Shown piece by piece: positions 1 through 39,631 of a stretch of 39,631 nucleotides of DNA. How positions within the stretch are numbered: position 1 is the stretch's first letter; every line of letters begins with the position of its first letter. Origin of the DNA: Fibrobacter sp. (GTDB lineage Bacteria > Fibrobacterota > Fibrobacteria > Fibrobacterales > Fibrobacteraceae); NCBI GenBank assembly GCA_017965445.1, contig JAGCPZ010000074.1, forward strand, positions 1 to 39,631, in the 5' to 3' direction. A program made the position numbers and the translations under genes. Under the pieces are notes generated by a model, which made no database searches, was not told where the DNA came from, and saw only the letters and a list, made by a program, of their open reading frames with translations.

Positions 1-175
1 CATGAAGTTGGAAGACGTGGACATTGTGGGCTGGCTCGATAACCCGAGCGCCGTGTTCGTGTTGGAAAACGACGACATCGACTTCGACGGTGTGAACATC
101 GACCGTGACTTCAAGGAATACTTGCAGCACACGATGGACCGTGAACAGACTGAAATGCGCAACGGCGAAAACTAG
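1..175 (+). CDS. C-terminal end of an unrecognised protein (partial)
   Basis: An open frame enters from the left edge and ends at a TAG at 173-175. The visible 57 codons, read from the ATG at position 2, are rich in Asp and Glu and contain the segment GWLDNPSAVFVLEND. The ATG at position 2 may be internal, because the gene probably starts upstream of the window. A strong terminator follows 25 bases after the stop, which supports this being the real end of a transcribed gene. I do not recognise the family and assign no function. Confidence 0.6.
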   Translation, partial: MKLEDVDIVGWLDNPSAVFVLENDDIDFDGVNIDRDFKEYLQHTMDREQTEMRNGEN

Positions 176-200
176 TTGTTGAACGTTCAAGAATGTTGGA

Positions 201-229
201 CCCGCGGCTTAACGCTGCGGGCTTTTTTT
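201..229 (+). terminator. Rho-independent terminator after the first gene
   Basis: An 8-bp GC-rich stem pairs 201-208 with 214-221 (one G-T pair) around a 5-base loop. It is followed directly by seven T residues at 223-229. It separates the upstream gene from azlC. Confidence 0.85.
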
Positions 230-307
230 ATGCTTTGGGCTTCTTCCTACTAAAATTGCATGTATTTAAATATTTGCATAAATTACCCCAAAGTCTCTTA
301 AAAATGC

Positions 308-320
308 TATCTTTGCGCCC
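308..320 (+). promoter_or_regulatory. Candidate leaderless promoter of azlC
   Basis: A TATCTT hexamer at 308-313 is followed by exactly 7 bases and then the azlC ATG at 321. No Shine-Dalgarno-like sequence lies between. With normal -10 to +1 spacing, transcription would start at or next to the A of the ATG. No good -35 element is visible. The same spacing recurs before the genes at 7751, 17583 and 33286. Confidence 0.5.
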
Positions 321-1031
321 ATGAGTTATTTGAAGGGCTTAAAAGACGGTTCCCCGATTGGGCTTGGTTACTTTGCCGTTTCGTTCTCTTTTGGTATCGC
401 AGGCTCGAAGATCTTTTCGTGGCCGCTTGTGACTCTTATATCCATGACGAACTTGACCTCGGCTGGTCAGTTTGCTGGGCTCCAGATCATGGCGGATGCT
501 GCCGGCACGTTTATTGAGATGGCGCTTGCAACGTTTTTTATCAACCTTCGCTATTCGCTGATGGCAATTTCACTTTCTCAGAAGGTTTCGCCGGATTTTG
601 GTACGGTGAAGCGCCTTTTGCTCGCGACGGGCATCACGGACGAGATTTTTGCGGTGGCGATGTCGCAGAAGCGTGTGACGCCGATATACTTCCTTGGGCT
701 TTCGACGCTCCCTTACATTGGCTGGTCGCTTGGAACGTTGGTCGGTGCGATTTGCGGTGAAATTCTCCCGGCAATGGTGACTAATGCCCTTGGCGTTGCG
801 CTTTATGGCATGTTTGTGGCGATTGTGGTGCCGCAGATGAAGGTGCATGGCCCGACGGTTTTTGCGGTCGTGATTGCTGTGGCGCTCAGTTGCGCATTCA
901 AGTTCTTCCCGCCGCTGAGCGGCGTGTCAGTCGGTTTTGCAATTATCATTTGCGCACTTGTGGCGTCCTTTTTTGCGGCATGGCTCTTCCCGATGCAAAA
1001 CGTCAATGCAGATGACGAGGTTGCCAAATGA
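321..1031 (+). CDS. azlC: AzlC family branched-chain amino acid export subunit
   Basis: This 236-residue, very hydrophobic protein has the AzlC hallmarks: an N-terminal region LGYFAVSFSFGIAG, followed by TSAGQFAGLQ, then FINLRYSLMAISLSQK around residues 73-88. AzlC is the large membrane subunit of a two-component exporter of branched-chain amino acids or their analogues. Its length matches the family. Its last bases overlap the start of azlD (ATGA at 1028-1031), so the two are translationally coupled, as is usual for this pair. The ATG at 321 lacks a ribosome-binding site and sits 7 bases after a TATCTT box, so the mRNA may be leaderless. The substrate is inferred from the family only. Confidence 0.88.
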   Translation: MSYLKGLKDGSPIGLGYFAVSFSFGIAGSKIFSWPLVTLISMTNLTSAGQFAGLQIMADAAGTFIEMALATFFINLRYSLMAISLSQKVSPDFGTVKRLLLATGITDEIFAVAMSQKRVTPIYFLGLSTLPYIGWSLGTLVGAICGEILPAMVTNALGVALYGMFVAIVVPQMKVHGPTVFAVVIAVALSCAFKFFPPLSGVSVGFAIIICALVASFFAAWLFPMQNVNADDEVAK

Positions 1032-1348
1032 ATATCGACATGCAGACCTACCTGATTTACTTGCTCGTGATGGCTGGCGTGACGCTATTCTTGCGTGCGG
1101 TACCGTTCATTTTGCTCCGTAAAAAGCTCAAGAGCGTGTTCTGGAGCTCGTTCCTCGCTTACGTGCCCTATACCGTGCTCAGCGCTATGACCGTGCCTGC
1201 AATCTTTTTTGCGACGGATAGCCGCTTGACGGGCGCCGGTGCGCTCCTTGCTGCAGTGGTCGCTTCGCTCTTCGGTGGTGGACTCGTGACTGTTGCTGCG
1301 GTCTCTTGCCTCACTGTGCTCGGCGTCGACGGACTCATGCTCTTGTAG
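1028..1348 (+). CDS. azlD: AzlD family branched-chain amino acid export subunit
   Basis: This small membrane protein of 106 residues has about four hydrophobic segments. The conserved AzlD N-terminal pattern YLLVMAGVTLFLRAVPFILL is at about residues 10-29. YVPYTVLSAMTVPAIFF follows at about residues 46-62. AzlD is the small partner of AzlC in the branched-chain amino acid exporter. Its start overlaps the azlC stop by four bases, consistent with stoichiometric co-translation. It ends in a weak AT-rich hairpin region. Confidence 0.85.
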   Translation: MNIDMQTYLIYLLVMAGVTLFLRAVPFILLRKKLKSVFWSSFLAYVPYTVLSAMTVPAIFFATDSRLTGAGALLAAVVASLFGGGLVTVAAVSCLTVLGVDGLMLL

Positions 1349-1391
1349 AATTTGGATTTGAAAGGCAAATTCTAAAATTTTGCCGTTTTTT
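1346..1391 (+). terminator. Possible weak terminator after azlD
   Basis: A perfect 9-base inverted repeat (TAGAATTTG at 1346-1354, CAAATTCTA at 1366-1374) starts in the azlD stop codon. A T-run at 1386-1391 lies 11 bases after the stem. The stem is AT-rich and the T-run is not adjacent, so terminator strength is doubtful. Confidence 0.35.
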
Positions 1392-1631
1392 ACGTGAAAA
1401 TGAGGTTTGCTTGTGATTTTTTCACGTAAAATTAACGACAACATAAATGAATGTGCTTAAAAATGTCTGCTCGTGAGTCTTTTTTTTCTGTTTTTTGAGT
1501 GCGTGAATACTTGTTTGGGGCTAAATGGCCTTCCTAAAGAATGGAATCTTTGGGAAAATACAGAATATATTACATATAACATTGTGAAATTACGTGAAAA
1601 AAAGATGAATTTGATTAGAAATTCACGTAAA
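1386..1631 (+). repeat. Four TTTTnACGTnAAAA-like palindromes in the azlD-batA gap
   Basis: The 398-base stretch 1349-1746 holds no convincing gene. It contains four copies of a near-palindrome centred on ACGT, with cores at 1392-1395, 1424-1427, 1592-1595 and 1625-1628. They form two inverted pairs. The first pair shares 13 bases (1388-1400 with 1419-1431). The second shares 9 bases (1590-1598 with 1622-1630). Spacing within pairs is 32-33 bases, and the pairs are 200 bases apart. They could be operator sites for a regulator acting on batA, or remnants of a duplicated repeat. Confidence 0.55.
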
Positions 1632-1696
1632 AAAGGGGCTTTTTGGAAAATTTCGTTTTTTCTGAATGTGAAAAGCATGTTTCTACAGCCACTAAA

Positions 1697-1709
1697 TTGT
1701 ATATTCTTG
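1697..1709 (+). promoter_or_regulatory. Probable batA promoter (-10 region)
   Basis: The 13-mer TTGTATATTCTTG contains a TATATT -10 hexamer at 1700-1705. The identical 13-mer occurs before batB at 4304-4316. The batA ATG is 41 bases after the hexamer, with a GGAG ribosome site at 1738-1741. No clear -35 is visible. Confidence 0.5.
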
Positions 1710-1746
1710 CGTGTAATTTACCGTTTTTCGTTATTTTGGAGCTGAA

Positions 1747-2850
1747 ATGGATATTGGAACCCTTCATTTTCAAAATCCCGAAGCCTTTTGGCTGTTGTTG
1801 TTCGTGCCGTTGTTGATTGCGCTTTATGTCTATCGTCAGCAGCGTCGCAAGAGTACAATCAAGTTCCCGGCGCTCGCGCTTGCGAAAAAGGCGGTCCCGA
1901 GCCGTCGCGTGAAGTTTAGGCATATTGTTCCTGCGCTTCGATTGGCAGCCCTCATTTGCTTTGTGGTGGCGCTTGCCCGTCCGCAGAACGCCATGGAAGT
2001 CGAATACACATCGACGGACGGCGTAGATATCATGCTTGCGCTTGACGTTTCCGGCTCCATGGGGACGCTGGACATGTTGACGCGCACGGAACAGGCAAAG
2101 CTTGGCGTGATGAACGCCGAAAAGATTTTGAAGCGCGGCGAATACTGGAAGTACAGCCGCCTTGGTTATGCGCAGGACGTGATTGCGGAATTCATTCAAA
2201 AACGCCATAGCGACCGCATTGGGCTTTCGGCGTTTGGCGCTCGTTCGTTTACGCAGTGCCCGCTCACGCTCGATTATGGCTCGTTGCTCGAAATTTTGAA
2301 GGCGAGTGACGACCTTGCCCGCGATACGCTTATCAACAACAGGACCGCCATTGGCGACGGCCTCATGAATGCGCTTGCCCGCCTCAAGATGTCGGATGCG
2401 AAGTCCCGCGTGGTGATTCTTTTGACCGATGGCCGCGACAATGCCAGCGTCGTTCCGCCGATGCGTGCCGCCGAAGTGGCAAAGTCCTTGGGCGTAAAGG
2501 TCTATACGGTCGGCGTCGGCAAGAAGGACGGCAAGATTCTGGCGTTCCAGCAGAACCCGTGGACCGGCGAAATCTCTTGGGGCGAACGCGACATTCAGCC
2601 TGAAGAAGGCATTGACGAAAGCGTACTCAAGGACGTTGCCGCAAAGACCGGCGGTCGCTTCTATCGCGCCGAGAACAAGGCTGAACTCGAAAAGATTTAC
2701 TCTGAAATCGACGAACTCGAAAAGACGGAAATCGAAACAATCGCTTACGCCCGTTATGCGGAAAAATTCTACCCGTGGCTTTTGGTGGGCGCGCTCCTCA
2801 TTCTGCTGGAGTTGATTCTTGCCAACACAAGGTTCGTGAGAATACCGTGA
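1747..2850 (+). CDS. batA: BatA-like von Willebrand factor A membrane protein
   Basis: This 367-residue protein has two N-terminal membrane helices (about residues 14-29 and 62-78), a VWA domain, and a C-terminal membrane helix (about 345-361). The metal-binding DxSxS motif is intact (Asp100, Ser102, Ser104), and a conserved LTDGRDN lies further on. This layout fits the BatA/BatB family of aerotolerance (Bat) operons, whose molecular role in the envelope is poorly defined. An insertion of about 25 residues (about 110-137) follows the metal motif compared with the relative at 4355. The start is supported by GGAG at 1738-1741. No MoxR ATPase or DUF58 gene is in the window, so the operon is dispersed. 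BatA versus BatB cannot be assigned with certainty. Confidence 0.8.
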   Translation: MDIGTLHFQNPEAFWLLLFVPLLIALYVYRQQRRKSTIKFPALALAKKAVPSRRVKFRHIVPALRLAALICFVVALARPQNAMEVEYTSTDGVDIMLALDVSGSMGTLDMLTRTEQAKLGVMNAEKILKRGEYWKYSRLGYAQDVIAEFIQKRHSDRIGLSAFGARSFTQCPLTLDYGSLLEILKASDDLARDTLINNRTAIGDGLMNALARLKMSDAKSRVVILLTDGRDNASVVPPMRAAEVAKSLGVKVYTVGVGKKDGKILAFQQNPWTGEISWGERDIQPEEGIDESVLKDVAAKTGGRFYRAENKAELEKIYSEIDELEKTEIETIAYARYAEKFYPWLLVGALLILLELILANTRFVRIP

Positions 2851-2879
2851 TTTAGAAGGCTCAATTAAAAAGGCTCACA

Positions 2880-2925
2880 GGGGCGTAAGCCCCGCGCTCA
2901 TAGCTCAAAGGTTGCGTAAGCAACC
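2880..2925. repeat. Twin GTAA-loop hairpins between convergent genes
   Basis: Two compact hairpins lie in the 82-base gap between batA and the convergent gene. One is a 5-bp GGGGC/GCCCC stem (2880-2884 and 2889-2893). The other is a 6-bp GGTTGC/GCAACC stem (2910-2915 and 2920-2925). Both have exactly the loop GTAA, a GNRA-type tetraloop. No T-run follows, so this is not a standard terminator. A REP-like intergenic repeat or mRNA-stabilising structure is plausible. Confidence 0.5.
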
Positions 2926-2932
2926 GACCTCA

Positions 2933-4102
2933 CTACTCCTTCGGTGCCGGTGTTTCGGGCTTGTAGCAGTTCTTCTTGGCTTCGTTGAAAATCTTGGAAA
3001 TGTTGCTCGAAGAAATGTTCGAGATGTCGGCATAGTGGATGCTGAACGATACCTTCCATGTGTTCATGTTCGCCTGCATGCCGTCGCGTTCGCATTCGCG
3101 GATAAGCTTTTGACAGAACGACTCGATTTCGGAGAGTTCGTTGCTTTCCATGATAATCGAGAACTGGTTTTCTGCGGTTCTGGCCAGGAATCCCCTCCGC
3201 TCGCGGCATTGGCGCTTGAAGAACGCGGCAAGGTCTGCGATGACGTTGTCGGCCATGTCGTAGCCGAACTTGCGGACAATCGCCCTGAAATAGTCCACTT
3301 CCATCACCAGGATGAACAGCCGCTTGCTAGGATCTTGGTGCTGGGTGATGTATTGCAGGTAGTCTATCAGGCGGATTCTGTTGTTGACGTTGGTCAGCGG
3401 GTCCGACGTAATCCTGTACTTCAGGAGGGTGACATAGACATGCAGGAGCGTAAGCGCGAAGATGGGGTCCGTGAGCGGGATGTCCGGGATGAAGTATTGG
3501 AGTATGCACGAAAAACTGGGGATGAAAGCGATGAAGGAGAGATAAATCGCTTCTTTGCGGTTCGTGGAGTTTTTTTGCGCAATGGCGTTCTGGATGCCGA
3601 TGACCATCGTCGCGATGATGTAGAGCAGGTTGAGCCCGATGAGGAAGGGCAAAAGCCTTCTGAACTGTAGCGTTGTCGCGTGGCAGTCGTTGGTGAACCC
3701 GTAGATGCTGATTCCGATGCAGATGAAGATGCCGATGATGCTTGGCGTCGAAAAAAGCGGGAACAAGTGCTTGTAGGAATAGACGCTCTTGCGGATTCGG
3801 AGGAATATGAAGGAAAACCAGAGCTGCCCGAGAAGGAGCGAGGAGATGAGGCTCAACGAGTACATGATTGCATAAACGACGCAGATTTTCTGGTTGTGCC
3901 CGTAAAGGTCGTTTTGCACGTGGATCATGTACAGCATCTTGGTCACTGTGCTCAGCACAATGTAGATGATGGTATCGATGATGGTAAAGCCGAGAATGCG
4001 CTCTTCTAGGTGCCTAAGGACACTTTCTTTGAACTGTAGCAGCGTAATGAGCAACACTGCTATGCAGATGATGTTGATTTCTATAAGACCTGTGTAAGAC
4101 AT
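2933..4102 (-). CDS. Membrane protein with degenerate GGDEF domain
   Basis: This 389-residue protein has about seven N-terminal hydrophobic segments (to about residue 228), then a C-terminal domain that starts with the diguanylate cyclase signature DPLTNVNNR (about 234-242). The domain continues with ILVMEVDYFRAI and FGYDMADNVIADLA, as in GGDEF domains. The catalytic GGDEF motif is replaced by TAENQF (about 309-314), so cyclic-di-GMP synthesis is unlikely. It may instead bind a nucleotide or sense a signal. It lies antisense between the two VWA genes. A reverse TATATT box about 35 bases before the start could be its promoter. The cyclase fold is well supported and loss of activity is inferred from the missing motif. 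Confidence 0.75.
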   Translation of the reverse strand: MSYTGLIEINIICIAVLLITLLQFKESVLRHLEERILGFTIIDTIIYIVLSTVTKMLYMIHVQNDLYGHNQKICVVYAIMYSLSLISSLLLGQLWFSFIFLRIRKSVYSYKHLFPLFSTPSIIGIFICIGISIYGFTNDCHATTLQFRRLLPFLIGLNLLYIIATMVIGIQNAIAQKNSTNRKEAIYLSFIAFIPSFSCILQYFIPDIPLTDPIFALTLLHVYVTLLKYRITSDPLTNVNNRIRLIDYLQYITQHQDPSKRLFILVMEVDYFRAIVRKFGYDMADNVIADLAAFFKRQCRERRGFLARTAENQFSIIMESNELSEIESFCQKLIRECERDGMQANMNTWKVSFSIHYADISNISSSNISKIFNEAKKNCYKPETPAPKE

Positions 4103-4214
4103 TCTCGCAACCTAAACCTTATGGGAAAATATAAAATAATTGCAAACTTTTTGTACGAAAAGAATTGGTAATATAGTTTTGAGTTACTAAAGATGTTCTT
4201 ATCGCAATCTCTAG

Positions 4215-4284
4215 TAACTATTAACTATTAACTAGTAACTATTAACTATTAACTAGTAACTATTAACTAGTAACTAGTAACTCA
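4215..4284 (+). repeat. Heptanucleotide tandem repeat TAACTA(T/G)
   Basis: Nine consecutive units of TAACTAT or TAACTAG run from 4215 to 4277, followed by a degenerate unit to 4284 and a further TAACT at 4292-4296. Because the period is 7, the TAA of each unit falls in every forward frame. The reverse units contain TAG, so stops occur in all six frames. A short remnant of the same repeat is at 11253-11266. Outside it, the rest of the gap 4103-4354 shows only the two flanking promoters. Confidence 0.9.
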
Positions 4285-4303
4285 ACTCTAGTAACTTCGA
4301 ATT

Positions 4304-4316
4304 TTGTATATTCTTG
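4304..4316 (+). promoter_or_regulatory. Probable batB promoter (-10 region)
   Basis: TTGTATATTCTTG here is identical to the 13-mer before batA, with the TATATT hexamer at 4307-4312. The start codon at 4355 is 42 bases downstream and has GGAG at 4345-4348. The heptamer repeat ends 20 bases upstream, so it occupies the -35 region or just beyond. Confidence 0.5.
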
Positions 4317-4354
4317 TTGCCCGGAGATTGAGGGCGAGTTTACTGGAGTCTATA

Positions 4355-5383
4355 ATGAGATTTGCTGAACCGAATTTTTTGTGGGGGCTTTTTACCCTGC
4401 CTCTCTTTGCGCTCTTGTTTGTGTATGCGTATCATCGTCGTAAAAAGTTGGCGGCCCGTTTTGTTTCGCTGCCCATGCTGACGAAACTTTCGACAAGCGT
4501 TTCGCCGTGGAGGCGCCTCACGAAGGTCTTGCTGTTGCTCCTCGCGATTGCGTTTTTGTTCGTTGCGCTCGCGCGCCCGCAGTGGGGCCGTAAAATGGAA
4601 CATGTGGAACGCCGCGGGCAGGACCTTGTGCTTTTGCAGGACATTTCGCTTTCGATGCTTGCCGAGGACGTGAAGCCGAACCGCCTGGTCCGTAGCCGCC
4701 ACGAGATTTCCTCGTTCCTCGAATCGCTGACAGGCGACCGCGTGGGTCTGGTGGCGTTCAGTGGCGAGGCGCAGGTGATGGTCCCCTTGACACTCGATTA
4801 CGGTACGGTGCAGATGGTGCTGCGCGAACTGAATCCGGGATGGCTCATGCCGGGCACGAACCTGGAAAACGCCATCCGCAAGGGCATGACTTTGTTCAAA
4901 AACTCCGGCGGGCCAAGTCAGCATTCCATCATGGTGCTCATGAGCGATGGCGAAGAGCTTGAGGCTGCCGCCGTCAACGCCGCGAAAGAAGCCGCCGAAA
5001 TGGGCATCAAGATTTATACCATCGGTATCGGTTCCCGCGAAGGCGTGCCCATACCGCTCAAGGACAAGAACGGCGGTAGCGTCTATAAGAAGGACATGCA
5101 AGGCAACATCGTGACTACCCGCCTTGAAGAAGGGACGCTGCAAGAAATTGCGAACGTGACGGGAGCGCTCTACTTTTACGCAAGTCCGGGCGAGTTCCAG
5201 CTGCAGAAGGTGCTGACCGAAATCGCGACACTCGAAAAGAAGGACCAGAGCAGCGACCGTATGGAAAATTACCAGGACCGTTACCAGATTTTCCTTGGAC
5301 TGGCTGCCTTGCTGTTCCTCATTGAGGCCGTTGTCTCGGAACGCGGCCGCCGCCGCAAACAGCTCAACGGACGATTCAGCTAA
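4355..5383 (+). CDS. batB: BatA/BatB-like von Willebrand factor A membrane protein
   Basis: This 342-residue protein is a paralogue of the gene at 1747. It has two N-terminal membrane helices (about 8-25 and 57-73), a VWA domain with intact DISLS metal motif (Asp96, Ser98, Ser100), DRVGLVAFSG, LMSDGEELE, and a C-terminal membrane helix followed by a short basic tail. I chose the ATG at 4355 because GGAG lies 6 bases upstream and the family begins with the FxxPxFLW motif. A 17-codon upstream extension from 4304 overlaps the -10 region. The family is linked to aerotolerance or envelope integrity and partners MoxR-type ATPases, none of which is seen here. BatA versus BatB naming is uncertain. 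Confidence 0.8.
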   Translation: MRFAEPNFLWGLFTLPLFALLFVYAYHRRKKLAARFVSLPMLTKLSTSVSPWRRLTKVLLLLLAIAFLFVALARPQWGRKMEHVERRGQDLVLLQDISLSMLAEDVKPNRLVRSRHEISSFLESLTGDRVGLVAFSGEAQVMVPLTLDYGTVQMVLRELNPGWLMPGTNLENAIRKGMTLFKNSGGPSQHSIMVLMSDGEELEAAAVNAAKEAAEMGIKIYTIGIGSREGVPIPLKDKNGGSVYKKDMQGNIVTTRLEEGTLQEIANVTGALYFYASPGEFQLQKVLTEIATLEKKDQSSDRMENYQDRYQIFLGLAALLFLIEAVVSERGRRRKQLNGRFS

Positions 5384-5411
5384 GGCGTTTGCCACCCCGG
5401 CTTTTTCAACT

Positions 5412-5487
5412 TGTCACCCCGTGCTCCGTCACGGGGCCAGTTTTTTTACGGAACAACTGATGCCGGCACAGTGGCCGGCATGACAGC
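5412..5487 (+). repeat. REP-like element, copy 1 (also a terminator for batB)
   Basis: This 76-base unit begins TGTCA and ends TGACAGC, so its ends are inverted. It contains a 7-bp hairpin CCCCGTG/CACGGGG (5417-5423 and 5430-5436) followed by T7 at 5441-5447, then a second hairpin TGCCGGC/GCCGGCA (5461-5467, 5474-5480). A second copy lies 102 bases downstream. The first hairpin plus T-run could terminate batB transcription. Confidence 0.8.
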
Positions 5488-5513
5488 ACCACATGTCGCC
5501 CCGCTTTCAACAC

Positions 5514-5591
5514 TGTCACCCCGTGCTCCGTCACGGGGTCAGTTTTTTTATGCAGAACAACCGATGCCGGCACTGAGGCTGGCATGACAGC
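5514..5591 (+). repeat. REP-like element, copy 2
   Basis: This is a second, slightly diverged copy of the element at 5412. It is 78 bases long, with a two-base insertion after the T-run and about half a dozen substitutions. Both hairpins are kept, although the second stem now contains a G-T pair. The rest of the gap 5384-5747 shows only the likely promoter and ribosome site of the next gene. Confidence 0.8.
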
Positions 5592-5747
5592 GAATGCGTT
5601 TTTCGACTTGGGAGGGCGGTTCGGGCTAAAAAAACACAAATTTGTATCAAATTGTGTAAAAGTTCGTTTGTGATATTCCTCACATTTGGAAAAATATTGT
5701 AAGTTTGTCGTATGTTTCAGAAAACATCAATATAAGGAATATGGACC

Positions 5748-7283
5748 GTGAAGAATAAATTTCATGCAATTTCGATGTGTTCACTGATGGCTGCATTTGC
5801 TACTTCATCATGGGCAGCGTCGGCCTCCAATTGCCCGAAGGCTACTGCCGCAGAACCAGGTTGGTCAGTAGATGAAGAGACAGGCGAATGCTACTATGAT
5901 ATTCAGGATGGCGAGCAGACTCCAACGATACCTTCTAGCTTGAAATCGTTCAAGTTGCGCTATAAGGGTGATGTTGATATTGATTATGCTACAGTTCATT
6001 TGGATAACCCTAAAGGTACGCAATACACTTATAGTGTGTCTGGGTCTGCTCAATTAGAGGAAGGCGGTTATTTGATTATTAGCAATAGGCTGAACTTAGC
6101 CGCTTATGCGGGTTCATTAGCCGGGCTCCTTTCTATGGTGGGTCTTCAGACTGCATATACTGAAGACGAAATGTCCTCGTGCTATGTAAAAAATTGCAAT
6201 ATTGCAAAGGAAACGGGTTTTAATGCTTTGACGGTCGAATTTGGAGAAGGTATTGAAGGCATTGGGCAAAGCTTTGAACTTACTGTTACGCAGGAACAGT
6301 TTGACTTTACATCCTTGGAAGTTTATCATACGAAAGGCGTGACTCCAAGCACTGTTCAGGAAATTGCTACAAAGGCGGGTTCTTTCCTCCCGTCAGATTT
6401 CCCGCTGGATAAAATTAAAGCTGCTATAAATGCCGGTTACGAAAGTTTGGCGTTGCTTCATGGTAATGGTGAAAATGATAAGTTGACTTCTATCCCGGCT
6501 GACATCGATGTCGATTATGTGTATCTTGACCGTACGTTCACCGCCAATGGCAAAGAAGCCGCTTCGACCATTGCTTTGCCGTTCGGTATTGCTACAGACA
6601 ACATTGAAGGCGCTCTTGAAATTCTTAAGTTCAGCCGCGTGGCCGATAATACTTTGTATATGAAAGTGGTCTATTGCTCGACCGATAACGATGCCGGCTA
6701 TTGCCCTGCGAAAAACGGTAAAGACAACGGTTCGCTTGAAGCCTATAAGCCGTACCTCGTTCGTTTGAATAGTGGTGCTTCGACTCTCGAATTTTCTGGT
6801 GCTACGACGCTTGTAAAAACCCCGGCAAAGACAGAGTTTGATGCAAGCAATGGCGATTGGGCATTCCGTGGTATGTTTGAAAAGAAAACGTGGAATGAGA
6901 ATGACCCTGAATTGACGGGCTGCAATGGCGGTTGCGCTTACGGCTATGCCGCCGAAGGGGAAAATCTGGGCAAGTTCGTCCGTGTCGGCGAAGGCGCTTC
7001 CATTGTCCCATTCCGCGGTTATCTGCTCAATACAAGTGCATCGATGCTTGCTCCGGCAAACGCTTCTTACGTCTTGCGTCCGACGGTTAATACTCCTGAT
7101 GAGTTGGATATTGCTGTCGAAGGCGATAATAACCAGACGACCGTTATCGGCAAGTTCAACACCCGTACCGGCGAAATGCGCATGAACAGCATGAAACACA
7201 CTTACGACCTCAAGGGTCGCCGTGTGAATGGCACGAACAATGCCCGTGGCGCTTACTACGGCAAGAAAGTGCTCATGAAGTAA
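5748..7283 (+). CDS. Secreted protein with T9SS-like C-terminal sorting tail
   Basis: This 511-residue protein has an N-terminal signal peptide (hydrophobic CSLMAAFATSSWA, cleavage expected near residues 24-26). The body has no domain I recognise. It is beta-rich looking, with paired cysteines such as VVYCSTDNDAGYC and TGCNGGC. The C-terminal end reads TYDLKGRRVNG followed by ARGAYYGKKVLMK, which matches the general 'DxxGRxv ... GxYy' pattern of type IX secretion tails. This points to export to the cell surface by inference. The start is GTG at 5748, with AAGGAAT at 5733-5739 as ribosome site. The ATG at 5741 reaches a stop after five codons. It probably shares a transcript with the small peptide gene 41 bases downstream. 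Confidence 0.7.
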   Translation: MKNKFHAISMCSLMAAFATSSWAASASNCPKATAAEPGWSVDEETGECYYDIQDGEQTPTIPSSLKSFKLRYKGDVDIDYATVHLDNPKGTQYTYSVSGSAQLEEGGYLIISNRLNLAAYAGSLAGLLSMVGLQTAYTEDEMSSCYVKNCNIAKETGFNALTVEFGEGIEGIGQSFELTVTQEQFDFTSLEVYHTKGVTPSTVQEIATKAGSFLPSDFPLDKIKAAINAGYESLALLHGNGENDKLTSIPADIDVDYVYLDRTFTANGKEAASTIALPFGIATDNIEGALEILKFSRVADNTLYMKVVYCSTDNDAGYCPAKNGKDNGSLEAYKPYLVRLNSGASTLEFSGATTLVKTPAKTEFDASNGDWAFRGMFEKKTWNENDPELTGCNGGCAYGYAAEGENLGKFVRVGEGASIVPFRGYLLNTSASMLAPANASYVLRPTVNTPDELDIAVEGDNNQTTVIGKFNTRTGEMRMNSMKHTYDLKGRRVNGTNNARGAYYGKKVLMK

Positions 7284-7324
7284 TAGGTCAAAAAGAATTT
7301 AACAATCAAAAAAAGGAAACACCA

Positions 7325-7480
7325 ATGAAAAAAGAATACAAGGCCCCAGAAATGGACGTTATCGAAATGGAATATAAGCCGGATTGCCTTCTGTGCGAAA
7401 GTGGTTGCGATGATGTGCCCGTGAATAACAGCGATCCCTTCAATCCAAATCTTCCGTCAACTACCGGCCCACTTGGCTAA
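7325..7480 (+). CDS. 51-residue Cys-containing peptide
   Basis: This short reading frame begins ATG at 7325 behind a strong ribosome site (AAAGGAAA about 5-12 bases upstream) and ends at TAA 7480, followed by a strong terminator. The product starts MKKEYKAPEMDVIEMEYKPD, then has LLCESGC and an acidic, Pro/Asn-rich end finishing in GPLG. Three cysteines (residues 21, 24, 28) are spaced C-x2-C-x3-C. There is no signal peptide. The 'MKKxYxxPxxxVxE' opening resembles short peptides I recall from Bacteroidota and Fibrobacter genomes, which are suspected to be exported or modified. Function is unknown; it could be a peptide precursor or a metal-binding microprotein. Confidence 0.75.
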   Translation: MKKEYKAPEMDVIEMEYKPDCLLCESGCDDVPVNNSDPFNPNLPSTTGPLG

Positions 7481-7507
7481 TCTTTAACTGAATCATCTAT
7501 TGCGACT

Positions 7508-7651
7508 AAAAAAGACCCGGTGCGTCCGCGCCGGGCCTTTTTCATAGGAGGGATTGAAGAAGCCTTCCTGGTGGTTCTGTGTCTCGACTGGAGAACCGTG
7601 CGGAAGCCGGAGGTGACTTACTTCGCGTGTTGTGACCACTAGGAAGGCTCA
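7508..7651 (-). ncRNA. Candidate structured small RNA with anti-Shine-Dalgarno-like loop
   Basis: Read on the minus strand, a TATATT box (7663-7658) would start transcription near 7651. The RNA then opens with a 14-bp stem (7649-7636 with 7574-7561, one G-U pair) enclosing two hairpins: a 9-bp stem with one bulge (7629-7621 with 7606-7597) and a 6-bp stem (7597-7592 with 7578-7573). Stem ends compete for a few junction bases. The first hairpin's 14-base loop shows UCACCUCC (7616-7609), identical to the anti-Shine-Dalgarno tail of 16S rRNA. A linker with CCCUCCU (7552-7546) follows, then a GC-rich hairpin (7535-7516) and T6 (7513-7508). Promoter, fold and terminator together support an RNA gene. 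No matching known RNA family was recognised, and the -35 is weak. Confidence 0.5.
7516..7542. terminator. Bidirectional Rho-independent terminator
   Basis: An 8-bp stem (7516-7523 with 7528-7535, loop GTCC, one T-G pair) is followed by five T residues at 7538-7542 on the plus strand. It is preceded by six A residues at 7508-7513, which form a T-run on the minus strand. It can end the small peptide transcript from the left and the candidate small RNA from the right. Confidence 0.85.
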
Positions 7652-7713
7652 AGTATTAATATACGTCATAATTCGGAATGTGGAACGATAAACCTTAAAA
7701 TCATTGGTCTAGG

Positions 7714-7750
7714 TTGGAATGTTTCATTTTAGTTTACTATTTTCTAATGG
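7714..7750 (+). promoter_or_regulatory. Candidate leaderless promoter of the M16-like gene
   Basis: TTGGAA at 7714-7719, an 18-base spacer and TATTTT at 7738-7743 form a plausible sigma-70-type promoter. The start codon at 7751 follows after exactly 7 bases, with no ribosome site. The segment between the small RNA region and this promoter shows nothing else. Confidence 0.5.
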
Positions 7751-9268
7751 ATGAAAACGAAATATGTGATTTCTGCCGCCTTCTGTGCGGCCTTGGTGGT
7801 TTTGACATCGTGTTCGATGATGCCGAAAAAGTCGTCCCATGTCAAGCATACACCGGACTTTTTCCCTGCCGAGGCGGAAAGTTCCAGTTCGCTGGTAGAG
7901 ACTGCCGCCTTGCCGGAACATTACAGCAAGATTGAATTCCCGGAATACAAGTACGTGGCGCCGTATCCGAAGGATTTCCGTGTGCAGATTGCGGACGGGA
8001 TTACCGGCTACATTGTGAGCGACACGACGCTTCCGCTTGTGGATTTTTCCGTCTATTTCGAAGAGAGCAACTTGCCTTTGGTGCTCAAGGACGAGGCGGC
8101 CTTTGAAATGGTCGGTTCCATGATTCGTCGTGGCGGCGGCGGCGGGATTACGGCTCATGCGCTTGAAGATTCGCTGGAATTCGTGAGTTCGTCAATTTCG
8201 ACGAGCGTGGGCACGTATCTTTCGGCGTTCGACATCAACTGCCTTTCGATGTACTTCCCGGAGATGCTCGAACTGGCACGGAAGGTGCTTACGGATCCGT
8301 CGTTCGACAAGACTCAGCTCGAAATCGTGAAGGCGAACTTCGTGACGTCTTACGAACGCCGTCACGAGACGCCGGCCAAGGTGCTTTCGGCGCTCAAGTC
8401 GAAGGTGAATTATGCGCCGAACCCGAGGCTTTGGAATGCGAACGCGACAGAGTATAAGGCGGTGACTGCCGCCGACGTAAAGCGCCTCGCGAAGGGCGTG
8501 TTCTCGTCGAAACGTATCGTTTTTGCGCTTGCGGGTAATGTGAACCGCGATTCTGCCGTGACGATGCTCAAGAATTTCTTCGCGGGCTGGAAGGTCGAGC
8601 CTTCGGAGGATGGAAAGTCTGCGCCGGTTCCGCTCTCGTTTGCCCGCAAGCCCGGCGTGTATGTGGTCGATAAGGATATCACGCAGGCGAACATCACCAT
8701 GAACCAGCCGTTCGTCAAGCGCCCGCACCCCGATTACTACCCGACTGCGGTTGCCAGTTTCATCTTGGGCGGCGGTAGCTTCAGTTCCAGGCTCATGAAC
8801 CGCGTCCGTAGCGACGAGGGCCTTGCGTATAGCGTGTATAGCACGGTCGGCAACGACTACCGCGATACGGCGATGACGACGATTGCCCTCCAGACCAAAG
8901 TCGAGACGGTCGGTTTTGCCATGAAGCTCATTTTCGAGGAAGTGGAAAAGCTTGCGAAAGACGGGCCTACGGCGGAGGAACTGTCGCAGGCGAAAAAGTC
9001 CCTGGTCGAGAGTTTGCCTAGCCTGTTCGATTCTCCGTCCTCGACGGCGACTATCTTTGCGAAGGGCGAACTTTTGGGCAAGTCGGACAACCATTACCTG
9101 GATTATGTGACGCAAATCAATGCGGTGACGGCGGAACAGGTCAAGGCGATGATAGCTAAGTATTTTGATAAGGACAAGATGACGATTTCGATTGTCGGCC
9201 CTGTCTCCATGTTCGATTCCTTGAAACCGTTTACCGTGATTCCTTTGGACAGCCTGGAGTTCAGGTAA
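7751..9268 (+). CDS. M16-fold peptidase-like lipoprotein lacking the zinc motif
   Basis: This 505-residue protein has a lipoprotein signal peptide ending VLTSC (lipid-modified Cys21). It has the two-domain M16 (pitrilysin/insulinase) layout. The N-terminal domain should carry HxxEH, but the equivalent stretch reads FEMVGSMIRRGGG (about 118-130), so zinc-dependent proteolysis is unlikely. The C-terminal M16 domain is well preserved, with ILGGGSFSSRLMNRVRSDEG and LAYSVYS (about 336-362). It resembles the non-catalytic partner subunits of M16 heterodimers, which pair with an active subunit; none is adjacent. The location is probably the periplasmic face of the outer membrane. The ATG at 7751 is chosen for the signal peptide and its position 7 bases after a TATTTT box. 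Confidence 0.75.
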   Translation: MKTKYVISAAFCAALVVLTSCSMMPKKSSHVKHTPDFFPAEAESSSSLVETAALPEHYSKIEFPEYKYVAPYPKDFRVQIADGITGYIVSDTTLPLVDFSVYFEESNLPLVLKDEAAFEMVGSMIRRGGGGGITAHALEDSLEFVSSSISTSVGTYLSAFDINCLSMYFPEMLELARKVLTDPSFDKTQLEIVKANFVTSYERRHETPAKVLSALKSKVNYAPNPRLWNANATEYKAVTAADVKRLAKGVFSSKRIVFALAGNVNRDSAVTMLKNFFAGWKVEPSEDGKSAPVPLSFARKPGVYVVDKDITQANITMNQPFVKRPHPDYYPTAVASFILGGGSFSSRLMNRVRSDEGLAYSVYSTVGNDYRDTAMTTIALQTKVETVGFAMKLIFEEVEKLAKDGPTAEELSQAKKSLVESLPSLFDSPSSTATIFAKGELLGKSDNHYLDYVTQINAVTAEQVKAMIAKYFDKDKMTISIVGPVSMFDSLKPFTVIPLDSLEFR

Positions 9269-9295
9269 CCCTAAGCCAAAAAGGAGGTATGCCTT

Positions 9296-10537
9296 ATGCG
9301 ATGCGAGATTATACGTTCGTCTTTTTTGAGCGTGTGCCTTGCCGTTGTGCTCGCACTGGGTTCTTCCCTGTCTTATGCCACTACGAGTGTCCCTGCGTCG
9401 GAAGTGACCCGCAAGCAGCTCTTGATGAAGGTGAAAAACAAGGCCGATGACATGCGTGCGTTCTGTTCGGGCATGAACAAGTGTCTCGATATCAAGTACG
9501 AGGCCTGCACGGGCGAGGAACTCAAGCTGTGGCCGAAGGTCGATTACAACGAGGAATTTTGCGCTCCTTACAAGGAAATCGTGAAGCGCGGGTTCCCGAC
9601 GGATTTCAAGGCGCCCATGATGGTGGATGTGTTCTTGCGTCTCGGGCGCCAGTACAGGGCGGTTTACGAAAACGAGGGGACAATTCCGCTCGAAGTGAAC
9701 GAGATTACGTACTTGTTCGACAATATGCCTTTTACGGCGGACCTCGTCAACGCCTACCTGGAAACGGACTATACGTTGCAGTACACCTCCCGCGACCGCC
9801 GCTATTTCTCCGGCGGCAACGGTCATGGCCTTTCGGGCGATTTTTACTGGGCGCTGCAGGATAGTGCCGGTGCAAAGCCTGCGCTGCGCAATATGTTCTT
9901 TGGCTATGGCTATGCGCAGATTCTGAAGTGGTCGTTGAAGGGGACTGCGATTGCCTACTTGGACATGGATTTGGTTGCTCCGCGGACGCTGAAGTACAAA
10001 CTCAAGGCGATTGTGTTCCCGTCCAATTCCGTGCTGAATTCCATTATGCAGTTGCGCGTGTTCAAGAGCGTTGTCAATTCTAAAATCGACGGCATCGTGG
10101 GCGATATCAAGAAAGCGTCGAACATGTACTTTGGCGGTAACAAGAAGCCTATCACGAAGGACAAGCGGCTGCACACTCCGGAAAATGAACGGCACCTTGC
10201 GGAATTTAACGGTGTGGTTGCTGGCGGCCCGTGGAACCTTGGTGATGCCATACGTGCCGAACGCAAACTGTTGGAGCTGAACAAGCCTCCTAGAAGAGTG
10301 AGCTCTCCTGAACCCAAGCAGCATGTGGTCATCGTCGATTCTACGGCGAAAATGGATTCTGCAGGTTTTGTAGATGCTGTGGTTGTTCCTGTCTCTGAAC
10401 CGGTTTCTGCAAGAACTGCTGCTGGAACGGTTGCGGATTCTGTACAAACTCAAGACTCCGCAACGCCTATGCCGCCCGTTGATACTGCCGATTTCAAGGC
10501 AAATATTACTATAAAAAAGGATTCAAATAATGAGTGA
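9296..10537 (+). CDS. Secreted protein of unknown function
   Basis: This 413-residue protein has an N-terminal signal peptide (hydrophobic SVCLAVVLALGSSLSYA, cleavage near residues 28-29). The start is fixed by a perfect AAGGAGG at 9281-9287, 8 bases before the ATG. Cysteines near the mature N-terminus (FCSGMNKCLDIKYEAC, later EEFC) suggest disulphides. The C-terminal 80 residues are a low-complexity Ser/Thr/Val/Ala/Asp-rich segment ending in Lys/Asn. I recognise no domain. It lies 27 bases after the M16-like gene and overlaps the trmH-like gene by 8 bases (10530-10537), so it is probably co-transcribed with both. Confidence 0.65.
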   Translation: MRCEIIRSSFLSVCLAVVLALGSSLSYATTSVPASEVTRKQLLMKVKNKADDMRAFCSGMNKCLDIKYEACTGEELKLWPKVDYNEEFCAPYKEIVKRGFPTDFKAPMMVDVFLRLGRQYRAVYENEGTIPLEVNEITYLFDNMPFTADLVNAYLETDYTLQYTSRDRRYFSGGNGHGLSGDFYWALQDSAGAKPALRNMFFGYGYAQILKWSLKGTAIAYLDMDLVAPRTLKYKLKAIVFPSNSVLNSIMQLRVFKSVVNSKIDGIVGDIKKASNMYFGGNKKPITKDKRLHTPENERHLAEFNGVVAGGPWNLGDAIRAERKLLELNKPPRRVSSPEPKQHVVIVDSTAKMDSAGFVDAVVVPVSEPVSARTAAGTVADSVQTQDSATPMPPVDTADFKANITIKKDSNNE

Positions 10538-11186
10538 ACCGAGGGATTTGGAATCACTGCTTGCGCGCGTTACGGATAGACGCCGCGAGTTGCTTACTTC
10601 TGTAGTTAACCGCCGCACGCGTCATTTTTGCATGGTGCTTGAAGACCTGTTTGACCCGCACAACATTTCTGCGGTCATCCGCACGGCGGAAGTTTTCGGG
10701 CTTCAGGATGTCCATGTAATTGAAGAAGACAACGCCTACAGTGTGAACAAGTCCATTCTAAAAGGTTCGTACAAGTGGATGAGCATTTATCTGTACAAGA
10801 AGCGCATGCTTTGTATGGAAAAGCTCCGCGAAAAGGGCTACAAGATTGCTGTGGCGAGCACGAACACCACCAACTCCGTTCTGGACCTTGATTTGAGCCA
10901 GCCGATGGCGTTTTATCTGGGCAGCGAGTTCCACGGGAATCACCCGGATACGCTCGCGCATGCCGATTACGAATTCAAGCTGCCGCAGTACGGCATTACC
11001 GAATCCATGAACGTGTCTGTCGCCGGGGGCGTCCTGATGACTTATCTTGACGTGTTCATGCAGAAAGAGGGGCGTGAGAAGTTTGCGCTCCCGCAGGCCG
11101 AAAGGGATGCCCTCTTGCTCGACTGGCTCGACCGCCATGTAAACGGCATCGAGACCAACAGCCCCATTACCCGCATCGGGGAGTAG
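10530..11186 (+). CDS. trmH: TrmH/SpoU-type tRNA 2'-O-methyltransferase
   Basis: This 218-residue protein has the three SpoU (SPOUT) motifs: DPHNISAVIRTAEVFG (about 42-57, with the conserved Asn45 and Arg51), FYLGSEFHG (about 128-136), and ITESMNVSVAGGVLM (about 156-170). These motifs form the trefoil-knot SAM site. The family transfers methyl from S-adenosylmethionine to the 2'-OH of a tRNA ribose, classically G18. The C-terminal extension after the knot, common in TrmH of the G18 type, supports that substrate, but a related SpoU target cannot be excluded. Translation is coupled to the upstream gene through an 8-base overlap. Confidence 0.85.
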   Translation: MSEPRDLESLLARVTDRRRELLTSVVNRRTRHFCMVLEDLFDPHNISAVIRTAEVFGLQDVHVIEEDNAYSVNKSILKGSYKWMSIYLYKKRMLCMEKLREKGYKIAVASTNTTNSVLDLDLSQPMAFYLGSEFHGNHPDTLAHADYEFKLPQYGITESMNVSVAGGVLMTYLDVFMQKEGREKFALPQAERDALLLDWLDRHVNGIETNSPITRIGE

Positions 11187-11189
11187 TTT

Positions 11190-11266
11190 AGACGAGAGTG
11201 TATAGACGAGAGATGAGAGGCGAAAAGGGTCTCAAAACAGCCGCTAAAAAGCCTAGTAACTAGTAA
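11190..11266 (+). repeat. Short intergenic repeats (AGACGAGAG and CTAGTAA)
   Basis: AGACGAGAG occurs at 11190-11198 and 11204-11212, followed by a truncated ATGAGAG at 11213-11219. CTAGTAACTAGTAA at 11253-11266 is a two-unit remnant of the heptamer array at 4215-4284. The stretch lies between trmH and the MCE gene, and the MCE promoter probably lies just after it (TTGAAC at 11276-11281, TAGATT at 11297-11302). Confidence 0.6.
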
Positions 11267-11312
11267 AATCGAACTTTGAACGAAGATAAAATATGCTAGA
11301 TTAGCTAGTGCA

Positions 11313-12233
11313 ATGAAAAAGAATACTGCTCTATACTTTTCTGTAGGTCTTGTCGTTCTTTTAGCCATTTTCATCTTGATATTTGGCATGTTCTTTCTGA
11401 ACGAAAAGGATCTGCGCGAAACCTTTGACGTTTATCATTTGCGATTTACGCAGGTGAGTACACTAGTTCTGGATGACCCGGTCAAAATCAATGGCGTAAA
11501 GCTTGGCCGCGTGGAATCCATCGAACTTTCGGGCCATCGTGTCGTGGTGACGATTAGGCTCAAGTCGGATGTGAAAATCCCGAAGGATTCCGAAATCCGC
11601 GTGCAGAACATCGGTATCATGGGCGAACGCCAAATCGGCATGATTCTCGGTGATTCGAACGAGTATTTTGTGCCTGGCGATACGATTACGGGCCAGTTCG
11701 ATGCCGGCATTGCCGAGGCGCTCGGGCTTGCAGGCGAAGTTTGCGACTCGACGAAGGTCCTGCTGGAAGCTGTCAAGACTGCTTTGAACGGGACTATCGC
11801 CAATCCGGAATTCCAGGACCGCTTCAGGACGCTCCTCGTGAAGGCGGAAGGTCTTGAAGACCGTTTGACGAATCTTGTGGTAACGACCGATCCTCAACTC
11901 AAGAAGAGCCTTGCGAACCTGAACAAGGTGACGGTCAAGGTGAACGAGCTTGTCGATGGCGTCAAGGAACCGATCGACGGCCTCTTTGCGGGGACCGACA
12001 AAGTTATGGGGAACGCGAACCAGCTGATTTCGGAACTGGAGGGCGTGACCAAGCATTTGGATGGGCTGATTGCGAAGGTGCAAGCCAAGATGGACTCCAA
12101 GGACAATACCGTGGGCATCTTGCTGAACGACAGAACGTTGCATGACGATCTTGTCAAAACGGTACATTCGGCTGACAGCCTGTTCAGAATCATCCTACAG
12201 GATGGCCTTGATATTAACGTAGATTTCTTCTAA
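11313..12233 (+). CDS. MCE/MlaD domain protein
   Basis: This 306-residue protein has one N-terminal membrane helix (about 8-30), then an MCE domain at about 35-115. The MCE domain shows the typical DDPVKINGVKLGRVESIEL and IPKDSEIRVQNIGIMGERQIGMILG segments. A long helical tail (about 125-295) follows. MCE proteins form rings or tubes that carry lipids between inner and outer membrane, together with an MlaE-type permease and MlaF-type ATPase, neither of which is in this window. No ribosome site precedes the ATG at 11313. HPr follows 11 bases after the stop, so a shared transcript is likely. Confidence 0.82.
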   Translation: MKKNTALYFSVGLVVLLAIFILIFGMFFLNEKDLRETFDVYHLRFTQVSTLVLDDPVKINGVKLGRVESIELSGHRVVVTIRLKSDVKIPKDSEIRVQNIGIMGERQIGMILGDSNEYFVPGDTITGQFDAGIAEALGLAGEVCDSTKVLLEAVKTALNGTIANPEFQDRFRTLLVKAEGLEDRLTNLVVTTDPQLKKSLANLNKVTVKVNELVDGVKEPIDGLFAGTDKVMGNANQLISELEGVTKHLDGLIAKVQAKMDSKDNTVGILLNDRTLHDDLVKTVHSADSLFRIILQDGLDINVDFF

Positions 12234-12244
12234 GGGATGGATTG

Positions 12245-12517
12245 ATGATTACTAAGATATTTACTGTTTCCAACAAACTGGGCATTCACGCTCGTCCGGC
12301 CGGTATGATTGTTGATATTACGGGTCAGGCAAGAAGTGATGTATCCATTGTGTTTGATGGTTCGAGGGCCAATGCGAAAAGCATCCTTAACGTGATGATG
12401 CTTGCTATCCCGGCGGGTTCCGAAGTCAAGTTCGAAATCGACGGCGAAGATGAGGAAATCGTCGTCCAGCAGTTGGAAAAGCTTTTTGATGACCACTTCA
12501 ACGAAGAACCCTGCTGA
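12245..12517 (+). CDS. ptsH: HPr phosphocarrier protein
   Basis: This 90-residue protein has the HPr signature NKLGIHARPAGMIV, placing the phospho-accepting histidine exactly at His15. The regulatory-site motif AKSILNVMML places Ser46 exactly where HPr kinase acts in other bacteria. HPr takes phosphate from enzyme I. I chose ATG 12245, since it gives canonical numbering and has AAGGGAT upstream; a TTG one codon earlier is possible. The enzyme I gene overlaps its 3' end. No EII component is nearby, so the pair may have a regulatory rather than sugar-uptake role. Both phosphorylation sites being intact is seen directly; the role is inferred. Confidence 0.92.
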   Translation: MITKIFTVSNKLGIHARPAGMIVDITGQARSDVSIVFDGSRANAKSILNVMMLAIPAGSEVKFEIDGEDEEIVVQQLEKLFDDHFNEEPC

Positions 12518-14327
12518 ATATGCGAAGAAGTCTGCTGACGGGGCGTCTCGGAAATCTCCGAGGACGGTACTTGTTGGTGTTCCTTCGTCTCCTGGTTTTG
12601 CCATGGGAACGGTGTTCCCTATTGCAAACCGCGAGTTTTCTGTAGTCGAGGAGACTCTCCCGGAGAGCAGGCTCGCTGCTGAAGAGCAGATGTTCTTGAA
12701 GGCCGTCACCAAGACGGCGAAAGAAATCGCCCAGATAAAGGAAATTTCGGAGAGCAGGGCAGGCGTCAAGGACAGCCTGATTTTTGCGACCCACCTGATG
12801 ATCTTGCAGGATCCGGGACTCGTCAATGGAGTTCTCGACAAGATCAAGAAAAAACGTAAGAATGCGAAGTGGGCGGTCCATGTGGTTTTTGGCGCCTACA
12901 TCGAAAAGTTCGAGAAAATCAATTCCCCTGCCATGCGTGACAAGGCGGCGGACCTGAGGGACTTGTACAACCGCCTGATGTCGGCCATGGATGACTCCGG
13001 ACCGGTATTGGAGGACGTGGCTGACGAAAAAGGCATTGTCCTTGTTGCGCATGAGTTTGTTCCTAGTTTTTTGATGACGCTCAAGCCTGGACAGGTGAAC
13101 GCCATCGTGATGGATACGGGTGGCCGTACAAGCCATGTCGCCATTTTGGCGAAGGCGCTGCAGATTCCTGCGGTGGCTGGTCTTCGCAATGTCGCCGCCC
13201 TTGTGAAGAACGGCGATACGATTATTGTCGATGGTTCGCACGGCAAGGTCATCATCAATCCGAATGACGACGATGTCCGCAAGTTCCGTGAACGTCAGGA
13301 AGTTTTCGAGCGCCAACGCCGTGAACTTTTTACGATGCGCCAGCTGGAGCCGATGACGCGCGATGGCAAGTACATTGTGCTGCACGCGAACATCGAACTT
13401 CCGAATGAGGCGGACAAGGTGAAGGATTTTGGCGCGACGGGTATCGGCCTTTACCGTTCGGAATTTTTGTTCCTCAAGAAAGATGCTCCGACGCAGTCGG
13501 AACAGGAAAGTGCCTATAGGCATATCCTTGAAACGATGGCTCCTTACCCGGTGGTCATCCGTACGCTCGATGCGGGCGGGGACAAGCTCGTCAGCGGCAT
13601 ATCGGCGGTGAACGAATCCAACCCGTTCATGGGGTGGCGCTCCATCCGCGTGTGCCTGGACCGCGAAGACGTTTTCATTACGCAGCTTCGCGCACTTTTG
13701 CTTGCCAATACGCAGGGGAACTTGCGTATCTTGCTTCCGATGATTTCGAGCATGAGCGAATTGCGCCGCGCGAAGGCGTGTATTGCCAAAGCGCGCAAAC
13801 AGCTCGAAGACGAGGGACACAAGCCAGCCGTGGTGAAGGTGGGCGCGATGATTGAAGTGCCTGCGGCCGTGATGATTGTGGATAAACTTGCTAAGGAAGT
13901 GGACTTCTTTAGCCTTGGGACGAACGACTTGATTCAGTTTACGTTGGCTGTCGATCGCACGAACGAACTGATTACGGATATGTTCCAGCCGCACCACCCG
14001 TCTGTGCTCAGCATGATTTACCAGACCGTGGTTGCTGCGCACCGCGAAGGAATCCCTGTGGCGGTTTGCGGTGAAATGAGCGCAGACCCGATGAGCGTGC
14101 TCTTGCTGGTGGGGCTCGGTGTCGATGAACTGTCCATGACGCCGTGGAGCGTCATGACGACGAAGAAGATTATACGTTCTATTAACTTTGAAGATGTCCG
14201 TGATACGGCTTTGACTGTTTTGCAAATGGACGATGCAGAAACTGTAAATGCATTTTTATATAAAAAATATGCGCAAACGATTACGGAATTAGGTATATCT
14301 AGTTTTGTGGGGCAAGTTGAAAAATAA
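12489..14327 (+). CDS. ptsI: PTS enzyme I (PEP-protein phosphotransferase)
   Basis: This protein of about 612 residues moves phosphate from phosphoenolpyruvate to HPr. The swivelling phosphohistidine motif GGRTSHVAIL (His216) and the PEP-utiliser C-terminal motifs RTLDAGGDK, FSLGTNDLIQFTLAVDR and the active-site Cys in VAVCGEMSADP are all intact. I chose ATG 12489, which overlaps ptsH by 29 bases and has GGAAAAG upstream. The frame is open further upstream to 12402, but that part is Ser/Lys-rich shadow of ptsH. Even with this start, about 25 extra residues precede the usual enzyme I beginning (VLVGVPSSPGFAMG). The true start is therefore the least certain point. Confidence 0.9.
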   Translation: MTTSTKNPAEYAKKSADGASRKSPRTVLVGVPSSPGFAMGTVFPIANREFSVVEETLPESRLAAEEQMFLKAVTKTAKEIAQIKEISESRAGVKDSLIFATHLMILQDPGLVNGVLDKIKKKRKNAKWAVHVVFGAYIEKFEKINSPAMRDKAADLRDLYNRLMSAMDDSGPVLEDVADEKGIVLVAHEFVPSFLMTLKPGQVNAIVMDTGGRTSHVAILAKALQIPAVAGLRNVAALVKNGDTIIVDGSHGKVIINPNDDDVRKFRERQEVFERQRRELFTMRQLEPMTRDGKYIVLHANIELPNEADKVKDFGATGIGLYRSEFLFLKKDAPTQSEQESAYRHILETMAPYPVVIRTLDAGGDKLVSGISAVNESNPFMGWRSIRVCLDREDVFITQLRALLLANTQGNLRILLPMISSMSELRRAKACIAKARKQLEDEGHKPAVVKVGAMIEVPAAVMIVDKLAKEVDFFSLGTNDLIQFTLAVDRTNELITDMFQPHHPSVLSMIYQTVVAAHREGIPVAVCGEMSADPMSVLLLVGLGVDELSMTPWSVMTTKKIIRSINFEDVRDTALTVLQMDDAETVNAFLYKKYAQTITELGISSFVGQVEK

Positions 14328-14343
14328 ATCTACTGGAATATAG

Positions 14344-16623
14344 ATGAAGTTATTGCGTTTTTTATTGATTGCTTGTACGACCGTCTTGTATGCACAGATG
14401 GACGGTTCGGTGTATTCTCTTTATAAGTCTCCGTTTACGGATCAGGAAGCTGTCGCGCCGGACCAGTTCCAGGATGCGGTCATCCGTGCTGCCCGCGCGA
14501 AGAAGATGATGAACGATATCTCTGTTACGCAGAACCACCGCGATTTTGCACGTGCCGCTTATTACTATTACAGTGGACAGTGGGATAGCGCCTATGCTGC
14601 CTATAATTCCTTGCGCGACCGCGAACCCGGTTTGACGGGAAGTGTCATTTTGCGCATGGCCCAGGCCGATTTTAAGCAGGAAAAGTATGCTAAGATGCGC
14701 GAGACGTTGCGCTTGGAAAAGAACTTGGAAAACGACAAGGGCTTTCGCGAGGTGGCAGACCGCTTGAGAATCGAGGCGACGATGGCGGACTTTACGATTA
14801 ACGATGCCGCCCGTGCGGATTCGTTGATGATTTTCCTTGAAAACAACCCGGAAGGCGAGGACATTGTTCCGCTGAAGTATCGCTATGCGCGTTATCTGGA
14901 AGATTCTTACCAGTTGAAGCAGGCAAAACGCCTTTACATGAAACTCTTGACAAGCAAATCATCGTACAAGGATTCTGCTTTTGCGTCTATCCGTCGTCTG
15001 AGAGAAGTGCTCGGTACTCCCGAATCGCTTGCCGAAAAGGTCGCCTATGCGAAGATGGCATGCACGAAGGACGAAATGAAGAACTGCATCAACTTGTTGG
15101 ATTCCATCCAGATTCTGGATGCGCAGCAGGCGCAGAAGAATCCGTCTTTGGTGGTGCCGCTTGAAGACCCCGCTTATGCACGCTTGAAAAAGAGCACGCT
15201 GGATTTGAATACCCGCATCAATCTGTGGGAAAAACGCGCTGGAGCCTTGCGTTCGCTCAACCGCAATGAAGAAGCCATTGAACAGTATCGTTATTTGATA
15301 GAAAATGTGGAACCGCGTCCGTCGTGGATTCAGAACATCTTGAAGCTTTACCGCAAGGAATCCGCGGAACTCTTTGACGAGGAAATCCATACTTACGATT
15401 CGCTTTTGCAGGATGTTAGCCAGTACAGCACCGAAAATGCGAACAACCTTTGGCTGCGCGGTTTCGAGTTCGAACAGAAACTGATGTACGACAAGGCTGT
15501 CGATTGCTACATGAAACTGGTCCACAAACGTTTTAAGAACAACATAAAACGTCAGTGGGCGAGGTTCCGTATCGGTTACGTCTATTTCAAACGCGGCATG
15601 TGGGTGGAGGCTGCGGCCAATTTCCGCGAAGCGACAAAGGAACCGTTTACGTGGAGCGGAAGCGCTTCGAGGATGTTCCTTGGCGATACTTACATGAAAA
15701 TGCACGAGGATTCGCTTGCTCGGGAAGCGTATCTGGACTGCATCAAGGATTTCCCGCTTTCGTATTACGCTCACCGCAGCCGTATGAAGCTTTCGGAAAA
15801 CAACTTGATGCCGGCGGACCAGATTCCGTATGCGCATGGGGTGCAAATGTCCCCGGCGACGACGCTGGACTGGATTCGTTCTGTGAACAAGCTGGGCAAA
15901 CCGGACCCCTCGTATAGCAAGGACCGTTATGAACGCATCAAGAAGCTGTTTATTTATGGCTTCGAAGATGATGCCTTCAGGCTTTATGACGAAGTGAAGA
16001 AGAAAAACTACAAACGTCTGGATTTCCTTTACGAATACGGCAAACTGTTCTATGACATGGGCGAAACGGCTGCCGGTTACAGGCTTGCAAGACAGTTCCA
16101 GGCCAAGATGGACAGGCGCCTGTTCATGGCTCCGCCGATTGACGTACTGCATTATTTGTATCCTGTGCCGTATGCGGATCCGGTGGTCTATTATTCCGGT
16201 AACAATATCGACCCGTTCTTTGTCTATAGCGTGATGCGCCAGGAATCCATATTCGATTTCCAGATAACGTCTCCTGCGGGTGCCTGCGGACTTTTGCAGA
16301 TTATGCCCGCGACGGGCAAGATGCTTGCCGAAAAGGAGGATGTTCCGGACTTTAATCCGAAGCGCCTGTACAATGCTTACCTGAATATCCGCCTGGGTAT
16401 CCGCTATTTGGTGGACCTCAAGGACGATTACAAGAACGACTACATGTACGTGCTTTGCAATTACAATGCGGGGCCGAAGCCGACGAAACGCTGGCAATCC
16501 CAAAGCGAAGGTCTTCCGTGGGATTTGCGTGTCGAGGAAATCAGCTACTGGGAAACCCGCGAATACGTAAAGCGCGTCATGGGGAACTATTGGATTTATA
16601 AGGAAATATATGACGGGATTTAG
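14344..16623 (+). CDS. Soluble lytic transglycosylase (Slt type) with TPR-like superhelix
   Basis: This 759-residue protein has a signal peptide (LLRFLLIACTTVLYA), a long alpha-helical region of tetratricopeptide-like repeats (about 60-600), and a C-terminal lysozyme-like SLT domain (about 625-750). The catalytic glutamate lies in VMRQESIFD (Glu634). AGACGLLQIMPATG and LCNYNAGPKPTKRW are the usual supporting motifs. Such enzymes cleave the glycan strands of peptidoglycan in the periplasm with 1,6-anhydro product formation. The architecture and size resemble E. coli Slt70. It starts 16 bases after ptsI with a GGA just upstream, so it may be co-transcribed with it. Confidence 0.87.
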   Translation: MKLLRFLLIACTTVLYAQMDGSVYSLYKSPFTDQEAVAPDQFQDAVIRAARAKKMMNDISVTQNHRDFARAAYYYYSGQWDSAYAAYNSLRDREPGLTGSVILRMAQADFKQEKYAKMRETLRLEKNLENDKGFREVADRLRIEATMADFTINDAARADSLMIFLENNPEGEDIVPLKYRYARYLEDSYQLKQAKRLYMKLLTSKSSYKDSAFASIRRLREVLGTPESLAEKVAYAKMACTKDEMKNCINLLDSIQILDAQQAQKNPSLVVPLEDPAYARLKKSTLDLNTRINLWEKRAGALRSLNRNEEAIEQYRYLIENVEPRPSWIQNILKLYRKESAELFDEEIHTYDSLLQDVSQYSTENANNLWLRGFEFEQKLMYDKAVDCYMKLVHKRFKNNIKRQWARFRIGYVYFKRGMWVEAAANFREATKEPFTWSGSASRMFLGDTYMKMHEDSLAREAYLDCIKDFPLSYYAHRSRMKLSENNLMPADQIPYAHGVQMSPATTLDWIRSVNKLGKPDPSYSKDRYERIKKLFIYGFEDDAFRLYDEVKKKNYKRLDFLYEYGKLFYDMGETAAGYRLARQFQAKMDRRLFMAPPIDVLHYLYPVPYADPVVYYSGNNIDPFFVYSVMRQESIFDFQITSPAGACGLLQIMPATGKMLAEKEDVPDFNPKRLYNAYLNIRLGIRYLVDLKDDYKNDYMYVLCNYNAGPKPTKRWQSQSEGLPWDLRVEEISYWETREYVKRVMGNYWIYKEIYDGI

Positions 16624-16638
16624 TTTCTCGTAACTCGT

Positions 16639-17478
16639 ATGTTATTCTTACTGCTAACTATCACTCCTGCATTTTTGTTTGCTTGTGGAAATATCTTGGA
16701 AAAGTCCGGAGTTTCGACTGTCGGCAAACGCACGGGCGGGACTTCACGACCTTGGGCTTTTTTTAAGGGTATTGTTACAAATAAATTCTGGTGGCTGGGA
16801 ATTGGCTGTTCGGGGCTAGCGACGATTGGCTATTACATAGCGATGGCGCAGTATGACCTCTCCCAAGTGCAGCCGATGATGGTGCTGAATCCGGTGCTGA
16901 CGGCGCTGATGGGCTTCTGTATTTTGAAGGAGGCGCTGACCAAGCGCATTGTTGTCGCAATTTGCTTTGTGGTGGCGGGTCTTTTGTATTCCGTAGAAAA
17001 TCTAGGAGAATCGACTGCCGTGCAGAATACCGGGATGCTCTGGGCGTATGCGGGCGGACTCTGCTTTGTGACTTTGATTGCGCACTTTTTGGTGAAAGAT
17101 CGCGAGATGGTGGATTCGCTTATCATGGGTGTGGGTTTTGGACTTTCGGCGGCGTTTTACAAGAGCCTTGCGATGGATTTTGACCTCGACCATATTGATG
17201 CCTCGTCGGTGGCGAACTTGCTTTTGGATTTGAGGGCTCTCGGTTACGTGGCGACTTACGGTATTGCGTTTTTGTATTCGCAGATATCGTTCTCTCGTGG
17301 GCGTGCACTGTTTATTATTCCGTTCAGTGCCGCTGTCGGTGCGGCTGTGCCGACCTTGGCTGGGGCGCTTGTGTTTTCGGAGGCGTTTCCGGTGGGCAAG
17401 GCTGTGTCCGTATCGCTTGTGCTGATTGGCGCATGCCTGTTCATTGTCCGTCGTCCGAGAAGAAAGCCTAAAATTTAG
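16639..17478 (+). CDS. DMT-superfamily (EamA-like) permease
   Basis: This 279-residue protein is almost entirely hydrophobic, with about nine or ten membrane helices. It shows internal duplication typical of the drug/metabolite transporter fold. The segment YDLSQVQPMMVLNPVLTALMGFCILKEALT matches the conserved EamA pattern in which a helix with Pro is followed by 'LxExLT'. A second copy reads FIIPFSAAVGAAVPTLAGALVFSEAF. The basic tail RRPRRKPKI is probably cytoplasmic. The substrate is unknown. It starts 15 bases after the transglycosylase and has no ribosome site. Confidence 0.75.
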   Translation: MLFLLLTITPAFLFACGNILEKSGVSTVGKRTGGTSRPWAFFKGIVTNKFWWLGIGCSGLATIGYYIAMAQYDLSQVQPMMVLNPVLTALMGFCILKEALTKRIVVAICFVVAGLLYSVENLGESTAVQNTGMLWAYAGGLCFVTLIAHFLVKDREMVDSLIMGVGFGLSAAFYKSLAMDFDLDHIDASSVANLLLDLRALGYVATYGIAFLYSQISFSRGRALFIIPFSAAVGAAVPTLAGALVFSEAFPVGKAVSVSLVLIGACLFIVRRPRRKPKI

Positions 17479-17569
17479 GGCTGCGCCGCTCCGCGACTAT
17501 TCAAAGAAAAGAAAGCTTTTAAAAAGGATTTTTTTAAACATTCTATGTGCTTACAAATCCTGTAATTGC

Positions 17570-17582
17570 TATCTTATAAATC
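17570..17582 (+). promoter_or_regulatory. Candidate leaderless promoter of the glycan locus
   Basis: TATCTT at 17570-17575 sits exactly 7 bases before ATG 17583, within GCTATCTT, the same octamer as before azlC. There is no ribosome site. A TTACAA at 17551-17556 is too close for a standard -35 of this box. Confidence 0.5.
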
Positions 17583-18953
17583 ATGAGTTTTTATACCAAA
17601 ATTGTTTGTATTGGCGCGGGTTACGTCGGTGGCCCCACTATGACCGTTATCGCCGACAAGTGCCCCGATGTCAAGGTGACTGTTGTCGATATTAACCAGT
17701 CCCGTATCGATGCCTGGAATAGCGAAAGCCTTCCGATTTTTGAGCCCGGCTTGGACGACGTCGTAAAACGTGCCCGTGGGCGTAACTTGTTCTTTAGCAC
17801 GGACATTGCGTCTGCAATTAAAGAAGCCGATATTATTTTTGTTTCTGTAAATACGCCGACGAAAACTTTTGGGCATGGCGCAGGGAAGGCGTCCGATCTC
17901 CAGTATTGGGAAAAGACGGCCCGCAACATTTTGGAAATTGCTGACGAAGGGAAAATCATCGTCGAAAAATCGACGCTCCCGGTTCGTACTGCGGCCGCCA
18001 TGGAACGCATCTTGAATTCGAATGACAAGGGTCTCCATTTTGAAGTGCTTTCGAACCCGGAATTCTTGGCGGAAGGTACGGCCATTAATGACTTGTTCGA
18101 GCCGGACCGCGTGCTTATCGGCAGTCACCAGACGGAGTCCGGCCTTGCTGCTTGCCAGAAACTTGTAGATGTGTATGCCCATTGGGTACCGCGTGATCGC
18201 ATCTTGACAACGAACCTCTGGAGTTCTGAACTCACGAAGCTTACGGCGAATGCTTTCCTTGCTCAGCGTATCAGTTCCATCAACTCCATCAGCGCCCTTT
18301 GCGAACGTACCGGCGCCGATGTCGATGAAGTGGCTTTCGTGATGGGGAAGGACAAGCGAATCGGTTCGAAGTTCCTCAAGGCGTCCATCGGTTTCGGAGG
18401 CAGCTGTTTCAAGAAGGATATCCTGAATCTCGTCTATCTGTGCGGTTACTACGGACTGCCCGAAGTGGCTGCCTATTGGGAAAGCGTCGTGAAGATTAAC
18501 GAGTGGCAGACGCACCGCGTTGTCGATCGCATGCTCGAAACGATGTTCAATACCATCGCCGGTAAAAAGATTGCTGTGTTCGGTTTTGCGTTCAAGGCGA
18601 ATACGGGCGATACCCGCGAGAGTCCGGCAAACCTTGTGGTGCGCGACTTGCTTGCCGAACATGCACAGCCTGTCGTGACGGATCCGAAGGCTATTCCTGA
18701 CGCCAAGCGCGACTTGAAGGATGTCATCGATCAGGTTGAGTTCGAAGAAGATCCGTACAAGGCCGCCGAAGGTGCTCATGCTGTTGTCGTATGCACAGAA
18801 TGGAAGTGCTTTGCGGAATTGGATTGGAACCGTATATACAAATCGATGGCCAAGCCAGCGTTTGTCTTTGACGGTCGTAATATTTTGGATGCCGATGCTC
18901 TTCGCAAGATTGGGTTTGAAGTGACGAGTATCGGTAAAGGTAAGGCGGAGTAG
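17583..18953 (+). CDS. ugd: UDP-glucose 6-dehydrogenase, animal/plant-like subtype
   Basis: This 456-residue enzyme oxidises UDP-glucose to UDP-glucuronate with two NAD+. The Rossmann motif GAGYVGGPT (11-19), [11 protein letters not shown] (158-168) and the catalytic [10 protein letters not shown] (Cys275) are present. Long stretches such as [20 protein letters not shown] and [13 protein letters not shown] closely match the animal/plant form from memory, rather than the shorter typical bacterial Ugd. The C-terminal domain with [19 protein letters not shown] is also of that type. It opens the surface-glycan locus and is followed 19 bases later by a second nucleotide-sugar dehydrogenase. The product would supply glucuronate to the polymer. 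Confidence 0.9.
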
Positions 18954-18972
18954 TTTTAAGAGAGTTTGGGTT

Positions 18973-20286
18973 ATGGCGTCTATTAGCGTTTTCGGTCTGG
19001 GATATGTGGGTTGTGTTGGTATTGCTTGTTTGGCTAAACTCGGTCACAAGGTTGTTGGATGTGACGTCGATGAAAGCAAAGTAAGACGAATTGCAAAGGG
19101 CCTCCCGACGATTGTCGAGCGTGATGTGGATGAAGTCATGCAGGAAGGCTTTAAGGCTGGACTTATTTCGGCGACAACATCTCCGATGGAAGCTGTGTCC
19201 AAGACCAATATCTCGTTTCTGTGTGTGGGAACGCCGAATGCTCCGGATGGACGCCTGGATACAACATATTTGATGTCTGCGGTCAAGTCCATTGCCGAAG
19301 CGATTCGCTCCAAATCGACTTTCCACATTGTAGTGATTCGCAGTACTGTTCCGCCGGGAACGAATGCTGCCGCGATTGAGTTGATTGAAAAAATCTCGGG
19401 CAAGCGCGAAGGCGTCAACTTTGCTGTGGCCTCGAATCCGGAATTTCTCCGTGAAGGCATGGCTGTTGCGGATTACCTGAATCCTCCGTTGACTGTTATC
19501 GGTTGCGAAAGCCGTCGCGCCCTTGATACCCTAAGGAACCTCTATTCGACGCTTGGCAGTGAAATTGTCGAAGTCGAACCCAAGGTTGCCGAAATTATCA
19601 AGTTTGTCAATAATTCGTACCACGCGTTGAAGGTGACGTTCGGAAACGAAATCGGCGCTATTTGCAAGAAACTGGATATCGATAGCCACAGCGTGATGAA
19701 CTTGTTCTGCAAGGATACGCAGCTGAATATTTCGCCGTACTATTTCAAACCGGGATTTGCTTATGGCGGTTCCTGCCTGCCGAAGGATTTGCGCGGGCTC
19801 AATTTCTTGGCGGAATCCAATCAGGTGGATGTTCCGGTACTTTCGTCCATTGAAAATAGTAACAACGAACACATCAAACGCGTGCTGAACCGCGTGCAAG
19901 AAATTGGCGTGCGCTCTGTGGGCATTATCGGCTTGACGTTCAAGGCCGGGACGGATGACTTGCGCAATTCAGCGGCAATCCGTCTTGCAGAAGGCGTGCT
20001 CGGGAAGGGCTGCTCCTTGAGCATTTATGACCGCTACCTGAATATCGCCCGTGAAACGGAAACGAATTTGCGTGAACTCAACAAGCGTATTCCGCACTTG
20101 CTGCCGCTTCTCGTGAAGGATGTCGAAGATGTCGTGGAATCGACTTCGCTTGTCATCATCACTGTTCGTAATCCCGAGATTCCTGAGCTAGTCCGTAAAT
20201 ATCCCGAAATTCATTTCTTGGACTTGGTGCGAATGAAAGATCCGTCTGTAGAAACATTGCCGAATTACGAAGGCTTTTGCTGGTAA
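18973..20286 (+). CDS. algD: GDP-mannose 6-dehydrogenase (AlgD-like)
   Basis: This 437-residue nucleotide-sugar dehydrogenase resembles Pseudomonas AlgD throughout. The Rossmann start is SVFGLGYVG, NPEFLREGMAV follows, and the catalytic Cys268 in YGGSCLPKD has the same number as in AlgD. GLTFKAGTDDLRNSA and a terminal GFCW (GICW in AlgD) complete the match. AlgD oxidises GDP-mannose to GDP-mannuronate, the precursor of mannuronic acid polymers. The match favours GDP-mannose over UDP-sugars, but substrate is not proven by sequence. It is co-directional with the UDP-glucose dehydrogenase and followed 6 bases later by a glycosyltransferase, so the three form an operon. Confidence 0.85.
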   Translation: MASISVFGLGYVGCVGIACLAKLGHKVVGCDVDESKVRRIAKGLPTIVERDVDEVMQEGFKAGLISATTSPMEAVSKTNISFLCVGTPNAPDGRLDTTYLMSAVKSIAEAIRSKSTFHIVVIRSTVPPGTNAAAIELIEKISGKREGVNFAVASNPEFLREGMAVADYLNPPLTVIGCESRRALDTLRNLYSTLGSEIVEVEPKVAEIIKFVNNSYHALKVTFGNEIGAICKKLDIDSHSVMNLFCKDTQLNISPYYFKPGFAYGGSCLPKDLRGLNFLAESNQVDVPVLSSIENSNNEHIKRVLNRVQEIGVRSVGIIGLTFKAGTDDLRNSAAIRLAEGVLGKGCSLSIYDRYLNIARETETNLRELNKRIPHLLPLLVKDVEDVVESTSLVIITVRNPEIPELVRKYPEIHFLDLVRMKDPSVETLPNYEGFCW

Positions 20287-20292
20287 ACGAGT

Positions 20293-21504
20293 ATGGATCT
20301 GTCATCGAAGGAATTATCAGGCAAAAAAGTCTGTATCGTTGTTGAAAACCTCCCGGTTCCTTTTGACCGCCGAGTTTGGCAAGAGGCGACGTCGCTCCAT
20401 GAAGCGGGTGCCGAAGTGACCGTAATTTGTCCAAAGACCAAAAAGTACCCTTTGGAATACGAGGAATTGGAAGGAATCAAGATTTATCGCCATCCATTGC
20501 CGGAAGCGAAAGGAACTTTGGACTACTTCAAGGAATATCTGTGTGCGCTTTATCATGAATTTCGCCTTTTGTTCAAGGTGTTCCGCAAGCAGGGCGTGCA
20601 GGATGTCATCCATGCATGTAATCCACCGGACTTGATTTTTATTGCCGCGGCACCGTTTTTCTTTTTTACGCGCTGCAAGTTCCTTTTTGACCATCACGAT
20701 ATCAATCCGGAACTTTGGATTGCAAAATTCGGCAAGAAAGGTCTTGGCTACCGTGCCATGATTTTGGTGGAACGCCTTACGTATTTCTTTGCAAAGCATG
20801 CGATTGTGACAAACGAATCGTACAAGGAAATCGCCATGCGCCGTGGCAAAAAGCGCGAGGAAGACGTGACGATTGTCCGCAGCGGTCCGAATCTCTCCAA
20901 ATTGAAGGTTGGTCCTGCAAAGCCTGAAGTCAAGAAGGGCTTCAAGTACTTGGTGGGCTACATCGGCGTGATGGGCAAGCAGGAAGGCATCGATCTTTTG
21001 CTTAAGTCCGTTGACTACATCGTGAACGAAAAAAAACGAAAGGATATCCGTTTCTGCATCATGGGCGGCGGACCGTCTTTAGATGAATTGCGGGCATTGA
21101 ACGAGACGATGAATCTTACGGATTACGTTGATTTCCCTGGTCGTGTTTCGGATGAATATTTGGCCGATGTGCTGAATACGGCGGACGTGTGCGTGAATCC
21201 GGATTTGCCTTCTGAAATGAATGACAAATCGACGATGAACAAAATCATGGAGTACATGGCGTTCGGGAAACCGATAGTGCAATTCACGCTCAAGGAAGGG
21301 ATGTTCTCTGCACAGGAAGCGTCCCTTTACGCAAAGAATACGGATACGGATGACTTTGCGGAAAAAATCCTGTGGCTCCTGGACAATCCCGAAAAGGCTG
21401 CTGAAATGGGAGTTTTTGGTCGCAAGCGCGTGCAGAACGAACTCAGCTGGGATTTCGAAAAGCCGAAGCTGATTAGCGCCTACAAGAAAATTTTAGGAAT
21501 GTAA
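20293..21504 (+). CDS. GT4 family glycosyltransferase
   Basis: This 403-residue enzyme has a GT-B fold. The N-terminal domain starts KKVCIVVENLPVPFDRRVWQEATSL, typical of GT4 enzymes in polysaccharide loci. The C-terminal domain has YLVGYIGVMGKQEGIDLLLK and the donor-site loop ending NDKSTMNKIMEYMAFGKPIV. It would transfer a sugar from a nucleotide donor to a growing lipid-linked glycan on the cytoplasmic side of the inner membrane. Donor and linkage cannot be read from sequence. It is the last gene of the 17583-21504 operon and ends just before a bidirectional terminator. Confidence 0.85.
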   Translation: MDLSSKELSGKKVCIVVENLPVPFDRRVWQEATSLHEAGAEVTVICPKTKKYPLEYEELEGIKIYRHPLPEAKGTLDYFKEYLCALYHEFRLLFKVFRKQGVQDVIHACNPPDLIFIAAAPFFFFTRCKFLFDHHDINPELWIAKFGKKGLGYRAMILVERLTYFFAKHAIVTNESYKEIAMRRGKKREEDVTIVRSGPNLSKLKVGPAKPEVKKGFKYLVGYIGVMGKQEGIDLLLKSVDYIVNEKKRKDIRFCIMGGGPSLDELRALNETMNLTDYVDFPGRVSDEYLADVLNTADVCVNPDLPSEMNDKSTMNKIMEYMAFGKPIVQFTLKEGMFSAQEASLYAKNTDTDDFAEKILWLLDNPEKAAEMGVFGRKRVQNELSWDFEKPKLISAYKKILGM

Positions 21505-21526
21505 TTCCTATTTCGTTTTTTATGTG

Positions 21527-21558
21527 AAAAAGGGAAGTGCAAATCACTTCTCTTTTTT
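21527..21558. terminator. Bidirectional terminator between convergent genes
   Basis: A 9-bp stem (21531-21539 with 21545-21553, one G-T pair, loop CAAAT) is flanked by A-runs on the left and T-runs on the right. It can therefore stop transcription from both sides. It overlaps the last codons of the minus-strand lipoprotein gene that ends at 21544. Confidence 0.75.
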
Positions 21559-24339
21559 GTTTTCGAACTTTATATCTAATGTCTTGATAAGCGAATCGAG
21601 GCGGTGGGTGAGTTTTTCGGCGCCTAAAGTTCCTAAATGGTCATCGTCGTAAGCCATTTTGCCGGTGTAGTCGTGCTTGCCCATTTTGTTCTCGTCCATG
21701 AAGATAAAGTTGGGATAGTCTTTCGAAATGTCTTGAATTTTCTGCAAGAGTGCGGGAGCGTCGCTTCGCAAAATACCGTTTATGCCGTATGCGCCTGTGT
21801 TTTGATAGGCTGGATTTTGCGGCGTTTCTAGTGCAATGACCTTGATGTTCTTTTCTGCGGCGAGTTTAGCAAATTTTTGCAGGATTTCTACGTTCTTGTT
21901 AAAGGGCTTGGGATTGCTGTTGTTCCAACTGCTATCTCCTTTGACGGTTGGAAGGGAATCGCTCCATCCGTTGCAGGGCTGCGCTCTGTACCCTCTGCTT
22001 GAAAGGAGTGTCTCTTTCAAACTTTTAGAATTGGAAAGAGCTTTGTCTGTCATGGAAGGCAGTTCTTTGGGGACGCCGTCCTTCCAATAAGCGTGATTTC
22101 GATCATAGACGTATCCGGGATAGGTCCATGCTTCGGAATCCCAAAAACTGTCGAGATATTTTAGGCGGTCGGCATCGGTTCCGACGACGACGTATTTGAG
22201 TTTTTTTACGTGTGGTAAGATGTAACTTTCGAACAAGATAAATGAGCCGATAAGCGTGTTGTGGTCGTTTGCCATGTTGATGGCGAAATGGGGACGGCTG
22301 ATTCCATCGGGGTCAAGGGTATGGAAAATGCGCGAAGAACCGAAAAAGACAACTGTGGCAGAATCCCTGTATTGCCATAGGAGCTGCATTTTGTATCGGT
22401 ATTTTTCAGCATCACTGCTGCCGCCGGTTGTGAAGTATATTCCAGCACTATCCGGGTCGAGTTCAAAGTCTATTCCCGTTTCGTCTGTTTGTGTATTTCT
22501 TGCTTTGCGTTCTACCCACAGATTCGGGTGCCAAAGTTCTTCGCCTTCGGCAAGTTCGGTGACTGAACTGTCAGCAGGGCTTACGAGAACGATTTTTGTG
22601 TGTGACCCGTTTGCGTTGGCGAGTGTTGCTACGATGTTGGATGTTTTGCCATCGGAGGCCCATTCGCTGTGGTCAAATGTATAGCTTTTCGGTGATTTGA
22701 TGCTTTGTATGAGCTTGCCGGTGCTGTCGGCGATGAAAATGCGTTCGTGCGTGGCGTAACTCGCATCGACGAATTTCTGGCCTTTTTTGCCGCCGAAGTC
22801 GAGGAACAAAGTACGTTTGCTTTTGTCTTGAGCAAGCGAAACATTGCACGCTTGTTCTTTGTCGTACCAAATGGTGTCCCGTGCTTTTTCTGTAATTGTA
22901 GAGCCGGATTTTGCAATGCGTGCACGGAGGAGCCTTGCTCCCGAAACGGCCAACGAGTTGTCTTCGCTGATGCCGCCATGGTAGGCTCCATCGAAGAGCT
23001 TTTGCGGAGTTCCGAATTTGCCTTTGGAGAATTTTACCTGCCAGGTGGCGCTCCCCTTGAAAGCGGATTCGTCCTTGTTGTTGCCGGCATCGGTTACATA
23101 GACGATTGCCGTATCGCCGTTGTCGAGGACTCTCCAGCGGGGGATGGTGGCACTCTTGACATCCAGTTTTACGCGGTTTGTCCCTTTTGCGTTCAAGTCG
23201 CGGACGTAAAGTTTGGATGTGCCGCTGATGCCTTCGGGCTTGGTACAGAATGCAACGCGTTTTCCATCGGGCGAAATATCAGGGTGATATACTTCGATGG
23301 AATCATGAATCTCTTTTACGGATAAGGTCCCTTCACTGTAGTCGATAAATGCGAGATTTCCGCTGATGTCGTTGCGGAACGCGAGAATGGCGATATGGGT
23401 GCCGGTCAATTTTTTTATGGAGCTGGCATTGGCAAGGGCTGATACGGCGCTTGTCTGTACTTTTCCGCTGGCGTCTAGCCAAACGGGGTTCGGAATGTTG
23501 CCGAATGCGAGTCGAAAACCAATGCGGTCGGCGTGCGATGAACCTTCTACGGTGTATTCGTCGCCTCGGGCGATGACGTTCATTTCAGATGGCCTGTCAG
23601 AGAAATAGCCTCCTTTCAGAACTCGTTCTCCGAGGTCGCCTCCGTCGAGGGAGCCTACGTAATTTGTGATGGCCGTGTCGCGGAATTGACCAGCCCAGTC
23701 GTTGACCCATTCCTTCACGTTGCCGGCAAGGTCGCAGAAATCACGTGAATCTTTTCCGGCACTGCAGATGACATGCGATTTGAAGTCGGAGTTGTCGGCA
23801 TTCCAGCTATTGTTTTTGGGATCCCAGCCTTTGGATGCGGCATGGACCCATTCGGCTTCTGTGGGGAGCCGGTAGGCATTTACTTCGGGGTGAAAAACGA
23901 GTGCGTCCAGGTTTGTGCAATGGCCTTCGCTATCGAATGTCGCCTTGGTGTATGTATATGCCGAATCTCGTTTTTCGGATTTGTTTTTCGCGTTTGCGAT
24001 GAGTACAGCGTCGTAGTAGGTGACGTTTGCAAGGGGGAGACTATCTTTTTTGCACTTGCCAAAATCTTTCAGTTTGTATTCCTTGGCCAGGGCCTTGTAT
24101 TCGCCGCAAGTGAATTCGTGGATGGCCAGATAATAGTCGTAATCGAGCGAAACCTTCATGGCGGGGCGCTCCGAGGGCTTGAATTTGCTGTCCTTGGTCC
24201 CGAGTGTCACGGTTCCGCCGCGAACGGCGATCATGCCATCGATTTCATCCATTGGAGTGTCGTTCGAGGAATCGGACGACATGTTGCTGCAGGCGAGTAG
24301 CACCAGAGCGAATAATGATATGGCAAAAGCTTGCTTCAT
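21544..24339 (-). CDS. Three-domain lipoprotein: SUMF1-like, beta-propeller, SGNH-like
   Basis: This 931-residue protein has a lipoprotein signal ending LVLLAC (Cys17). Residues about 33-280 are a SUMF1/formylglycine-enzyme-like fold (RLPTEAEWVHAASKG, DLAGNVKEWVNDW, ERVLKGGYF, DRIGFRLAFG) but without the copper-binding cysteine pair, so it is probably not an oxidase. About 290-610 is a TolB-like beta-propeller (HPDISPDGKRVAF). About 625-925 is SGNH-hydrolase-like, with candidate Ser668 in FFGSSR and Asp898/His901 in DDDHLGTLGAEKL. The size and lipoprotein signal fit a Fibrobacter paralogous family I recall as TIGR02171, of unknown function. Location inside a glycan locus suggests surface-glycan binding or deacylation. 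Confidence 0.72.
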   Translation of the reverse strand: MKQAFAISLFALVLLACSNMSSDSSNDTPMDEIDGMIAVRGGTVTLGTKDSKFKPSERPAMKVSLDYDYYLAIHEFTCGEYKALAKEYKLKDFGKCKKDSLPLANVTYYDAVLIANAKNKSEKRDSAYTYTKATFDSEGHCTNLDALVFHPEVNAYRLPTEAEWVHAASKGWDPKNNSWNADNSDFKSHVICSAGKDSRDFCDLAGNVKEWVNDWAGQFRDTAITNYVGSLDGGDLGERVLKGGYFSDRPSEMNVIARGDEYTVEGSSHADRIGFRLAFGNIPNPVWLDASGKVQTSAVSALANASSIKKLTGTHIAILAFRNDISGNLAFIDYSEGTLSVKEIHDSIEVYHPDISPDGKRVAFCTKPEGISGTSKLYVRDLNAKGTNRVKLDVKSATIPRWRVLDNGDTAIVYVTDAGNNKDESAFKGSATWQVKFSKGKFGTPQKLFDGAYHGGISEDNSLAVSGARLLRARIAKSGSTITEKARDTIWYDKEQACNVSLAQDKSKRTLFLDFGGKKGQKFVDASYATHERIFIADSTGKLIQSIKSPKSYTFDHSEWASDGKTSNIVATLANANGSHTKIVLVSPADSSVTELAEGEELWHPNLWVERKARNTQTDETGIDFELDPDSAGIYFTTGGSSDAEKYRYKMQLLWQYRDSATVVFFGSSRIFHTLDPDGISRPHFAINMANDHNTLIGSFILFESYILPHVKKLKYVVVGTDADRLKYLDSFWDSEAWTYPGYVYDRNHAYWKDGVPKELPSMTDKALSNSKSLKETLLSSRGYRAQPCNGWSDSLPTVKGDSSWNNSNPKPFNKNVEILQKFAKLAAEKNIKVIALETPQNPAYQNTGAYGINGILRSDAPALLQKIQDISKDYPNFIFMDENKMGKHDYTGKMAYDDDHLGTLGAEKLTHRLDSLIKTLDIKFENKKEK

Positions 24340-24465
24340 GTTACTCTACGAAAGGATGAAAATCGTGAAAAGTTATTGACGCGTTAAGCTCCAAAAAAAC
24401 ATTTTCTAGGTTGATATCATCTTTAATATATAAAAAAAATTTGAATTTTCTTGATTAAAGCTACT

Positions 24466-26385
24466 TTAGGGGTGTAGCAGGTTATTGTCGAGAACCCAAA
24501 TCCAGGCATCCATTGCGTCGAGCAGGCTGTCCGCTTGTGCTGTCACATCGATATCTGATTTCTTTTCGGCGATAAAACCTCCGACGGTTTCTGTTGTATC
24601 CCAATCGATGACTTTGCTTTGAATGCGGGCGTGTGAAAATTTACGGTTGTTTGCCTGTGCGAAAATGGCAAGCGAATCGTTTCGCATGACTCCGTTTGCG
24701 TTTCTGAACGAAAAGATTTTTTTGCTATCGTTGTCAAAAAGGTTTTTACCGACAAAGTTGTTTGTGGCGTTTAGTCCTAGCATCGAAAGGATTGTCGGAG
24801 CGTAATCTACGTGCGATACGGGTTTGTCGATGATTTGCCCTTCGGGAATGCCGGCGCCGGCCCAGATAAAGGTTGTCCAGGTGTAGGTGCTGTTCGCTTC
24901 GCCGAGTTCTCCTTGCTGCTGCTGAGCCTTGGCGTTTGCTATAGAATGGTCTCCCGTGACGACAATAATTGTACTATTTGCTCTGGGGCCGTTCTGTACT
25001 GCATCGAGAATGATTCCGATGGCGCTGTCTAAATAGGCAACGGCTTGTGCGTAGCGCTCGTCCGATGTTTCAGCCGGTTCCGCATACGATTTCGGAACGT
25101 TGAATGGTGTATGGGTTACAAAATTTATCCATTCAAAGTAAAGCGGCTTGTCCTTGGGGGCGGCTGCATAGAGTTCCTTGAATCGGTTTGCAAGAGGAAT
25201 GTCTGTTGTGATGTTCGGGTTGTATTCTGCGTAATCAAACCATTTTTCGAACCATGGCATGAAATTGTCAAAGCTGGGCTCTGCGGCAGTCAGGACGGTT
25301 TTGTAGTATCCGGCTTTGCCTAGAATGTCTGGCAATGAGCGTGCACGCGTATTCATCATGCTGCTGATGAATACTTTGTTCGGGTGGCTCCAAATGCCAA
25401 GCTGTAAACCGAGCATGCCTTCGGTCGATGGATAGCCCACGCTGTACGTGTATGGAAACATGGTGCCGGATTTGCTCAATTTGCAGAGATTGGGCATGCG
25501 CTTGCAATTCGAGCCTATTCTAAAATCGCCAACCCATCCACGGAAACTTTCGATCGAAAGGAGAATGATATCTTTCTTTTGTTCGAGCGGCTTTTCCCTA
25601 AATTCTTGCATCAGGGAATCTTCGTTTGTGACGTGATGATAGAACGGGTATTGCGATTGTGTGGTGCCACCAAGCAGTTCGATTCCCTGCTCGAAACGCT
25701 CCGGCTTGACTTTATGCGCTTGTATGTAGAGGTATTCGTCTAATAATGTTGAATAGGGCGGCTGGATCGTTTGCCAACGGATACGGCAAGGCTTGAAGTT
25801 CTTGTGTGCGTTGCCGGAAACGGCCAAGAGGATGGCGAGAGTGGTGATGAATATAGTTGTCAGAATCGTGGAAAGTCGTGGAAAATAAATGCGCGGGAAT
25901 CTCTTTAGCGGAGCGATGTTCAAGAAAATAAAAAATAATCCCGCAAGGATGATAATGAAAATAGTTAACAAAAAGCTCCAGAATCCGTCCAGAAAAATGT
26001 TGGCGGTCATTGTCGGGTCTAGCCGCGAAACGGAATAGGTGCTGAGGAACGATATTGTCAGGTGTTGGCCCATCCATCGCATGATTTGGTCGTTGACGGC
26101 GCAGAGGATAAAATAAAACCAAGTGAGTGCAGATACGGTGGCACAAATGATGGTGGAAAATTTTCCTTTTAGGAGTGTTCCCAAAGCAAAGAGAATTCCG
26201 AACAGCGCAATTGCGGGGAGGTTGACGATTGTTGCACAAAAAAAGCCAAGTAAGGGTCTTTCTACAAAAAAGCCGCCTGATGGTGTTCGAGTGAAGTAAA
26301 GTTGAGCCAGCTGCAATAGCTTGAAAAATAATGTGGCTAGCAGGAATATGACGGGCTTGCTTTTTATGATGTTGATGAATTTCAT
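24466..26385 (-). CDS. LtaS/MdoB-like membrane phosphotransferase (alkaline phosphatase superfamily)
   Basis: This 639-residue protein has about five N-terminal membrane helices (to about residue 190) and a large extracytoplasmic sulfatase-fold domain (about 270-600). The metal-site start DIILLSIESFRGW (Glu279), the nucleophile region GYPSTEGML (Thr321) and VVTGDHS with later metal ligands match lipoteichoic acid synthases and phosphoglycerol transferase I. These enzymes move phosphoglycerol, or in cousins phosphoethanolamine, from a lipid to a glycan on the outer face of the inner membrane. With CDP-glycerol and phosphonate genes nearby, a glycan-decorating role is likely; the donor is not known. 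It is transcribed toward the large lipoprotein, with a 126-base gap. Confidence 0.78.
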   Translation of the reverse strand: MKFINIIKSKPVIFLLATLFFKLLQLAQLYFTRTPSGGFFVERPLLGFFCATIVNLPAIALFGILFALGTLLKGKFSTIICATVSALTWFYFILCAVNDQIMRWMGQHLTISFLSTYSVSRLDPTMTANIFLDGFWSFLLTIFIIILAGLFFIFLNIAPLKRFPRIYFPRLSTILTTIFITTLAILLAVSGNAHKNFKPCRIRWQTIQPPYSTLLDEYLYIQAHKVKPERFEQGIELLGGTTQSQYPFYHHVTNEDSLMQEFREKPLEQKKDIILLSIESFRGWVGDFRIGSNCKRMPNLCKLSKSGTMFPYTYSVGYPSTEGMLGLQLGIWSHPNKVFISSMMNTRARSLPDILGKAGYYKTVLTAAEPSFDNFMPWFEKWFDYAEYNPNITTDIPLANRFKELYAAAPKDKPLYFEWINFVTHTPFNVPKSYAEPAETSDERYAQAVAYLDSAIGIILDAVQNGPRANSTIIVVTGDHSIANAKAQQQQGELGEANSTYTWTTFIWAGAGIPEGQIIDKPVSHVDYAPTILSMLGLNATNNFVGKNLFDNDSKKIFSFRNANGVMRNDSLAIFAQANNRKFSHARIQSKVIDWDTTETVGGFIAEKKSDIDVTAQADSLLDAMDAWIWVLDNNLLHP

Positions 26386-26438
26386 GCGGTATGAAAGAAA
26401 TTGGTTAGGATACGAAAATATAAAATTATATTTGATAT

Positions 26439-28352
26439 GTGAAGATATCTTGGTACATTAAACGCTTAAAAACTTTTTCGCTAGGTGAATTTTCTTATCG
26501 CATCCGCCAGCGGGTGCGTACGCATGTGTTCGACAAGCGGCTGATGGAAAAATCTACCGCTCCGGTGGAATTGCCGAAGTCTTCGATAATTGAGGACGGC
26601 TCGGCACATTTGGATTATCCGATTTTTGATAAAACGCTTGACGTTTTCAAACCCGTCCGTTGGCATCTGGATTTATCGACAGGAAGGGAATTCCCGAAGT
26701 CCTTTGCGCATAAAATCGATATTCGCAGTGACAAGTATGGCAGTGCCAAGCATGTGTGGGAAGTGAACCGCATGCAGTTTATGCTGCATATTGCGATGCT
26801 TTATAAAAATAGCGGGAACGAAAAGTATTTGGATTTATTTCGTTACCATTTGACGAGTTGGAAAAATGAAAACCCGTACATGGTGGGTGTCAACTGGTAC
26901 AGCAATATCGAGGTGAACTTGCGCTTGATTTGCTGGTACTTCTGTTGGCAGGTGCTGGACGTTGATGGTGTGTGTGCAGACATTGCGAAAGAACCTACGT
27001 TTAAGGAGTTTGTTCGAGACGTCTGGAGACCACTTATTTACGAACATGCGGAATATTCCTATAATCATCCGTCGCTTTGTTCTTCGGCGAACAACCATTT
27101 GATTTCGGAATATGCGGGGCTGTTTGTGGCGGCCTGCGGTTGGGATATCCCGAATCGCAAAGCACGACTGGAGTATGCCAAGGTGGGGCTTGAACGCGAA
27201 ATCCTTACACAGAATACGGCTGAAGGCGTGAACCGTGAAGAGGCCGCGGAGTATATCCAGTTCATTGATGACTTTTTCTTGATTGCGGCTGTTGTGGGGC
27301 GTCGTGCGGGTGTCGAGTTTTCGGAGGCGTATAACAAGCGTTTGCACTCTATGGCGGATTACATGAACGCCATGCTGGATTGCAATTGCAATTACCCGAT
27401 GTACGGCGATGGCGATGATGGTTTTGTGTTGCGACCGGATTCGGGCGGACATTTCAATAATTTTAAGTCTTTGCTTTCATCGTTTGCTGTTTATTTTGAA
27501 GATGCATCGTTCAAGCGCGCTGGCGTGATGTGGGACGAAAAGAACGAGTTGCTATTCGGTTACGAAGGCCGAAAAAAATTTTTGATGTTACCGACGGTCA
27601 ATACCGGATTCTTGACGGATGGAAATCGGTTCTTCCCCGAAAGCGGACATTTTATCTTTAGACGAGCAGAAGGTATTGCGGGTTCAGGTTTTCGCGAAAC
27701 GTATTTGCATTTCGATGCGGCTCCACTGGGATTCTTGAGTATTGCGGCTCACGCCCATGCGGATGCTCTAAGTTTTATCTTGCATGTCGATGGATTCCCT
27801 GTTATTGTGGATCCGGGAACGTTCACGTACCATACGCATAAAGACTTGCGCGCTTATTTTGTCAGTACGATTGCGCACAATACGGTGTGCGTGAATGGGA
27901 AAAATCAAGCGAATCAGGCGGGACCTACGATGTGGTTGAATCATTACAAAGCAAAAGTTGTTTCTTGTGATGAAACGTCTGGCGAAGTCGTGGCGACCCA
28001 TAATGGTTATGCTTCCGATGGTGTTTTACATCTGCGAAAAATTCAGTTCGATCGTGACAAGAACGAATTCGTGATTGTTGATACGTTGCGCTGTGAGAAA
28101 GTGGCGACTGTTGAAATTCCGTTCCATTTGCATCCAGAAACGACAGTGTGTCTTGATGGTCGCATTGTCGCGCTCGATGTGCCTGGTGCCCGCCGTGTTG
28201 TGATTGAACTTGACGAAAAACTCTCTTATACGGTTTGCGATGACGGTTGGTATTCGGAACACTTTGGCGAGAAAGTCCCGGCGAAATATCTGTATGCCAA
28301 GACGAAGTGCAATAGCGATGTCGAATTTGTGACGAAGTTGCGAGTGCTTTAA
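26439..28352 (+). CDS. Heparinase II/III-like protein without signal peptide
   Basis: This 637-residue protein has an N-terminal alpha-helical domain with YNHPSLCSSANNHLISEYAG. A C-terminal beta-sandwich carries HAHADALSFILHVDG and VDPGTFTYH, the hallmark of heparinase II/III and alginate-lyase-type polysaccharide lyases. Such lyases cleave uronic acid polymers by beta-elimination, which fits the glucuronate and mannuronate dehydrogenases in the same locus. No signal peptide is visible. The start is the GTG at 26439; the N-terminus WYIKRLKTFSLGEFSYRI is family-typical. There is no ribosome site and a TATATT lies just upstream, so it may be leaderless. Relatives occur in exopolysaccharide clusters, where their task is unclear. 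Confidence 0.75.
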   Translation: MKISWYIKRLKTFSLGEFSYRIRQRVRTHVFDKRLMEKSTAPVELPKSSIIEDGSAHLDYPIFDKTLDVFKPVRWHLDLSTGREFPKSFAHKIDIRSDKYGSAKHVWEVNRMQFMLHIAMLYKNSGNEKYLDLFRYHLTSWKNENPYMVGVNWYSNIEVNLRLICWYFCWQVLDVDGVCADIAKEPTFKEFVRDVWRPLIYEHAEYSYNHPSLCSSANNHLISEYAGLFVAACGWDIPNRKARLEYAKVGLEREILTQNTAEGVNREEAAEYIQFIDDFFLIAAVVGRRAGVEFSEAYNKRLHSMADYMNAMLDCNCNYPMYGDGDDGFVLRPDSGGHFNNFKSLLSSFAVYFEDASFKRAGVMWDEKNELLFGYEGRKKFLMLPTVNTGFLTDGNRFFPESGHFIFRRAEGIAGSGFRETYLHFDAAPLGFLSIAAHAHADALSFILHVDGFPVIVDPGTFTYHTHKDLRAYFVSTIAHNTVCVNGKNQANQAGPTMWLNHYKAKVVSCDETSGEVVATHNGYASDGVLHLRKIQFDRDKNEFVIVDTLRCEKVATVEIPFHLHPETTVCLDGRIVALDVPGARRVVIELDEKLSYTVCDDGWYSEHFGEKVPAKYLYAKTKCNSDVEFVTKLRVL

Positions 28353-28369
28353 TTTTCTAGATTGTCCCT

Positions 28370-29425
28370 ATGCTCGAAAAGGTTTGTCATATTGGCCCTG
28401 CATTGAACGTTCAAGGTGGAATCAGCTCCGTGTTGGTGAGCTATAAGAACTTGTTCAATCTGCCGGTCGAAAATTTTGTTTCTAGTTACAACGGATCGTT
28501 TATCAAGTCCTTGCCGCTGTTTATTTGCTTGTGCCTGAAACTTTTGTTGAACCCGCCTGCGGCAACTTTTTTTCAGATTCATACTTCTTTTAACGGGAGT
28601 TTTTTTCGCAAGTATTTGATAAGCCTTTGCTTGAGAATGCGTGGCAAAAAGTATGTCGCCCATATTCATGGGAGCCGATTTAAAAAGATGTGCCTCACTT
28701 CGCCCAAAGTGGTTCAGCATTTTATCCGGAGTTATTTCAAGCATTCGACAATGGTGATTTGCATTACGCCGGATATGCAGGAATTTCTGGAAGAATTTGT
28801 CGGGAATGGTCTTTGCCATTATGTCGTGATTCCGAATCCTTGCCCAACGATTGCTGAAAAACCCGTGGATTTGAAAACGCATGAGTTGCCTGTCAAGATT
28901 GTTTTTTCGGGTCGTTATGGGCATCGCAAAGGCGTGTATGATTTGCTTGAAGCGTTCTCTCGCGCAAATTTCAAGACTCCGGTTGAACTCTATTTGTACG
29001 GCGATGGCGAGGTGGAACAGGTGAAGTCCGTGGTCGCTTCTTCGCCGCGTGCGAAATCGATTCATGTCTCAGATTGGTTGAAGCATGACGATTACTTGAA
29101 TTTGTTGTCGCAATTCGATTTGCTTGCGTTGCCTTCTTATGCCGAAACATTTGGCATGAGCCTTGTTGAAGCGATGGGTGTCGGGCTTCCGGTTGTTTCG
29201 GCGCGTTCGGGTGGTGTGCCGTATGTGGTGCGCGATGGCGTTGATGGCTTTTTGATTGATGCGGGTGACGTTGATGCGCTTGCTCGGAAGTTGGAAAGTC
29301 TTGTCGAAGATAATTCGCTCCGTGTGCAAATGGGACAGGATGCCTGGAAAGATGTTGTCGCGAATTTTAGAGGCGATGTTGTTCTAGATAAACTCGAAGC
29401 CGCGTATAGGGGAATCTGCCCATGA
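28370..29425 (+). CDS. GT4 family glycosyltransferase
   Basis: This 351-residue GT-B enzyme has an N-terminal GGISSVLVSYKNLF acceptor-domain start. The classic GT4 donor-binding end reads PSYAETFGMSLVEAMGVGLPVV (trimmed around the two conserved glutamates), followed by SGGVPYVVRDGVDGFL. It would add a hexose-type sugar to the glycan under assembly. It begins 17 bases after the heparinase-like gene and shares a 4-base ATGA overlap with the following gene, so 26439-31538 is probably one operon. Donor is unknown. Confidence 0.85.
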   Translation: MLEKVCHIGPALNVQGGISSVLVSYKNLFNLPVENFVSSYNGSFIKSLPLFICLCLKLLLNPPAATFFQIHTSFNGSFFRKYLISLCLRMRGKKYVAHIHGSRFKKMCLTSPKVVQHFIRSYFKHSTMVICITPDMQEFLEEFVGNGLCHYVVIPNPCPTIAEKPVDLKTHELPVKIVFSGRYGHRKGVYDLLEAFSRANFKTPVELYLYGDGEVEQVKSVVASSPRAKSIHVSDWLKHDDYLNLLSQFDLLALPSYAETFGMSLVEAMGVGLPVVSARSGGVPYVVRDGVDGFLIDAGDVDALARKLESLVEDNSLRVQMGQDAWKDVVANFRGDVVLDKLEAAYRGICP

Positions 29426-30546
29426 AGGCTATGCTGAAATCGCATCTTAAATCGCTCGCATTGAGAATTGTGTGCGGAGCCGTTTCGGTTGTGTTCCCGC
29501 TGAAGAAAAAAAAGGTGTTTTTCAAATCGTATCACGGACTGCGTTATGCGTGCAATCCTCGGTTTATTTCTGAGAAGTTGCATGAATTGGTCCCTGATTA
29601 CGATATTGTCTGGAGTTTCAAGAATCCCCAAAAGATAGATGATTTTCCTGGCTACGCGAGGTCGGTAAAGGCGGGGAGCCTTTCGGAATGCGTTGAAATG
29701 TTCACTGCAAAGATTTGCATTTTCAACGCGGGAATTGTGCTTCCGTGCAAGCGTAAGGGACAGTCCTTTTTGGATACATGGCATGGCGATAGAGCGTTTA
29801 AACGCGTTGACGAGTCGGCTGATGGAAAGGTTTCGCTTGCGGATGCATATCGCATTATGGATGTTGTCTTGTCGGGTTCGGACTATGCAGATAAGGTTTA
29901 TCATGACGCGATGAAGTTTAAGGGTGAAATCATGCATTGCGGAACGCCCCGCAATGACATGTTCTTCTGCGACTCCTCGGCCCGCCTTGAAAACGTGCGT
30001 AAAAAACTGAACATCGGTGCGGACTGCGTTTTGACTTTTGCACCTACATTCAGGGGTGTTTGCGATGGTGTTGCTGAATTGAATTTCCCTGTGTTGCTGG
30101 ATCAGCTAGAGGCTAAAACAGGTAAAACTTGGTGCGCCCTTATTCGCCAGCATTACAAGGTGAAGGTTAGCGACAACTGGAATCGCGATAGGCGGATTAT
30201 TAACGCTTCGAGCTACCCCGAAATGCAAGATATCTTGCTCGCTTCGGATATCGTCATCTCGGATTATTCTTCGCTTGTGGGGGATTATGTTTTGCTGAAT
30301 CGCCCCGTGTTCCTTTATGTGCCCGACTTGGAAGAATACAAGTCGGGACGCGGGTTGTATTTCGATATCGAAAAGAGTCCGTTCTGGTACGCACGCAGCG
30401 AAGCGGAACTGTTTAAAAAAATTCTCAATGTGGATGCGGAATCGGCAAGAAAAAATTGTCGCGACATCTTGGATTTTTATGGACATGTTTGCGAGAAAGG
30501 AAATGCCTCTGAGCAAGTGTGCCAATGGATTTTGGGTAGATCATGA
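29422..30546 (+). CDS. CDP-glycerol glycerophosphotransferase family protein
   Basis: This 374-residue protein matches the TagB/TagF family. The catalytic-histidine motif LDTWHGDRAFKRV (His121), the CGTPRNDMFF motif, TFAPTFRG, and the donor-site pair SDYSSLVGDYVLLNRPVFLY are all present. These enzymes transfer glycerol phosphate from CDP-glycerol to a glycan or lipid acceptor at the inner membrane. The gene for the CDP-glycerol-forming enzyme lies at 32830-33234. The single GT-B domain, without a long N-terminal extension, is more like a primase or single-addition enzyme than a long-chain polymerase, though this is inference. It overlaps both neighbours by four bases. Confidence 0.83.
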   Translation: MKAMLKSHLKSLALRIVCGAVSVVFPLKKKKVFFKSYHGLRYACNPRFISEKLHELVPDYDIVWSFKNPQKIDDFPGYARSVKAGSLSECVEMFTAKICIFNAGIVLPCKRKGQSFLDTWHGDRAFKRVDESADGKVSLADAYRIMDVVLSGSDYADKVYHDAMKFKGEIMHCGTPRNDMFFCDSSARLENVRKKLNIGADCVLTFAPTFRGVCDGVAELNFPVLLDQLEAKTGKTWCALIRQHYKVKVSDNWNRDRRIINASSYPEMQDILLASDIVISDYSSLVGDYVLLNRPVFLYVPDLEEYKSGRGLYFDIEKSPFWYARSEAELFKKILNVDAESARKNCRDILDFYGHVCEKGNASEQVCQWILGRS

Positions 30547-31538
30547 GCGCGTCTATTTCAATCATATTGCCTGTATATAATGCAGAAAAGTACCTGCGTG
30601 AATGCGTTGATTCCGTGCTCAAAATCGGGGAACGCCTCGATTGGGAGCTTGTTCTAGTTGATGATGGGTCGAAAGATTCGAGTTCAGCTATTTGTGACGA
30701 GTTTGCCGAAGTGAATTCTCGCGTCCGTGTGTTGCACCTAGAAAACGGCGGTGTGAGCAAAGCGCGCAATGTAGGAATTGCCGCTGCGACGAAAGACTTT
30801 GTGACCTTTATCGATGCCGATGATTGGATTGACGCGGATGCTTTTGCTTGTGTTTTCCATGAGTTTGTCGATTTCGGTTGCGACTTGGGATTTACTTCAT
30901 TTGTTCGTGTTGAAAACGGACGTGGTAAGGAGCAACCGATTGATTTTGGCAAATCCCGCCGACTCACGGATAGCGAAAAAATGACTCTTTTGCAAATGCG
31001 GCTTGCTCCTGGTATTCGCTTTATGGGAAGTGTGTGGAGGAATTTCTATTCGCGCAAGCTCGTGTCTGCGCTGTCTTTTGATAAGACACTCCGCTTTCAG
31101 GAGGATGTTCTATTTAACATCGCTGCGGTTTATAATGTGGCAAATGTGGCTGTTCTCAATAAGAGCTTTTACTATTACCGTGTCAATGAGGATTCCGCCA
31201 ATTTCAACGAATCTACGAACTCTGTACAGAATCGCATTGCTGCTTGGGAACGTATAGCGGAATGGTCTAATGAGTACGGGGTAGATTTGTCGTTTGCATT
31301 GATGCGCCGCCATTGCCCGATTTATGCAAGGCTGTTCGCGAATGCATCCCGAGAATACCCGAGAGGAATTAAGCGCATAATGGCTCTATGGAAAATCCAC
31401 CGTGAAATTCCACGTCAAGAGATCCGGCAATGGAAACCGGAATACTTTGGAAACTCTTTCTTACCCTACGTCTTGTTGCGCCGTATCGGACTCGATTTGC
31501 TTGGGTTCGTCTTCCTCTTCTTTCGATTCCTTTTCTAA
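30543..31538 (+). CDS. GT2 family glycosyltransferase
   Basis: This 331-residue inverting glycosyltransferase has a GT-A fold. The signature SIILPVYNAEKYLRECVDSV starts the protein, DDGS is at 40-43, ENGGVSKARNVGI at 67-79 and the metal-binding DADD at 91-94. The C-terminus ends in a hydrophobic LLGFVFLFFRFLF stretch that may associate with the membrane. It overlaps the preceding gene by four bases (ATGA). Its last 78 bases overlap the convergent O-antigen polymerase gene. Confidence 0.85.
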   Translation: MSASISIILPVYNAEKYLRECVDSVLKIGERLDWELVLVDDGSKDSSSAICDEFAEVNSRVRVLHLENGGVSKARNVGIAAATKDFVTFIDADDWIDADAFACVFHEFVDFGCDLGFTSFVRVENGRGKEQPIDFGKSRRLTDSEKMTLLQMRLAPGIRFMGSVWRNFYSRKLVSALSFDKTLRFQEDVLFNIAAVYNVANVAVLNKSFYYYRVNEDSANFNESTNSVQNRIAAWERIAEWSNEYGVDLSFALMRRHCPIYARLFANASREYPRGIKRIMALWKIHREIPRQEIRQWKPEYFGNSFLPYVLLRRIGLDLLGFVFLFFRFLF

Positions 31539-32816
31539 AGTCTGGGTGCATCCCATGAGGACTCCGAGAATCATGTAGGAATATGCCGATGCGTTTCCCA
31601 TGTTTCCGGTCAGAATGAAAAACATCGTGATTGAAAAAATGAGCAAGTATCCGCTTTGCGTCATGGGATGGAGCTCCCGCCGCCTATAGAAGTAGAGGAA
31701 TATCCAGGCGCTTAGCAAGAGATAAGTGCCGAACCCTATAAAACCATAGTTGATGAGTTTAGGGAAAACGATGGATTCCATGCCCATGATTTCTTCGTCT
31801 CGGATGCGGTCTCCGTAGGCGTCTGTTTCAAAGATGTTCTTAGTCAGGTAAGAAACTCCGTTGCCGAACAGGGGCTTGTTGGCAATTTGGATGATGGAAA
31901 AAATCAGTTGCTGTTGCCGCAGCTGGAGTGAACTTCCTCTTGATTCTTGTGAAAAATTGTCAATTACTTTTTGCAGGGCGATTGAAGCGCTTAGAGCTAA
32001 AATAAATACTATTGTCAACTTTATGATGATGTGCATCTTGTGGACAATCCAAAAAGAGAGGATAATTCCTGTACAGAGAATGCCTGTTCTGCTCCCGCAA
32101 AGGAACAGATTTGCAAATAATACGATGTAGAAAAAAAGTTTCCAGTATTTGTTGATGTCGAAATTTCGGAATAGAGGAACATATAAGGCGAGAATGCTGC
32201 AAAGAAGCGTGCTGTAGGCGGTCGGATGAGTTGTGGTGAGAATCGTTCTTATTCTCCAAGAGTCGCGTACATTGATGTCGCTGCCCAAATCGTAAAATCC
32301 GCTGTAATTGGGGAACGCCGAACAGATGAGTTTATATGGGTAGTTTGCGCTGATGAGGGCTTCGATGATGCCGAAACAGCCAAGGATTAGGAGCGGGACG
32401 AAAAGTTGTCTCAAAATTTCTTTGATGTCGCACTTTCGTCCGATAAGGAATGCGGCGACAACATAACCATAAAGTTCGATGAAATGACGGGCGAGAGCGT
32501 AAAATTCTTTGGGATTGAGCCCTTCGTTTGTGTAAACTGTGCAGCAGAAAGAAACGGCTATTAATAATAGAGGTATCTTTATGGGAATTTCCTTGATCGT
32601 TTTTATAAAAAAATTGTAGTTCTTTAGAAATTCGACAGCGAAGAATGAATAAAGTAAAATATGTTGTGGCGATACCTTGGGTGAATCAATTATCCAGACG
32701 CAGGATGGAAATAGTACTGTTCCCAGGAAAAGCGCACAGAATCGTTTCTCTGTGTCGTTCATCAGGAGAACGAACCAAATTGCACAAAACAGAAGATAAA
32801 CGAGTGCGCTAATCAC
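31461..32816 (-). CDS. O-antigen polymerase/ligase family protein (Wzy/WaaL-like)
   Basis: This 451-residue protein has about ten to twelve membrane helices. It also has a periplasmic loop beginning near SQESRGSSLQLRQQQLIF and continuing with KPLFGNGVSYLTK, as in the Wzy_C/O-antigen ligase family. Such proteins polymerise lipid-linked repeat units or ligate them to a lipid acceptor on the periplasmic side. Polymerase and ligase cannot be told apart by sequence. The C-terminal tail (about 25 residues, very acidic) is encoded opposite the end of the GT2 gene. It lies 13 bases after the tagD-like gene and is probably co-transcribed with it. Confidence 0.8.
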   Translation of the reverse strand: MISALVYLLFCAIWFVLLMNDTEKRFCALFLGTVLFPSCVWIIDSPKVSPQHILLYSFFAVEFLKNYNFFIKTIKEIPIKIPLLLIAVSFCCTVYTNEGLNPKEFYALARHFIELYGYVVAAFLIGRKCDIKEILRQLFVPLLILGCFGIIEALISANYPYKLICSAFPNYSGFYDLGSDINVRDSWRIRTILTTTHPTAYSTLLCSILALYVPLFRNFDINKYWKLFFYIVLFANLFLCGSRTGILCTGIILSFWIVHKMHIIIKLTIVFILALSASIALQKVIDNFSQESRGSSLQLRQQQLIFSIIQIANKPLFGNGVSYLTKNIFETDAYGDRIRDEEIMGMESIVFPKLINYGFIGFGTYLLLSAWIFLYFYRRRELHPMTQSGYLLIFSITMFFILTGNMGNASAYSYMILGVLMGCTQTLEKESKEEEDEPKQIESDTAQQDVG

Positions 32817-32829
32817 TTGGTAAAATTCC

Positions 32830-33234
32830 CTAACGGTTCTTGACTTCTTGCTTTATTTCTGTGGTGCTGACACCTTCGGTCCTAGGTAGATAGACGACAT
32901 CGCAGTAGTCTTTGAGAAAATCGAATTTTCCGGTCCAGTCGCTTCCCATCACGAACAGGTCGCAACCATATTTTTGGATATCGTCCTTTTTCTGTTCCCA
33001 GTTGTCTTCGCGGATGACCTTGGTGACCATGCGGAGCGCTTCGACAATTTCTTTGCGGTTTTCAAATGGAACAATGCATTTTTTGCCTTTTAGTGCATTG
33101 AATTCATCGGAGGAAACGGCAACGTAAAGCTCATCTGCCATGTCGGCAATTCTTTTGAGAAGGCGCAAATGACCGATGTGGAACAGGTCGTATGTACCGT
33201 AGGTGATTGCCCTTTTGTATTTTTTTGCGTTCAT
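32830..33234 (-). CDS. tagD: Glycerol-3-phosphate cytidylyltransferase (TagD-like)
   Basis: This 134-residue enzyme has GTYDLFHIGHLRLL (HxGH at 19-22), which binds CTP, plus RTEGVSTTEIK near the end, which replaces the RTEGISTT signature of TagD/GCT. It joins glycerol-3-phosphate and CTP to form CDP-glycerol, the donor for the glycerophosphotransferase at 29422. The length matches TagD. A CDP-glycerol pathway is best known from Gram-positive teichoic acids, but occurs in some Gram-negative capsule loci. The start is at 33234. A minus-strand TATAAT at 33276-33271 is its likely promoter and overlaps the promoter of the divergent gene. Confidence 0.88.
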   Translation of the reverse strand: MNAKKYKRAITYGTYDLFHIGHLRLLKRIADMADELYVAVSSDEFNALKGKKCIVPFENRKEIVEALRMVTKVIREDNWEQKKDDIQKYGCDLFVMGSDWTGKFDFLKDYCDVVYLPRTEGVSTTEIKQEVKNR

Positions 33235-33270
33235 GATAGAAAAAATAAAAAAATAACATCGGCGAAATGT

Positions 33271-33285
33271 ATTATATTTCTGTTT
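33271..33285. promoter_or_regulatory. Overlapping divergent -10 elements (tagD and EEP gene)
   Basis: On the plus strand TATATT (33273-33278) lies exactly 7 bases before the EEP gene's ATG at 33286, with no ribosome site. On the minus strand the same bases form TATAAT (33276-33271), placing the tagD transcript start near 33264 with a leader of about 30 bases. Only one polymerase could occupy the site at a time. Confidence 0.5.
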
Positions 33286-34125
33286 ATGCAGAATAAAAGA
33301 TTTCTTTTCGTTATCATCCTTGTCGCCTTAGCTTTCGTCCAGACGGCTTTGGCAGAACGTATCACTTTTGCAACGTGGAACATCCGCTATGCAAGCGAAG
33401 AAGATTCTCTCGCAGGGAACGCTTGGTCTGTCCGCGCTGAAAAAATTGCGGAAATGGTCCACTACTTTGACTTCGACATTCTGGTAGTCCAGGAGCCGGA
33501 TTCCCAGCAGGTCCTGGATCTTGCTGCGCTTTTGCCCGAATACACGTATATCCAGACGGATCCGGGCAAGATTCATCCGATATATTTCAAAAAGGACAAA
33601 TTCAAGGCGGTTAAGTCGGGCCAGTTCTGGTATTCCGAAAGCGGAGTTCCTGGGGAAAAAGGCTGGGATGCAAAACATGTCCGCTTTTGCTCGTGGGTGA
33701 ATTTGAGGAGAAATAAAAAGAGGTTTTTTGTGTTCAATTCGCACTGGGACAATGCAGGCAAGGAAGCCCGCAATCAGTCGGCAAATGTAGCCTTGGAACA
33801 AGTGAAAAAGATTGCTGGTCGTAATCGTGTTATCTTTGCAGGAGACATGAATACGCAGGCGGATAGCAAGGCTGTTACTACCCTCAATTCAACGAATCTC
33901 CTCAAAGATGCCAAGGATCTTGCGAAGGTGAAACGCATTCCTGCTGGGTCTTTTACAAACTTTGATGTGAACGCTATATCCGACCGACAGATTGACCATA
34001 TTTCGGTGACTCCGTCTATTCCGGTGTATAAGTATGGAGTTTTGGACAACCGTTATCACGATGGTAAAACTTGGCGCTACCCGTCGGATCACTTCCCGGT
34101 TGTTATCGAATTTGAACTAAAATAA
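33286..34125 (+). CDS. Secreted endonuclease/exonuclease/phosphatase (EEP) fold protein
   Basis: This 279-residue protein has an N-terminal signal peptide (FLFVIILVALAFVQTALA). EEP catalytic motifs are in order: ATWNIRYA (Asn32), VVQEPDS, NSHWDNAG, FAGDMNTQ, and SDHFPVV with the catalytic His near the end. The superfamily cleaves phosphodiester or phosphate bonds in nucleic acids, lipids or phosphorylated sugars. With glycerol phosphate transferase genes around it, a phosphodiesterase acting on the glycan or on lipids is possible, but an extracellular DNase is equally compatible. I chose the ATG at 33286 because it gives the signal peptide and lies 7 bases after a TATATT box. It overlaps the convergent gene by 9 bases. 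Confidence 0.78.
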   Translation: MQNKRFLFVIILVALAFVQTALAERITFATWNIRYASEEDSLAGNAWSVRAEKIAEMVHYFDFDILVVQEPDSQQVLDLAALLPEYTYIQTDPGKIHPIYFKKDKFKAVKSGQFWYSESGVPGEKGWDAKHVRFCSWVNLRRNKKRFFVFNSHWDNAGKEARNQSANVALEQVKKIAGRNRVIFAGDMNTQADSKAVTTLNSTNLLKDAKDLAKVKRIPAGSFTNFDVNAISDRQIDHISVTPSIPVYKYGVLDNRYHDGKTWRYPSDHFPVVIEFELK

Positions 34126-35100
34126 GGCCTTGACTTTGTCTAGAACACATTGTTCTAGTCTGGAGAAGTCGATTCCTTTGTAAATGTTCTTGGATTTTGT
34201 CAAATGAAAATTTGAAAGGAATTCGCGAAGTCTGTATTTGAACAAGCGAAATCCCTTGTGGCGGAATCCGAGTTTGCGTCCCTTCCATTCCGTCTGGTTA
34301 TATACGAATAGCCATGCTGATTTGAGCGGGTTGACGCATTCCCTATGCCAAGGTTTTCTGAATCCGGTATAATGGATGAGGCACGGGTCTTTCAAGGCTG
34401 TTTGTAAGTCGTCAAAGTGGCTTTTGCTTATGAACTGATTTTCGAACGGTTCCAAAAAGTGCTCTTGCAAATTGTAACGGATGGACAATTGCCGCATGCT
34501 GCCGCGGAGTACGACGTTGAGAGTGTCTTGGTCGTGGAATAGGCAAATGTCGTGATTTTCGGAAGCGAATTGAACGGATTTGTTTTGAACATCGTTTTGT
34601 CGCCACCAGTCGAGATTGATGAGCATGACGCCTGAATTCAGGTATTCATCTGCATAATCAAGCGAAAGTCTGTTGAGATTTCGGATATCGTTGCAGCGCA
34701 TGTCTGGTGCGGCCATTGCAGAAATCCCTTCGAGCGGCATATTCCACAGTTCCTCGATGGAATCGACGCAGATGATGTCTCCATCGAAGTAAAGAACTTT
34801 TGTGATGTGCTTCGGGAGAATGCTTGGGAGCATCAGGCGGAAGTAAGCTGCAAGCGAGATGTGTTCACCGGGGCGAACCGGGCAGTTTTGCACAAAGGAT
34901 TCATCGATGGTGTAAAAAGTTATATTTGAACGATCGCTTCCTTTGTTGCGAATAAGAGCTTCTTGAGAATCTTTGCTTAATCCTGCCGTTACGATGTGGT
35001 AATGGATGTCTAGCGTTTTATTGGCATGCCCGATGGATGTCATCAGGACTGCTGTCGGCATAACGTAATTGTCGTCGGTGCAAAGGACTATATCGACCAT
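34117..35100 (-). CDS. GT8 family glycosyltransferase
   Basis: This 327-residue retaining glycosyltransferase of the LgtC/glycogenin type has CTDDNYVMPTAVLMTSI near the start and the metal-binding motif YFDGDIICVDSIEELW (DGD at about 106-108). AAPDMRCND and LNSGVMLINLDWWR follow, and later HDQDTLN and IHYTGFRKPWH. Members commonly transfer glucose or galactose to surface glycans. A basic tail near residues 270-320 may bind the membrane. It lies 14 bases after the DUF4422 gene, as the last gene of the minus-strand unit that begins at 38103. Confidence 0.83.
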   Translation of the reverse strand: MVDIVLCTDDNYVMPTAVLMTSIGHANKTLDIHYHIVTAGLSKDSQEALIRNKGSDRSNITFYTIDESFVQNCPVRPGEHISLAAYFRLMLPSILPKHITKVLYFDGDIICVDSIEELWNMPLEGISAMAAPDMRCNDIRNLNRLSLDYADEYLNSGVMLINLDWWRQNDVQNKSVQFASENHDICLFHDQDTLNVVLRGSMRQLSIRYNLQEHFLEPFENQFISKSHFDDLQTALKDPCLIHYTGFRKPWHRECVNPLKSAWLFVYNQTEWKGRKLGFRHKGFRLFKYRLREFLSNFHLTKSKNIYKGIDFSRLEQCVLDKVKALF

Positions 35101-35114
35101 TGAATGCTCTCTTT

Positions 35115-36020
35115 TTAGGGAACGCTCCAGTAACGTTCTTGTTTTTTGCCGCGAATTTTTGAAAGGAAAAATGCGAAATCGTCTTTTAGGCGCATGCGGT
35201 GGAATTTTAATCGTGCCCAGAGACCGTCATTGATTTTTTGGGGAGTTTCCGTATAAACGTAGTAATTCAGGTTTTGAAGTGGATACTGCCTGTATATTGC
35301 CCATACGGTCCAGAGATGCTCGGCGAGGAATCCGTAGATTCTCTTTTGGTACGTATCGTAATTTTCTATGTTGATGAGTTTTTCTGCTTTGAAGAGAATG
35401 CCAAAAATCCATTTGCAATAATCGTCAAATTCATTCCAAGGCATGATGAACATGTTGCAGTCATAGAAAAAGTTCTTGCCAAGGTAAACTTCATTGAATG
35501 TGCTTAGGAATTCTGGATAATCGTCGCGGACTATATCGTGGATGATACGCAGGTCGGAACTGTTATGGCAGTGCTCGTAACTGCCAGCAAGCGATGTCTT
35601 AAGGTAAGCCTTGGGGGTCGTGATAACTTTGTTTGCGTAAAGCCAGGATTCAACTTTTTGAGTGTCGAACTTGTAGCCAGAAATATTCTTTACGTCTTTG
35701 GGGATGCCGCTTCCAGTGACGCGTTTTTCGTTAAACGCGAAAAAGCGGCGATAGTGATTCAATCCGATGTATTGCAGGTCGGGATAAATTTTCTTGATGT
35801 TTTTCCATGCCCAATAAATGGCGGTGAGTTCGCAAAAACTGCGGTTTTTGCTACTGATGTTATCGCAAGGCTCTTCGTTCAGCTGGTCATCGCGCTGGAA
35901 TCCGAGACTCGTGTCAGAGAGTGCCGCGCCGACATGTATTGGCAAGAATATATCGTCCTGGGGCAATTCGCAGGGCTTGTGGCAACAGACTAGAATCTTT
36001 ATTTTGGAATCGTCAAGCAT
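35115..36020 (-). CDS. DUF4422 family probable glycosyltransferase
   Basis: This 301-residue protein shows the DUF4422 hallmarks: an opening KIKILVCCHKPCELP, followed by FLPIHVGAALSD and the core NISSKNRSFCELTAIYWAWKN. The next segment is YIGLNHYRRFF. The family occurs in capsule and lipopolysaccharide loci and is thought to be glycosyltransferases, but donor and acceptor are unknown. It lies between the UDP-galactopyranose mutase gene (9 bases upstream) and the GT8 gene, which supports co-transcription. A role in galactofuranose transfer is a guess based only on the neighbour. Confidence 0.75.
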   Translation of the reverse strand: MLDDSKIKILVCCHKPCELPQDDIFLPIHVGAALSDTSLGFQRDDQLNEEPCDNISSKNRSFCELTAIYWAWKNIKKIYPDLQYIGLNHYRRFFAFNEKRVTGSGIPKDVKNISGYKFDTQKVESWLYANKVITTPKAYLKTSLAGSYEHCHNSSDLRIIHDIVRDDYPEFLSTFNEVYLGKNFFYDCNMFIMPWNEFDDYCKWIFGILFKAEKLINIENYDTYQKRIYGFLAEHLWTVWAIYRQYPLQNLNYYVYTETPQKINDGLWARLKFHRMRLKDDFAFFLSKIRGKKQERYWSVP

Positions 36021-36029
36021 GGGAATAAC

Positions 36030-37154
36030 TTAGAATTTTTCGATGTTCAGGACTTGTTCGATGACAGGGGCCATGTCGTAATACTTGTATTGAGCGAGGC
36101 GTCCGCCAAAGATGACGTTTGTCTCTTGTGCGGCGAGCTTGCGGTATTCTTCGGCAAGTTTGTTGTTGCGTTCGTCGTTCACAGGGTAGTAAGGCTCCAT
36201 GCCTTCTTTGTACTCGGTGGAGTATTCTTCTGAGACAACGGTTTTGGGAACGCTATAGACGTCGGCGCCGAACATTTCGAAATGCTTGTGTTCGATGATG
36301 CGGGTGTAGGGCTGGTCGTGCGAAGTGTAGTTGACGACGGCGTTTCCTTGGAAGTTCGGCGTGTCTTCGATACGCGTCTTGAAACTGACCGTGCGCCAGT
36401 CGAGCTTGCCGAGCTTGTAACCGAAATATTCGTCAATTGCGCCCGTATAGACTAACTTGTTTGCAATCTCTTGCCAGTTGTTTTTGTATTCTGCAAAGAA
36501 ATCGACGTCTGTGCGTGTTTCGATTCCTTTCAATAGTCCGTCAATGAGCCTGTTGTAGCCACCGATGGGAATTCCCTGGTACTTGTCGTTAAAGTAATTG
36601 TTGTCGAATACGAAGCGCACCGGGAGACGCTTGATGATGAACGCGGGAAGGCCGCGGCAATCTCGGCCCCACTGCTTTTCGGTGTATTCCTTGATGAGCC
36701 TTTCGAAGATGTCCTTACCGACGAGCGTGAGCGCCTGTTCTTCGAGGTTTGCAGGCTCGCGACCGTTCAGCGCGGCAACTGCTTCGGCTTTTTGCTCTTC
36801 GATTTTCGCATGAGCCTCTGCCGGAGTCGTCACGCCCCACATCTGGTAGAACGTGTTCATGTTGAACGGCAGGTTGTAAAGTTTACCCTTGTAATTTGCG
36901 ACAGGGCTATTCGTGTAGCGGTTGAATTCGACGATGGAGTTTACGAAATCCCATACTTGTTTATTGCTCGTATGGAAAATATGCGCGCCGTATTTATGGA
37001 CGTTGATGCCCTCGATGTTCTCGCAATAGACGTTTCCGCCAAGGTATGCGCGCTTGTCGATGACGAGGCATTTCTTGCCGGCGCAAGTGGCGCGGTATGC
37101 GAACGTCGCTCCGAAAAGGCCAGAGCCTACGATGAGGTAGTCGAAATGAACCAT
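36030..37154 (-). CDS. glf: UDP-galactopyranose mutase
   Basis: This 374-residue flavoenzyme starts with FDYLIVGSGLFGATFAYRAT, a Rossmann FAD site (GSGLFG 10-15). It continues with GAHIFHTSNKQVWDFVN and NLPFNMNTFYQMWG, as in bacterial Glf. It interconverts UDP-galactopyranose and UDP-galactofuranose in the cytoplasm. The length is normal and the usual conserved stretches are present. It implies that a galactofuranosyl residue is part of the product of this locus. It lies 4 bases after the GT2 gene and 9 bases before the DUF4422 gene, as part of a four-gene minus-strand operon. Confidence 0.9.
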   Translation of the reverse strand: MVHFDYLIVGSGLFGATFAYRATCAGKKCLVIDKRAYLGGNVYCENIEGINVHKYGAHIFHTSNKQVWDFVNSIVEFNRYTNSPVANYKGKLYNLPFNMNTFYQMWGVTTPAEAHAKIEEQKAEAVAALNGREPANLEEQALTLVGKDIFERLIKEYTEKQWGRDCRGLPAFIIKRLPVRFVFDNNYFNDKYQGIPIGGYNRLIDGLLKGIETRTDVDFFAEYKNNWQEIANKLVYTGAIDEYFGYKLGKLDWRTVSFKTRIEDTPNFQGNAVVNYTSHDQPYTRIIEHKHFEMFGADVYSVPKTVVSEEYSTEYKEGMEPYYPVNDERNNKLAEEYRKLAAQETNVIFGGRLAQYKYYDMAPVIEQVLNIEKF

Positions 37155-37158
37155 GCGG

Positions 37159-38103
37159 TTATGCCTTGTTTGAAAATTTTTTGCGATAAAGTTTTCTGAG
37201 GAACGTCCTTGGGGCGAGAGTCAAACCTTTGAAAAAATAATAGATTTTTGTTTTTGTATCAATGTAGTCCCATGCGTTGATGAACGTTCCGCAAATAGCT
37301 CGGCTGATGAGTCTGTGGTCTATTTTTGGAAAATTGCGCTTGAGCTCCATCAGGTGCGCCGGGTATTCTTTTAAACGCTGAATTTTCTTGGACTTATCCC
37401 AAGTAACACCGCCCGGTTGCCTACGATAGACGGACATTTTTTTGTTGAAACAGCGGATTTTTCCGGTGTGAGCGCATTTTTCGACAAGGAAAATGTCGCC
37501 GTTCATGATATTGAGGGGATTTTTGATGGGATAATCTCTTACTTTGCGCAGATAGACCATGGAGGCGGTCGGAACGGTCCATTTTTCGAAGAGTTCCGTA
37601 GCCGTGTATTCGCGGTCTTCCATGGGGGGATAAACAGAATCGACCGACTCTACACCGGGCTCGTTCTTGATTTCGGCGTCGTGGAACGTCATGGTGTAAT
37701 CGGGATGGCTTTCAAGAAAATCTATTTGCGTTTGCAGCTTGTGCGGATCGATCCAGTAGTCATCTCCTTCGCACATGCCTACATATTTTCGTGTAGTGAG
37801 CGAGTCCATCACTTTGGTAAACGAGCCATCGTTTTTGGACCATTGATTTTCGGTTTCTATGTAGGGCTTGATAATCTTGGGATATTTGGCAGCGTATTCA
37901 CGGATGATATCGCCAGTTCTGTCGCGGGAGGCGTCATCATGGGCGATGACTTCAAAAGGAAAATCGGTTTCTTGAATCAAGAATCCTTCGAGGCATTGGG
38001 CGATGAACTTTTCTTGATTGAACGCCGTGCAACGGATGCAGACGAGCGGTTCGGCATTTTGCGGCCATTTGACCATGATTTCATCTTGAGTTCTTAACAG
38101 CAT
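37159..38103 (-). CDS. GT2 family glycosyltransferase
   Basis: This 314-residue enzyme has a GT-A fold. The start VCIRCTAFNQEKFIAQCLEG is followed by HDDASRD (55-61) and the metal-binding CEGDDYW, with WDYID and a basic C-terminal tail. I chose ATG 38103 because AGGAAA lies just upstream on the minus strand and the promoter at 38130-38158 would give a leader of about 20 bases; a start nine codons earlier would fall inside that leader. It is the first gene of the operon that includes glf. The 'RCTAFNQEKFIAQCL' opening is typical of GT2 enzymes in capsule clusters. Substrate is unknown. Confidence 0.83.
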   Translation of the reverse strand: MLLRTQDEIMVKWPQNAEPLVCIRCTAFNQEKFIAQCLEGFLIQETDFPFEVIAHDDASRDRTGDIIREYAAKYPKIIKPYIETENQWSKNDGSFTKVMDSLTTRKYVGMCEGDDYWIDPHKLQTQIDFLESHPDYTMTFHDAEIKNEPGVESVDSVYPPMEDREYTATELFEKWTVPTASMVYLRKVRDYPIKNPLNIMNGDIFLVEKCAHTGKIRCFNKKMSVYRRQPGGVTWDKSKKIQRLKEYPAHLMELKRNFPKIDHRLISRAICGTFINAWDYIDTKTKIYYFFKGLTLAPRTFLRKLYRKKFSNKA

Positions 38104-38129
38104 TTTTTTCCTGGATATCTGAATTGCCA

Positions 38130-38158
38130 AATATATTTATATGAGTGGAAATGGTCAA
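38130..38158 (-). promoter_or_regulatory. Sigma-70-like promoter of the minus-strand glycan operon
   Basis: On the minus strand TTGACC (38158-38153), a 17-base spacer and TATATT (38135-38130) form a near-consensus promoter. Transcription would start near 38123, giving about 20 bases of leader with AGGAAA before ATG 38103. This is the cleanest promoter in the window. Confidence 0.65.
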
Positions 38159-38236
38159 TGTACATTACGGTCTATGGGCGGTGTGTCCGTTATTTTTCTA
38201 GATTTGGCGTGAAGATAGATTCGTATAAGGTTTAGC

Positions 38237-39547
38237 ATGGCAAAGACTGTTTATCTAGGAATGATTGGTGATATCATGCACCCGGGCCTCATCAATATAA
38301 TCAATGAGGGCGCCAAGTATGGTGACGTGATGATTGGGCTTTTTACGGACAAGGCGATTGCGACGCACAAGCGCTTGCCTTACCTGAATTACGAACAGCG
38401 TAAAAACGTTATTGAAAATATCAAGGGCGTCTCGAAAATTGTTCCGCAGGACGAGTGGAGTTACGTAGAAAATCTGAAGAAGTACAAGCCAGACTACATC
38501 ATCCACGGCGATGACTGGCTTTATGGTCCGGATAAGTATATTCGCGACGAAGTTTTCAAGGTGATGGAAGCTCAAGGCGGAAAAGTTATCGAAATCCCTT
38601 ACACGAAGGGCATTACTTCTGCTGGACTCAAAAAAGAAATGGATAGCCTCGGTACGACCCCGCAGGCGAGACTTTCTTCGCTGCGCCGTCTGATTGCGGC
38701 AAAGCCGATTGTCCGTATTCTGGAATCGCATAACGGCCTTACCGGTCTTATCGCGGAACACACGAGTGTCGAAGTCAACGGTTGCGTCCGCGAGTTCGAT
38801 GGCATGTGGTCTTCTTCGCTGACCGACTCCACGAGCAAGGGCAAGCCGGATATCGAGGCGGTGGACCTTACGACCCGCCTGCACGATTTGAACGATACGC
38901 TCGAAGTCACGACCAAGCCGGTTATTTTTGACGGTGACACGGGTGGAAAGGTGGAACACTTCGGTTTCACGGTCCGTACCCTGGAACGCCTCGGCATCTC
39001 TGCCGTGATTATCGAGGACAAGGTCGGCCTCAAGCAGAACTCGCTTTTTGGAACCGACGCCGTCCAGACGCAAGATACCATCGAGGGCTTCTGCACCAAG
39101 ATCCGTGCGGGCAAGGAAGCCCAGATCACGAATGACTTCATGGTGATTTCCCGCTGCGAGTCGCTTATTGCGGGCAAGTCTGTAGATGACGCTCTGGAAC
39201 GCTGCCATGCCTACGTGGCTGCCGGTACCGACGGCATCATGATCCACTCCAAGGACAAGAGCGGCGAGGACATCAAGGAATTCTGCAAGCGCTTCCGCGA
39301 GAAGGACGCACACACCCCGATTGTTGCTGTGCCTACGACATACAACCAGTTCACCGAAGAGGAACTGGCGACGTGGGGCATCAACATTGTCATTTATGCA
39401 AACCACATGCTGCGTTCTGCATATCCGGCCATGGTGAAGTGTGCAGAGTCCATCCTTACGCACAGCCGTAGCTTGGAAGCGTCGAACGATTACTGCATGC
39501 CCATCAAGCAGATTCTGAACCTCATTCCCGGAACGATGAAGAAGTAA
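38237..39547 (+). CDS. aepX: Phosphoenolpyruvate mutase fused to a cytidylyltransferase-like domain
   Basis: This 436-residue protein has an N-terminal nucleotidyltransferase-like domain (about 1-135) and a C-terminal PEP mutase domain (about 150-436). The mutase motifs are intact: DGDTGG (232-237) and EDKVGLKQNS (260-269), the latter separating mutases from isocitrate lyases. PEP mutase rearranges phosphoenolpyruvate to phosphonopyruvate, the first step of nearly all phosphonate synthesis. In the N-terminal domain the expected HxGH reads HPGL (15-18), so its CTP chemistry is doubtful, although HGDDW and YTKGITS remain. Phosphonopyruvate decarboxylase starts 13 bases later. A TATAAG hexamer 7 bases upstream of the ATG could be a leaderless promoter or include an AAGG ribosome site. 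Confidence 0.88.
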   Translation: MAKTVYLGMIGDIMHPGLINIINEGAKYGDVMIGLFTDKAIATHKRLPYLNYEQRKNVIENIKGVSKIVPQDEWSYVENLKKYKPDYIIHGDDWLYGPDKYIRDEVFKVMEAQGGKVIEIPYTKGITSAGLKKEMDSLGTTPQARLSSLRRLIAAKPIVRILESHNGLTGLIAEHTSVEVNGCVREFDGMWSSSLTDSTSKGKPDIEAVDLTTRLHDLNDTLEVTTKPVIFDGDTGGKVEHFGFTVRTLERLGISAVIIEDKVGLKQNSLFGTDAVQTQDTIEGFCTKIRAGKEAQITNDFMVISRCESLIAGKSVDDALERCHAYVAAGTDGIMIHSKDKSGEDIKEFCKRFREKDAHTPIVAVPTTYNQFTEEELATWGINIVIYANHMLRSAYPAMVKCAESILTHSRSLEASNDYCMPIKQILNLIPGTMKK

Positions 39548-39560
39548 CGGTATTCTATCT

Positions 39561-39631
39561 ATGATCTCTCCGAAGTTTTTTATCGACACGCTCGGCTCCT
39601 ACGGCATTGATTTTTTTGCCGGAGTCCCCGA
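39561..39631 (+). CDS. aepY: Phosphonopyruvate decarboxylase, N-terminal fragment (partial)
   Basis: The reading frame opens at ATG 39561 and runs off the right edge. The 23 visible residues, SPKFFIDTLGSYGIDFFAGVP from residue 3, match the start of phosphonopyruvate decarboxylases (thiamine-diphosphate enzymes). These convert phosphonopyruvate to phosphonoacetaldehyde and pull the unfavourable mutase step forward. The order PEP mutase then decarboxylase, 13 bases apart, is the standard phosphonate operon, normally followed by a transaminase making 2-aminoethylphosphonate. Only the N-terminus is visible, so the identity rests on this short match and on context. Confidence 0.75.
   Translation, partial: MISPKFFIDTLGSYGIDFFAGVP

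Follow-up and report, generated by a model that had tools for sequence, protein, structure and literature searches.

What is encoded in the stretch of DNA that precedes an M16 peptidase-like gene in Fibrobacter, which of its strands is the functional one, and by which means could its product act? The copy that raised these questions lies on the minus strand at positions 7650-7508 of a 39,631-nt segment of contig JAGCPZ010000074.1 (Fibrobacter sp., assembly GCA_017965445.1) that was analyzed in its entirety and is referred to here as the window; it is the single copy in its own genome, whose assembly is 72% complete. The original prediction, made from the letters of this window, had proposed a minus-strand small-RNA gene with a promoter-like box, a three-way fold and a terminator, and had suggested that the transcript pairs with the ribosome sites of many mRNAs. 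The first of these two proposals is supported by conservation in 64 genomes and by relocated copies, and from the sequence data we consider it very likely that the locus is a minus-strand RNA gene. It likely represents a new trans-acting small RNA, produced from a single-copy gene of Fibrobacter. This fiber-digesting gut genus, a main cellulose degrader of the rumen, would thereby gain an RNA family and a covariance model with which to find it.

Architecture, fold and distribution of the RNA

All parts named in the original prediction, that is, the TATATT box, the stem, the two hairpins, the linker with CCCUCCU and the GC-rich terminator with its T6 run, were found in the sequence (Table 1). 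In the predicted fold of the window RNA, the closing stem P1 has 14 pairs arranged around one A.C mismatch, and it encloses the two hairpins P2 and P3. An apical loop carrying UCACCUCC had also been proposed; this sequence is present at 7616-7609 (minus strand) within P2, but its UC is drawn as paired, leaving ACCUCC as the predicted loop.

Table 1. Positions and characteristics of the RNA, its upstream elements and its divergent neighbor in the window.
Feature	Position	Strand	Remarks
Upstream element	7707..7719	-	Fixed position relative to TATATT in 64/64 genomes (63 distinct segments)
Predicted -10 box TATATT	7658..7663	-	Found in 64/64 genomes
RNA core, three-way junction	7561..7650	-	Match of covariance model R1; predicted 5' end at about 7651
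Closing stem P1, 5' arm	7635..7649	-	Predicted fold; partner 7575-7561
Hairpin P2	7600..7626	-	Predicted fold; apical loop ACCUCC at 7614-7609
Hairpin P3 (UCUC CAGUC GAGA)	7582..7594	-	Predicted fold
Closing stem P1, 3' arm	7561..7575	-	Predicted fold, lineage conservation
Single-stranded linker	7541..7560	-	Carries CCCUCCU at 7552-7546, predicted unpaired
Terminator hairpin with T6	7508..7542	-	GC-rich (7537-7508); a convergent plus-strand gene could use the same hairpin
M16 peptidase-like gene (Pfam PF05193)	7751..9268	+	Divergent neighbor of the RNA

The minus strand of the window element folds with -55.3 kcal/mol (z -4.61), and none of 200 shuffled sequences folded equally well. The plus strand folds well too (z -4.14); hence, folding alone does not choose the strand. 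At minimum energy, all 48 distinct cores are predicted to adopt one topology, a closing stem with 10 or more pairs around two hairpins and no more, which 20 of 960 shuffled whole cores reach. When the arms of P1 were kept and the inside was shuffled, two hairpins were obtained in 436 of 960 sequences. P1 alone therefore supplies much of the topology, and the remaining case for the fold is made by covariation. On the opposite strand, 35 of the 48 cores give the same topology, with a z of -4.02 versus -4.75 on the minus strand; for 34 of the 48 cores, the minus strand has the lower value.

A MAFFT alignment of 19 members, which was not fitted to the structure, has 96.6% of its cells paired, compared with 37.5-48.1% when the partners are slid. 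Five pairs are changed on both sides, a number reached by one of 500 shuffles; further pair types are no more numerous than in the shuffles (190/500). Such both-side changes occur in P1, the stem in which compensatory changes had been proposed as a check of the fold; pair 7 of P1 is C-G in 22 cores and U-A in 26. P3 exists in the variants GUCUC/GAGAC, GACUC/GAGUC and, once, AUCUC/GAGAU. The helices are the most conserved parts of the RNA family-wide, and in the 18-genome lineage that includes the window, 14 of 14 columns of the 5' arm of P1 (7649-7636) are invariant.

The covariance search of related Fibrobacter genomes that the original prediction had recommended revealed a family. A model built from 24 members (R1) detects the RNA in 64 of the 80 Fibrobacter genomes at one place each (genome G036 has two rows, one per strand of a single place), and in none of the 31 genomes from other genera of the family that were among the 111 genomes searched. 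A further model, R2, which represents the three-way structure in full, recovers the same 64 genomes among 167 of the phylum, with no match in the 87 genomes outside Fibrobacter. A DNA pattern searched over 84,980 named species returned 42 stretches, 41 of them titled Fibrobacter and one titled Fibrobacterales bacterium. A DNA search matched 21 of the 80 genus genomes, 18 near full length (the genome of the window included) and three by short stretches; the 17 other near-full-length relatives have 86-98% identity. Sixteen of the 80 genomes, seven of which are at least 90% complete, contain no credible copy; looser filters gave matches in two of these 16, the best with an E value of 0.39. As judged from these comparisons, the element is conserved in Fibrobacter beyond the window, and to a greater extent than expected by chance.

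An early BLAST match in genome G034 (L020), one of the three short matches of the DNA search, was rejected as it is a look-alike terminator only. The copy-less genomes include G033, G035, G031 and G040, and at the seven copy-less loci that were read (L049, L050, L052, L054, L055, L057, L060) a different gene, glutamyl-tRNA-synthetase-like by eye, lies upstream of the M16 gene. The most diverged member (L124, genome G023) is the only copy found on the same strand as the M16 gene.

With its 14-bp inverted arms and its occurrence at several chromosomal positions, the locus could be taken for a mobile or repeated DNA element. This explanation is strongly disfavored, to the point that we give it almost no weight: the element occupies one place per genome in all 64 carriers, plasmids and viral contigs were searched with no match, and the promoter elements move along with the RNA.

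The claim that the RNA matches no known family has held up as well. Rfam finds nothing at gathering scores in the whole window, and at E 1 the loci of 19 of the 64 relatives, which represent several lineages, are likewise without a match. A local search of the window with E values up to 10 produced six weak matches (RF02278, STnc310, Thr leader, RsaE, OmrA-B, ar14), all of them far below the cut-off and rejected as its identity. RF02278 is a toxic small RNA of Betaproteobacteria whose toxicity comes from anti-Shine-Dalgarno pairing; it gives the best Rfam match on the minus strand (7565-7507), which scores 24.6 bits where the cut-off is 50. What is alike is a pyrimidine-rich, CCUCC-containing stretch with a GC-rich terminator behind it, but the match spans only the linker and the terminator, so that the three-way junction lies outside. 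RsaE/RoxS (RF01820) scores 18.8 bits against a gathering score of 79. In RsaE/RoxS-type sRNAs, unpaired C-rich motifs act against ribosome sites; their fold, however, is a different one, and in the Fibrobacter family an unpaired C-rich motif is fixed in one lineage only.

No Rfam 6S family appears among the matches of the window up to E 10 or among those of the 19 relatives up to E 1. The likeness to 6S RNA (RF00013 and related) is one of topology only: in both, there are a closing stem and an inner stem, the 5' side is single-stranded, and the 3' side bears a small hairpin. The Fibrobacter RNA is much shorter. GibS of Bacteroides is described as an intergenic 145-nt sRNA, conserved in a single genus, with a conserved promoter of its own that pairs near the start codons of its targets, and it is characterized as relatively unfolded with a 5' seed (PMC7366714). 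Both RNAs are intergenic, genus-level in their conservation and accompanied by a promoter of their own, a predicted one in Fibrobacter, whereas the 5' end of the Fibrobacter RNA is predicted to be locked in a stem. In the open-license literature, no described Fibrobacter small RNA was found, and searches on anti-Shine-Dalgarno toxic RNAs and on 6S in Fibrobacteres returned nothing on the RNA described here.

Chromosomal position, strand and 3' ends

The RNA is divergent from and upstream of the M16 gene in 51 of the 64 genomes, upstream on the same strand in one, and elsewhere in 12; in the 52 genomes in which the M16 gene adjoins, the gap measures 26-246 bp. Ahead of ten of the 12 relocated copies there is a bioB-like gene, and the two such genes that were tested encode Radical SAM and BATS domains; of the remaining two copies, one follows a carbamoyltransferase gene and the other is close to a gene for an ABC transporter. 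The relocated copies keep the box, an upstream palindrome (see the last section), the fold and the U-tract. Since box and palindrome are kept at 12 other places, the RNA gene appears to be autonomous rather than part of its M16 neighbor; relocation together with box, palindrome and U-tract is, among the sequence features considered, what argues most strongly for the minus strand as a gene of its own. The prevailing divergent arrangement and the short gap could also be understood if the M16 promoter were controlled in cis, either by the DNA as such or by transcription that starts at the RNA promoter. We regard such a cis element as improbable, given that the 12 copies away from the M16 gene retain promoter and fold.

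The 3' ends of the RNAs, which were set by rule, are of two kinds. In 30 of the 64 genomes, T6-T8 follows directly after the closing stem, corresponding to an RNA of 85-110 nt; with at least six T directly behind it, P1 itself is terminator-like in these genomes. The other 34, among them the window, have a linker and then a separate terminator, and their RNA measures 125-148 nt. The gene would be transcribed as a free-standing minus-strand RNA of about 85-148 nt that folds into a rigid three-way junction, whose closing stem may protect both RNA ends and, in about half of the carriers, may also terminate transcription. The RNA looks non-coding: 36 of the 64 sequences have no closed reading frame with ATG, GTG or TTG as start, and the frames of the others have at most 34 codons and unlike lengths. 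A promoter, a terminator and the lack of attachment to any one neighbor, the attributes of a trans-acting intergenic sRNA, can all be read from its sequence.

A role of the plus strand, as the structured 3' end or terminator region of an upstream gene, has to be weighed against this assignment. The plus strand folds well, as described above; among the 15 distinct cores of the window lineage, 14 have an A.C pair in P1, which would read U.G in the opposite orientation; and of the six lineage members whose separate terminator was tested, four, not including the window itself, show the better terminator fold on the plus strand. The terminator probably serves both directions. Conversely, the U.G pairs present in P1 on the minus strand of other lineages would become A.C on the plus strand. 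Over the whole of P1, G-U and A-C cells (minus strand) number 18 and 19, and their asymmetry was rejected as a strand indicator, the lineages pointing in opposite ways. The positions of TATATT, palindrome and U-tract suit transcription of the minus strand, and all three accompany the RNA to the 12 other places with other neighbors; we hold a plus-strand function to be quite improbable.

Several features of the neighborhood were noted in passing. The start of the M16 gene (window 7714-7757) looks nearly leaderless, with TTGGAA, about 18 bp, TATTTT and then ATG a few bases on; a BLAST search of this gene against E. coli gave no match. Between a BatA/VWA-like gene and the RNA (window 5400-7500), there is an extra block consisting of a 511-codon frame without a Pfam match and a short frame; several relatives (e.g., L042, L051, L056) have the RNA close to where the VWA gene ends. 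The short frame (7325-7480) comprises about 51 codons with a C-rich middle and a conserved-looking MKKEYKAPEMDVIEM start, stops just before the shared terminator, and could encode a small secreted or modified peptide.

C-rich stretches and possible modes of action

The proposed pairing with ribosome sites was prompted by UCACCUCC, which was likened to the anti-Shine-Dalgarno tail of 16S rRNA. As a conserved mimic of this tail, UCACCUCC was rejected, for it occurs in 2 of the 64 genomes. Unpaired CCUCC was found in 26 of the 64, namely in all 18 genomes of the window lineage (twice in each) and in eight others. The CCUCC loop expected in homologues is hence a consistent feature of the lineage, but 38 of the 64 family members lack unpaired CCUCC, and ribosome-site pairing is not the conserved core of the family. 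Counted whether paired or unpaired, CCUCC is present in 40 genomes versus 15.8 predicted by shuffles, although related genomes are not independent. Within the 18-genome lineage, 19 of the 20 linker columns are invariant, versus 6 of 28 columns just upstream of the -10 box, which argues that the single-stranded linker is under constraint there. On these sequence patterns, pairing with ribosome sites is plausible for the window lineage.

A Shine-Dalgarno motif was found ahead of 84 of the 211 Fibrobacter genes called, versus a background of 9%; the loci overlap in gene content and are not independent. With the same caller, 15 of 31 E. coli genes have one. The genes of the window alone yield 7 of 27 (4 of 27 with a stricter motif), a small sample that disagrees with the larger count. 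For Fibrobacteres, Shine-Dalgarno sequences are described as less obvious but detectable (PMC3155529). When six of the 18 lineage genomes were searched for the complement of the linker with at most one mismatch, sites besides the RNA itself numbered 0-2 per genome versus 1-5 for a reversed control, that is, there was no excess, and these searches found no conserved target. One candidate, a gene resembling that of an FAD protein by eye, has the ribosome site AUAGGAAGGAUUG beside its start in G000 and G054. Orthologues at E 1e-100 (L191-L200) are present in 10 of the 18 lineage genomes, with AGGAAGGAU kept in 10 of 10 and AUAGGAAGGAU in 9 of 10, and all seven copies from six genomes outside the lineage are without AGGAAGGAU. 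It was rejected as a target since it mismatches the linker at a fixed central position, and a good Shine-Dalgarno site would look like AGGAAGGAU anyway. Neither Hfq (controls 5/14) nor CsrA (controls 3/14) was detected in any of 31 genus genomes; given the result for Hfq, the RNA is probably Hfq-independent.

We see about an even chance that the complete explanation applies, i.e., that an independent small RNA with a three-way junction blocks translation in the window lineage through its C-rich stretches. The ACCUCC loop and the CCCUCCU linker would then pair with the Shine-Dalgarno sites of target mRNAs and prevent their translation, and the RNA would work without Hfq. The main competing possibility, which we judge to be the less probable of the two though a serious one, is a protein-binding structural RNA in which the helices are the active part and hold or titrate a protein, the CCUCC stretches being an accident of one lineage. 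Candidate partners are RNA polymerase (as for 6S RNA), a ribosome factor or a genus-specific regulator. Such a function would agree with the family-wide conservation of P1 and P3 and with loops that differ between lineages, but the single-stranded C-rich sequence is clearly constrained in the window lineage. The Rfam 6S model finds nothing in all 80 genus genomes, so that a 6S-like role could be vacant; this argument is weak since the same model matched only 4 of 14 control genomes, and a 6S RNA of Bacteroides has been seen experimentally (PMC7366714). Moreover, with its 85-148 nt, the RNA is without the long bubble hairpin of 6S RNA and has no Rfam match. For control of translation through the C-rich arms, the family offers a natural experiment, in which a single scaffold carries arms that one lineage has fixed and most other lineages lack; Hfq-free translation control by such an RNA is thereby directly testable.

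A palindrome upstream of the promoter-like box

The TATATT box stands 7 nt before the core in 61 of the 64 genomes, and the position of a -35 hexamer is weak, with at most 1.24 bits per base. The 63 distinct upstream segments, aligned on TATATT, share a TTCCAA half-site whose TCCAA is present at 61-63 of 63 per base, followed after one free base by a second half that reads TTGGA in most segments and is of the T-G-G or T-A-G type in the window lineage. In the window, an intact half-site TTCCAA (7719-7714) and a spacer (7713) precede a decayed second half, CTAGAC (7712-7707), which differs from TTGGAA in three of six bases. The center of the palindrome TTCCAA-N-TTGGAA is located 50 bp upstream of the first base of the box, which puts it at about -62 relative to the predicted start; class I activators usually bind there.

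Occurrences of the palindrome were counted in samples of 600 kb from genome G044 and 200 kb from genome G045. In G044, the perfect palindrome is present three times versus 0.04 expected, and ten control palindromes score 0 each; in the sample from G045, which belongs to the window lineage, no perfect palindrome was found. One of the three is that of the RNA itself. The other two (L211:11292 and L243:13081, contig C1) lie upstream of genes with FIST and GGDEF domains, one also with HD, so that the palindrome before the RNA is also seen before cyclic-di-GMP signaling genes; a TATATT-like box follows there at least 50 bp downstream of the palindrome, versus 43 bp for the RNA. These two genes of one genome suggest a shared regulator and possibly a small regulon made up of the RNA and FIST-GGDEF genes. 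A regulator that binds TTCCAA-N-TTGGAA at about -62 would switch on the RNA, and perhaps also the FIST-GGDEF genes. A more far-reaching proposal, which we consider rather unlikely as a whole, is that of a genus-wide self-terminating RNA under an activator common to FIST-GGDEF cyclic-di-GMP sensors, which would act on a protein or on the ribosome without an Hfq-like chaperone and would carry lineage-specific C-rich arms on a fixed scaffold.

Two further observations concern copies of the bioB lineage. In the promoters L113, L114, L115 and L120, the start of TATATT is overlapped, in the manner of an operator, by an inverted repeat of 9-10 bp (TACCACTTTA..TAAAGTGGTA); in L123 and L100 it was not seen. 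About 170 bp downstream of the RNA in L115, a perfect palindrome is positioned 29 bp before a TATATT box, a shorter distance than that of the RNA, and the gene behind it is small, unrelated and antitoxin-like by eye.
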